Assembly: GCA_025359915.1 (NCBI GenBank)
Contig: JANYDE010000101.1
Location: 1 to 43,091, forward strand
DNA: 43,091 nt
Direction of reading: 5' to 3'
DNA from: Chamaesiphon sp. 336R_metabinner_41
Lineage (GTDB): Bacteria > Cyanobacteriota > Cyanobacteriia > Cyanobacteriales > Chamaesiphonaceae
Position 1 is the first letter of the stretch; each line of letters opens with the position of its first letter. Below, piece after piece: positions 1 to 43,091 of this stretch. Below the pieces are notes generated by a model. It was not told where the DNA came from and ran no database searches. It worked only from the letters and a program-made list of their open reading frames with translations. Both the position numbers and the translations under genes were made by a program.

Positions 1-230
1 TCACGTAGCTGCAACCCGACCGCCGCGAGCCAGCGCGACGACTCTGCGAGGAACGTCTTGCTCGCGTAGGAGGGCACGGGAAACGCGCGCGGTGGCGCGG
101 GGAGCATGACCGGATTGTTCTTCGGCGATCGCGCCTGACACTCGCGATTCCAGAGGACTCGCTCGGGCAGTCCGAAGTCCGTCAGCTCAGCGTTGATGTG
201 TGGACCCGGGCGGACGATCGCGAGAAGGCC
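1..230 (-). CDS. Internal fragment of a GH35 beta-galactosidase in foreign, GC-rich DNA
   Basis: Read on the minus strand from 230 to 1 the frame is open for all 76 codons. It gives a peptide containing GLLAIVRPGPHINAE, then FGLPERVLWN, then a proline-rich stretch ending in VPSYASKTF. The RPGP-H-INAE block matches the RPGPYICAEW block of glycoside hydrolase family 35 beta-galactosidases, which contributes to the sugar-binding pocket. The catalytic NEYG region would lie beyond the window edge. The fragment has no start or stop, and the GH35 similarity ends abruptly at about 230, where base composition drops from about two-thirds GC to AT-rich. The family assignment is fairly firm. Whether this is a real transfer or an assembly chimera cannot be decided here. 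The proline-rich sequence is typical of high-GC soil bacteria such as myxobacteria (inference). Confidence 0.7.
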
Positions 231-700
231 ATTTTTTCTCACACTTTGGTCACGATTGATACTAGTCTTTATGTATTGGTGCAAGATGTGAGGTTTATGA
301 TTTCCTCCCCCAGTGGAACTACACAGCGAAACCACAATTACATCAAGAATTGTAAGTTATTTAATCCTCATTCCTTAGTGTAAGTTTCTGCTCGACTACT
401 CATTTCACCCCATTATCTGCCGATTTTCTACTGATAATCGATTATTGCTGGTGGGTTTGGGCGGGTTTGAACGAGATTGATAGTTCATCCGTCATTGACA
501 GCATAAAGCGGCGTTTTTATTCTGGGGGAACCCCAGAATAAAAAAACGACAAGACACCCGCCCCTAAAGATCCGTGAGGTCTAATTCGATCGATCAATAC
601 CGATTCTCCAAGGAGAGACTACGCAGCTTCAATCAGATCCGCATTCAAATCGACTAACCTAGATGAAATCGTCTCTAAAAGTGTCCAGATTATTCATAAC
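231..700. other. AT-rich non-coding region between the foreign fragment and the first cyanobacterial gene
   Basis: No convincing gene is visible in these 470 bp. A short plus-strand reading frame starts inside the foreign fragment and crosses the junction, which argues against it being a gene. The only strong structure is the hairpin at 512-548. The stretch may hold the decayed start of a transposase (a short peptide resembling SLYVLV near 262-282), but the match is too weak to call. Confidence 0.5.
512..548. terminator. Strong hairpin with A/T-rich flanks
   Basis: The arms at 512-527 and 531-548 pair over about 16 bp (GGGG next to the loop, then an ATTC block, then runs of T on the left and A on the right), with a 3-nt loop at 528-530. 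The T-run lies in the left arm and the A-run in the right arm, so the stem could act as a terminator in either direction. It stands alone upstream of the pseudouridine synthase gene with no obvious gene ending just before it. Confidence 0.5.
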
Positions 701-2317
701 GTGTTAATTTCATCGATCGAAGATTCCAGTCCAACTTATCACTACACGGGTTATTGTCCCCATAGTGGCGAACTATTAAAATTACCGCGTACTCAGGGGG
801 TGGAACAGATTGCCCGTAGTTTAATGGTGGAATTGGCACAGGAAGATATATATGCTCGTGAAGGTAAGATGTATGGTGTGTTATTGGTCGAGACTAATAC
901 TGGTGAATATTGCTCGATTAAGGCTTTTTCGGGGCTATTGAATAGCTTGGCGGTGGTGGATGGATGGGTACCGCCAATTCCTGGACGCGATCGAGTAGCC
1001 GCCGAGGAAGCTGCTACGCTAAAGGATCTAGCGATGATGAAGCAAGAATTAATCGATTTGGATCGAACTACCGAAAGAGAGCAATATCAACTACTAGCAG
1101 CGGAATTTGTCCTCAGGATCGAGCAATTATCGATCGAACATCGTCGGCGCAAAGCAGTTCGGCACCAACAGCGAACGGAATATGAGTCTACTCTCAGCGA
1201 TTTGACACTAACCGCAGCACTCAACGAACTAGTCGCTCAAAGCTGTCAGGACGGACGAGAACGCGATCGACTCAGACAAGAACGTGATGCAGTTTTACAC
1301 CCGCTCAAAGCGATTTTAGACCAGGCTGACGATCGAATTCGGGAACTGAAGCAACAGCGCAAGAAGATCTCTCGTCAATTGCAAGAGCAGATGCACAATG
1401 CTTATCGGTTGATGAACTTTTTGGGCACATCTAGCTCGTTGCGAGAATTGATGCCCGCAGGTATTCCCACTGGTACGGGCGACTGTTGTGCGCCGAAGTT
1501 GCTGCACTATGCTGCGAGTCATGGGCTGAAGCCGATTGCGATGGCGGAGTTTTGGTGGGGGGATGGAGAGGGGGGACGGGGGGACGGAGGAAATAAACAG
1601 AAGTATCAGGGGGAGTTTTATGGGGCTTGTGAGGAGCGGTGTCAGCCGTTGATGGGGTTTATGTTGGCGGGTTTGTCGTCGCAGCCTGTTGAGTTGGCTT
1701 TACCGATTATCTATGAGGATGAGTATCTGATTGCGGTTGATAAGCCTGGGGGATTGTTGTCTGTACCTGGACGGACGAGTGACTTACAGGACAGCGTTCT
1801 GACTCGGTTACGACAATTATATCCTGAGCTTTATACCGTCCATCGACTCGATCGAGATACTTCGGGGATATTATTATTGGCACGGGATAAATTGACTTAT
1901 CGACATTTGAGTCAACAGTTTGAGCATCGCCAAATCCACAAGGTATATGAGGCGATTCTGGGTGGAATAATCGCGATGGAGCAAGGATCGATCGATCTAC
2001 CACTATGGGGAGATCCACTCGATCGACCACGCCAAACGGTAGACTTTAATTTTGGTAAATCTAGTATCACTAAGTTCCAGGTATTAGGTCAAATCGACGG
2101 CTACACGCGAATTGAGTTTTTTCCAGTTACAGGGCGGACGCATCAATTGCGAGTCCATGCCGCCGATGCTAGAGGGCTAGGTGTGACTATTTTGGGCGAT
2201 CAACTGTATGATTGTCAGGCAAATGCAGAACGTTTACATCTCCACGCACGAGAGCTGAGTTTTACACATCCATATACACTAGAACGAATTTCGCTTCAAA
2301 TCCAATGCCCATTTTGA
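701..2317 (+). CDS. RluA-family RNA pseudouridine synthase with a long N-terminal extension
   Basis: The product is predicted to isomerise uridine to pseudouridine in structured RNA. The C-terminal third (about residues 345-530) is the catalytic domain: AVDKPGGLLSVPGR is the first conserved block, and HRLDRDTSG at residues 381-389 carries the catalytic aspartate D384. The first 340 residues are unlike minimal RluA enzymes. They begin with a segment containing a CPHSGE motif, continue into a highly charged helical or coiled-coil stretch (about residues 105-245), then a segment with CCAPKLL and a glycine-rich insert (WWGDGEGGRGDGG). Long RluA homologues of this kind exist in cyanobacteria and gammaproteobacteria. 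The start is a GTG at 701, and no better ATG lies nearby. The RNA target cannot be inferred. The gene stands alone, followed by a 15-bp-stem palindrome. Confidence 0.88.
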   Translation: MLISSIEDSSPTYHYTGYCPHSGELLKLPRTQGVEQIARSLMVELAQEDIYAREGKMYGVLLVETNTGEYCSIKAFSGLLNSLAVVDGWVPPIPGRDRVAAEEAATLKDLAMMKQELIDLDRTTEREQYQLLAAEFVLRIEQLSIEHRRRKAVRHQQRTEYESTLSDLTLTAALNELVAQSCQDGRERDRLRQERDAVLHPLKAILDQADDRIRELKQQRKKISRQLQEQMHNAYRLMNFLGTSSSLRELMPAGIPTGTGDCCAPKLLHYAASHGLKPIAMAEFWWGDGEGGRGDGGNKQKYQGEFYGACEERCQPLMGFMLAGLSSQPVELALPIIYEDEYLIAVDKPGGLLSVPGRTSDLQDSVLTRLRQLYPELYTVHRLDRDTSGILLLARDKLTYRHLSQQFEHRQIHKVYEAILGGIIAMEQGSIDLPLWGDPLDRPRQTVDFNFGKSSITKFQVLGQIDGYTRIEFFPVTGRTHQLRVHAADARGLGVTILGDQLYDCQANAERLHLHARELSFTHPYTLERISLQIQCPF

Positions 2318-2332
2318 GTTCAATAACCCACG

Positions 2333-2365
2333 AGATCCCCGACTTCTTTGAGAAGTCGGGGATCT
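2333..2365. repeat. Perfect palindromic repeat, probable terminator
   Basis: AGATCCCCGACTTCT at 2333-2347 pairs perfectly with its complement at 2351-2365 around a 3-nt loop, 15 nt after the pseudouridine synthase stop codon. The same arms recur at 36189-36267, so this belongs to a dispersed palindromic family. Its position suggests it ends transcription, although no long T-run follows. Confidence 0.75.
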
Positions 2366-2377
2366 GTCTCAGCGTCT

Positions 2378-2414
2378 AACCTCTATCCCCTATCCCCTAT
2401 TCCCTAACCCCTAA
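2378..2414. repeat. Heptanucleotide short tandem repeats (CTATCCC type)
   Basis: Degenerate tandem copies of a 7-bp unit (CTATCCC, drifting to CTATTCC and CTAACCC) run through the pdhB upstream region. The same unit occurs around the spoIIM-like gene at 15854-15890 and 15975-16010. Such 7-bp repeats are common in intergenic DNA of cyanobacteria. Confidence 0.7.
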
Positions 2415-2460
2415 TTCTGTTAGAGTGAGAACTGAGAAATTTAAGTGTTGTAAATCCACA

Positions 2461-3450
2461 ATGGCAGAAACTCTATTTTTTAATGCCCTCCGAGAAGCCA
2501 TTGACGAAGAAATGGAGCGGGATTCATCGGTATTAGTCATGGGTGAAGATGTCGGACATTACGGCGGTTCGTACAAAGTCACCAAAGATCTTCATAAGAA
2601 ATATGGAGACTGGCGGATCCTGGACACCCCGATCGCTGAGAATAGTTTTACGGGGATGGCTGTAGGTGCTGCCATGACAGGATTGCGTCCGATTATTGAA
2701 GGCATGAATATGGGCTTTCTGCTCCTAGCCTTCAACCAGATTTCCAATAACGCAGGGATGTTGCGTTATACCTCTGGTGGTAATTTTACGATTCCCTTGG
2801 TCATTCGTGGCCCTGGTGGTGTGGGTAGACAATTGGGTGCCGAACACTCCCAACGGTTGGAAGCTTATTTCCAGGCGGTTCCTGGTTTAAAAATTGTCGC
2901 CTGTTCGACTCCGCGCAATGCCAAAGGATTGCTAAAAGCAGCAATTAGAGACGAAAATCCAGTCTTATTTTTCGAGCACGTTTTACTCTACAACCTCAAA
3001 GAAGACTTACCCGATGATGAGTATGTACTTCCATTGGATAAAGCTGAAATCGTTCGTCCAGGTAAAGATGTCACCGTACTTACCTATTCACGGATGCGTC
3101 ATCACTGTACCCAAGCAATGAAAATCTTGGAATCCGAAGGGAAAGATTACGATCCCGAAATTATCGATCTAATTTCGCTCAAGCCGTTGGATCTGGAAAC
3201 AATTGGGGCATCGATTAAGAAGACGCATAAAGTAATTATCGTCGAAGAATGTATGCGTACAGGTGGAATTGGCGCGGAATTAGTCGCTTCGATCAGTGAC
3301 CATTTCTTCGACGAATTAGATGCTCCTGTCTTGCGGATGTCGTCACAAGATATTCCCACCCCTTACAATGGGAAGTTAGAATATCTGACGATTATTCAAC
3401 CACCACAGATTGCTGAAGCGATCGAAAAAATGGTTGATGGAAAGCTCTAA
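2461..3450 (+). CDS. pdhB: Pyruvate dehydrogenase E1 component, beta subunit
   Basis: This is the beta chain of the thiamine-diphosphate-dependent E1 enzyme of the pyruvate dehydrogenase complex, which decarboxylates pyruvate toward acetyl-CoA. The protein has 329 aa, the usual size. It opens with [18 protein letters not shown] and carries the family blocks [23 protein letters not shown] and [15 protein letters not shown], followed by the C-terminal transketolase-type domain with [11 protein letters not shown] and [10 protein letters not shown] start at the ATG at 2461 rather than the in-frame codon at 2425, because the family aligns from MAET and the extra 12 residues look non-coding. The alpha subunit and E2/E3 are not in this window, so the complex is encoded at several loci, as is usual in cyanobacteria. 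secD and secF follow on the same strand, a conserved cyanobacterial arrangement. Confidence 0.95.
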
Positions 3451-3675
3451 AGGTGTCATGTAAATGGGCAAATGGGTAAATGAGAAATCTGAACACCCAT
3501 AGCCCATTAGAATATATGAACGATCTAAAACAACTAACTTTTTAAAATATTAGGCAACTAATTTTCTCACTATAAAAACTCAAATATCGACCATCAGCTA
3601 AATAGCTAAGTGCAATACCCATTAGACAGAGATTAGCTAATATCTAAGTGGTGGGCAGTGCCTACCCTACCTAGC

Positions 3676-3709
3676 TAAACCACTAAACCACTAAACCACT
3701 AAACCACTA
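3676..3709 (+). repeat. Tandem 8-bp repeat abutting the secD start codon
   Basis: Four head-to-tail copies of TAAACCAC fill the sequence immediately before the ATG of secD, leaving no purine-rich Shine-Dalgarno element where one would be expected. The repeat therefore forms the ribosome-approach region of secD. Confidence 0.85.
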
Positions 3710-5107
3710 ATGCAAAAACAGCGAGTTATTTTAGGCTTAATAATAGTCCTAGTTATCGCCGCGATTACTCTGCTATTTAATAAGCCGATGCGCTTAGGAT
3801 TAGATTTACAAGGCGGCTCAGAGCTAACTATTCAGGTGAAGCCTACTAAAGAGCATCCGGTAATTAGTCAACTAGATATCGATGCAGTTCAAAAAGTAAT
3901 TGAAAATCGGATCAATGGTTTGGGTGTCTCCGAAGCACTGATCCAATCTGCTGGCAACAATCAGATTTTAGTCCAGCTACCTGGTGTCAACGATCCGCAA
4001 CAAGCAGAACGCGTATTAGGTGGTACAGCTCAACTCGAATTCCGCGAACAAAAAGCTGGAACGGAAGGAAAATTAGGTGCCGAGACAGCGGTACTAAATG
4101 AGGCTAAAGCCAAGAAAGAAATCCTCAAAAAAACTAAATCTACCGATAAACAAGCGATCGAGACTATTCAACTAGCGATCGACAAACAATATATTGAAAT
4201 TGGTAAATTATTCGACAAAGCCGTAATTACTGGTAAACAGCTTAAAAATGCTAGCCCACAACCATTATCCGCAAACTCTTGGGAAGTAGCACTAGAATTT
4301 GATGGTGCTGGCGGCGATGCTTTTGCGAAGATGACCAAAAGTCTCGCGGGAACTGGTAGATCGATCGGTGTATTCTTAGACAATGACCCCATTAGTACCC
4401 CAACTGTCGGCCCTCAATTTGTGGCAACGGGGATTACTGGTGGTAAAGCCGTAATTACAGGAAACTTTACCACCGAAACTGCCCAAAATTTAGCAGTCCA
4501 ACTGCGAGGCGGTTCGCTCCCAGTTCCCGTCGAAATCGTCTCCAACCGCACGGTAGGTGCAACCCTGGGACGAGACAGCATTCAGCGCAGTATCTACGCT
4601 GGGATTGGCGGATTATTCCTGGTAGCGATTTTCATGGGTGTCTACTACCGATTACCTGGAGTAGTTGCTGACGTTGCACTAATTATCTACTCGATTCTCA
4701 CCCTAGCAGCTTTTAATATTCTGGACGTAACTTTGACTCTCCCTGGGATTGCCGGATTTATTCTTAGTATCGGGATGGCGGTAGATGCAAACGTACTCAT
4801 CTTCGAGCGCACCCGTGAAGAAATCCGCTCTGGTAAAACGTTGTACAAGTCCGTAGAGTCAGGTTTTCACCGTGCTTTCGATAGTATTTTGGACAGCCAC
4901 GTAACAACGTTAATCTCTTGCGGGGCGTTGTTTTTCCTCGGTTCGGGATTGGTGAAAGGATATGCTGTTACTTTAGCGGTTGGGGTGTTGTTGAGTCTGT
5001 TTACTTCGCTGACATGTACTCGGACATTCTTGCTGTTATTGGTGCTGGGTTTTCCGGCTTTACGTCAGCGCACTCAGTTGTTTGCGCCGAGTGTTCCGAG
5101 TAGTTAG
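3710..5107 (+). CDS. secD: Protein translocase subunit SecD
   Basis: SecD is an inner (or thylakoid) membrane partner of SecYEG that uses the proton-motive force to help pull secreted proteins across. The 465-aa protein starts with a membrane segment (QRVILGLIIVLVIAAITLLF). The hallmark MRLGLDLQGGSELTI block at about residues 27-40 follows, then a large periplasmic or lumenal domain (to about residue 280). Five further membrane helices at about residues 290-455 include the conserved GMAVDANVLIFERTREE. Length and motif order are as expected for cyanobacterial SecD. The start at 3710 is supported by the signal-anchor beginning directly after it. secF follows after a 160-bp gap filled by a palindromic element (5140-5240). 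Confidence 0.97.
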   Translation: MQKQRVILGLIIVLVIAAITLLFNKPMRLGLDLQGGSELTIQVKPTKEHPVISQLDIDAVQKVIENRINGLGVSEALIQSAGNNQILVQLPGVNDPQQAERVLGGTAQLEFREQKAGTEGKLGAETAVLNEAKAKKEILKKTKSTDKQAIETIQLAIDKQYIEIGKLFDKAVITGKQLKNASPQPLSANSWEVALEFDGAGGDAFAKMTKSLAGTGRSIGVFLDNDPISTPTVGPQFVATGITGGKAVITGNFTTETAQNLAVQLRGGSLPVPVEIVSNRTVGATLGRDSIQRSIYAGIGGLFLVAIFMGVYYRLPGVVADVALIIYSILTLAAFNILDVTLTLPGIAGFILSIGMAVDANVLIFERTREEIRSGKTLYKSVESGFHRAFDSILDSHVTTLISCGALFFLGSGLVKGYAVTLAVGVLLSLFTSLTCTRTFLLLLVLGFPALRQRTQLFAPSVPSS

Positions 5108-5139
5108 GAATTTTCGATATTTTTCGTTGACAGGCGTAG

Positions 5140-5240
5140 ATTTTTACCCCATCCCAGCCCTCCCCTTTACAAGGGGAGGGAGCCGGAGCCGGCTCCGGCG
5201 AGGGAAAGCCCCCTTTACAAGGGGGTTGGGGGTAAAATCT
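5140..5240. repeat. Compound palindromic element with three nested hairpins between secD and secF
   Basis: Three hairpins sit in a row. A 10-bp stem CCCTCCCCTT/AAGGGGAGGG lies at 5158-5180. A perfect 18-bp GC-rich palindrome (GCCGGAGCC and its complement) lies at 5182-5199. A 7-bp stem CCCCCTT/AAGGGGG lies at 5209-5225. An outer pairing of TTTTACCCCATCCC-like sequence with GGGTTGGGGGTAAAA encloses them. This looks like a dispersed repeat inserted between two genes that normally form one operon. Confidence 0.75.
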
Positions 5241-5269
5241 CAGCTTAATATAAATAACCCCAAATCAGC

Positions 5270-6229
5270 ATGAAAAAATTTAGTGTAACTAAACAGCGCA
5301 AATGGTGGTGGCTGCTATCGAGCGCACTAATATTAACTGGAATTACCTCGATGCTTTTATCGTGGACGAATCCAGAAATTGGCTCGCCGTTACGGAGAGG
5401 ATTAGATTTTACAGGTGGATCGAAGCTACAATATGAACTAGATTGTTCCATCGCGAATAATTGCAAACCGATCGATATTGTTACTGTCCGCGAAGTAGTG
5501 AAGTCACAAGGATTTGTCGATCCAATTATCCAAGTAATTGGCAAAGATTCTACGGGCTTATCAATTCGGACAAAAGATCTCAAGGTTGAGGCGAGAACTA
5601 AATTAGAAGCAGCTCTTGCCGAAAAAATTGGCAAATTCGATCCGAAGAAAAACCAAAATGATACCGTTGGGCCGACATTGGGCGCGGAATTATTTCAAAA
5701 TGGCTTAATTGCGATCGGATTGTCCTTTGGATTGATCCTACTATATCTAACCTTCCGGTTCAAATTTGACTACGCATTTTTTGCCTTCGTTGCTCTCTTC
5801 CATGACGTATTTATTACCACTGGCATCTTCTCAATTTTAGGTTTAGTTGGTGGCGTAGAAATCGATAGTCTATTCGTCGTAGCTATTTTGACGATCATCG
5901 GTTTTTCTGTCAATGATACCGTCGTTATTTACGATCGAATCCGTGAAGTTATCAGCCTCCATCCAGATCAACCTATCGATCAAATTGTAGATGATGCCGT
6001 CAATCAAACGATGTCTCGATCGATCAACACCACACTCACAGTTCTGCTCACTCTGCTATCCATCTACTTATTTGGTGGTGACACACTCAAGAACTTTGCC
6101 CTGTGCCTGATTATTGGTTTTACCGCTGGAGCTTACTCTAGTATCTTTATCGCCAGTACTCTCTTTGGTTGGTGGCGAAAAAATCATCCGGTGACACCCA
6201 ATCCAGCGGTGATAACTTCTGAATCCTAG
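5270..6229 (+). CDS. secF: Protein translocase subunit SecF
   Basis: SecF forms the SecDF complex with SecD and supports late steps of protein export. The 319-aa protein has an N-terminal membrane anchor (residues about 13-30), then RRGLDFTGGSKLQYE (the SecF counterpart of the SecD LDLQGG motif), a periplasmic domain, and five C-terminal helices. These carry FSVNDTVVIYDRIRE, the conserved SecF signature, at about residues 213-227. The ATG at 5270 places the anchor at the right distance. The next gene begins 5 bp after its stop, so the two are probably co-transcribed. Confidence 0.97.
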   Translation: MKKFSVTKQRKWWWLLSSALILTGITSMLLSWTNPEIGSPLRRGLDFTGGSKLQYELDCSIANNCKPIDIVTVREVVKSQGFVDPIIQVIGKDSTGLSIRTKDLKVEARTKLEAALAEKIGKFDPKKNQNDTVGPTLGAELFQNGLIAIGLSFGLILLYLTFRFKFDYAFFAFVALFHDVFITTGIFSILGLVGGVEIDSLFVVAILTIIGFSVNDTVVIYDRIREVISLHPDQPIDQIVDDAVNQTMSRSINTTLTVLLTLLSIYLFGGDTLKNFALCLIIGFTAGAYSSIFIASTLFGWWRKNHPVTPNPAVITSES

Positions 6230-6234
6230 GAGCT

Positions 6235-6657
6235 ATGTCTAGATTGAATCAGCCAGCACATCCGACATCTGACTCAGCCCCAGAAATTGAACTCGATCCC
6301 ATTTTTAAAAGCCAAATCGATAATCTTTACCGTCTGAATGTCTATGGTAGATGGCTAGTCATCGGGCTGATGTGGCTGACAATTGGTGCTTACAGCCTGT
6401 GGGGACTGCGATACCCCATTTCGCTCATCCAAGAGGATTTCACCTGGGCTGCGGTCAAATACGGGCTGATTACAGAGCTAATTCCGGCTCTGGGGTTATG
6501 TTTGTGTGTCGGGATGATGACTGGTACCTTAGTTTGGCAAAGTCGGAATATTATCTGGGGTATCTCTAAAAAAGAACAACAACGGCTCATCCAGCAAGTT
6601 GGCAATATTCGCAAACAAGGTAGCTCTCATCCGCTCTGGAAATTTGTTGTTAAGTGA
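6235..6657 (+). CDS. Conserved cyanobacterial membrane protein downstream of secF
   Basis: This is a 140-aa protein of unknown function. After a polar N-terminus of about 35 residues there are two membrane segments (roughly residues 41-58 and 81-102), separated by a short loop containing WGLRYPISLIQED. The basic C-terminal tail (KKEQQRLIQQVGNIRKQG) is likely cytoplasmic by the positive-inside rule. It starts 5 bp after the secF stop, which implies co-transcription and perhaps a membrane-protein-biogenesis role, but that is only context. I recognise the type as recurrent behind cyanobacterial secF genes but know no assigned function. Confidence 0.8.
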   Translation: MSRLNQPAHPTSDSAPEIELDPIFKSQIDNLYRLNVYGRWLVIGLMWLTIGAYSLWGLRYPISLIQEDFTWAAVKYGLITELIPALGLCLCVGMMTGTLVWQSRNIIWGISKKEQQRLIQQVGNIRKQGSSHPLWKFVVK

Positions 6658-6784
6658 GTGGATAGTGAATAGTGAATGGTTAAATTGATAGATTCGGTGC
6701 TATGAGCTAGGCACTTTCTCCCAGATATGTTTCAGTAATATATTCACATAGAATAACTACTTATTACTTATTACTTAATTCCTC

Positions 6785-8104
6785 ATGCAATCTCCAACCC
6801 TTGACACCCAACATCCGCCATCACCAAAACTCATCGATGCTTGCGTGCATTGTGGATTTTGTCTTTCGACGTGCCCTAGTTACCGCGTTTTGGGGACAGA
6901 GATGGATTCGCCACGGGGAAGAGTGTACATGATGGATGCGCTCAATCAGGGTGAAATCGAACTCACCCCTGCGGTTGTCAGTCATTTTGATAGTTGCTTG
7001 GGTTGTTTGGCTTGTACGACGACCTGTCCGTCGGGAGTGCAGTACGATAAACTAATTACGTCGATGCGATCGCAAATTGCTCGCAATCATCCACGCCCAT
7101 TAGTCGAGCGGTTATATCGACAATTTATCTTTGGATTATTTCCCTATCCCAATCGGCTGCGGTTATTATTGATTCCGCTGTTTGTTTATCAGAAACTCGG
7201 CTTGCAACAATTTGTCAGACAGACGGGCATAATTGAAAAAATTTCGCCCCATCTAGCTGGGATGGAATCAAACCTTCCTGAATTATCGCTCAGTACATTT
7301 CAAGATACTTTACCCGAATTAATTCCCGCTCAATGTACGAAAAGATATAGAGTGGGGATGATCTTAGGTTGCGTTCAACGGTTGTTTTTCGATCGAGTAA
7401 ATCAGGCTACAGTAAGAGTACTGACGGCAAATGGTTGTGAAATTGTGATTCCTCAGTCTCAAGGTTGTTGTGCTGCTCTACCACACCATCAAGGCGAAGA
7501 TGAGCAAGCAAAAACTCTCGCCAGACAGATGATTGACAATTTTGCCCAGACAAATGTGGATGCAATTATTATCAATGCGGCTGGTTGTGGACATACCTTG
7601 AAAGAGTACGGTGAATTGCTTCATGACGACCCAGTATATGCGCAAAAAGCGATCGATTTCTCAGCTAAAGTTAGAGATGTTCAAGAATTTTTAGCTGAAG
7701 CCAAATTGACAACGCCACTATCGCCAATCGCTGACGAACAGCTAACATTAGTTTATCAAGATGCTTGTCACTTATTACACGGACAAAAAATCAGCAGTCA
7801 ACCCCGTCAGCTTCTTAACCAAATCCCGAATGTCACCCTAACAGAACCACTAGATGCGGCTTTATGTTGTGGAAGTGCGGGTGTTTATAATATGCTCCAG
7901 CCAGAAACAGCCAACGAATTGGGTGCTCTCAAAGTCAAGAATTTAGTCAATACCGGAGCCACAATTATCGCTTCGGCAAATCCTGGCTGTACGCTGCAAA
8001 TCGCCAAACATTTAGAGTTACAAGGGCATCAGACTAAAATTCTACACCCGATCGAGTTATTGGATCTATCGATTCGAGGAATGAAATTATCATCTAACTC
8101 GTAA
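6785..8104 (+). CDS. glcF: Glycolate dehydrogenase-type iron-sulfur subunit (GlcF-like)
   Basis: This is a 439-aa (Fe-S)-binding oxidoreductase subunit. Two 4Fe-4S motifs lie at the N-terminus: CVHCGFCLSTCP (about residues 19-30) and CLGCLACTTTCP (about 74-85). Two cysteine-rich CCG domains follow, seen as GCVQRLFFD with QGCCAALPHH in the first and DACHLLHGQ, CCGSAG and NPGCTLQ in the second. This order is typical of GlcF, which passes electrons from the FAD subunit GlcD during oxidation of the photorespiratory product glycolate to glyoxylate. GlcD is not in the window. Related (Fe-S) subunits such as those of lactate or glycerol-3-phosphate oxidation share the fold, so the substrate is inferred. 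It is preceded by repeated GAATAGT-type 7-mers. Confidence 0.85.
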   Translation: MQSPTLDTQHPPSPKLIDACVHCGFCLSTCPSYRVLGTEMDSPRGRVYMMDALNQGEIELTPAVVSHFDSCLGCLACTTTCPSGVQYDKLITSMRSQIARNHPRPLVERLYRQFIFGLFPYPNRLRLLLIPLFVYQKLGLQQFVRQTGIIEKISPHLAGMESNLPELSLSTFQDTLPELIPAQCTKRYRVGMILGCVQRLFFDRVNQATVRVLTANGCEIVIPQSQGCCAALPHHQGEDEQAKTLARQMIDNFAQTNVDAIIINAAGCGHTLKEYGELLHDDPVYAQKAIDFSAKVRDVQEFLAEAKLTTPLSPIADEQLTLVYQDACHLLHGQKISSQPRQLLNQIPNVTLTEPLDAALCCGSAGVYNMLQPETANELGALKVKNLVNTGATIIASANPGCTLQIAKHLELQGHQTKILHPIELLDLSIRGMKLSSNS

Positions 8105-8150
8105 TATCCAAAGGTAGGGGTAATTCATGAATTACCCCTACTTTGGATAT
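8104..8150. repeat. Long palindromic repeat, probable bidirectional terminator
   Basis: The arms of about 22 bp pair with a single bulged base around the core GGGGTAATTCATGAATTACC. It lies between the convergent ends of the glcF-like gene and the DUF3153 gene, so it may end both transcripts. A second member of the same family is at 20949-20988, where the centre reads GGGGCAATTCATGAATTGCC. Confidence 0.8.
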
Positions 8151-8197
8151 CATAATTTACCGAAATGTCTAAATTTGCTACCATTAATTTGTTTGAA

Positions 8198-8974
8198 TTA
8201 TATTTGCCAGGGGAGTTGGCGATATTTGAGGTAGTAGCCACCACCACTAATTAGTATAATTAAGATCGCGCCAATTCCTAATGGATTAGGTAGCCAAAAG
8301 ATGGCATCTAGATGATTGAGTTCTCCAGGTTTTAGTTCCCAATTCATTTGGTTATTGTTTGTTGTATTAACGCCGACAATATTTCCAGAAAAATCGCTAT
8401 TTTTCACACCCCAAGGACTTTGGAGTCTGAAATCTAGATCGACATTTTTTTGGGATGAAACAGCAACTTTCGGATCGCTAGATTGAATTGCTAGGGAACG
8501 TAAATCGATATCATAGCTGAGATGATTTCTAACTACAAGTAAGAAGTTATTTTGCTCGACTTGCAGATGAGCCTTGAACTTCGATGTATCTTCAGAATTT
8601 ACTGGAGTAGGATTAAAATATCGATCGATCTTGGCAACCAACTCTTGGGCATTATTAAATGGGATAATTACTTTGAATTCTCGATCGCTAATTCGCTCGA
8701 TTTTACCTGCTGCTTGTTTTGTCCGCTCTTCGATACTGGCTACCCATCTTTGGACAGCTTGTTCGCTAAAACTATTTAATTGTTCGCCGAGTTGGATATG
8801 TTCGACAATCTCGCCATAGTTGAGACTAGTAAAATTCACGCCAGTATCATACTTGACGCAACTAGACAAGCTGATCGCCATCGTACAGAACAATAGCACC
8901 AATCGTCTATCGATTATACTCCATAACCAATCGGTAAATCTGACAAGTTTATCCTTACTAACTATTATTTTCAT
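8198..8974 (-). CDS. DUF3153-type lipoprotein
   Basis: This is a 258-aa protein of unknown function. A signal segment with a lipobox-like LSSC (VLLFCTMAISLSSCVKYD, cysteine at about residue 39) suggests lipid anchoring after export. The soluble part follows, with GVNFTSLNYGEIVEHIQLG, a repeated SEQAVQRWVASIEERTKQAAG helix and SDREFKVIIPFNNAQELVAKI. A single C-terminal membrane helix (about residues 232-250) is followed by a short basic tail. This lipobox plus C-terminal helix layout is that of the DUF3153 family found mostly in cyanobacteria. The N-terminus is long for a signal peptide, so the true start may be at a downstream codon. It is convergent with the glcF-like gene. Confidence 0.8.
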   Translation of the reverse strand: MKIIVSKDKLVRFTDWLWSIIDRRLVLLFCTMAISLSSCVKYDTGVNFTSLNYGEIVEHIQLGEQLNSFSEQAVQRWVASIEERTKQAAGKIERISDREFKVIIPFNNAQELVAKIDRYFNPTPVNSEDTSKFKAHLQVEQNNFLLVVRNHLSYDIDLRSLAIQSSDPKVAVSSQKNVDLDFRLQSPWGVKNSDFSGNIVGVNTTNNNQMNWELKPGELNHLDAIFWLPNPLGIGAILIILISGGGYYLKYRQLPWQI

Positions 8975-9005
8975 ATTATTTTCGTGTCATAATCCTCGAC
9001 TATTT

Positions 9006-9422
9006 TTATCGAACCACAAATATCTGCGGAGATAGCTTGAATTTATCGCCTAGAGCTTGCGCCTGACTTTTATCGATTGGTTTCTGTCCTGACAAGACTT
9101 GGTTTAGAGTATCACTAGAGCCAAAAATCTCTGCTAAATCTGCTAAATCGATGCCGCTTGATTCGATGATATGTAGTAAAATCTCAACAGGAGAAGATTG
9201 CTCAATCGGATAGTGTTGAGATTCGTAAGTTTCGACTAGCATCGTAACTAGATCGTATAGTGCTGATTCTTCAGGCGTTTGGGTTTGCTTGAATGTCAAT
9301 CTTTCTGCTACCGCTAGAAATTGTTCGTACTCATCCTCAGTTTCAATTACCTTTGGCGTTACTTCAGCAACAAGCTGACTATATACTTTGAGATTAATAG
9401 TTTGCGTCATTTTTCCAGACAT
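9006..9422 (-). CDS. higA: HigA-type antitoxin (HTH domain), pair 1
   Basis: This is the predicted antitoxin that neutralises the adjacent HigB toxin and represses the pair's promoter. The N-terminal half (VTPKVIETEDEYEQFLAVAERL) is the usual helical region of cyanobacterial HigA. The C-terminal half is a Cro/C1-type helix-turn-helix with DLAEIFGSSDTLNQVLSGQKPIDKSQAQALGDKF, ending in SPQIFV. It overlaps the toxin gene by 29 bp if the first ATG is used, or 17 bp if the ATG at 9410 is used. The toxin-first order is characteristic of higBA. The closest relative in the window is the HigA at 30755, which shares PKVIETE, EILxxL and the QAxALG block. Confidence 0.87.
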   Translation of the reverse strand: MSGKMTQTINLKVYSQLVAEVTPKVIETEDEYEQFLAVAERLTFKQTQTPEESALYDLVTMLVETYESQHYPIEQSSPVEILLHIIESSGIDLADLAEIFGSSDTLNQVLSGQKPIDKSQAQALGDKFKLSPQIFVVR

Positions 9423-9693
9423 CCTTATCGTATTCAGCGTGGGTTAAAAAATATTTAAAGTAAACTCGCTGTTTCACATAATTAATACCCACTATTAAGC
9501 GATAGTTATTTCCTTTGATATTGAAAACAGTAAAGTTACCAACAGCCTCAGCATCTCGATATACTGTACGAATATCCTCCAAACTAGACCAATTAGAACT
9601 TTTCATCACTGTATACCAAGCTTCAACAGCTTTTTTGGCATCGGGATATCGATAAGCTTCATTCCGTAGGGTTTTGATGGCAATTAGACGCAT
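9394..9693 (-). CDS. higB: HigB-type mRNA interferase toxin, pair 1
   Basis: This is a 99-aa RelE-fold toxin predicted to cleave mRNA on the ribosome. The family-diagnostic blocks are an AWYTVMKSSNW segment (residues about 25-35), the VFNIKGNNYRLIVGINY core with the basic and tyrosine residues of the active face, and the C-terminal LTHAEYDKDVW. It is transcribed first, with higA overlapping its 3' end. It shares WY, VFNIKGNxYRLI, INY and LTHxxYxKDxW with the HigB at 30480, so the two are paralogues or independent acquisitions. It lies divergent from nusB. Confidence 0.9.
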   Translation of the reverse strand: MRLIAIKTLRNEAYRYPDAKKAVEAWYTVMKSSNWSSLEDIRTVYRDAEAVGNFTVFNIKGNNYRLIVGINYVKQRVYFKYFLTHAEYDKDVWKNDANY

Positions 9694-9790
9694 ACTCGTT
9701 ATTTTAGCTTTTTTCGCGATTTTATAGATTTTAAGATTTGCTCAAATAAATACTAGTATGCGAGTTTAGATTCTATATTTTCGTTTCTAT

Positions 9791-9802
9791 TCGTGGTATA
9801 AT
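9791..9802 (+). promoter_or_regulatory. Candidate extended -10 promoter for nusB
   Basis: TGGTATAAT at 9794-9802 matches an extended -10 element (TGN plus TATAAT) and lies 36 bp upstream of the nusB ATG at 9839. No good -35 hexamer is seen at the right spacing, which is acceptable for extended -10 promoters. Confidence 0.4.
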
Positions 9803-9838
9803 CAGGGGCTTTGCCACACAGCTAATCGATCGCCTTTT

Positions 9839-10507
9839 ATGAAAGCTCAAACTATCGCCCGTGAGTTAGCTCTGCTAGCTCTACCCCAGTTATCCAAGGC
9901 GCAGAAGAAGTTAGCGCAGGCGCAACCGCGTGAATTGCAGTTGACGCTGGAGGAAATGATGGTGAAGGCGATCTCTACGCTCAGAGAGGAGACTCAAGAG
10001 GCGTTGGAAGCCGCAACAGCGGAGTTGCAGCGGAGTAATGACCGATTATTAAATAGTCAGACTAGAGCTAGTGACCTGGAAGGTGCTAGACTGATGACCA
10101 CCGAAGCGATCGAATTAGTTCAAGCAGCGATCAATCGGATGGGACACGCGCTAGAAATGCCGGAATTAATTAATAACTTTAATCGTCCTGATGTCCGTAA
10201 TTATGCCTTACAGTTATTAGTCAAAGCAACGGAAGAATCAGCCAAAATCGATACACTTTTGGGTAAAAGTATTGTAGATTGGCAATTAACTCGATTGCCA
10301 AAGATCGATCGAGATATTCTCAGACTCGCAGTAGCTGAAATAGTCTACATGGGTTTGGAAGAAAGGATCGCAATTAACGAAGCCATCGAACTCGCAAAGC
10401 GTTATAGTGACGACCAAGGACGGAAATTAATCAATGGTGTTTTACGTCGAGTCACAGAGCAATTGAAGCCAGGAGCAAGTCTCGGAACTGTAGAAAGTTA
10501 CGAGTAA
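9839..10507 (+). CDS. nusB: Transcription antitermination factor NusB
   Basis: NusB binds boxA RNA with NusE (S10) and supports antitermination in rRNA operons. The 222-aa protein carries the NusB domain in its C-terminal two-thirds: VDWQLTRLPKIDRDILRLAVAEI (about residues 145-168) and RIAINEAIELAKRYSDDQGRKLINGVLRRV (about 178-207) are diagnostic. The N-terminal 60 residues form a helical extension that is usual in cyanobacterial NusB. It starts with ARELALLALPQLS, matching the family from the first ATG. ftsY and a phosphatase gene follow on the same strand, an order seen in many cyanobacteria. Confidence 0.95.
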   Translation: MKAQTIARELALLALPQLSKAQKKLAQAQPRELQLTLEEMMVKAISTLREETQEALEAATAELQRSNDRLLNSQTRASDLEGARLMTTEAIELVQAAINRMGHALEMPELINNFNRPDVRNYALQLLVKATEESAKIDTLLGKSIVDWQLTRLPKIDRDILRLAVAEIVYMGLEERIAINEAIELAKRYSDDQGRKLINGVLRRVTEQLKPGASLGTVESYE

Positions 10508-10604
10508 AATATTTTCAACTGCTGCTTTTATCTAATCTCAATCGTCTAATTGAGTGAGCAACTACCGTAAGTTCTAATTCATAATTCATAACCTATTATT
10601 CATT

Positions 10605-12062
10605 ATGGTTTTCGATTGGTTTCGTCGGAAGTTTGATAAACCTGAATCTGAGTCAATACCAGATCCCGAACAGGTAGAAGAATCTGTTGTCGAGGAAGAA
10701 GAAGAGCAAGAGGAAACAGAGACAGTTAGCGAGGAGGTTGCGACTGATTATTTAGCTTGGGCGAAAGCAGCTTATCAAAATATTCAACAGCAACAGGAAT
10801 CACCCGTAGCAATTGAGCCAGAGCCAGAGCCAGAATTAGTTGCAGTAGAAACTAGTGATAATGTTGAAGAACTGGAAATCGAGCCAGATAGCTCTGATGT
10901 TGAGCCAGTAGTAACCGAGAGCGAAATCGAGGTAAATGTTGAGGAGCCTGAATCTACGCCGATTTGGGCACGGGATGACCGTCAGCAGCGATTGGAACAG
11001 CTTAAGGCTACAGCAATTGAAACAGAGGAATCAGAGGCTGCGAAGGCGGATATAGAGCTAGATGATGACTTCTTATGGTCGGCAAAAGTGCTGGCCGATC
11101 GCGGACGCACTCCAGAACAGGTATCATTAGACGAGATTAATTGGCTGACAAAATTACGCCAGGGGCTGGATAAGACTCGACGGGGATTTGTCAATCAATT
11201 AAAAGCTCTGATTGGACAAGGGCCGCTGAATGCTGATGCGGTAGAATCGATCGAGACACTATTGCTCCAAGCTGATGTCGGTGTCGAAGCGACTGACTAC
11301 GTAATCGAGACATTGCAGGCAAAATTACGTCAGGAATCCTTACCACCAGACGAAGCTATCGCTTATCTCAAACAGATTTTACGCGATTTACTCGATAAAC
11401 CATTCGCAGAAAATTATAACAGCGAATTTTTACCAGTCCAAAATGAACTGAATATTTGGCTGCTAGTTGGCGTGAATGGAGTTGGTAAAACTACCACCAT
11501 CGGTAAACTTGCCCACATGACTAAATCTTCGGGTTATAAATGTTTAATTGCGGCGGGTGATACCTTCCGCGCTGCTGCTGTCGAACAGGTGAAAGTATGG
11601 GGAGAGCGCAGTGGAATTGAAGTCATCGCCAATCCAGGCCAAAATACCGATCCCGCCGCCGTTGTTTTTGATGCAATTAGTGCAGCCGTTGCGCGAGGAA
11701 CTGAGTTACTATTAGTCGATACCGCCGGAAGATTGCAAAACAAAAAGAATCTGATGGATGAATTGAGCAAAGTCCGCCGAATTATCGATAAACAGGCAAA
11801 TGGTGCCCAAGTTGAATCTTTATTGGTACTTGATGCTACTCTAGGACAAAATGGGTTGCGTCAGGCGCAAGTATTTGCCGAAGCTGCTAAGTTAAGTGGC
11901 GTGGTATTGACTAAGTTAGATGGTACGGCTAAAGGCGGTGTCGCGTTAGCTGTAGTTAAACAACTTGGTTTACCAATTCGGTTTATCGGTGCTGGTGAAG
12001 GGATCGAAGATCTCCGACCATTTTCGAGTTATGAATTTGTCGAGGCGTTATTAAGTGGTTAG
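10605..12062 (+). CDS. ftsY: Signal recognition particle receptor FtsY
   Basis: This SRP receptor GTPase docks ribosome-SRP complexes at the membrane for co-translational insertion. It has an acidic, repetitive N-terminal A domain (about residues 1-165, runs of E/P/V). The N-domain helical bundle follows (about 170-275), then the GTPase G domain with GVNGVGKTTT (P-loop, residues 289-298), AGDTFRAAAVEQ, LLVDTAGRLQ, VLDATLGQNG, TKLDGTAKGG and the closing GEGIEDLRPF. Length (485 aa) is as usual for forms with an A domain. The phosphatase gene begins 12 bp downstream, so they are probably in one transcript with each other and perhaps with nusB. Confidence 0.97.
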   Translation: MVFDWFRRKFDKPESESIPDPEQVEESVVEEEEEQEETETVSEEVATDYLAWAKAAYQNIQQQQESPVAIEPEPEPELVAVETSDNVEELEIEPDSSDVEPVVTESEIEVNVEEPESTPIWARDDRQQRLEQLKATAIETEESEAAKADIELDDDFLWSAKVLADRGRTPEQVSLDEINWLTKLRQGLDKTRRGFVNQLKALIGQGPLNADAVESIETLLLQADVGVEATDYVIETLQAKLRQESLPPDEAIAYLKQILRDLLDKPFAENYNSEFLPVQNELNIWLLVGVNGVGKTTTIGKLAHMTKSSGYKCLIAAGDTFRAAAVEQVKVWGERSGIEVIANPGQNTDPAAVVFDAISAAVARGTELLLVDTAGRLQNKKNLMDELSKVRRIIDKQANGAQVESLLVLDATLGQNGLRQAQVFAEAAKLSGVVLTKLDGTAKGGVALAVVKQLGLPIRFIGAGEGIEDLRPFSSYEFVEALLSG

Positions 12063-12074
12063 GCATTACCCCGT

Positions 12075-13436
12075 ATGAATTATGAACCACAAATTATGTC
12101 AGTAGCTGCGCTAGAGGAATTAGTAGCAAGTCTCCATCGTCAACAAAAGAAAACTCACGAGCTACTGAGTAATTTGGGTTTCGCGCTGCGGAGTTTCAAA
12201 AATCTTAATCAATTTTTGGAACTAATTCCGTTAATGGTAACGCGAGTTACCGATGCGGAAGGCGGCGCGATTATTCTGTTCAAAAAAACTGGTCAATTGC
12301 AAATTCAACAGTTGCATTGTCAGGGCGATGGTAATTGCAATGATTTACGCCAGCGAATTGAATCGTCAATTTTCCAAACATTGACAGATGTCTGTGAAGG
12401 TAAAGAAACTAGCTTTCATCCTGATTTCTGGGAGAAATTAGAAAGTAGAATCGAGCTAGATATAGAATATCCAATTAAGATTTTTAGAACTGCGATTTTA
12501 CTCGGCGGTGGCGAACGCGGTAGGCTGTATGTCTTTGCCCAAAAGCCTAGCTATGAGTGGACAGAAGATCGCCAAAAACTATTACAATTAGTTGCCGATC
12601 AAACTGCCGTCGCAATTCATAATGATGAATTAACGGTAGAATTGCGGAAGAAAGAACGACTCGATCGAGAATTAGAAATCGGTGCCGAAATTCAAGAACG
12701 CTTATTACCCAAAAAATTCCCAGATATTCCAGGCTTAGAATTAGCCGCCTGCTATATTATTGCCGATCGAGTCGGTGGCGATTATTATGATTTTATCCCT
12801 GCTAATTACGATCGACTCACCAGCAAACAAATCGATATTAGCGACACCACTAAATGGAGCATTACGATTGGCGATGTGATGGGGAAAGGTGTCCCCGCAG
12901 GGCTAATTATGACGATGACACGGGGGATGCTCCGCGCCGAAGTACTCAACGGACATTCACCCGCACGCATCCTGGAACACCTCAATCGGGTGATGTATGA
13001 AGATCTCGACAATTCCAGTCGATTTGTAACGTTATTCTACTCAGAATACGATCCTACTACCAAAATCCTCTCCTATACCAACGCCGCCCACAATCCGCCC
13101 CTATACTGGCAAGCGGCGACAGACAAGATTTCTCGATTGGATACTCAAGGACATCTAATTGGGTTTGATGCCGATTCTGAATATGAAGAGGCTCAAATCC
13201 AACTGTATCAAGGGGATACAGTCATTTACTACACAGATGGCTTCACCGATGCCGCCAATCAAGATGGCGAACGATTCGATGAAGAAAATCTGATCTACGC
13301 CTTCCATACTGCCTGTCAACAGCAGCTAAATTCTCAAGCCACTCTCGACTCCATTGTCTCGGCTGTCAATACCTTCACGGGCAATAATCGGGCGAACGGT
13401 GACGATATGACAATGGTGGTGATGAAAGTGATGTAG
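12075..13436 (+). CDS. GAF-domain PP2C/SpoIIE-type serine phosphatase (RsbU-like)
   Basis: This is a 453-aa predicted Mn-dependent protein phosphatase of the partner-switching type. The N-terminal GAF domain (about residues 25-185, including DAEGGAIILF and VADQTAVAIHNDEL) is joined by a short helix (RKKERLDRELEIGAEIQERLLPKKFP, the classic RsbU linker) to the catalytic domain. The catalytic domain shows the metal-binding motifs VGGDYYDF, GDVMGKGVPAGLIM, YTDGFTDAANQDGERF and DDMTMVVMKV. It probably dephosphorylates an anti-sigma-factor antagonist (STAS protein) in response to a signal read by GAF. No STAS or kinase partner lies adjacent. The gene is 12 bp after ftsY and this linkage is conserved in cyanobacteria. 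Confidence 0.92.
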   Translation: MNYEPQIMSVAALEELVASLHRQQKKTHELLSNLGFALRSFKNLNQFLELIPLMVTRVTDAEGGAIILFKKTGQLQIQQLHCQGDGNCNDLRQRIESSIFQTLTDVCEGKETSFHPDFWEKLESRIELDIEYPIKIFRTAILLGGGERGRLYVFAQKPSYEWTEDRQKLLQLVADQTAVAIHNDELTVELRKKERLDRELEIGAEIQERLLPKKFPDIPGLELAACYIIADRVGGDYYDFIPANYDRLTSKQIDISDTTKWSITIGDVMGKGVPAGLIMTMTRGMLRAEVLNGHSPARILEHLNRVMYEDLDNSSRFVTLFYSEYDPTTKILSYTNAAHNPPLYWQAATDKISRLDTQGHLIGFDADSEYEEAQIQLYQGDTVIYYTDGFTDAANQDGERFDEENLIYAFHTACQQQLNSQATLDSIVSAVNTFTGNNRANGDDMTMVVMKVM

Positions 13437-13448
13437 GGTGCCTTACGT

Positions 13449-14060
13449 TTAGCGAAGCTTATTAATCCACTCTCTCGCTTGCTGATAACCGCCGAGATTC
13501 TGTTGCTGCTGAAACAACTTTGCAGCTTGGTAAAAGTCTAATTTAGCACCATGTCGATCGCCTAGATCGTGACGACCGATCGCCCTGTTATAATAAGCAT
13601 CAGCGAAATTCCGATCGCAGCGAATTGCTCGATTGAAATCGCGAATCGATTGAGCTGGCTTTCCAGCCATCGCATTGACATTGCCTCTAGCATTATAGGA
13701 CTCGGCAATGTGTGGCGCAAGCTCGATCGCTCGATCGAAATCCTTAATTGCGCCTTGAAGATCGTTGAGCATCGCTTTACTGAACCCGCGATTACTATAA
13801 CCCTCGACTCGATCTGGATGCTCCTTGAGAAATTTGGTATAATCAGCAATTGCACCAGGATAATCTTCCTGCTCCTGTTTTTTCATCCCCTCATCCAATA
13901 AATTGGCTTGAGCTGGAAGCGGAATAACTAATAACTGCTCCAGATGCGACTTAGGCAGATAACCCAAGCTAGATTCTACTCTGCCCAACTCACATGCAGT
14001 AGTTAAAGCAATGAGTGTAACAGCCGTTTGAATAGGTTTCATAGACTTCTTCTTGATCAT
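13449..14060 (-). CDS. Exported TPR-repeat protein
   Basis: This 203-aa protein contains about four tetratricopeptide repeats: KKQEQEDYPGAIADYTKFLKEHPD, EGYSNRGFSKAMLNDLQGAIKDFDRAI, ESYNARGNVNAMAGKPAQSIRDFNRAI and DAYYNRAIGRHDLGDRHGAKLDFYQAAKLF each fit the 34-residue pattern. I place the start at the ATG at 14060 (MIKKKSMKPIQTAVTLIALT), because this gives a basic then hydrophobic signal-like N-terminus. The upstream in-frame extension is low-complexity sequence over intergenic DNA. LTTAC could be a poor lipobox. It probably scaffolds protein contacts, and no partner is evident. It is convergent with the phosphatase gene and has a distant relative at 21019. Confidence 0.85.
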   Translation of the reverse strand: MIKKKSMKPIQTAVTLIALTTACELGRVESSLGYLPKSHLEQLLVIPLPAQANLLDEGMKKQEQEDYPGAIADYTKFLKEHPDRVEGYSNRGFSKAMLNDLQGAIKDFDRAIELAPHIAESYNARGNVNAMAGKPAQSIRDFNRAIRCDRNFADAYYNRAIGRHDLGDRHGAKLDFYQAAKLFQQQQNLGGYQQAREWINKLR

Positions 14061-14686
14061 GGAAGGCCCCTTAGTTAGGTATTTTAACCGATCTTTTTTG
14101 GTGTTGAGGCTAGATCGCTGAATTGTATAATAATCTCGATCCTCCTTTCCTTCTCTCCGAGAGGCTCTCGGGAACGACCATAACACAGAATTTTGCAAAA
14201 GAAAAATCCAGCAACAGCAACAGATGCGCTATAATGTTTACCGTACAGGAAGGGTATTTAACCTGGTAAAAAACCCGCTAGCTGTCTTTACAGACAGACA
14301 ATGCACCTTGACAATTGAATCTATGCGGTTCTACTGCATTGTTCTAGTTCCCTTCCTCGCAGTAGGTAAAAGATTCACAGGATCTAGACAAACAGCATCT
14401 TTAACGCAACTACGTTGCCTTAATATAAACAGGATTTGCAGCAGCGACGCGTCGCTGCTGCAACTAGGGCGGGGCACGCCCAAAGCAACGCTTAGGGAGA
14501 AGCCCACCTCTTGATTAGATAACGCAAGGAGCCTAGTCAAAGTGGTTTCGCTGAACTAAGAATCATCATCAATTGATGAAGAGTGTCAATTATTAACCGT
14601 AACAATATTCGATCGATCTGTCCCGATACCATATAATTGTTAATATTGGTAAAGGATTTGCAACATACTGGGAAAGCACAGCCGTT
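14061..14686. other. Long intergenic region with palindromic elements upstream of hemH
   Basis: No credible gene is seen. The region carries small hairpins (TGTCT/AGACA near 14284-14297, CAAC/GTTG near 14407-14417, GGGCG/CGCCC near 14466-14480) and a perfect 28-bp palindrome at 14436-14463. A TTGACA hexamer at 14309-14314 has no matching -10 element. The reading frames on both strands are made of repeat sequence. Confidence 0.6.
14436..14463. repeat. Perfect 28-bp palindrome
   Basis: Each half is TTGCAGCAGCGACG followed directly by its exact reverse complement, with no loop, centred on ACGCGT. As RNA or cruciform it forms a 12-14 bp stem. It is flanked by GGGCGGGGCACGCCC, a motif typical of cyanobacterial interspersed repeats, so it is probably part of a repeat element rather than a regulator site. 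Confidence 0.8.
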
Positions 14687-15850
14687 ATGGGTCGATTAGG
14701 GGTTTTATTACTGAATTTGGGTGGACCGGAGCAATTATCGGATGTGCGACCGTTCCTATTTAACCTGTTTTCCGACCCCGAAATTATTCGGATTCCGATT
14801 ACGGCACTCCAGAAGCCTTTGGCTTGGCTGATTTCGACTTCACGCGCCAAAAAATCTCGCGCGAATTATCAGAAGATTGGTGGTGGCTCGCCACTGCGAC
14901 GGATCACCGAAGCGCAAGCACGGGGATTAGAACAGCAATTGATCGCTCAGGGTGAAGATGCGAAAGTGTATATTGGGATGCGCTACTGGTATCCATTTAC
15001 TGAGGATGCACTGAGTCGCATTAAGCAAGATGGAATAGAGCAATTAGTAATTCTGCCCTTATATCCCCAGTTTTCAATTAGTACCAGCGGTTCGAGCTTT
15101 CGACTGATCGAAAAAATCTGGAAAGAAAATCCCGAACTCAAGCCACCACAATATACCGTTGTTGCAGATTGGTATCAAGAGCCTGGTTATCTCCAAGCAA
15201 TGACAGATTTGATTGGTGCAGAAATTGATAAATGCCCAAATCCCGACAAGGCGCATGTATTTTTCAGTGCCCACGGTGTCCCTGTCAGCTATATTGAAGA
15301 AGCTGGAGATCCTTACCAGTCGGAGATCGAGGACTGTACCAGACTGATTATGCAGACACTGGGACGGAAAAATGAACATTCCCTCGCCTATCAGAGTAAA
15401 GTTGGTCCAGTCGAATGGCTCCAGCCTTATACTGAAGATGCGATCGTCCAATTAGCACAGCAAGGAGTCGCCGAGCTAGTCGTCGTACCAATTAGCTTCG
15501 TCTCCGAGCATATCGAAACCCTAGAAGAAATCGATATCGAATATCGCGAAATCGCCGAAGAAGCTGGTATTCACGTCTTCAACAGGGTGCCTGCATTGGA
15601 CATGAACCCTGTTTTCATCCAAACACTAGTCGATCTAGTGTTGAGGGCTGCCTCAGAGCCGAGCCTGGAGATCGATCGAGTCACCCAGATGAAGAAGAAA
15701 ATCAAGATGTATCCCCAAGAGAAATGGGAGATGGGTCTAACTAATGCGGCGGAGGTCTGGAATGGTCGTCTGGCAATGTTAGGATTTATTGGGGTAATAG
15801 TCGAGATCTTTACTGGGCGTGGGCCGTTACATTTGTTTGGGATATTGTAA
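14687..15850 (+). CDS. hemH: Ferrochelatase with C-terminal chlorophyll-binding-like helix
   Basis: Ferrochelatase inserts ferrous iron into protoporphyrin IX to make heme, at the branch point with chlorophyll synthesis. The N-terminal 320 residues are the catalytic domain: [67 protein letters not shown] (with the catalytic histidine) and [18 protein letters not shown] linker then leads to a membrane helix with [15 protein letters not shown], the high-light-inducible/CAB motif (ExxNGRxAMxGF) that binds chlorophyll and is specific to the ferrochelatases of oxygenic phototrophs. The 387-aa length fits. The ATG at 14687 is right for the family. Confidence 0.97.
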
Positions 15851-15853
15851 TCT

Positions 15854-16010
15854 AGGGGATAGGGGATAGAGAGAAAGGGGATAGGGGCTATTTTCGAGTT
15901 AGGCTGTGGCTCTTTAGCAATCCTGTCTTCCTATCCCCTGTCTTGAAAAGGTGCTTCACTTGCGACGCACTTTTCGCTATTCCCTATCCTCTATTCCCTA
16001 TCCCCTTCCC
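15854..16010. repeat. Heptanucleotide short tandem repeats (GGGGATA / TATCCCC)
   Basis: Blocks of the 7-bp unit GGGGATA (15854-15890) and its complement TATCCCC/TATTCCC (15932-15940 and 15978-16008) flank a short spacer. The two blocks can pair with one another. They separate hemH from the SpoIIM-like gene and match the unit seen at 2378-2414. Confidence 0.7.
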
Positions 16011-16013
16011 AAG

Positions 16014-16997
16014 ATGAATATTCAACGGTGGATTGCGCGACGACAGGTGCAATGGCAAGAATTTGATGGATTGCTCCAACGTGCAGAGCGACGGGGGGTG
16101 AAATCTCTGAGTGTGCAGGAGATTGGTACTTTAGCTAGTTTATATCGATCGATCTCAGCCGATTTAGCCCGCGCTCATACCAATCAAATTGGTGAGACGA
16201 TTATTCAAGAACTGCAAGCTTTAACTACTCGTGGTTATAGTTTAATCTATCGTGGTTCGATACGACAAGAATTGCGGGAAGCGATCGATTTTTATCGCTG
16301 GGGATTACCGCAGGTGTTGCGGGATACTTGGGGCTATACGGCGATTTCGTTCGCGTTATTTCTGGTAGGTGCGCTGATTGCTTGGTGGTTTGCTTGGCAA
16401 GATGCGAGTTTTATGTCGTTGGTGGTGCCAGAGAGTATGATCGAAAAGGTGCGCGATCGACATCAGCTCTGGATGGGGTCAATTTTGGGCACAGAACCCT
16501 TCGCAGCTACGAGCATTGCTATCAATAACCTGACGGTCTCTTTTCGGATGGTAGGCGGCGGAATTCTGGGGGGACTCTGGACGATTTACGCGCTGTTTTA
16601 TAATGGTTTATTAATTGGTGCTGTGGCGACGTTAGTCGGACAAAATGGGTTAGCTTATCCATTTTGGGCGTTTGTCTTTCCCCACGGTGCATTAGAACTA
16701 CCTGCAATTTTTATTGCGGGTGGTGCGGGGTTATTAATTGCGCGGGGGCTAGTATTTCCAGGTAGATATCGGCGACGGGATGCGCTACGAATCTATGGCT
16801 TGCAAGCGGCGCAGTTGGTGATGGGGATTTTCCCAATGTTGCTGATTGCGGGTGCGATTGAGGGCTTCTTTTCGCCGCAAGAAGTGATTCCTAGTCCGGT
16901 AAAATATTTAGCGGGTACTGGTTTATTTATTTTGTTGATTCTGTATACATTACGCCAGGAGAAGGGGATGGAGCAGTTGACGATCGCACAGACTTGA
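16014..16997 (+). CDS. Stage II sporulation protein M-like membrane protein (SpoIIM/DUF95)
   Basis: This 327-aa polytopic membrane protein belongs to the SpoIIM (DUF95) family, which is widespread outside spore formers and of unknown role there. It has a soluble helical N-terminus (RWIARRQVQWQEFDGLLQRAE, residues 4-24, and a four-helix region to about 115). Membrane segments follow at about 120-145, 190-215, 222-245, 250-268, 282-300 and 306-320. Conserved features are FPHGALELPAIFIAGGAGLLIARG. I start at the ATG at 16014 (MNIQRW), because the in-frame upstream codons lie in tandem-repeat DNA. Such genes often sit beside RDD-family or MoxR genes, but not here. It shares no operon with hemH, given the 160-bp repeat-filled gap. 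Confidence 0.88.
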   Translation: MNIQRWIARRQVQWQEFDGLLQRAERRGVKSLSVQEIGTLASLYRSISADLARAHTNQIGETIIQELQALTTRGYSLIYRGSIRQELREAIDFYRWGLPQVLRDTWGYTAISFALFLVGALIAWWFAWQDASFMSLVVPESMIEKVRDRHQLWMGSILGTEPFAATSIAINNLTVSFRMVGGGILGGLWTIYALFYNGLLIGAVATLVGQNGLAYPFWAFVFPHGALELPAIFIAGGAGLLIARGLVFPGRYRRRDALRIYGLQAAQLVMGIFPMLLIAGAIEGFFSPQEVIPSPVKYLAGTGLFILLILYTLRQEKGMEQLTIAQT

Positions 16998-17004
16998 ACC
17001 AGGA

Positions 17005-17058
17005 TCTACATTTATATCGACGATGGTCTATATTGATGACTATCGATATAAATGTAGA
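17005..17058. terminator. Bidirectional terminator-like hairpin between spoIIM-like gene and ho1
   Basis: TCTACATTTATATCGA at 17005-17020 pairs perfectly over 16 bp with 17043-17058 around a 22-nt loop. It starts 8 nt after the SpoIIM-like stop and 33 nt after the ho1 stop on the other strand, so it can serve both convergent transcripts. It lacks a strong T-run. Confidence 0.6.
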
Positions 17059-17090
17059 CACCGAACATTCATCTCAACTAAGAAGTCTAA

Positions 17091-17807
17091 TTATTCAGCA
17101 GTAGCAAGTTCGTTGTCGTTGCGATTGCGTTTGCGAGTCAATAGGTTGAATAATTGAATACCGATGGCTTTAATCAGATTACCTTCTAATTCGTTGAACA
17201 TCACCATGTTCATATCAAAAGCAGCATTAGCTTCATCGACAACCTCATCGAGTTTAGCACCCTCGATCGGTAAATCATTCATCACTTGACGATAATTATT
17301 CTTAAACGCCTTCTCATCAGGAATTTGCTCGAACTCATAAAACGCGGTTCCTTCACCGTCTTGAAGGTTCATCGCATTCACCGCGATTTTCTTAAGAATT
17401 TGACCACCAGAGAGATCGCCCAAGTAGCGGGTGTAGAGGTGTGCTACCATCAGAGCTGGATCTCGATCGGCAACTTCATGAATGCGGGCGATATATTTTT
17501 TGGTAGCCTCAGAAGGAGCCACTTGCTCTTTCCAATTAGCACCATAATAGAAAGCTAAATCTTGCTCTAGCGCGGCTTTGCGATCGAGTTCGGGAAAGAA
17601 TACTTTAGATAGGATAGGATCGTCTGTATGCTTGTGCATTTCCTCTTCCATCGCTGAGTAGACGAAGTAGAGATTGTTGACTAGTTTACGGTAGGATTTC
17701 TTCTCCACGGTTCCTTTGAGGAAGCAGGCGATAAAACCTGTACTCTCCGCCATACTGTGGGATTTTTTAGTACCTTCGCGGAGTTTAGTAGCTAAATTAG
17801 AACTCAT
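17091..17807 (-). CDS. ho1: Heme oxygenase (biliverdin-producing)
   Basis: This enzyme opens heme to biliverdin IX-alpha with release of iron and CO, using ferredoxin. It supplies the precursor of phycocyanobilin for phycobilisomes and phytochromes. The 238-aa length is the usual HO1 size. Landmarks are LREGTKKSHSMAEST with the proximal heme ligand H17, VYSAMEEEMHKH, the LYTRYLGDLSGGQILKKIA distal helix and the C-terminal AFDMNMVMFNELE. The start is the ATG at 17807 (MSSNLATKLREGT), because the in-frame codons upstream are not part of the family. ho1 is monocistronic here; no pcyA or hemN neighbour is present. Confidence 0.96.
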   Translation of the reverse strand: MSSNLATKLREGTKKSHSMAESTGFIACFLKGTVEKKSYRKLVNNLYFVYSAMEEEMHKHTDDPILSKVFFPELDRKAALEQDLAFYYGANWKEQVAPSEATKKYIARIHEVADRDPALMVAHLYTRYLGDLSGGQILKKIAVNAMNLQDGEGTAFYEFEQIPDEKAFKNNYRQVMNDLPIEGAKLDEVVDEANAAFDMNMVMFNELEGNLIKAIGIQLFNLLTRKRNRNDNELATAE

Positions 17808-17985
17808 GTTAAAATTTTCCGAATATATATATACCAACTAATTCTGTTAGCTTAAGATAATTTGATGAGAATTTCCATTAAGATTTATTACTAAAGCTAC
17901 ATAATTGTTATACTTAATACCAAATCTAAATTGGTTGGGAGTGTTTTATCGATCGACATATTTTAACTATTTGGAGCACCATTAT

Positions 17986-19356
17986 ATGACAGTTATTCCT
18001 ACGCCAACTCAGAAATTAGCCCAAAAGTTTAATACGCTGCAACTTTTGCGGGGTGGTTGGTATACGACTTGGGGGGTAAGTTTATTATTATTAATTACCA
18101 GTATTCAGGGAGTCCATTCTCAACGAGACGCGCTCAAGACTGTGGGAAAAGATGCGGCTCCAAGTGTGTTAATGGCGCAGCGGTTGAAAGATGCTTTTGG
18201 AGATATGGATGCAAATCTGGCAAATGAATTGCTATTAAAGTCAGGCGCGAATGGACAAGCTTTGAAAGACTTTGATGAAAGTCGTAAAAAAATCGCCGAA
18301 AGATTAGTACTTGCAGCTAAAAATATTACGTATCCAGGTGAAGAAACGATCATCCAAGATTTACAATTAAAGAGTAGTGCTTATCTATTGAAATCACAAG
18401 AAGCGCGAGATGCTTATAAACGCGGTGATGCAGTTAGTATGTTGAGTATCTATCGTGATGCTGCGAATTTAATGGATACTGAGATTATCCCACAGGCGGA
18501 AAAACTCAGCCAAGTAAATTCTGATGAGTTGGACAAGAAATATGCAGAACAAAAGTTTCAGAATGGTGGAATTAGTTTCCTCATCACCATCGTGGGATTA
18601 GCTCAAATTGCTCTGTTAGTGCTAATTCAGATCTTTTTATACCAACGGATGCGCCGGATTCTAAATCTACCATTACTGGGAGCTACGGCGATTGCAATTA
18701 TTTTCCTAGGCTATACTATCAACGCATTTACTGGTGCAACAACCAATCTCAAGATCGCCAAGGAAGATGCGTTTAATTCTCTACATGCACTCCGACAAAT
18801 GAGATCTCTATCCTATCAAGCTAATGCTGATGAGAGTCGTTATTTACTAGACAAATTGAACTCAAAGAAGCATCAACAACTATTTAATAAGAAGATTTCT
18901 AGAATTATGACGATACCAGCTAATCAGTCGATCGATACTATTCTCATCAATACTAGCAAGGGCGGAAAGACTCCGGGCATAACTGGATTATTGGCGACTG
19001 AATTAAATAATATCACTTTCGATGGAGAGGGACAATCAGCGATCGATACTTTCAAAGCATTTAATCAATATTTAGCGATCGACAAACAAATTCGTCAACT
19101 ATATGATAGCGGTAAAATAGCTGAAGCGATCGCGCTTTGTGTCGGACAAAATAAAGGTGAATCAAATTGGGCATTCGATAACTATCGGAATATTCAAAAC
19201 CATTTAATCGATGTCAATCAACGAGAGTTTGATGGGAATATCAAAACTGGTAACGACAGGTTAGAAAACTTTGAACTAATTGCTACTACGGCTTTGATAA
19301 GTATTGCTATTTTAACATTACTTGGGCTGAGACCGCGATTGATGGAATATTTGTAG
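17986..19356 (+). CDS. Membrane protein with helical sensor-like domains, function unknown
   Basis: This 456-aa protein has an N-terminal membrane segment (about residues 31-46), a helical extracytoplasmic region (about 50-200, rich in A/K/D, resembling the four-helix-bundle sensor of chemoreceptors), two further membrane segments (about 208-228 and 235-255), a second helical region (about 260-420) and a last membrane helix (about 430-448). It has no kinase, HAMP or methyl-accepting domain. The start at 17986 is chosen because GGAG at 17972-17975 precedes it and the upstream codons are not protein-like. The two halves look similar in layout, suggesting an internal duplication (inference). No neighbour suggests a role. 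Confidence 0.7.
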   Translation: MTVIPTPTQKLAQKFNTLQLLRGGWYTTWGVSLLLLITSIQGVHSQRDALKTVGKDAAPSVLMAQRLKDAFGDMDANLANELLLKSGANGQALKDFDESRKKIAERLVLAAKNITYPGEETIIQDLQLKSSAYLLKSQEARDAYKRGDAVSMLSIYRDAANLMDTEIIPQAEKLSQVNSDELDKKYAEQKFQNGGISFLITIVGLAQIALLVLIQIFLYQRMRRILNLPLLGATAIAIIFLGYTINAFTGATTNLKIAKEDAFNSLHALRQMRSLSYQANADESRYLLDKLNSKKHQQLFNKKISRIMTIPANQSIDTILINTSKGGKTPGITGLLATELNNITFDGEGQSAIDTFKAFNQYLAIDKQIRQLYDSGKIAEAIALCVGQNKGESNWAFDNYRNIQNHLIDVNQREFDGNIKTGNDRLENFELIATTALISIAILTLLGLRPRLMEYL

Positions 19357-19393
19357 ATCAGTTGACAGTTGACAGTTGATACACATTCCTCCC

Positions 19394-19427
19394 CCGTCTC
19401 CCATCTCCCATCTCCCATCTCCGATCT
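19394..19427. repeat. Heptanucleotide tandem repeat (TCCCATC)
   Basis: Four to five copies of CTCCCAT in tandem lie between the membrane protein gene and glgA. The same unit returns at 21003-21023, just after the second TPR gene. Confidence 0.75.
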
Positions 19428-19516
19428 TCTTAAATTCATGGTCTGAATGGCTGGTATGATGACTGATAGACGATTTTGATAAGTCGATCGATCGCACCAG
19501 AATATAAAAAATATCT

Positions 19517-20890
19517 ATGAAAATCTTATTTGTCGCGGCGGAAGCTGCACCGATTGCTAAAGTCGGCGGGATGGCGGATGTCGTCGGTGCTTTGCCCAAA
19601 TTTCTGCGAAAAATGGGGCATGATGTGCGGATCTTCATGCCTTATTATGGCTCGCTCGTGGGAAAATTAGATATTCCCTATGAGCCTGTGTGGAATGGAT
19701 ATGCGATGTTCAATCACTTCGCGGTTTATGAGACAGTACTACCGGGTACTGATGTTCCATTGTACCTATTCGGACATCCTGTTTTCGATCCGCAGCGGAT
19801 TTATGGCGGCGAGGATGAGGATTGGCGATTCACATTTTTTGCCAATGGTGCGGCTGAATTTTGCTGGAATTATTGGAAGCCAAATGTGCTCCACTGTCAT
19901 GACTGGCATACGGGAATGTTACCTGTCTGGATGCACCAAGATCCCGATATTAGTACGATCTTCACCATCCATAATCTAGCTTATCAAGGGCCGTGGCGAT
20001 GGTATCTAGAGAAAATTACTTGGTGCCCATGGTATATGCAAGGACATAATACGATGGCAGCGGCGGTACAATTTGCCGATCGAGTCAATACAGTTTCACC
20101 TACTTATGCCGCACAGATTAAGACGATCGAGTATGGTGAGAAGATTGAGGGATTACTATCGTTTATTAGCGAACGATTGTCGGGAATTGTCAATGGGATC
20201 GACACAGAAGTTTACGATCCAGCGAATGATAAGGCTCTAGTCAAGACTTATAGTAGCAAAACGATCAAAGATCGCAGCGAAAATAAAGTCGCACTCCAAA
20301 AAGAACTTGGTTTAACCGTAAATCCTGACGTATTTACCGTCGGCATGGTATCGCGATTGGTAGAGCAAAAGGGGCTAGATTTGATGCTCCAGACACTCGA
20401 TCGGTTTCTGGCTTATACTGATGCTCAGTTTATCATCTTGGGGACAGGCGATCGCCAATATGAGAACCAATTATGGCAGCTAGCGTCTCGTTATCCAGGA
20501 CGGATGGCAACTTATCTCATGTACAATGAATCCCTGTCACGGCGGATTTATGCTGGCTCTGATGCCTTCCTGATGCCAAGTCGATTCGAGCCTTGCGGTA
20601 TCTCTCAAATGCTCGCCATGCGCTACGGTTGTGTCCCGATTGTCCGTCGTACAGGTGGACTAGTCGATACAGTCACCCACCACGATCCTCAACATCAACA
20701 GGGTACAGGCTATTGTTTCGATCGATATGAAGCCCTAGATCTCTACACCTGTATGGTACGCGCCTGGGAGAGCTTTAATTATAAACCACAATGGCAAGCT
20801 CTCCAACAACGCGGCATGGACACCGACTTTAGCTGGAATAAATCAGCTAAAGAGTACGATGCTCTCTATCAATCAGTGATTGAAGGATAG
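19517..20890 (+). CDS. glgA: Glycogen synthase (ADP-glucose)
   Basis: This GT5-family enzyme transfers glucose from ADP-glucose to the non-reducing end of glycogen, the main carbon store of cyanobacteria. The start is well supported by [27 protein letters not shown], where KVGG (residues 15-18) binds ADP-glucose. The N-terminal GT5 domain continues through [15 protein letters not shown] and TIHNLAYQG. The C-terminal domain shows [29 protein letters not shown] and the nucleotide-sugar loop [19 protein letters not shown]. Its 457 aa are slightly short compared with most GlgA (about 470-490). Cyanobacteria often have two isoforms, and I cannot say which this is. No other glycogen gene is adjacent. 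Confidence 0.95.
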
Positions 20891-20948
20891 ATAGTTAGTT
20901 AGAAATAAGGATTAAATAAGATCAAGATTTTCCCGCACCCTAGCCATC

Positions 20949-20988
20949 TTCCAAGTAGGGGCAATTCATGAATTGCCCTTACTTGGAA
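20949..20988. repeat. Palindromic repeat, second member of the 8104-8150 family
   Basis: Forty bases form arms of 19 bp with one mismatch around CAATTCATGAATTG. It is located between the convergent ends of glgA and the TPR gene, where it may terminate both. Confidence 0.8.
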
Positions 20989-21018
20989 AATGGGATGTAT
21001 CATCTCCCATCTCCCATC

Positions 21019-21549
21019 TCACAACATTCCCGAACCCCAGCTATCACCGCCGCTAATTTTATTAATTGACTTCATCGTACTTTGATATTTTTTCAGATTA
21101 CCTTGTTCCTTAAATAATTTAGCGGCAAATCGGAGATCTATCGCAGCTTCTTGTTCGCCATATAAGTCTCTGTAGGCATAACTGCGATTAGAATAAGCTA
21201 ATGCAAAATCTGGTTGGAGTGCGATCGATTTATTGTAATCATCGATCGCACTCAGATAATCTTTGGAGATATAATGTAAGAATCCCCTTCTGTAATAAGC
21301 CATTGACAAATTAGGATCTAGTTTGATCGAATGATTGTAATCTGACATCGCATTTGCTGCATAACCTAATCGATAATATGCAACTCCGCGACAACAAAAA
21401 GCGAGTGCATCACCAGGGTTAAGTTGAATTGCCTGAGTGTATTCTGTGATTGCGCCTTGATAATCGCCATTTTTATACTTCGTCTTAGCTGACAATAAAA
21501 TGTCACTATTATTTGGAATTTTACTAGGAGATAAAGTCTGTTGAGACAT
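21019..21549 (-). CDS. TPR-repeat protein
   Basis: This 176-aa protein lacks a signal peptide and is therefore probably cytoplasmic. Four tetratricopeptide repeats are visible at about residues 20-155: AKTKYKNGDYQGAITEYTQAI, AFCCRGVAYYRLGYAANAMSDY, AYYRRGFLHYISKDYLSAIDDY and AYSNRSYAYRDLYGEQEAAIDL. The end, AAKLFKEQGNLKKYQSTMKSINKI, resembles the end of the TPR protein at 13449 (AAKLFQQQQNLGGYQQAREWINKL), so the two share a recent ancestor or a C-cap type. It is convergent with glgA. No specific function can be given. Confidence 0.85.
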   Translation of the reverse strand: MSQQTLSPSKIPNNSDILLSAKTKYKNGDYQGAITEYTQAIQLNPGDALAFCCRGVAYYRLGYAANAMSDYNHSIKLDPNLSMAYYRRGFLHYISKDYLSAIDDYNKSIALQPDFALAYSNRSYAYRDLYGEQEAAIDLRFAAKLFKEQGNLKKYQSTMKSINKISGGDSWGSGML

Positions 21550-21787
21550 GCTTGTGTGTAGGTTTTGATCGACTGTTTGTAGTGTGAAAAACAGAGTTAT
21601 TTAACACCAACGATAGCCTTTTTAAATTCGATCTGACAGGGGGTTAATTATTAGCTCTGTGTATTTCTTACCATTAAGCAACACAAGCAATCATCTGTAG
21701 CGCAAAGCATGGTGGGCAATTCCCACCACATAGGTTTCAGGTATAATCTATTTTATAAATAATTGATCCTACCTACTTATAATAGAA

Positions 21788-21809
21788 AGGGTGGGCATTT
21801 GCCCACCCT
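21788..21809 (-). terminator. Likely terminator of desA
   Basis: AGGGTGGGCA at 21788-21797 pairs perfectly with 21800-21809 around a 2-nt loop. On the minus strand the stem is followed by TTTC and AT-rich sequence. It begins about 30 nt after the desA stop codon. A related GGTGGGCAATTCCCACC hairpin lies at 21710-21726. The 290-bp interval 21550-21839 holds nothing else I can support. Confidence 0.6.
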
Positions 21810-21839
21810 ACAAGTCATTTTAAATTTAATTCCTCAAGC

Positions 21840-22883
21840 CTAATTATTGTTGGCGTTAAACTCACGAAAAGTTTGATAGAACTCGGTCTGTTCATAGATA
21901 TGACACTTATCAGTGATATCTTTCATCATTTCCCAAGTGAACTTACGTTCCTTGATATGTTCGCCCCACTTAGCTTGGATCACAGCATGAGCTTCACGCA
22001 AGCGGTAAGAAGGAATCGCAGTGGAAATATGATGAGGAACGTGAACATTGATATCGTGACAGAGGAATTCCACCCAAGCAGGGTAGTCACAGTGTACGGT
22101 ACCAGATAATTGAGCGATCGCTTCGTTCCACTCTTCAGCAGGATTGAAAGGAATATCAGCAGCGGTATGATGAACGATCGTGAAAGTACTCATCCAGAAA
22201 TGATATACCAACCAAGGTAATACCCAAAACTTAACGAATCCCCAAACGCCTAAAGTCGCAATCATGACAGGGAAAATCAGTGCAGCACCGATAATCACAA
22301 ACAAGGCTGAGAACTTGACATCATCTCTGGTTTTACCTTCTGGAAACTTGCGCCAGTCAAAGTGAACTGCTGCCCAATGAGGTAAGGATGCCAACCACCA
22401 TAACCGACCGCGCATTGCTTGATAGACTACCTGGAGCCAAGTTGGCGCATCTGCATAAGCTTCAGGTCTCCAAGGTTGCCAAGCATTGTCCACGTCCATT
22501 TTATTGGTGTGTTTGTGGTGCTTGTTGTGACCGTACCGCCAGCCGTGGAAGGGATAAATCAGCGTCAGCATAAACAGATGACCGACGATATCATTTACCT
22601 TACGGCTCTTGGAAAAAGAACGGTGAGCACAATCATGTCCGATCACAAAACAACCAGTCATCGCTGTACCTGTAAACACCCAGGCGAGGGGTAGAAGGTA
22701 CCAAGGAGCGTAGGCAATTGCTGCCATGCCGATAGTGACAGTGACGACCGTTTTGACCGTCATCAAGAAGGCTTGCGTGTTGTCTTTGGCGAAGACCTCT
22801 TTTGGTAAAGATTGGATGATATGTTTGAGTTTAAGATTCGGGGACAGCGCGGTGGCTGTATTCGGCTCGATCGATAAAGTCAT
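21840..22883 (-). CDS. desA: Delta-12 (omega-6) acyl-lipid desaturase
   Basis: This integral membrane di-iron desaturase introduces the delta-12 double bond into oleoyl lipids, using ferredoxin, and helps membranes adapt to cold. The 347-aa protein shows all three histidine boxes: HDCAH (residues 83-87), HNKHH (119-123) and HVPHH in the C-terminal third. It also has the DesA-specific stretches WGFVKFWVLPWLVYHFWMST, TIVHHTAADIPFNPAEEWNEA and GTVHCDYPAWVEFLCHDIN. Hydrophobic segments lie at about 42-80 and 215-250. The start is the ATG at 22883 (MTLSIEPNT), because the in-frame extension upstream runs into repeat DNA. Its divergent neighbour is smc. Confidence 0.93.
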   Translation of the reverse strand: MTLSIEPNTATALSPNLKLKHIIQSLPKEVFAKDNTQAFLMTVKTVVTVTIGMAAIAYAPWYLLPLAWVFTGTAMTGCFVIGHDCAHRSFSKSRKVNDIVGHLFMLTLIYPFHGWRYGHNKHHKHTNKMDVDNAWQPWRPEAYADAPTWLQVVYQAMRGRLWWLASLPHWAAVHFDWRKFPEGKTRDDVKFSALFVIIGAALIFPVMIATLGVWGFVKFWVLPWLVYHFWMSTFTIVHHTAADIPFNPAEEWNEAIAQLSGTVHCDYPAWVEFLCHDINVHVPHHISTAIPSYRLREAHAVIQAKWGEHIKERKFTWEMMKDITDKCHIYEQTEFYQTFREFNANNN

Positions 22884-23163
22884 GTAGCGGTTTTGATCTC
22901 CAAAAAAATATAAAGCACCGTTGCTGCTACTGTCAATTGGACACCGCTCTATTCCCCCACAGGGAGGCTCCGCCAACGGCAGATCGGTGGCAATTGTTAA
23001 TTTGTAGCCTAATTAGGTACCGTTTTGTTAACAATCATTAACATTTATATTACCCTAGTCTGCGACTGGCGGCTAGTAAGTCGATCCCCAAGTTCAGGAA
23101 AGCTGATAAGATATTCACTTGGGAAAATGCGGACTTGTGCCGCTTAGGGATGCATCTAGAGCT
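22884..23163. other. Divergent intergenic region between desA and smc
   Basis: These 280 bp should hold both promoters. A repeat-derived block (GGAGGCTCCGCC near 22970) lies in it. I see no clear -35/-10 pair, operator or small ORF. Confidence 0.5.
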
Positions 23164-26100
23164 ATGGTACACATCAAACAAGTAGAACTGTCGCATTTCA
23201 AGTCTTTCGGTGGTACTACCAAAGTCCCGATTTTGCCTGGATTTACTGTAGTATCGGGGCCGAATGGTTCGGGGAAGTCGAATATTCTCGACGCGCTGTT
23301 ATTTTGTCTCGGATTGGCTAGTTCTAAGGGGATGCGGGCGGAACGGTTGCCGGATTTGGTAAATCATGACCGCAATACTAAGGGCGCGTCTGAGGCGATT
23401 GTGACGGTGACTTTCGATTTGGAGAATGATGAGCCAGCACCGGAGGTGAAGGTGGTGGATATTAGTAGTCTGTCGCCTGCTCCACCCAGAGAGAGACTGG
23501 CGAATGAGTGGGTAGTGACGCGGCGGCTGCGGGTGAATGCTCAGGGTGGTTATACGTCGAATTATTCGATTAATGGGGAGGCGTGTAATCTCGCGGAGTT
23601 GCACGATCAATTGAATGCGCTGCGGATTTATCCTGAGGGCTATAACGTCGTGTTGCAGGGGGATGTCACTAGCATCATCTCGATGAATAGCAAGGAGCGG
23701 CGGGAGATTATTGATGAGTTGGCTGGTGTGGCGGCTTTCGATCGCAAGATCGATCGAGCTAAGAGTACACTGGATGAGGTGAAGGAAAAGGTCGAAAAAT
23801 GCAATATTGTTGCGGCTGAATTGGTGGCGCAGCGGGACAGGTTGGCGCAGGATAAGATTAAGGCTGAAAAGTACCAAAGATTGCGGACGGAATTTCAACA
23901 GAAGTCTGTGGAAGAGGTGGTTTTGAAGTGGCAGAATCTTCAGCAGAAGCAGTCTAATATTCAGGCGGATTTAGGTAAGGGTAAGGTTGCTCTGATTGAG
24001 TTGGATCGGCAAGTAACAGATCTGCAAGGGGAGATCGGGATGACGACGGTGGAAGTTGAGCGGTTAAATGCTTGCGTGCGGGCGTTGGGTGAGGAGAAGT
24101 TATTAGCGGCTCAGGCGGAGTTGGCAACACAGCAGGCGGAACAACGTCAACTAGTTCAGCAGCAACAAGAACTGATTACAAATCGCGCTAATACGCATAC
24201 TAATCAACAGCAATCGGCGACGCAATTAGCTAATTATGAGGGTGAATTTAAGAGTTTAACTAGTAAGCAACAGCAGCTAGAAACTACCCAATTAGCTAAA
24301 CTAATTGTCGATCGCGATGATACGCAATATCAGTTAGGATTGACTAAGGAAAAAGCTAGCTCGATCGCGTCGGCATCTACGGCTTGGGTGGAGGAACAAA
24401 CTCAGGTTACACGCCAGATTGAAACGACGCTTCAGTTATTAAGTAAACAGCGGACAGCTCAAGCACAACTAACCGAACGTCGCAGTCAGTTAACAGCAAA
24501 GATCGCCGAAGAAACCGATCGCTTGGCAACTGTTAGCCCTGAACTATTAGCTAATCAAAATAAAGTCACTCAGCTTCAAGATAAACTCGCTCAATCCACA
24601 GGCGAATTAGCCGTATTAGAGAACAAACTCACCGCCGTTCAAACTAACGTTGATACTCAACTAGAAACCCAAAAACGACTATTACAAGAACAGCGCGATA
24701 AACAGCGATTAGTCGATAAATTAGAAGCCCAGAATCAAGTCCAACAGGAAGCACAAGGTACCTTCGCAACCAAAATCATCCAGGAAGCCAAAATCCCTGG
24801 CGTACATGGCTTAGTCGCCCAATTAGGCAAAGTAGATCCTGCCTATCAATTAGCTCTAGAAATCTCCGCAGGGGCAAGGCTGGGTAATTTAGTCGTCCAA
24901 GATGATGGCGTAGCTTCCCGCGCGATCGAACTGCTCAAACAAAAACGCGGTGGACGGGCGACATTTTTACCATTAAATAAAATTAATGCCCAACCATTAC
25001 GCGAGAATGCCGCATTAAGATCGACCCAAGGTTTTATTGATTATGCCGTTAATTTAGTAGACTTCGATCGCGAGTACGAAAACATCTTTAATTACGTCTT
25101 TGGTGGGACAATAGTATTCGACAGACTCGATCGAGCGCGGAGTCTACTCGGCAAACACCGCATCGTCACCCTCGACGGCGAACTGCTCGAAGCCAGTGGC
25201 GCAATGACAGGGGGAAATATCTCGAATAAATCCACCCTCCACTTTGGTACCGCCGATGCGAGTGAATCCGCCGAAGTCCGCACCCTGCAACAGCGACTTG
25301 CCCAAATCGAACAGATCCTCCAAGTCAGCATCGAAGTCGTCAACAAAAGCAACACCGAACTGCGTCAACTGAGTACCGCCGTCGCTGATACCCGCCAAAA
25401 TCAACGAGAAATCAAACTCAACTTCGATCGCAATCACCAAGAAATCGGTCAATTAACCAATCAACAAACTCAACTCCAGAGCCAGATTGCCAAAAATCAA
25501 CAAGATCTCGATCGCACCATCACCGATCTCACCGCCCTAGAACAAACTCTACCCGCCCAAGAAGCCACCCTCGCCGCATCCCACGCCGAACTCGCCGAAC
25601 TCGAAAAATCCGGCGTACATAGCGATTGGCAAGCTATCCAAACCGAGATTAAATCGATCGAACAGCAGTTCCAACAGCGTCAACAAGCCCTCGCCAGCGT
25701 CGAACAGCAACTCCAAGAGATCGATCGTCAGCGGAGCATTTTAACCGAAAAAATCTCCGAACATCAACGCCGCACCAGTGAATATATCGAACAGATTGGC
25801 GGACTCGATCGAAAACTCACCGACATTCAAGCTAAAATAACTATAATTAACGACGGAATTCTAGCCACAAAAGCCGCCCTAGTCATCCTCGACAAAGAAC
25901 TCGGTACCGACAAACAAGAGCGCGACAAAGCCGAAGCCAAACTCCGCCAACTCCAGCTCAACCTCCAAGAACTCCAGTGGGAGCAACAAAAACTCACCCA
26001 ACTCCAACAGCAACGCCAAACCGAAATCGACAACCTGATCGTCCAAATTGCCACCCAACGCACCGAACTCCCCGCCGAACTCCCCGAACTCCCACCCGAA

Positions 26101-26769
26101 TCCCAAACCGACGAATATCTCGCCTCCCTCCAATCCCAAATCCGCCTACTCCAAAAACGGATGGAAGGAATGGAACCCGTCAACATGCTCGCCCTCGAAG
26201 CCTACGAAGAAACCAACAACCGTCTCCAAGAACTCAGCGACAAACTCGCCACCCTCGAAGCCGAAAGTATGGAACTCTTGCTCCGCATCGAAAACTTCAC
26301 CACCCTGCGCTTCCAAGCCTTCAGCGAAGCCTTTGATGCCGTCAACCTCAACTTCCAAGATATCTTCGCCGAACTCTCTGACGGCGACGGCTTCCTCCAA
26401 TTAGAAGATCCAAATAATCCCTTTGCTGGTGGTTTAAATCTCGTTGCCCACCCTAAAGGAAAACCCGTCCAACGCCTCTCCTCGATGTCTGGGGGCGAGA
26501 AATCCCTGACAGCTCTAAGTTTTATCTTCGCCCTCCAACGCTACCGCCCATCGCCCTTCTATGCCTTCGATGAGGTCGATATGTTCCTCGATGGGGCGAA
26601 TGTGGAACGCCTGTCGAAGATGATTCGCAAGCAAGCTAATCAAGCGCAGTTTTTGGTAGTGAGTCTGCGTCGCCCGATGATTGAAGCGGCTGACAGGACA
26701 ATTGGTGTGACGCAAGCACGGGGAGCTTATACTCAGGTATTGGGTATCAATCTCAAGACTTCGGCGTAG
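23164..26769 (+). CDS. smc: Chromosome segregation protein SMC
   Basis: This long-coiled-coil ATPase compacts and segregates the chromosome together with ScpA and ScpB (not in the window). The 1201-aa protein has an N-terminal head with the Walker A motif GPNGSGKSN (residues 32-40), the first coiled coil (about 170-530), a hinge (about 540-700, with VHGLVAQLGKVDPAYQLALEI and RATFLPLNKI) and the second coiled coil (about 715-1060). The C-terminal head carries the ABC signature [10 protein letters not shown] (about 1105-1114) and Walker [14 protein letters not shown]. The ATG at 23164 (MVHIKQVELSHFKSFGG) is the family start. Base composition swings from G-rich in the first kilobase to strongly C-rich in the second half. 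Its last 70-410 bp are duplicated at 27728-27797 and 29966-30376. Confidence 0.97.
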   Translation: MVHIKQVELSHFKSFGGTTKVPILPGFTVVSGPNGSGKSNILDALLFCLGLASSKGMRAERLPDLVNHDRNTKGASEAIVTVTFDLENDEPAPEVKVVDISSLSPAPPRERLANEWVVTRRLRVNAQGGYTSNYSINGEACNLAELHDQLNALRIYPEGYNVVLQGDVTSIISMNSKERREIIDELAGVAAFDRKIDRAKSTLDEVKEKVEKCNIVAAELVAQRDRLAQDKIKAEKYQRLRTEFQQKSVEEVVLKWQNLQQKQSNIQADLGKGKVALIELDRQVTDLQGEIGMTTVEVERLNACVRALGEEKLLAAQAELATQQAEQRQLVQQQQELITNRANTHTNQQQSATQLANYEGEFKSLTSKQQQLETTQLAKLIVDRDDTQYQLGLTKEKASSIASASTAWVEEQTQVTRQIETTLQLLSKQRTAQAQLTERRSQLTAKIAEETDRLATVSPELLANQNKVTQLQDKLAQSTGELAVLENKLTAVQTNVDTQLETQKRLLQEQRDKQRLVDKLEAQNQVQQEAQGTFATKIIQEAKIPGVHGLVAQLGKVDPAYQLALEISAGARLGNLVVQDDGVASRAIELLKQKRGGRATFLPLNKINAQPLRENAALRSTQGFIDYAVNLVDFDREYENIFNYVFGGTIVFDRLDRARSLLGKHRIVTLDGELLEASGAMTGGNISNKSTLHFGTADASESAEVRTLQQRLAQIEQILQVSIEVVNKSNTELRQLSTAVADTRQNQREIKLNFDRNHQEIGQLTNQQTQLQSQIAKNQQDLDRTITDLTALEQTLPAQEATLAASHAELAELEKSGVHSDWQAIQTEIKSIEQQFQQRQQALASVEQQLQEIDRQRSILTEKISEHQRRTSEYIEQIGGLDRKLTDIQAKITIINDGILATKAALVILDKELGTDKQERDKAEAKLRQLQLNLQELQWEQQKLTQLQQQRQTEIDNLIVQIATQRTELPAELPELPPESQTDEYLASLQSQIRLLQKRMEGMEPVNMLALEAYEETNNRLQELSDKLATLEAESMELLLRIENFTTLRFQAFSEAFDAVNLNFQDIFAELSDGDGFLQLEDPNNPFAGGLNLVAHPKGKPVQRLSSMSGGEKSLTALSFIFALQRYRPSPFYAFDEVDMFLDGANVERLSKMIRKQANQAQFLVVSLRRPMIEAADRTIGVTQARGAYTQVLGINLKTSA

Positions 26770-26789
26770 GCATCTTCCAATCCTAAAAT

Positions 26790-27335
26790 ATGCTAAAAAA
26801 TGTCAAAATTATTAGAAGCAGTGATGAACAATTAATTGATGCAGACATATCGAATTTATCAACTAAAAATCTTGATGACTTTGAGTTGGTATGGAAACCA
26901 CAACTACAAAATTCTGTTGCTGAGGATCGAGTATGGGATTGGGTGAAAAAAGAGCGAATCTATGTTGCTAGCCCCAATTACGAAAGTTATGCAGTCGAAT
27001 GTGAAGGGATGACTCAAGGATTGATGCTCATCGATACTCGCTTTCATCGTTCTCAAATCGAATCTAGCCGACGGCTAGTATATGTATCTTTCCTCGCGAC
27101 AGCTCCCTGGAACCGCTCCTTAATTCAAACACCACCTACCTATCGAGCCGTGGGAAGTGTTTTACTCCAATTTGCCAGGGAGCGTAGTTTTGAATTAGGA
27201 TATGGAGGCTTGGTCGGTTTACACGCATTGAGTGAGTCTGTCAGTTTCTATGCCAAAATGGGTATGATTGGTGGAGATGGAGATCCAGACAGAGATGGAT
27301 TGCCTTATTTCGAGTGGTATCGTCGCGAGGAGTGA
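26790..27335 (+). CDS. GNAT-like acetyltransferase domain protein in the smc 3' accessory module
   Basis: This 181-aa protein has a C-terminal half resembling a GNAT fold: GVG-like AVGSVLLQFARERSFELGYGG (about residues 113-134) would be the acetyl-CoA-binding loop and helix, followed by LHALSESVSFYAKMGM (142-157), the usual end of the fold. The N-terminal 80 residues (DADISNLSTKNLDDFELVW and WVKKERIYVASPNYESYAVE) are not recognised. It starts 20 bp after smc and ends 3 bp before the next gene, so the two form a pair. GNAT toxins exist in toxin-antitoxin systems, but those partners are usually ribbon-helix-helix proteins and this partner is not, so the function is open. Confidence 0.7.
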   Translation: MLKNVKIIRSSDEQLIDADISNLSTKNLDDFELVWKPQLQNSVAEDRVWDWVKKERIYVASPNYESYAVECEGMTQGLMLIDTRFHRSQIESSRRLVYVSFLATAPWNRSLIQTPPTYRAVGSVLLQFARERSFELGYGGLVGLHALSESVSFYAKMGMIGGDGDPDRDGLPYFEWYRREE

Positions 27336-27338
27336 ATC

Positions 27339-27716
27339 ATGGATAATATAAAGACCAATCTTTCTACCGCGAATCACTGGAACAGTAATCCAAATTGGGC
27401 AACAGATGAAGAGTGGGTGAGGGCTGCGGCTAATCTGGAATCTGAGACAGGAGTAGATATTCTGATTGGGGCAGATTTAGGAAATAATTTAGATTATCCC
27501 GATCAGATTATCCCCAATCAAATCGATGTCGATCGATTGACAGTGGTTATTCAAGAAGGTTTAAGAGATTTGTTATCTCAAGAGGAATTAACAACACTAG
27601 TGGCTGAAACTAATGCTTATATTAGAGAACGAGTCTATCATTTGAAGTTCGTTGGCGTTGGCGAAGCCTCTCGAAGAGAAGCCTTTCAGAACGAAAATCG
27701 TTCTAAAGTCTAATTT
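27339..27716 (+). CDS. Unknown protein paired with the GNAT-like gene, C-terminus made by a repeat insertion
   Basis: This protein of about 124 aa has no recognised family. The body (residues 1-107) is acidic, with WATDEEWVRAAANLESETG and a helical end (SQEELTTLVAETNAYIRERVYHL). The final 17 or so residues are translated from a dispersed cyanobacterial repeat (GTTGGCG, then AGCCTCTCG, then AGAGAAGCC, at about 27659-27683) plus a small hairpin (AGAACGA/TCGTTCT, 27688-27704). The native C-terminus was therefore probably replaced. It begins 3 bp after the GNAT-like gene and is certainly co-transcribed with it. It could be an antitoxin or an accessory subunit (inference). Confidence 0.65.
27659..27704. 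repeat. Interspersed repeat plus hairpin read through by the preceding gene
   Basis: GTTGGCG-AGCCTCTCG-AGAGAAGCC type sequence is a common cyanobacterial interspersed element. Related fragments occur near 28746-28770, 34870-34895 and 36206-36245. It is followed by the perfect inverted repeat AGAACGA/TCGTTCT (27688-27694 and 27698-27704). It lies between the end of the GNAT module and the first smc-tail copy. Confidence 0.65.
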
Positions 27717-27727
27717 CATCTCTGAAC

Positions 27728-27797
27728 GATCGGCGTGACGCAAGCACGGGGAGCTTATACTCAGGTATTGGGTATCAATTTCAAGACTTCGGCGTAG
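27728..27797 (+). pseudogene. First downstream copy of the smc 3' end (about 70 bp)
   Basis: Read from 27729 the sequence encodes [22 protein letters not shown] followed by TAG, the last 22 residues of SMC with one change (L to F). Over 38 nt (27733-27770) it is identical to both the smc gene and the third copy. It has no head domain and cannot be functional. It marks the right end of the GNAT module and the left end of the next module. Synonymous positions match smc at one site and the third copy at another, so it is not a simple copy of either. Confidence 0.9.
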
Positions 27798-27860
27798 AGT
27801 GGGGATGACAAATTTTAATAGCTAACTTATAATTAGAAGTATAAATAGGCTATTTAAGGA

Positions 27861-27990
27861 TGCAGCAGACGTACTTATGGCACGACATCCCGTTACCACT
27901 TGTGGTCGAGGCTAGTCCGGTAAAGACGTTCTGAATACCAAAACTAATGTTTTGGCGAAGGCTCCTTCTAAGGAGCTTTTGTTATTTAAG
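27861..27990 (+). ncRNA. Candidate structured small RNA with intrinsic terminator
   Basis: This stretch between the first smc-tail copy and the next gene has no ORF but consecutive hairpins: ACCAC/GTGGT at about 27895-27906, CCAAAAC/GTTTTGG at about 27939-27956, and a perfect GCTCCTT/AAGGAGC stem with a 2-nt loop at 27961-27976, followed by TTTTGTT. The last is a typical intrinsic terminator, so a transcript should end here although no gene precedes it. I do not recognise an Rfam family. It could equally be the leftover 3' end of a deleted gene. Confidence 0.4.
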
Positions 27991-28097
27991 GCTTCGGTAA
28001 CTTTTTATTAGTCAGTAGATTATTCGCGATCACCAGAAAGCTCAAACTCTATGTGAGTTTTTTAATGTTTATCCATCACTTTTTAGTGCATCATCGC

Positions 28098-28547
28098 TTA
28101 TAATTCCCATACATGATTGGGATTATTGAGAGCAGCTTTGACTTTAGATAGATCGGATAAATCTTGAAATGGACTAGAATTAGCCAACTGAACGATCGCA
28201 TCTAGAGTCAAACTTAGCTGATAATTATCCTCCGTAGATATTGATCGATCGACTGTTTGAAAGAGTGATTTAAAATTCTCAGCTCTTTCATCAAAAGAGC
28301 GATCGAGATACCCTATAACTAATTCTCGTTTTAAATTAATATCAGCTAAAGTTGTCTGTCGCCAAGCTTCGATTTCATCACGTTTAGTTTTTTCTGTCTC
28401 TGCAACCTCTAAATACTCCTGTCCTTGCCTAACAATATCACTTTCCTTTGCTTGTTCTCGATCCGCCAGCCCACCAGCTCCAACTAGAATTCCAGCACCG
28501 CTAAACAAAGCGACCGCACCAAAAATGAGCGGAATAATAAAAACCAT
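28098..28547 (-). CDS. Unknown protein with one N-terminal membrane helix
   Basis: This 149-aa protein has a glycine/alanine-rich hydrophobic N-terminus (IIPLIFGAVALFSGAGILVGAGGLA, residues about 4-28). A charged, helical cytoplasmic domain follows (EYLEVAETEKTKRDEIEAWRQTTLADINLKRELVIGYLD), ending with LTLDAIVQLANSSPFQDLSDLSKVKAAL. No family is recognised. The layout resembles small membrane-anchored proteins of accessory islands. It lies on the minus strand within the second smc-tail module, and its start at 28547 is preceded by AGAGG at about 28553-28557 on its strand, which supports it. Confidence 0.6.
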   Translation of the reverse strand: MVFIIPLIFGAVALFSGAGILVGAGGLADREQAKESDIVRQGQEYLEVAETEKTKRDEIEAWRQTTLADINLKRELVIGYLDRSFDERAENFKSLFQTVDRSISTEDNYQLSLTLDAIVQLANSSPFQDLSDLSKVKAALNNPNHVWEL

Positions 28548-28685
28548 AGGAAACCTCTTTAAAACGATCGGTTTTAATCAGTCCCACAAGCATAACAATT
28601 GAAATAGTGAATCGACCTCAGTATATTTACGATGTCAGTAGCATCAGCTCTCGATCGATCTGCCAGGAACTTCAGACCATGAAGT

Positions 28686-28775
28686 GATGAAAATGATTGC
28701 TCTGTATATATTTTAAGTAGCAATAGAGCCTTTGCTAATTCGACTCGTTGGCGTAGCCTCTCAGAATGAGAATCG
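28686..28775. repeat. Long dispersed repeat, copy 1
   Basis: About 90 bp that recur with roughly 80-85% identity at 34809-34900. Both copies share ATGATTGCTCTG, TTTTAAGTAG, AATAGAGCCTTTGCTA and TTCGACTCGTTGG, then a more variable AGCCTCTC part with GAGAAT. A minus-strand reading frame runs through it in both copies but gives only a short peptide (LLLLK core) joined to non-repeat sequence, so I treat it as a repeat, not a gene. Confidence 0.75.
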
Positions 28776-28778
28776 ATA

Positions 28779-29126
28779 TCATAATGGCAAATACCGAACT
28801 GTATTCTGTAACTCCTCCGCAGTAGCAAGTTGGGAAATTAATTCTAAATCTGTAATGCAACCACCAATCGATATATTTAACTGATGGGCATACAGCACCC
28901 CTGGGAAAAAGATTCCCGATTCTTGGCGATGTTGCGCTTCTACCAGAAAGTCATCATCTTGGGTAAAGAGTATCCTATTAAGTTCAGTAGATCGATCTAA
29001 AATCTTGCGATCTGGAAAACCAGTTCTTCCATCTTCTTGTACTGTTAAAACATCAATATTTCGTAAGCGCAAACCACTAGTAATTGATCGAGGAACGTGT
29101 TCGTCCATGTAAAAAGCAAGACTCAT
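28779..29126 (-). CDS. DUF5615 PIN-like protein, probable toxin
   Basis: This 115-aa protein of the DUF5615 family, a PIN-fold relative, is a presumed RNase. It starts LAFYMDEHVPRSITSGLRLRNIDVLTVQEDG, where D7/E8 stand for the first acidic site. LFTQDDDFL (about residues 53-61) holds the conserved acidic cluster, and the C-terminal half contains GVLYAHQLNISIGGCI. I choose the ATG at 29126, 5 bp after the stop of the upstream DUF433 gene, over the GTG at 29144, which would overlap that gene. DUF433-DUF5615 pairs behave like VapBC-type toxin-antitoxin systems by guilt of association; activity here is inferred. Confidence 0.85.
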   Translation of the reverse strand: MSLAFYMDEHVPRSITSGLRLRNIDVLTVQEDGRTGFPDRKILDRSTELNRILFTQDDDFLVEAQHRQESGIFFPGVLYAHQLNISIGGCITDLELISQLATAEELQNTVRYLPL

Positions 29127-29131
29127 TACAA

Positions 29132-29440
29132 TTATTCCTGACACTCCAATCGGCTTGCTAAGTTCAATGGTTCGGCTTGCTGACGAAGACTTTCAGCAAA
29201 ATCAAAACGTCTTTGGATATCCAGATCCATTTCGCCCCGATAATCCCAATAGTAGGCAAGAGCAGAATAAATTTGACTCATACTTAGGTCTGGATACTGA
29301 AAATGGATTTCTTCAGGACTCCAACCATAGGCTTTTTGAGCGATGATGATTTCCACTACTTTCATCGTAGTTCCAGCCACGATCGGTACCTGAAGATCAT
29401 CGAGATGGATATGTTTATAAGCAGTAGCAATAGATGTCAT
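29132..29440 (-). CDS. DUF433 protein, probable antitoxin to DUF5615
   Basis: This is a 102-aa DUF433 protein with a predicted helix-turn-helix: TYPIVAGTTMKV-like VPIVAGTTMKVVEIIIAQKAYGWSPEEIHFQYPDLSMSQIYSALAYYWDYRGEMD is the family core (about residues 18-72). The PEEIHFQYPDLSMSQIYSALAYY part is the DNA-binding helix pair. The C-terminal tail (RRFDFAESLRQQAEPLN) probably binds the toxin. It lies directly upstream of the DUF5615 gene on the minus strand, and its own promoter would lie in 29441-29520. Confidence 0.85.
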   Translation of the reverse strand: MTSIATAYKHIHLDDLQVPIVAGTTMKVVEIIIAQKAYGWSPEEIHFQYPDLSMSQIYSALAYYWDYRGEMDLDIQRRFDFAESLRQQAEPLNLASRLECQE

Positions 29441-29553
29441 AGGAAATCGATAAAACCTGCTAATTCTATTGTACCAAGTGAATTCTCATTATTGCCACTC
29501 GACTAGAACCGATCTATAATTTCTATAGGAACTAGAGAAAATCCTTATTACCA

Positions 29554-29673
29554 ATGTCTGGAGTAACTGTATCAGCCCACACCAGTCAAGACATAGTCGA
29601 TCGGATCGACTCGATTACCTACGGTACGCTTACGCGAACGCCAAATCCGAACGCCGCAATTGATCTCAAGTAG
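29554..29673 (+). CDS. Doubtful 39-aa ORF, possibly a truncated antitoxin-like gene
   Basis: ATG at 29554 opens 39 codons (MSGVTVSAHTSQDIVDRID) ending at TAG 29671-29673. The second half runs into a dispersed repeat (GGTACGCTTACGCGAACGCC), so the C-terminus looks artificial. It may be the front of a small gene cut by the repeat. Support is weak. Confidence 0.25.
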   Translation: MSGVTVSAHTSQDIVDRIDSITYGTLTRTPNPNAAIDLK

Positions 29674-29678
29674 TCGGG

Positions 29679-29924
29679 ATGGCATTAGATTTATTCGTTG
29701 AACTTCCGCCTTCAGTGCGCGAAGCATGGCTCAAAGCCAGCACCACAAGCTCCCCGCAGCAAATGAAAGCATTGATGGATAACATTGCTCGAACGATCGT
29801 TGATGCTCAGTATCAAGCCGCGCATACTCAAGTTATGGAACAAATGCAGATCGAACACCTAGAACCATTGAACACAGAAGACGATCTTCTGGCTGCTGCG
29901 GTTAATATCACCAAGCAGAAATAG
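29679..29924 (+). CDS. Small unknown protein before the third smc-tail copy
   Basis: This is an 81-aa helical, acidic protein (LPPSVREAWLKASTTSSPQQMKALMDNIARTIVDAQY, ending in HLEPLNTEDDLLAAAVNITKQK). No family is recognised. It starts 5 bp after the doubtful ORF at 29554, so the two could be pieces of one small operon. It ends 42 bp before the smc-tail copy and may itself be a remnant of a module. Confidence 0.45.
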   Translation: MALDLFVELPPSVREAWLKASTTSSPQQMKALMDNIARTIVDAQYQAAHTQVMEQMQIEHLEPLNTEDDLLAAAVNITKQK

Positions 29925-29965
29925 AATGTTGCGTTTGTGTTTGGATCTGAATATTTGGGTTGCTA

Positions 29966-30376
29966 GATATCTTCGCCGAACTCTCTGACGGCGACGGTTT
30001 CCTCCAATTAGAAGATCCCGCCAACCCCTTCGCTGGCGGTTTAAATCTCGTCGCCCAGCCCAAAGGTAAACCAGTACAGCGGCTCTCCTCGATGTCTGGG
30101 GGCGAGAAATCTCTCACCGCACTCAGTTTTATCTTCGCCCTCCAACGCTACCGCCCATCGCCGTTCTATGCCTTCGATGAGGTAGATATGTTCCTGGATG
30201 GGGCAAATGTGGAACGCCTGTCGAAGATGATTCGCAAGCAAGCCAATCAAGCCCAGTTTTTGGTAGTGAGTCTGCGTCGCCCGATGATTGAAGCTGCCGA
30301 CAGGATGATCGGGGTGACGCAAGCACGGGGAGCTTATACTCAGGTATTGGGCATCAATCTCAAGACTTCGGCGTAG
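29966..30376 (+). pseudogene. Second downstream copy of the smc 3' end (C-terminal ATPase head part)
   Basis: The copy encodes 136 residues plus stop, from [12 protein letters not shown] to KTSA, including the ABC signature [10 protein letters not shown] and Walker [14 protein letters not shown]. It lacks the coiled coil and the Walker A half. Compared codon by codon with smc 26359-26769, about 31 codons differ, about 28 of them synonymous. The three amino-acid changes are N to A, H to Q and T to M. Similarity starts sharply at AGATATC (29966). No ATG is available; a TTG at 29960 would be the only possible start. It is a pseudogene fragment or a displaced gene end that remained intact for a long time. 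Confidence 0.9.
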
Positions 30377-30423
30377 AAGTAGTTTCACGCCTATTCTAAA
30401 TATAGTAAGGCTAAAAATCGCAC

Positions 30424-30453
30424 TTGGCATAAAATCTCAAAACGAGATATACT
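30424..30453 (+). promoter_or_regulatory. Probable promoter and operator of higBA pair 2
   Basis: TTGGCA (30424-30429) and TATACT (30448-30453) are separated by 18 bp and lie 27 bp upstream of the toxin ATG. The spacer contains the inverted repeat ATCTC-AAAAC-GAGAT (30434-30448), well placed for binding of the HigA repressor and autoregulation. Confidence 0.55.
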
Positions 30454-30479
30454 ATTTACAGTAGGGTATTCTCAAGCAA

Positions 30480-30764
30480 ATGCACATTATTAGCCGGAAA
30501 AGATTGCTTGAGTTCGCGACGGTTCATGCAGACTCAGAAACTTCACTAGATACTTGGTATAGAATCACCAAAGCTGCCGAGTGGCAAAATTTAGTAGAAC
30601 TCAGGGAAGCATATCCTTCTGCCGATCTAGTTGGTATTTATACAGTTTTCAATATTAAAGGAAATTACTATCGATTGATAGGTGAAATAAATTATCGTAG
30701 CGGCACTATTTTTGTCCGAGATATCTTAACCCATGTAGATTACAACAAGGATCGATGGAAATGA
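30480..30764 (+). CDS. higB: HigB-type mRNA interferase toxin, pair 2
   Basis: This 94-aa RelE-fold toxin is predicted to cleave ribosome-bound mRNA. LDTWYRITKAAEWQNLVELREAYPSAD leads into the active-core VFNIKGNYYRLIGEINY (about residues 58-74) and the closing DILTHVDYNKDRW. It overlaps its antitoxin gene by 10 bp and has its own promoter just after the smc-tail copy, so it is the first gene of a third cargo module. Its relation to the HigB at 9394 is clear in the core, but the flanks have diverged. Confidence 0.9.
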   Translation: MHIISRKRLLEFATVHADSETSLDTWYRITKAAEWQNLVELREAYPSADLVGIYTVFNIKGNYYRLIGEINYRSGTIFVRDILTHVDYNKDRWK

Positions 30765-31168
30765 AAACTCCTATATTAGATCGAGAATATGCCCAATTAC
30801 TGGTCGCCGTTCAACCCAAGGTTATTGAAACAGAAGAAGAGAATGAATTTTACTTAACAGAAGTTACTAAACTGATACAGTTAGGTGAAACAATATCTCC
30901 AGCACAAGAGCGGTTGCTCAGACTATTGGTGAATTTGATTGAGAGCTTTGAAGATCTGCATTATCAACTTAAATCTGCTACGCCCTTAGAAATTTTAACC
31001 GAATTGGTACGAGATCGAGGACTAAAACAGAAAGACATGTTAGTAGTATTTGGTTCTCAAGGAATAGCTTCAGAGGTACTCAATGGCAAACGGGGAATTA
31101 GCAAAGCTCAGGCCAAAGCACTAGGTGAGTTTTTTAAAGTTTCTCCATCAGTATTTTTTGAAAACTAA
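30755..31168 (+). CDS. higA: HigA-type antitoxin (HTH domain), pair 2
   Basis: This 137-aa antitoxin has an N-terminal helical part with VQPKVIETEEENEFYLTEV. The C-terminal Cro/C1-type HTH contains RGLKQKDMLVVFGSQGIASEVLNGKRGISKAQAKALGEFFKVSP. It is translationally coupled to higB (ATG at 30755 or 30761, inside the toxin gene). It should neutralise HigB and repress the promoter at 30424. It is similar to the HigA at 9006 at PKVIETE, in the PxEIL segment and in the HTH. Confidence 0.9.
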   Translation: MEMKTPILDREYAQLLVAVQPKVIETEEENEFYLTEVTKLIQLGETISPAQERLLRLLVNLIESFEDLHYQLKSATPLEILTELVRDRGLKQKDMLVVFGSQGIASEVLNGKRGISKAQAKALGEFFKVSPSVFFEN

Positions 31169-31171
31169 AAT

Positions 31172-31279
31172 CTAAGATCCTGCAATTAGATCCACCTTGT
31201 CTAATTGTAGTAAAATTTTCTCCGCATTCAATACTAAATCCTCATCGGACAAAGGTAAAAATTCTAAATACGCTGTTCG
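31172..31279 (-). pseudogene. Remnant of an unidentified minus-strand gene
   Basis: On the minus strand an open frame without start codon encodes about 35 residues containing AYLEFLPLSDEDLVLNAEK and ILLQLDKVDLIAG before a TAG at 31172-31174. The composition is protein-like and differs from intergenic DNA around it. It looks like the C-terminal end of a decayed small gene, possibly another antitoxin. The family is not certain. Confidence 0.35.
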
Positions 31280-31302
31280 TTAACTCAATCCGCTAAACCC
31301 CT

Positions 31303-32223
31303 ATGACTCGATTCCCACATGACCAGTTTGCGAAGGATTTTCTAGAGTCATTATTATCGCCGCTAGGACAAGTTCAAACCTCTCTGAAAATTAGTGGTGA
31401 AGTTCGGGAAGTCGATGTTTATTTTATCCCCGATCCCAAACTTCCACCCATCCAAGAATTAGGAATACTAGCTGAATGTGCGAAAAGCACTGTCATCTTT
31501 GAACCGTATCGCAATTCAGTCAAAGTGCCGCAAATTCGCGCTTGCATGTCAAAGCTATACGATCTGCACAGCTATCTGCTCAGAGAGGCTAAAAGACAAT
31601 CGCAGCCAGAACTAGGCGATGATGTTTTACCGGATCTCTGGATTTTGACACCCACACTGTCCGCCCAAATTTTAGAGGGACTTGGTGCTAAATTAGAGCT
31701 AGACAAGTGGGGCGAAGGTGTATATCTGCTCAGTCCAACTCTCAAGACAGGGATTATTGTCATTCATCAACTACCCAAGACACCGACAACTCTATGGGTT
31801 AGACTATTGGGTAAGGGCAAAGTACAGGCGCAAGCCATCCAAGAAGTGGCTGCACTACCAGAGGAGCATCCCTATCGAAATAATGCTTTGGATTTGCTGG
31901 GTAATCTGAAAGTTATCCTCGAAGCAAGAGAAACAATCGAACCAGAAGAGCAGGAGTTAATTATGCAGTTATCACCTTTATATTTAGAAAAGCTTCAAGC
32001 AGCCCAGCAAGTTGGAGAACAAATTGGCGAACAGAGAGGCGAAATTAATGGTCGGCAAGATTTTGTGCTGCGTTTGTTAAAGAAACGAGTAGGTGATGTC
32101 TCCACAGAGATATTAGCAAGGGTGATGGAGTTGTCTTTAGAGCAGTTAGAAGATTTATATGATGCGGCTTTAGATTTTACCCAAATGAGCGATTTGACCT
32201 ACTGGTTAGAGCGAAATGGGTAA
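31303..32223 (+). CDS. DUF4351 protein with a PD-(D/E)XK-like N-terminal domain (Rpn/transposase-associated type)
   Basis: This 306-aa protein is of a type abundant in cyanobacteria. The N-terminal region (FAKDFLESLLSPLGQVQTSLKISGEVREVDVYFIP, then GILAECAKSTVIFEPYRN) fits the nuclease-like fold of these families, with an aspartate at EVDVYF as candidate active-site residue. The C-terminal domain RQDFVLRLLKKRVGDVSTEILARVMELSLEQLEDLYDAALDF is a typical DUF4351 module (about residues 250-300). A glutamine/glutamate-rich linker with repeated GEQIGEQRGEI precedes it. The role may be DNA cleavage or promotion of recombination, by family analogy only. It lies between two toxin-antitoxin pairs. Confidence 0.75.
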   Translation: MTRFPHDQFAKDFLESLLSPLGQVQTSLKISGEVREVDVYFIPDPKLPPIQELGILAECAKSTVIFEPYRNSVKVPQIRACMSKLYDLHSYLLREAKRQSQPELGDDVLPDLWILTPTLSAQILEGLGAKLELDKWGEGVYLLSPTLKTGIIVIHQLPKTPTTLWVRLLGKGKVQAQAIQEVAALPEEHPYRNNALDLLGNLKVILEARETIEPEEQELIMQLSPLYLEKLQAAQQVGEQIGEQRGEINGRQDFVLRLLKKRVGDVSTEILARVMELSLEQLEDLYDAALDFTQMSDLTYWLERNG

Positions 32224-32294
32224 AAATTAGGATTGAGAGATTGATTTATAACTTAGAAAGATTGAAGCAAAACTCAAATTCAAGGCAAAATATT

Positions 32295-32516
32295 ATGTTA
32301 GAGCCACTTACTCAAGCAAAATACCAGATCGATCTAGACAGAACCCCATCCGAACAACTACAGAAAAATCTGGCGAGCCAAGCTGTATTGCGCCAATGGC
32401 TGGATGAGGAAGTAACTCCAGAAGACTTGAATGAGAGAAAGCAATTCTGGGAAGAATTCAAGGAGATAATAGACAGCAATAGAGCATCCGGCTGCAAGCT
32501 TTATTCCCCAGAATAA
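32295..32516 (+). CDS. Probable antitoxin of a PIN-domain toxin
   Basis: This 73-aa acidic, helical protein (SQAVLRQWLDEEVTPEDLNERKQFWEEFKEIID) ends 4 bp before the PIN toxin gene. Size, charge and position fit a VapB-like antitoxin, although I cannot see a DNA-binding domain. I use the ATG at 32295 (MLEPLTQAKYQIDLDRTPSEQ) rather than the in-frame codon at 32241, because the region before it is AT-rich and unlike protein. Confidence 0.65.
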   Translation: MLEPLTQAKYQIDLDRTPSEQLQKNLASQAVLRQWLDEEVTPEDLNERKQFWEEFKEIIDSNRASGCKLYSPE

Positions 32517-32520
32517 TCGA

Positions 32521-32988
32521 ATGATTGTATGTTTAGATAGCGGAATTCTGGGGCTATTATCATCACCATATCAATTAGGTGAAGCTAGGGAATGTAGCGA
32601 ATGGTTATATAGATTATTATCAAGAAGCGTGTATGTCGTGAGTTCGGATATTTGTGACTATGAAGTGAGAAGAGGACTAAAGTTAGCTTTAATCGATCGT
32701 CCCGTTAAATCGGGATTGAAACAATTAGACGCGCTGACAAATGTAATTGACTTTTTGCCTTTGACTAGAGAGGTACTAGAAAAAGCTTCAGATCTGTGGG
32801 CGCAAGCAAGAAGTCAAGGCAAAGCAACAGCTAATGATAAAAATATCGATGGAGATATGATTATTGCCGCCCATTGGTCGATATTGAGTGCTAAATATTC
32901 AGGTCGAGAGGTTATGATGGTAACTACTAATGTTAAGCACTTGGGCTATTTTACTAATGCTTACACCTGGCAAGATATCAATCTTTGA
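32521..32988 (+). CDS. PIN-domain ribonuclease, VapC-like toxin
   Basis: This 155-aa PIN protein is a presumed Mg-dependent RNase. The acidic residues of the active site are seen in MIVCLDSGILGLL (D6), SSDICDYEVRRGLKLA (E43 region), NDKNIDGDMIIAAHW (D114/D116) and the closing TTNVKHLG block. It follows its probable antitoxin by 4 bp. The sequence resembles cyanobacterial PIN proteins more than classical VapC, so the RNA target cannot be guessed. Confidence 0.85.
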   Translation: MIVCLDSGILGLLSSPYQLGEARECSEWLYRLLSRSVYVVSSDICDYEVRRGLKLALIDRPVKSGLKQLDALTNVIDFLPLTREVLEKASDLWAQARSQGKATANDKNIDGDMIIAAHWSILSAKYSGREVMMVTTNVKHLGYFTNAYTWQDINL

Positions 32989-32990
32989 TG

Positions 32991-33533
32991 CTATGGTTTA
33001 ATCAATCCCTCTTCTGAATCACGATATTTACTGACTAGTTTCTTTTGTTTAATCTTAGGGTATGCCAATACAGAGATAGTGGGTGCTGAAACTACAATAA
33101 GTCCCAGCACAATTAACAGAGATGAATTAATTGAAAAAACAAATGGAGTTAAAATACCTGAAAATATCACAGAAAACATTGATTTCCATAGTAATGGATA
33201 TTTTTTCGATTTTGGGTCGTTAAACATATCCATGATTAGCTTGAAAACCATGTATATCATTCCAATCATGAGAAAAAGTGGGATGATTGCGTCAAAAGAA
33301 TAGCGGTTATAGTAATGATTAGCGAGAGGGGTAATAGCACTTACGGCTACACTCATTATGATTAATCCTAAACAACCGATAGGACCAGCTTCTGTGAACA
33401 TTGCAAAAAAAGAAATAACACATAAGGCACTAATAATTAATATGATAGAGCCGACAAGTAAGCTGGCAAATCCACCAATATAAATTTTCAATATTAATGT
33501 TATCCCTGCAATCAAAAAAAGTAAAAATATCAA
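32991..33533 (-). CDS. Polytopic membrane protein, unknown
   Basis: This 180-aa protein has five to six membrane helices (about residues 2-18, 22-44, 50-66, 80-96, 115-132 and 138-155) and a basic, hydrophilic C-terminus (YPKIKQKKLVSKYRDSEEGLIKP). No family is recognised. It ends 3 bp from the PIN gene's stop on the opposite strand and begins 16 bp after the kinase gene on its own strand, so it is probably co-transcribed with the kinase. Base composition is AT-richer than in neighbouring genes. Confidence 0.6.
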   Translation of the reverse strand: MIFLLFLIAGITLILKIYIGGFASLLVGSIILIISALCVISFFAMFTEAGPIGCLGLIIMSVAVSAITPLANHYYNRYSFDAIIPLFLMIGMIYMVFKLIMDMFNDPKSKKYPLLWKSMFSVIFSGILTPFVFSINSSLLIVLGLIVVSAPTISVLAYPKIKQKKLVSKYRDSEEGLIKP

Positions 33534-33549
33534 GTTTTGATACGGTAGA

Positions 33550-34731
33550 TCATCTGCTTGAATTGAAACTTCCGCAGTTGTAATTATTGCATTCTAATTC
33601 TTCTATCTCCTCTGAAGAATTAGAATGCAATAATAGCTGTCGCTTATAAACCTTCCCAGCCATCAACTTATCTGTATTGACAACGATCGAACATTCATTA
33701 GCATTCCCCGAAAACTTCCTCGATCCGAACGAAATCCACGCATGAGAATTTGGCGTATGTGGTGGATCGCTCGGATGTGGTGCAACTTCCCACCAACCTT
33801 CTAAAACCGTCTCTGGTACATTATTCCGCACCATTAATGTTTGAGTCATCCGTTCGCCCAATTTACTCGCTGTAAACTCTAAAATAGAGCTACTCACGAT
33901 CGCTTCTGGTACTCGCTTCACATACAGCGGTTTAAACGCATTAAAAGCCGCTTCAGCATCAGGATATCGATCTTTTGGATCGGGTTGTACCACCTTTTCA
34001 AGCCAATCTACAAACCGCAAACTATAAGCCGATAGCAACTCTCTCAAGCCCATGACTTGATTAGTGCCCATATTAATGATGTTATACATTTCCGTCGGTT
34101 CCGTTCGCGTCAACCAACACACGATCGACATGCCCAAACTATAGATATCGGTTGTTGTACCAGACTGTTGAAACCGCTGTTCTGGTGGCATAAAACCTAA
34201 AGTTCCGACAGATACTGTCGAACCACCTGCACCTTCACTGACTTTTGCCCCACCAAAATCAATGAGATAAGGCTCACAGGAACTATCTATCAAAATATTT
34301 GCAGGCTTAATATCGCGGTGCAGCACCGGATCTGTAAACGTTTTTTGGAGATAGACTAATACTTCCAGTAACTTGAGAATAATCTCCTTTACCTGTTCTG
34401 GCGTATATAGTTGTTGGTTCGAGATGATTTCTGATAGAGGTTTTCCATCGATATATTCCTGCACGATACAGGAACTCTGCGGCGTTTCAAAACTCGCTAG
34501 ATAGCGCGGGATATTCGGATGCTGTAGCTGCTGTAAGATCTTAACTTCTCGATCAATCTCTTTATGTCCATCCCAACCCAAACCCTGAGCAAATTGAAAC
34601 TGCTTAATTACTACCAACTGCTCGGAGTCAATCTCTCTCGCCAAATAAGCGATCCTTCCCGCTCCACGATTTGCGCCTAATTCCCTAATTACTTCATATC
34701 CGTGAGCAGTAAAGTCATTAAAGTTACCCAT
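33550..34731 (-). CDS. Serine/threonine protein kinase with C-terminal beta-sandwich-like domain
   Basis: This is a 393-aa Hanks-type kinase. The kinase domain (about residues 12-270) is complete: a glycine loop ELGANRGAGRIAYLA, K43 in VVIKQF, HRDIKPANILID with catalytic D140 and N145, DFGGAK with metal-binding D158, and the activation and substrate loop GTLGFMPPEQRF. The last 110 residues (LMVRNNVPETVLEGWWEVAPHP, GSRKFSGNANECSIVVNTDKLMAGKVYKRQLLL) look like an immunoglobulin-like beta domain. There is no membrane helix, so it is cytoplasmic. The extreme C-terminus is encoded by one arm of a 21-bp perfect inverted repeat (33583-33634). Substrates are unknown. Confidence 0.92.
   Translation of the reverse strand: MGNFNDFTAHGYEVIRELGANRGAGRIAYLAREIDSEQLVVIKQFQFAQGLGWDGHKEIDREVKILQQLQHPNIPRYLASFETPQSSCIVQEYIDGKPLSEIISNQQLYTPEQVKEIILKLLEVLVYLQKTFTDPVLHRDIKPANILIDSSCEPYLIDFGGAKVSEGAGGSTVSVGTLGFMPPEQRFQQSGTTTDIYSLGMSIVCWLTRTEPTEMYNIINMGTNQVMGLRELLSAYSLRFVDWLEKVVQPDPKDRYPDAEAAFNAFKPLYVKRVPEAIVSSSILEFTASKLGERMTQTLMVRNNVPETVLEGWWEVAPHPSDPPHTPNSHAWISFGSRKFSGNANECSIVVNTDKLMAGKVYKRQLLLHSNSSEEIEELECNNYNCGSFNSSR
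33583..33634. repeat. Perfect 21-bp inverted repeat inside the 3' end of the kinase gene
   Basis: The left arm at 33583-33603 (ATTATTGCATTCTAATTC plus TTC) and the right arm at 33614-33634 are exact complements around a 10-nt loop. Both arms lie within the reading frame and encode the end SNSSEEIEELECNNYN. The stem would form in the mRNA about 30 nt before the stop codon. Confidence 0.9.
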
Positions 34732-34808
34732 GAGAAGCTGTGCGGTGAAGAGACTACTTCTCTTAATATGCCCAGGATTGTAGTGAATGTCACAAGGTTG
34801 AAGGGTTG

Positions 34809-34900
34809 TAATGAGAATGATTGCTCTGCATGGGTTTTAAGTAGTAATAGAGCCTTTGCTACTTCGACTCGTTGGCAGAGCCTCTCCTTCGGGAGAATCA
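34809..34900. repeat. Long dispersed repeat, copy 2
   Basis: This is the partner of 28686-28775. It fills much of the 217-bp divergent region between the kinase and methyltransferase genes, so it may contribute promoter sequence. After it come CGGAGGCTCCGC-type repeat fragments up to the methyltransferase start. Confidence 0.75.
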
Positions 34901-34948
34901 ATTCTCTAATATCGATTCCGCAGAGCGGAGGCTCCGCAAACGAGTAAA

Positions 34949-36178
34949 ATGGTTGAGTGTTTAAACGCGATCGAGTTTATGGAAGCCAGCCCAGCCCAGA
35001 TTAGTCAAGCCGTTCAAAATCTCTACGATACTTATCCCTTCCCACCGGAACCCTTATTAGATGAGCCACCGCCAGGTTTTAACTGGCGATGGCAGTGGGA
35101 AGCGGCTTATAGTTTTTGTACTGGACAAATGCCTAGTCGTGGGGATGTGCGGATTCTCGATGCTGGCTGTGGTACTGGAGTGAGTACTGATAGTTTGGTA
35201 CATCTTAATCCATTAGCGAGTGTTACGTCGATCGATCTCAGTCCAGGTGCATTGAAAGTTGCTCAGGAACGCTGTGCGAGATCGGGTGCAACTCGCGTAG
35301 AATTTCATCATCTCAGTCTATTTGATGTTGCCCAGCTACCAGGGGAATTTGACCTAATTAACTCAGTTGGCGTGCTGCACCATACTCCAGACCCTATTCG
35401 TGGGATTCAAGCCTTGGCGGGCAAATTAGCCCCTGGTGGGTTGATGCATATTTTCGTCTATGGTGAGTTGGGGCGATGGGAGATCGAATTGATGCAAAAA
35501 GCGATCGGGATGTTGCAGGGCGGTCGGCGTGGTGACTATCAAGATGGTGTTAAAATCGGTCGATCGGTATTTGCTGCGCTACCGGAAACTAATCGTTTAG
35601 TGAAGCGGGAAAAAGAACGTTGGGCGATGGAAAATCATCAGGATGAATGTTTTGCAGATATGTATGTTCATCCCCAAGAAATTGATTATAATATTGAGAC
35701 ATTATTTGAATTGATCGATGCTTCTGGTTTGGAGTTTATCGGTTTTTCCAATCCTGATTTTTGGAGTCTAGAGCGGCTTTTGGCGAAGGCACCAGAAGCA
35801 TTAGAACGAGCGAAGAAATTAGATATTCGCGCCCAATATCGATTAATCGAACTGCTCGATCCAGATGTTGCGCATTATGAGTTCTTCCTGGCGAAACCAC
35901 CATTGCCAATAGCTGCGGATTGGTCACAAGAGAAGCTTTTGCTCGCTGCAAGTCCCCATCGTCATCCCTCGATTGAAGGTTGGGAGAGTCAGAATGTATT
36001 CAATTGTGATTGGAAATTAATCCATCTTTCCGAACTTGAGTTTGCGTTTATGCAAGCTTGCGATCAGAATCAGCAGCAATTAACAGTTGGTGAGATATTG
36101 CAATCTATCGACCTATCAATCGCAGAAGTTCGATCACTTTTAACTAATAAGTTGATTATGTTAAAAGTCAATAGCTAA
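34949..36178 (+). CDS. Class I SAM-dependent methyltransferase
   Basis: This 409-aa protein has a Rossmann-fold methyltransferase domain at about residues 35-190: ILDAGCGTGVSTDSLV (69-84) binds SAM, SIDLSPGALKVAQERC is motif II, and LINSVGVLHHTPDP is the HH-type motif of the UbiE-like group. The C-terminal 200 residues contain an all-helical part and a possible winged-helix-like end (LTVGEILQSIDLSIAEVRSLLTNKLIMLKV). The substrate is unknown; such proteins are common in cyanobacteria, sometimes annotated only as methyltransferase. The start may be the ATG at 34949 or the one at 34979 (MEASPAQISQAVQNLYDTYPFPP). The conserved YPFP block is included by either. Confidence 0.85.
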   Translation: MVECLNAIEFMEASPAQISQAVQNLYDTYPFPPEPLLDEPPPGFNWRWQWEAAYSFCTGQMPSRGDVRILDAGCGTGVSTDSLVHLNPLASVTSIDLSPGALKVAQERCARSGATRVEFHHLSLFDVAQLPGEFDLINSVGVLHHTPDPIRGIQALAGKLAPGGLMHIFVYGELGRWEIELMQKAIGMLQGGRRGDYQDGVKIGRSVFAALPETNRLVKREKERWAMENHQDECFADMYVHPQEIDYNIETLFELIDASGLEFIGFSNPDFWSLERLLAKAPEALERAKKLDIRAQYRLIELLDPDVAHYEFFLAKPPLPIAADWSQEKLLLAASPHRHPSIEGWESQNVFNCDWKLIHLSELEFAFMQACDQNQQQLTVGEILQSIDLSIAEVRSLLTNKLIMLKVNS

Positions 36179-36188
36179 ATACTCGATA

Positions 36189-36267
36189 TAGATCCCCGAC
36201 TTCTCGTTCGCGGTAGCGTCTCGTTGGCGGTAGCCTCACGCAGAGAAGAGCATAAGTCGGGGATCTA
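36189..36267. repeat. Palindromic repeat with a second repeat nested in its loop
   Basis: The arms TAGATCCCCGACTT (36189-36202) and its complement (36254-36267) match the 2333-2365 palindrome. The loop there is 3 nt, but here it holds about 50 nt of another repeat type (GTTGGCGGTAGCCTC and CGTTCGCGGTAGCGTC). It lies between the methyltransferase and ferredoxin genes and can still form a terminator stem. Confidence 0.8.
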
Positions 36268-36290
36268 TTCAACCTTCAATCGATGAAATT

Positions 36291-36533
36291 ATGTCTATAA
36301 CTGTCCATTTTTTACCCGATAAAGTTAGTGTCACCGCTGAAGTTGGCGAACCATTGCTCAATGTTGCAGATCGAGCGGGAATCACAATTCCTACTGGTTG
36401 TTTGATGGGTTCTTGTTTTGCTTGCGAGGTAGAAATCGAAGGACAAGAAAATCCTGTTCGTGCTTGTCTGGCTTCAATTCCAGGTGCTGAACCGATCCTA
36501 ATCGTGCGGCGTTATGACGATCCGATTTGGTAG
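36291..36533 (+). CDS. Short 2Fe-2S ferredoxin
   Basis: This is an 80-aa plant-type ferredoxin-like electron carrier. The cluster ligands are C37, C42, C45 (GCLMGSCFACEV) and C59 (VRACLA). The CX5C spacing rather than CX4C, and the short length compared with the 97-99 aa photosynthetic ferredoxin, set it apart from PetF. It belongs to the small specialised ferredoxins, whose partners are mostly unknown. It ends in DDPIW. It may share a transcript with the methyltransferase, but the palindrome between them argues against that. Confidence 0.88.
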   Translation: MSITVHFLPDKVSVTAEVGEPLLNVADRAGITIPTGCLMGSCFACEVEIEGQENPVRACLASIPGAEPILIVRRYDDPIW

Positions 36534-36571
36534 CTGATTGGTGTGGATCTCCAAAATGTCATAATTTTGGC

Positions 36572-36603
36572 AAAAAATAGACACCCTAGCGTTAAGGATG
36601 TCT
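36572..36603 (-). terminator. Intrinsic terminator of psbK
   Basis: On the minus strand, AGACATCCT pairs with AGGGTGTCT (one mismatch, 6-nt loop) and is followed by ATTTTTTG. The stem lies about 85 nt downstream of the psbK stop codon. Confidence 0.65.
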
Positions 36604-36686
36604 GACAGTGCAAAATTCAGCTTGGCTGTTGTTGCCAACCTGCACTCACTGCTAAGTACACTACGTTGGCATTTATATCGCTAGAC

Positions 36687-36824
36687 TTAACGGAAACCAA
36701 CAGCAGCTTGCCAGACAAAGGCTAAAGCTAGAAATAATACGGGAATGATTGGTAGCACATCTACTAATGGATCGAAGATGGCGTATGCTTCTGGCAATTT
36801 AGCAATCAGGAGTGCTGCGTCCAT
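36687..36824 (-). CDS. psbK: Photosystem II reaction centre protein K
   Basis: This 45-aa precursor begins MDAALLIA, which is cleaved to leave the mature chain that starts [17 protein letters not shown] and continues with [20 protein letters not shown]. This mature sequence is nearly identical to PsbK of other cyanobacteria, a one-helix subunit beside CP43 in photosystem II that helps keep the core stable. The ATG at 36824 gives the normal propeptide. It is a single gene with its own terminator at 36572-36603, and it is flanked by the ferredoxin gene and a radical SAM gene about 0.8 kb away. Confidence 0.97.
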
Positions 36825-36977
36825 ATTTTATTAATCCTTGTTTTCAACTCAGGTTTATATAGTTGACAGATATTCTACCATGTCTGGGGATCGAAAGAGT
36901 GTGGGGGATTGGGAGTGGGGGCATGGGGATCTTTGTGATTTGCACAAGAACAAAAAATACTTTGATTTAGCAATGCC

Positions 36978-37017
36978 GCAAAATAGAACTTGTGGATGTC
37001 ACAAGTTCTATTTTTGC
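36978..37017. terminator. Strong hairpin in the region between psbK and the DUF1830 gene
   Basis: GCAAAATAGAACTTGTG at 36978-36994 pairs almost perfectly with 37000-37017 around a 5-nt loop, and the right arm ends in TTTTT. It looks like a plus-strand intrinsic terminator with no plus-strand gene before it. The 36825-37098 stretch holds no other supported feature. It could end a short RNA or be a repeat. Confidence 0.45.
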
Positions 37018-37098
37018 GAAATTGCTACGAAAAAATGTTCGCATCGGTTGTATAAGTAGATCGATCGATTGTAAATTGATTATGTTGACAATAAAAAG

Positions 37099-37419
37099 TT
37101 ATTTGCTAGCATACTGTAGTTCATTCTGAGTGACTGGGATCGAAAAAGGGGGCGGTTCACATCCTCCCATAACTGTCAGTTGTTGACAAGGAATTTTGTC
37201 TGACAAGATCGAACTTGCCATCATCCCAGTGTGAATTTCTAGATAACCATAACTAGGAGCTTCAAATATTAATCGTTGTCCAGGAAAAACAACTCGCTCA
37301 AAGTACCAATTATGGACATTAGTAATGCGGGCAACTTGAATCTGACTGGTACTATTGACGTAGCAGCAGCAAATATCATCAGCTTCGTTGTGGGGGAGCG
37401 GATCGAGGATGTGAGGCAT
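37099..37419 (-). CDS. DUF1830 protein
   Basis: This 106-aa protein has the conserved DUF1830 blocks CCCYVNSTSQIQVARITNVHNWYFERVVFPGQRLIFEA (about residues 18-55) and YLEIHTGMMASSIL. The family is essentially restricted to cyanobacteria and has no assigned function. The cysteine-rich start (DDICCCYV) and the conserved tryptophan and tyrosine suggest a ligand- or partner-binding role (inference). The protein is soluble and lacks a signal peptide. It is divergent from the radical SAM gene. Confidence 0.85.
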   Translation of the reverse strand: MPHILDPLPHNEADDICCCYVNSTSQIQVARITNVHNWYFERVVFPGQRLIFEAPSYGYLEIHTGMMASSILSDKIPCQQLTVMGGCEPPPFSIPVTQNELQYASK

Positions 37420-37637
37420 AATCTTCTATTCCAGCAAGATTGATACGATCGAGGTTAGCACCCCTATTTAGATCGAAGCTGTAAAATATACTACTTTTTG
37501 CCTTGGCTGGGGATCGTTGTGTAAAGAGGCTCAAGATCGCAGTAACTATCGATTTAATCTCGATTTGACACTACCTTTTCGATCGAATCTTGTGTAAAGT
37601 TATATTAAAGGCGTTCATAAATTTTCCCTTTAATCTA

Positions 37638-39197
37638 ATGAATACTCGCATCCTCTACTGTCGCCTACCCTGCAATCCAATTTTTCCGATCGGGGTTGTA
37701 TACTTATCGGATCACGTCCATAAGCAATTTCCTGATGTCGAACAACGGATTTTCGATTTGGGTGCGGTACCACCATTAGATTATGGTGCGGCGATGGATA
37801 TTGCGATCGATGAATTCCAGCCCACTTTATTAGTTTACTCCTGGCGGGACATCCAAATCTACGCACCTGTCGGTGGACGGGGTGGAAATCCGCTTCAGAA
37901 CTCATTCGAGGTATTTTACGATCGCAACCCGCTCAAGAAGCTGCGAGGTGCCTTAGGTGGCGCAAGGATGTTGACGAGCCACTATACGGAATTGTGGCGG
38001 AATATGTCGCTGATTAAGCGCGGATTAAAACGAGCGAAGAAGTACAATCCTGACAGCAAATTAGTCGTCGGTGGCGGTGCTGTGAGTGTTTTTTATGAAC
38101 AGTTAGCTAAGAGTTTACCAAAAGGATCGATCGTTTCGATCGGTGAGGGTGAGGCGTTATTAGAAAAGATGGTTAGAGGTGAAGATCTATCTCAGGAGCG
38201 ATGCTATATCGTCGGGGAAGCACCGCGTAAGGGCTTGGTACATGAGCCGCCAGCTTCGATCGAGAAGACAGCGTGCAATTATGATTATATAGAGACAATT
38301 TGGCCAGAATTTAGTTACTATTTACAGGATCGAGATTTTTACGTCGGCGTACAGACAAAACGCGGTTGTCCTCACAACTGTTGTTACTGTGTTTATACGG
38401 TGATCGAAGGTAAACAAGTCAGGATTAATCCAGCGGATGAAGTAGTAGCAGAAATGCGGCAATTATACGATCGCGGAATTCGGAATTTCTGGTTTACAGA
38501 TGCTCAGTTTATCCCAGCGCGTAAGTATATGGATGACGCGATCGAGCTATTACAAAAAATCATCGCTAGTGGGATGGATGATATTAAATGGGCAGCTTAT
38601 ATTCGTGCAGACAATGTGACTCCTGAACTGTGCGATCTGATGGTCAAAACAGGGATGAACTATTTTGAGATCGGTATTACTAGCGGCTCTCAGGAATTAG
38701 TCCGAAAAATGCGTATGGGTTATAATCTGCGTACTGTCCTCCAAAACTGTCGCGATCTCAAAGCGGCGGGATTTGAGGATATGGTATCGATTAATTACTC
38801 ATTCAATGTGATCGATGAACGGTTTGAAACCATCCGTCAAACGATCGCTTATCACCGCGAAATGGAGAAGATCTTTGGGGCTGATAAAGTTGAACCAGCA
38901 ATCTTTTTTATCGGGTTACAACCGCATACGCACCTAGAAGAATATGCCTTCAAAAATAATATCATCAAACCAGGATATAACCCGATGAGTCACATGCCTT
39001 GGGTAGCCAAAAAATTACTCTGGAATCCCGAACCATTAGGCTCATTCTTCGGCGAAGTTTGTCTGCAAGCCTTCCGCGACAATCCTAACGATTTTGGACG
39101 AGAAGTGATGAATATCCTCGAAGCACGGTTGGGTAAATCAGAGTTAGAAGAAGCTCTTACCGCACCTGTTGAGGTGAAGGAATTAGCGAAGGTGTAG
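37638..39197 (+). CDS. Cobalamin-binding-type radical SAM protein (annotated in cyanobacteria as PSII high-light acclimation)
   Basis: This 519-aa protein has an N-terminal B12-binding-like domain (about residues 1-190, with GIGVVYLSDHVHKQFPD-like start and LVVGGGAVSVFYEQLAKSLPKGSIVSIGEGEALLEKM) and a radical SAM core. The 4Fe-4S cluster motif CPHNCCYC lies at residues 244-251 (C244, C248, C251). The start is set at the ATG at 37638 (MNTRILYCRLPCNPIFPIGV), which begins the B12-domain strand. Homologues in phototrophs are named for high-light acclimation of photosystem II, and psbK lies close by. The substrate is not known. The downstream 57-aa zinc-ribbon gene may be co-transcribed. Confidence 0.85.
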   Translation: MNTRILYCRLPCNPIFPIGVVYLSDHVHKQFPDVEQRIFDLGAVPPLDYGAAMDIAIDEFQPTLLVYSWRDIQIYAPVGGRGGNPLQNSFEVFYDRNPLKKLRGALGGARMLTSHYTELWRNMSLIKRGLKRAKKYNPDSKLVVGGGAVSVFYEQLAKSLPKGSIVSIGEGEALLEKMVRGEDLSQERCYIVGEAPRKGLVHEPPASIEKTACNYDYIETIWPEFSYYLQDRDFYVGVQTKRGCPHNCCYCVYTVIEGKQVRINPADEVVAEMRQLYDRGIRNFWFTDAQFIPARKYMDDAIELLQKIIASGMDDIKWAAYIRADNVTPELCDLMVKTGMNYFEIGITSGSQELVRKMRMGYNLRTVLQNCRDLKAAGFEDMVSINYSFNVIDERFETIRQTIAYHREMEKIFGADKVEPAIFFIGLQPHTHLEEYAFKNNIIKPGYNPMSHMPWVAKKLLWNPEPLGSFFGEVCLQAFRDNPNDFGREVMNILEARLGKSELEEALTAPVEVKELAKV

Positions 39198-39200
39198 ATA

Positions 39201-39374
39201 GTGAGAATCCGCGTAAAAATGTGCGATCGATGCGAAACTATTGCAGATGTGCTTTATCGTATTCAAATCGATCGATCTAATCAATGGAAATTTATTTGTG
39301 ACAACTGTCATCAAGCAATCAGATCTGATTGTTCTGACTACATCTATGGAGGTACCTGGAAATCACGTAAATGA
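39201..39374 (+). CDS. Small zinc-ribbon-like protein (two CxxC motifs)
   Basis: A GTG at 39201 opens 57 codons: RVKMCDRCETIADVLYRIQID, then WKFICDNCHQAIRSDC, then YIYGGTWKSRK. Two CxxC pairs (CDRC at about residues 8-11 and CDNC at 35-38), plus YGGTWKS near the end, match a widespread small protein type in bacteria. It likely binds a metal such as zinc. An alternative start is the ATG at 39219. It begins 3 nt after the stop of the radical SAM gene, so it is probably co-transcribed and may be a partner of that enzyme. It is easily missed because of its length. Confidence 0.8.
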   Translation: MRIRVKMCDRCETIADVLYRIQIDRSNQWKFICDNCHQAIRSDCSDYIYGGTWKSRK

Positions 39375-39537
39375 TTTAGCTTTCGTCGGGTGTATTCCGG
39401 CGGAAGCCCAACGCACGATAGATGCTGGTTTTTAAGAATAAAACCTTTGAAACTCGTATTCTATCGTCAACAATCTGAAAAACTAACACTATTATTGCGA
39501 TGGTGCGCTCGCGCTGGCGCGATAACACACCCTACGA
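39375..39537. other. Intergenic repeats
   Basis: These 160 bp hold fragments of dispersed repeats, such as TTCCGGCGGAAGCC and a GGTGCGCTCGCGCTGGCGCG palindrome-like block at about 39501-39520. No gene is seen. Confidence 0.5.
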
Positions 39538-39933
39538 TTAGATAAATCGTTCTCGCAGCTCTGGAGAAGGCATCATACAAGTCTCCCGCCGTCCAAATAG
39601 CCGAAATCTTGCCCTTGCAAACTCAAGATATGCCCAGTCTCTCAGCGGCTCTGGCATCGCTCTAAACGCACCCAATAATTGCCAACCACCATCGAGCCGA
39701 GCCAACACCGCCAAAACAGCATCACTCTTCGTCAAAACCCTATCACCATCGAGAAACATTAATGTTTGAATATCAGTAGGATTTAAACCATGCTGGCGAT
39801 AAAGCCGTTGTCCTAATTCTGACTGAATCGCGGTAAATTTAAAGATTTTTTGTTTATCAATCTCAATTACCATCTGCACTGCTGTATTGCAGAAATTGCA
39901 GACTCCATCAAATAAAATTAGATTCTGATACAT
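39538..39933 (-). CDS. DCC-family thiol-disulfide oxidoreductase (DUF393)
   Basis: This 131-aa protein carries the DCC signature at LILFDGVCNFCNTAVQMVIEID (about residues 5-26, the D-x-x-C-x-x-C). It continues with FKFTAIQSELGQRLYRQHGLNP and the LDGDRVLTKSDAVLAVLARLDGGW middle of the family. DCC proteins have a thioredoxin-like fold and a presumed redox or disulfide role. The ATG at 39933 (MYQNLILFDG) is the family start. It has no operon partner. Confidence 0.9.
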   Translation of the reverse strand: MYQNLILFDGVCNFCNTAVQMVIEIDKQKIFKFTAIQSELGQRLYRQHGLNPTDIQTLMFLDGDRVLTKSDAVLAVLARLDGGWQLLGAFRAMPEPLRDWAYLEFARARFRLFGRRETCMMPSPELRERFI

Positions 39934-40145
39934 AGACAGTAATATTTTCTCACTCTAAAATTATAGCGCAACAGATTCCTTCTTCTTCTCTCTGCGTCCT
40001 CTGCGCCGTCTGCGGTTCAAAAAAAAGGATCTCTGCTAGTAATAACAAAGCAAGTATATTTAGAAACTAAAGAATCCGTATGTTTACGTAGATCGAATTG
40101 AGATCGCCTGGGAATACTAATTACATCCACTGAAATGACGATGTG

Positions 40146-42050
40146 ATGGAGTTAGAGCAACAGACTAAGTTTGACATATTAGTACGTAAATTAGAACGAT
40201 CGACACGTCAACGGACAACCACCAATTATCAACTCCGAGTTGCAGCATTAGCAGCCCTTGGATATGGATATATCGCCGCTATTTCTCTAGCCTTATTTAG
40301 TAGTCTATGGCTGGTAAGGTGGCTGTTTGAATCCACCCAACAGAAGACGATTGCAGTAGATCAAAATCAATTATGGATGCTATTTGGGCTAGTCGCGATC
40401 GCTACTTTTTGGGTACAATATACACCACTGAGCGATCGAGAAATCCATCGCACCGAATTTCCCGAACTATTCGCGCTCATTGACGAATTAAGTCTCAAGC
40501 TTAAGACTCCCAAGATTCATCACGTCGTCATTAATTACGATCACAATGCGGCGATCTATCAAGCACCACGGATCGGATTATTTGGATGGTATCAAAACTA
40601 TTTGCTCTTAGGTTTACCACTACTCCAGTCCCTTACCCCCGAACAATTCACAGCAACTCTATCACACGAGTTGGGACATCTTTCGACCAATGATAGTAGT
40701 TTCACTGGATATATTTTCCGAGTCAGACAAATGTGGGAACAGCTCACCACTGACAATAATTTCTTTTTGTTTAAATGGTTCTTTCGCTGGTACGAGCCAC
40801 TAATTAAAGCTTACTCGTTTGTCTCCGTTCGCGATCGAGAATATGCCGCCGACGCACTAGCAAAACGGATGACTAGCCCTGAAATTGCAGCCAGCGATTT
40901 AATTCAAACATATATCTATCAGCATTATCTCCAAGAAGGTTTCAGTCGTCAACTCGATCGACAGGCGCGAGAATCTGACACACCACCAACCGATGTCGTC
41001 ACCAAAATGTTAGCGGCTCTCCGCCAACCCCTCGATCCTCAAACCGCACAGGTATGGCTAGGATTAATCCTGGGCGAAGCCACCGACACCGATGATACTC
41101 ATCCCTGTTTGAGCGACAGATTAGCTGCTGTTGGCTATCCTACCCACAAATCCTGGACACCTCAACCCATTCTACAGACTGCTGCTGAATACTATTTTAG
41201 CGATCGATTGACAGATTTAGCCGCCGAACTCGATATCCGTTGGTACGAAAGCCGCAAAACTGCATGGCTACAGCAATATCAACAAGCACAATATCAACGC
41301 GAACATTTAGCACAGCTCAATCTTCAAGCTACTGAGACACTTTTAACGATAAGTGAAGCAACAATTCAAGCGGATCTAATCACCGAATTGCATGGCGAGT
41401 TAGTATCTTTACCATTATGGCAAGAAATTCTCGCTCGTTCGCCCAGACATCCGCAAGCAAATTATCAAGTAGGTAAAGCTCTTGTCAATCGTGGACATTA
41501 CAGCGGCTGTGTTTATTTAGAACAAGCAATTGCTCTAGATCCAGATTTAGTTATTCCTAGTTGTGAGGAGTTATATCGCTTTTATACTTTCCAAGGAGAT
41601 CTAGCATCGGCGGAGATTTATCTAGAGTGGCGACAACAGCATTTACCCAAACAATGGCGATCAAAATTAGAGCGCAATATCAAGGATACAGATAAATTTG
41701 TCGCTCACGATCTCGATTTGGATGTAGTTACAGAGATTCAGAATAAGTTAGTTAATTATCCAGCAATCGATCGAGCATATTTAGTCTGTAAGCCGATGCA
41801 AGTTTTCAGAGATCGTCCGCTATATGTCTTAGGGATTAAGCTTGCGAATACTAAATCGAATCACCCGCAACAACTTCGAGTTGATTCTAGATTAGAGCGG
41901 GATATGTGCGAGAGATTGCGCGTCGAACTTAACTTTGGCAAGCGTTTAATTATTGCTACCTTTGATAGCCAACAATCTAGATCTACAAACCATCAAGATC
42001 TAAAACTAATCGAAAATATTCAAAAAATTCCCACTGCAAATATCTTCTAA
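40146..42050 (+). CDS. M48-family zinc metalloprotease with C-terminal repeat region
   Basis: This 634-aa predicted membrane protease resembles HtpX and Ste24. It has two N-terminal membrane segments (about residues 36-58 and 74-92), a peptidase domain with the zinc site HELGH (about residue 176, in LSHELGHLSTND) and the downstream EYAADALAKR, whose glutamate is the third zinc ligand. The C-terminal half (about 390-550) is helical and resembles TPRs (HPQANYQVGKALVNRGHYSGCVYLEQAIALDP). The last part has no recognised family. Such proteases are implied in membrane-protein quality control. The start may be the ATG at 40146 or the GTG just before it. Confidence 0.88.
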   Translation: MELEQQTKFDILVRKLERSTRQRTTTNYQLRVAALAALGYGYIAAISLALFSSLWLVRWLFESTQQKTIAVDQNQLWMLFGLVAIATFWVQYTPLSDREIHRTEFPELFALIDELSLKLKTPKIHHVVINYDHNAAIYQAPRIGLFGWYQNYLLLGLPLLQSLTPEQFTATLSHELGHLSTNDSSFTGYIFRVRQMWEQLTTDNNFFLFKWFFRWYEPLIKAYSFVSVRDREYAADALAKRMTSPEIAASDLIQTYIYQHYLQEGFSRQLDRQARESDTPPTDVVTKMLAALRQPLDPQTAQVWLGLILGEATDTDDTHPCLSDRLAAVGYPTHKSWTPQPILQTAAEYYFSDRLTDLAAELDIRWYESRKTAWLQQYQQAQYQREHLAQLNLQATETLLTISEATIQADLITELHGELVSLPLWQEILARSPRHPQANYQVGKALVNRGHYSGCVYLEQAIALDPDLVIPSCEELYRFYTFQGDLASAEIYLEWRQQHLPKQWRSKLERNIKDTDKFVAHDLDLDVVTEIQNKLVNYPAIDRAYLVCKPMQVFRDRPLYVLGIKLANTKSNHPQQLRVDSRLERDMCERLRVELNFGKRLIIATFDSQQSRSTNHQDLKLIENIQKIPTANIF

Positions 42051-42100
42051 CTAATCTAAGTTGCTACCGATAGAATGCCTACGATTGAAATCGTGACTGA

Positions 42101-42161
42101 TGATGCAAAGCCCGCCTGCGCGGACTAGTAAATTCAGTCCGCGCAGGCGGACTTCGCATCA
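42101..42161. repeat. Long GC-rich hairpin repeat
   Basis: The arms at 42101-42126 and 42136-42161 pair over 26 bp with two mismatches, with GCCTGCGCGGACT in the stem and a 9-nt loop. Next to it lies AGCGGTT-TT-AACCGCT at about 42165-42180. This is a compact repeat element between two plus-strand genes and a possible terminator of the protease gene. Confidence 0.8.
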
Positions 42162-42241
42162 TTAGCAGCGGTTTTAACCGCTGAGATTGCAGGGATCAAA
42201 TTGAGTTAACTATCAACCATCAACTATTAACTAATTTAACG

Positions 42242-42919
42242 ATGTCTCAACAGCCCCAGCCTCGTTTTCTATATCAATGGCTATTGATTCAAGTATTAGG
42301 ATCTATTTTACTTGCAATTGCAACCCAAGGATTCGTTACTTGTTTAACCTTAATCTTCCATCTAGATAATCTAGCGATTGCCTCGATTTTGAGATTGATA
42401 GCTTGTCTTCTGAGCAGCACCATTCAAGGCTACTTACAATGGCATATTCTCAAACAAACAATCAAAACACTCGATCGCGAATGGGTGTATACTGCTATTG
42501 CTGGAATACCGATGAATCTCCTAATTTGGTGCTTGATTCACCTGGGAATTAAAACATTGATTTTAGATGAAGATGGCACATCTCTAATTATCTTAGCGAT
42601 AGTTGGTGCCGTTGGTGGCGCAATCAATGGGCGGATAATTGGCAATTGGCAAAAATCTTTATTCAAACAACGTCTTTATTGGCGATCGTTATGGCATGAT
42701 TGGGATCGAGAACAGTTACTCGCAGGTGCGTTGAGTGGTATTGTGACCGCAGTGATGATTATCAGTGCTGTATTCTTATCCGATGGTAATTGGATTGCTT
42801 CACCCACATCTGCATTTCTTTGTTCGATTGGTTTAGCATCTATCTCTCAAGTCATGTATGGTTTAATTGTCGGTGATACGATCGAGGATGTGTTTAAACG
42901 AGCTAAGTTAATCGATTAG
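42242..42919 (+). CDS. Polytopic membrane protein, unknown
   Basis: This 225-aa protein has about six membrane helices (roughly residues 11-33, 42-60, 78-97, 108-130, 158-178 and 190-212) and short loops. The glycine-rich IVGAVGGAINGRIIGNW motif at about 120-136 recalls small cyanobacterial membrane proteins of unknown function. No signal peptide, no recognised family. It may be co-transcribed with the protease gene, but a 190-bp repeat-rich gap separates them. Confidence 0.65.
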   Translation: MSQQPQPRFLYQWLLIQVLGSILLAIATQGFVTCLTLIFHLDNLAIASILRLIACLLSSTIQGYLQWHILKQTIKTLDREWVYTAIAGIPMNLLIWCLIHLGIKTLILDEDGTSLIILAIVGAVGGAINGRIIGNWQKSLFKQRLYWRSLWHDWDREQLLAGALSGIVTAVMIISAVFLSDGNWIASPTSAFLCSIGLASISQVMYGLIVGDTIEDVFKRAKLID

Positions 42920-42957
42920 GTGAATAGTGAATAGCAAATAGTGGATAGTGGCTGATT

Positions 42958-43091
42958 GACGGACAAATCTTTTCGGGTAGGTTGGGTTGAAGAATGAAAC
43001 CCAACATTTCTAGGGTGTTGGTGTGTGAGTTGGGTTTTGCTACGCGCAACCCAACCTACGAATTTTCGTCGTTTCAGGAGTTTTGTCCGTC
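42958..43091. repeat. Nested inverted-repeat element at the window end (MITE-like)
   Basis: GACGGACAAA at 42958-42967 and its exact complement at 43082-43091 bound the element. Inside them GTAGGTTGGGTTG (42977-42989) pairs with 43047-43059, and between these lies a further copy of the AACCCAACA-type sequence. The inner part is the very common cyanobacterial interspersed repeat. The outer arms might continue past the window end. Confidence 0.7.

Follow-up and report, generated by a model that had tools for sequence, protein, structure and literature searches.

The locus described here raises the question of how a gene can come to be followed by a second, diverged copy of its own 3' end. The window, that is the whole stretch of 43,091 nucleotides that was analysed (Chamaesiphon sp. 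336R_metabinner_41, contig JANYDE010000101.1), carries an intact smc gene and a displaced smc 3' end whose terminus lies approximately 3.6 kb beyond it, with inserted DNA and another smc end upstream of it. A first-pass annotation had proposed that this displaced end derives either from the smc gene of another strain or from the original end of the resident gene, and that it is not a neutral fragment created by local duplication.

Arrangement and divergence of the smc ends

The order along the contig is smc (live end A), cargo block 1, a short smc end (B), cargo block 2, the displaced end (C) and the flank of C. The cargo stretch between A and C is divided into its two blocks by copy B, which was absent from the first-pass annotation. 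The features are as follows.

23119-26769, +: intact smc; 1216 codons from the first TTG, likely ATG start at 23167 (ORF list)
26359-26769, +: end A, the live smc 3' end, homologous to C (sequence alignment)
26770-27723, +: cargo block 1, GC 41.0%
26790-27335, +: cargo 1 ORF, 181 aa, no Pfam family at E 0.001
27339-27713, +: cargo 1 ORF, 124 aa, no Pfam family at E 0.001
27724-27797, +: end B, short displaced copy of the smc 3' terminus, comprising its final 24 codons, stop included
27828-27980, +: sroH-like RNA (RF00372) just 3' of end B, 84.7 bits against a cut-off of 80
28098-28547, -: cargo 2 ORF, 149 aa, no Pfam family
28779-29144, -: cargo 2 DUF5615 (PIN-like) protein, E = 4.4e-13
29132-29440, -: cargo 2 DUF433 protein, E = 1.5e-9
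29679-29924, +: cargo 2 ORF, 81 aa, no Pfam family
29965-30376, +: end C, displaced smc 3' end with an intact signature and Walker B; near-invariant residues replaced at two positions
30377-32497, +: flank 3' of C, the same flank as directly follows smc in genome G002
30480-30764, +: HigB toxin in the flank of C
30755-31168, +: ORF after HigB in the flank of C
31303-32223, +: DUF4351 protein in the flank of C

The smc protein of the window shares 90% identity over 1200 aa with that of G006, and end B is 97% identical to the smc end of G002. Homologues of the 181-aa cargo 1 protein were found in two of 59 other genomes searched, at 48-56% identity. The DUF5615 protein is presumably the toxin of a toxin-antitoxin pair and the DUF433 protein its partner; among known functions, the cargo of the window offers only this toxin-antitoxin-like pair, and the three ORFs tested with PADLOC (from block 1, and the DUF5615 and DUF433 genes) yielded no match. 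Base composition was rejected as a mark of cargo, since the GC content of the cargo blocks (40-41%) is near that of the flank of C (39.7%); smc has 49.1% and the window as a whole 43.7%. The RF00372 match is the sole one in the genome, and none was found in 11 other related loci searched for this RNA as a mark of the junction.

A protein search with C recovered end A at E = 1.1e-83, and matches to the smc end at E ≤ 0.001 were confined to three places in the 4.23-Mb genome; the similarity of A and C is therefore not a matter of chance. B terminates on the same stop codon as A and C, the last 72 nt are common to all three copies, and their mutual similarity ends at the TAG. A functional second SMC protein was rejected as an explanation, as C consists only of the last 137 codons with the stop and has neither a complete head (Walker A) nor the coiled coil. 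The motifs that we take to be the ATPase signature and Walker B were both read as intact in C, as first reported.

Copy C (29966-30376) aligned with A (26359-26769) over 137 codons without gaps. The copies differ at 34 nucleotides in 31 codons, 28 of which are synonymous and three replacements (N19A, H31Q and T114M, from A to C), matching exactly the earlier hand count of about 31, about 28 and three. The analysis of dN and dS called for by the first-pass annotation gave a dN of 0.010-0.015 and a dS of 0.35-0.41 across four methods (0.37-0.39 by NG86 and YN00). This dS is near the between-species level of the genus, the smc ends of G002, G005 and G006 being separated by 0.40-0.52 (NG86, three pairs); C differs from G002 and G005 by a dS of 0.22-0.27. 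Simulated random decay with 15, 17 or 34 changes yielded means of 10.2, 11.4 and 21.7 replaced codons against the three observed, and three or fewer replaced codons occurred in 1, 0 and 0 of 3000 runs respectively. The level of dS and the simulation together indicate that nearly all of the divergence between A and C arose while both ends were working, which agrees with the initial proposal that the copy had been under selection for most of its divergence.

Two of the three replacements (Q31 and M114) lie on the C side at near-invariant positions. Among the 79 of 80 named loci that were readable, position 31 is H in 76 of 76 readable relatives, with three more outside the pattern, and position 114 is T in 79 of 79. 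Since both residues have changed in C, this copy is probably now decaying, no longer constrained and released only recently.

These data bear directly on the possibility that the gene end was duplicated locally in this genome and then decayed, a reading that we regard as highly improbable. Neutral decay predicts that most of the 31 codon changes would be replacements, the dS stands near the between-species level, and the sequence following C is collinear with that of G002 (see below). On these three lines of evidence a neutral local duplicate is rejected, upholding the first-pass annotation on this point. In favour of a duplication, A and C share P18 where G002, G005 and G006 have A18, and a tree in which A and C are sisters passes the 5% test (p-AU 0.074). 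Local duplication is nevertheless strongly disfavoured, and gene conversion would be needed for it to imitate the observed pattern.

Possible resident and incoming ends

In G002, a member of the same genus, smc is continuous past its stop codon with the sequence found 3' of C in the window, at 91% identity through the stop. Positions 29965-31172 and 31280-32497 of the window are collinear with G002 at approximately 89-91%, and the flank of C is common to G002 over 2.1 kb. As the smc gene of G002 is joined directly to this flank, C stands where a real smc end stands in G002, which supports the suggestion that C comes from the smc of another strain or from the original end of this gene. The joint of smc to the flank of C was found only in G002, where the contig is 3.1 kb long; different sequence flanks the smc end in G005 and G006, and the end had no match in five further genomes of the genus. 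The arrangement in G002 could also be the product of a later excision.

Distances between the ends were compared with those of the adjoining gene. C differs from G005 and G002 at 23 and 25 of 411 positions and A at 33 and 31; G002 and G005 differ from each other at 33 of these positions. Upstream of the end, over 558 bases, the smc gene of the window shows 35 differences from G002 and 38 from G005, and G002 and G005 are separated by 32. Scaled by the distance between G002 and G005, A is no more divergent than the upstream part of smc and so does not stand out as foreign, and C is closer than expected. The first-pass annotation had looked to a tree of smc ends from related strains for the copy that matches the species tree. 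The tree is too weak to single out that copy: it paired C with G005 at 51% support, and A and C as sisters had a p-AU of 0.074, above the 5% rejection level.

The polarity may also be the reverse, with A resident and C brought in together with its HigBA flank from a G002-like strain, although this is rather unlikely. The smaller distance of C than of A from G002 and G005 would suit such an origin, as would the observation that HigBA does not adjoin smc in G006. Against it, the flank of C is common to G002 for the full 2.1 kb, with no second insertion needed, and B is situated between cargo blocks, so that cargo at this locus does adjoin smc ends.

Displaced ends in other genomes

Displaced smc ends were sought in 100 genomes, that of the window included. 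An smc match was found in 92, four of which (G000, G043, G065 and G066) carry a displaced end. In a class-wide search of 388 genomes, of which the best matches were listed, 39 of the genomes with extra matches were searched again; displaced ends were present in 6 of 18 such genomes of family f33 (G265, G297, G309, G369, G409 and G433), and the 21 genomes of other families had no displaced end, only distant ATPase matches at 26-34% identity. Of 16 genomes in the genus of G433, 9 carry additional smc fragments; in eight of these the 3' end of the gene is reached, the fragment of G227 being the one that does not.

A decayed smc end lies directly 5' of a PRC-barrel gene in all 10 fetched stretches that contain this gene, although the stretches were chosen around smc genes or fragments and not at random, and the PRC-barrel gene was outside the stretch for 9 of the 16 genomes. 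In G433, G460 and G461 the relic before the PRC-barrel gene is on a contig other than that of smc. Many of the relics beside the PRC-barrel gene may descend from one old event, and the better-preserved displaced copies look later. Where displaced ends are well preserved, their differences from the host gene are mostly synonymous, with synonymous to replaced codon counts of 11/2, 12/1, 46/12 (third copy of G433, in two parts) and 51/7; the same comparison of the whole smc genes of G433 and G369 gave 35/11. The third smc end of G433 is split by approximately 95 bases of unrelated sequence (L125 17567-17661).

The accessory ORFs between smc and the PRC-barrel gene differ among G297, G309, G409, G456, G458, G066 and G265. 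A Dazbog-type pair was found 3' of an smc end in five places (G409, G227, G433, G369 and G265); the pair of G409, the one tested, matches the anti-phage proteins DzbA (E = 6.5e-116) and DzbB (E = 2.2e-77). That of G433 is split by a frame break, and that of G265 is far from smc, beside an smc end of 262 codons. Among the other cargo scanned were a defence gene pair of HEC-01 type in G297, a protein with a NERD domain in G309, and an ATPase. G433 and G369 share a 4.97-kb block, comprising a PIN-like gene, an smc end and the Dazbog pair, at 97.9% identity; over 2.4 kb of their smc genes the identity is 91.1%. The smc end within the block shows no difference between the two genomes in 198 positions and 13 of 198 from either host gene. 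In the genus of G433 the last codons of the ends (SSDH or SSN) are for the most part associated with a particular downstream flank: one such flank is common to the SSN-ending smc ends of G369, G227 and G409 and to the two mid copies (G433 and G369), many SSDH-ending ends have another, and the far copy of G265 mixes both. This far copy (L123 7788-8606 and beyond; C1:5619787 on) lies downstream of ctpA, and the second gene of its Dazbog-type pair is cut short. On contig C320 of G227, 280 bases are identical to the upstream flank of the G265 far copy.

The background frequency of such fragments was estimated from four control genes, whose C-termini were searched for in the same 16 genomes. Displaced fragments were present in 2 of 64 gene-genome pairs against 9 of 16 for smc, a comparison that is imperfect in that the control pieces were 136 aa long against 262 aa for smc, valS has an identity of only approximately 50%, and several smc relics may go back to a common ancestor. 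Before counting, extra ctpA-like matches (51-58% identity, long open frames, paralogues) and one short valS match were dropped. The two fragments are of ctpA in G460 and of rpe in G458, the latter upstream of its gene. On these figures, a general background rate was rejected as the whole explanation. Wider samples of genes were also inspected: a 360-kb sample of G456, with 211 ORFs of 150 aa or longer, gave four matches, two of them ends displaced downstream and the other two copies directly adjoining; no displaced end was present in 299 kb of the genome of the window (190 ORFs), and in the window itself (27 ORFs) smc is the only gene with one. The two displaced ends of G456 belong to genes named by eye as sufR-like and carotenoid-oxygenase-like and lie approximately 2.2-2.3 kb downstream; both repeats extend about 30-50 nt past the stop codon. 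The scar is thus not unique to smc, and smc is a hot place for it in the genus of G433.

In the sufR-like region of G456 (L197 4544-7470), the repeated 3' end flanks an AAA ATPase, which matches Septu-type and PARIS-type models near 1e-30, and an OLD-like TOPRIM gene, the product of which gave weak matches. In G458 (L180 4939-10291), a 93-codon copy of the rpe 3' end stands upstream of the intact rpe, the opposite order to that at smc, and the intervening DNA contains a PD-(D/E)XK nuclease with PIN-like and Uma2-like ORFs, the last two identified by eye.

Integration and comparison with known systems

The arrangement is probably explained by insertion of cargo beside genes through homology-driven recombination, using a diverged copy of the 3' end of the gene. 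C would then be a former smc 3' end, or that of another lineage, separated from the gene by inserted cargo. The insert would have brought its own diverged smc 3' end or become joined beside one; recombination inside the shared smc sequence would retain one complete smc gene, and the second end, left downstream as a relic, would form a direct repeat flanking the cargo. The order A, cargo, B, cargo, C suggests that insertion took place at least twice at this locus. We infer that A, and not C, arrived with the cargo and that joining was effected by host recombination, either by a single crossover with a circle bearing an smc end and cargo, or by homology at one end combined with illegitimate joining at the other.

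Site-specific integration, in which the smc 3' end serves as attachment site, the elements carry a replacement end and the integrase has been lost or lies elsewhere, was also considered. Similarity that stops at the stop codon, as between A, B and C, is typical of attachment sites in genes as well. The stacking of several cargo blocks at one gene end and the excess of smc fragments over control-gene fragments in the same genomes would likewise suit such a site. Searches for tyrosine (PF00589) and serine (PF00239) recombinases, the only two families used, yielded no match on the window contig or in the smc islands of nine genomes, those of G043, G065, G433, G460, G461 and G227 being outside the search. 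The six scanned ORFs of the window insert have no integrase domain, and G066, a single-contig genome with an smc island, has no PF00589 match at the curated cut-off genome-wide. A mobile element equipped with a recombinase of either family was rejected, none being found in the islands tested.

The borders of the displaced ends may also speak against an attachment site. Their 5' limits, as located by tblastn, vary among genomes from smc residue 938 to 1178; nucleotide matches place the start of the mid copies, in both G433 and G369, near residue 1130. This variation is weaker evidence than it appears, because decayed relics may have lost their edges; the border at 938 may represent one event, as it is common to G433, G265 and G227. 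Borders of two types coincide with the end of a dispersed repeat that terminates in GCGATCGC, and at one border in G433 TGCGATCGC is common to smc and the upstream gene at the joint. Further evidence is provided by the like scars at the sufR-like and carotenoid-oxygenase-like genes, whose repeats pass the stop codon, and at ctpA. Site-specific integration is judged unlikely, and insertion driven by homology beside gene ends, for which smc is a favoured place, is concluded to fit these data better.

A broader and more tentative possibility is that cyanobacteria carry integrase-free cassettes, each composed of a host gene 3' end with defence or toxin-antitoxin cargo, that spread between strains and stack by using the gene end as a homology arm. 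The borrowed end would become the live end of an essential gene after insertion, so that selection would keep it functional and its divergence would be almost purely synonymous.

Hotspots of horizontal transfer that are flanked by core genes, lack mobile elements and arise by recombination in the flanking core genes have been described (Oliveira et al. 2017, PMC5635113). The turnover of accessory genes beside a core gene with no integrases resembles these hotspots, and the mark of a hotspot, a varying set of accessory genes at one position with conserved genes on either side, was found between smc and the PRC-barrel gene. The model outlined in that paper places a double crossover in the two flanking genes, and we reason that it would leave no duplicated gene end; unlike the hotspots presented there, the smc locus retains a diverged 3'-end copy of one gene, and the copies can stack. 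Homology-facilitated illegitimate recombination, in which one-sided homology is followed by illegitimate joining, is named for three naturally competent species, pneumococcus, Acinetobacter and Pseudomonas stutzeri (PMC2884548). As set out there, this process fits the variable borders and the duplications near the anchor, but unlike the cases that source describes it would here recur at one chromosomal gene.

Integrase-borne islands are found in protein genes, including SGI1 at the 3' end of trmE (PMC8409611) and islands in the 5' end of dusA (PMC4482086). The smc islands resemble them in being inserted at a fixed end of a protein gene, but as portrayed in those reports SGI1 and the dusA islands are each linked to an integrase and to one specific site, whereas no recombinase was found in the smc islands tested. 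For some defence islands, the mobility of islands with no known mobility genes is described as unclear (PMC10121019). A search of titles and abstract openings, to which most subscription journals were external, returned no published description of such an smc-end case. Cargo flanked by direct repeats is also known from IS26 translocatable units, which could form a circle and re-insert by homology; the repeat here is a host gene end and not an insertion sequence.

A displaced and selectively preserved gene end constitutes a readable scar of single insertion events, showing on which side entry took place and how old the event is in relative terms, and perhaps pointing to the donor lineage. The smc genes of Chamaesiphon and of a Dolichospermum-like genus offer a good place to test for islands built by host recombination alone. 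They also carry a warning for annotation, in that short SMC-like ORFs adjoining smc can be relics.

A dispersed repeat of approximately 65-95 nt, its copies 80-87% alike, was observed at 28655-28762 and 34808-34886 of the window, and also in Chamaesiphon sp. 341R (L033 9280-9372).
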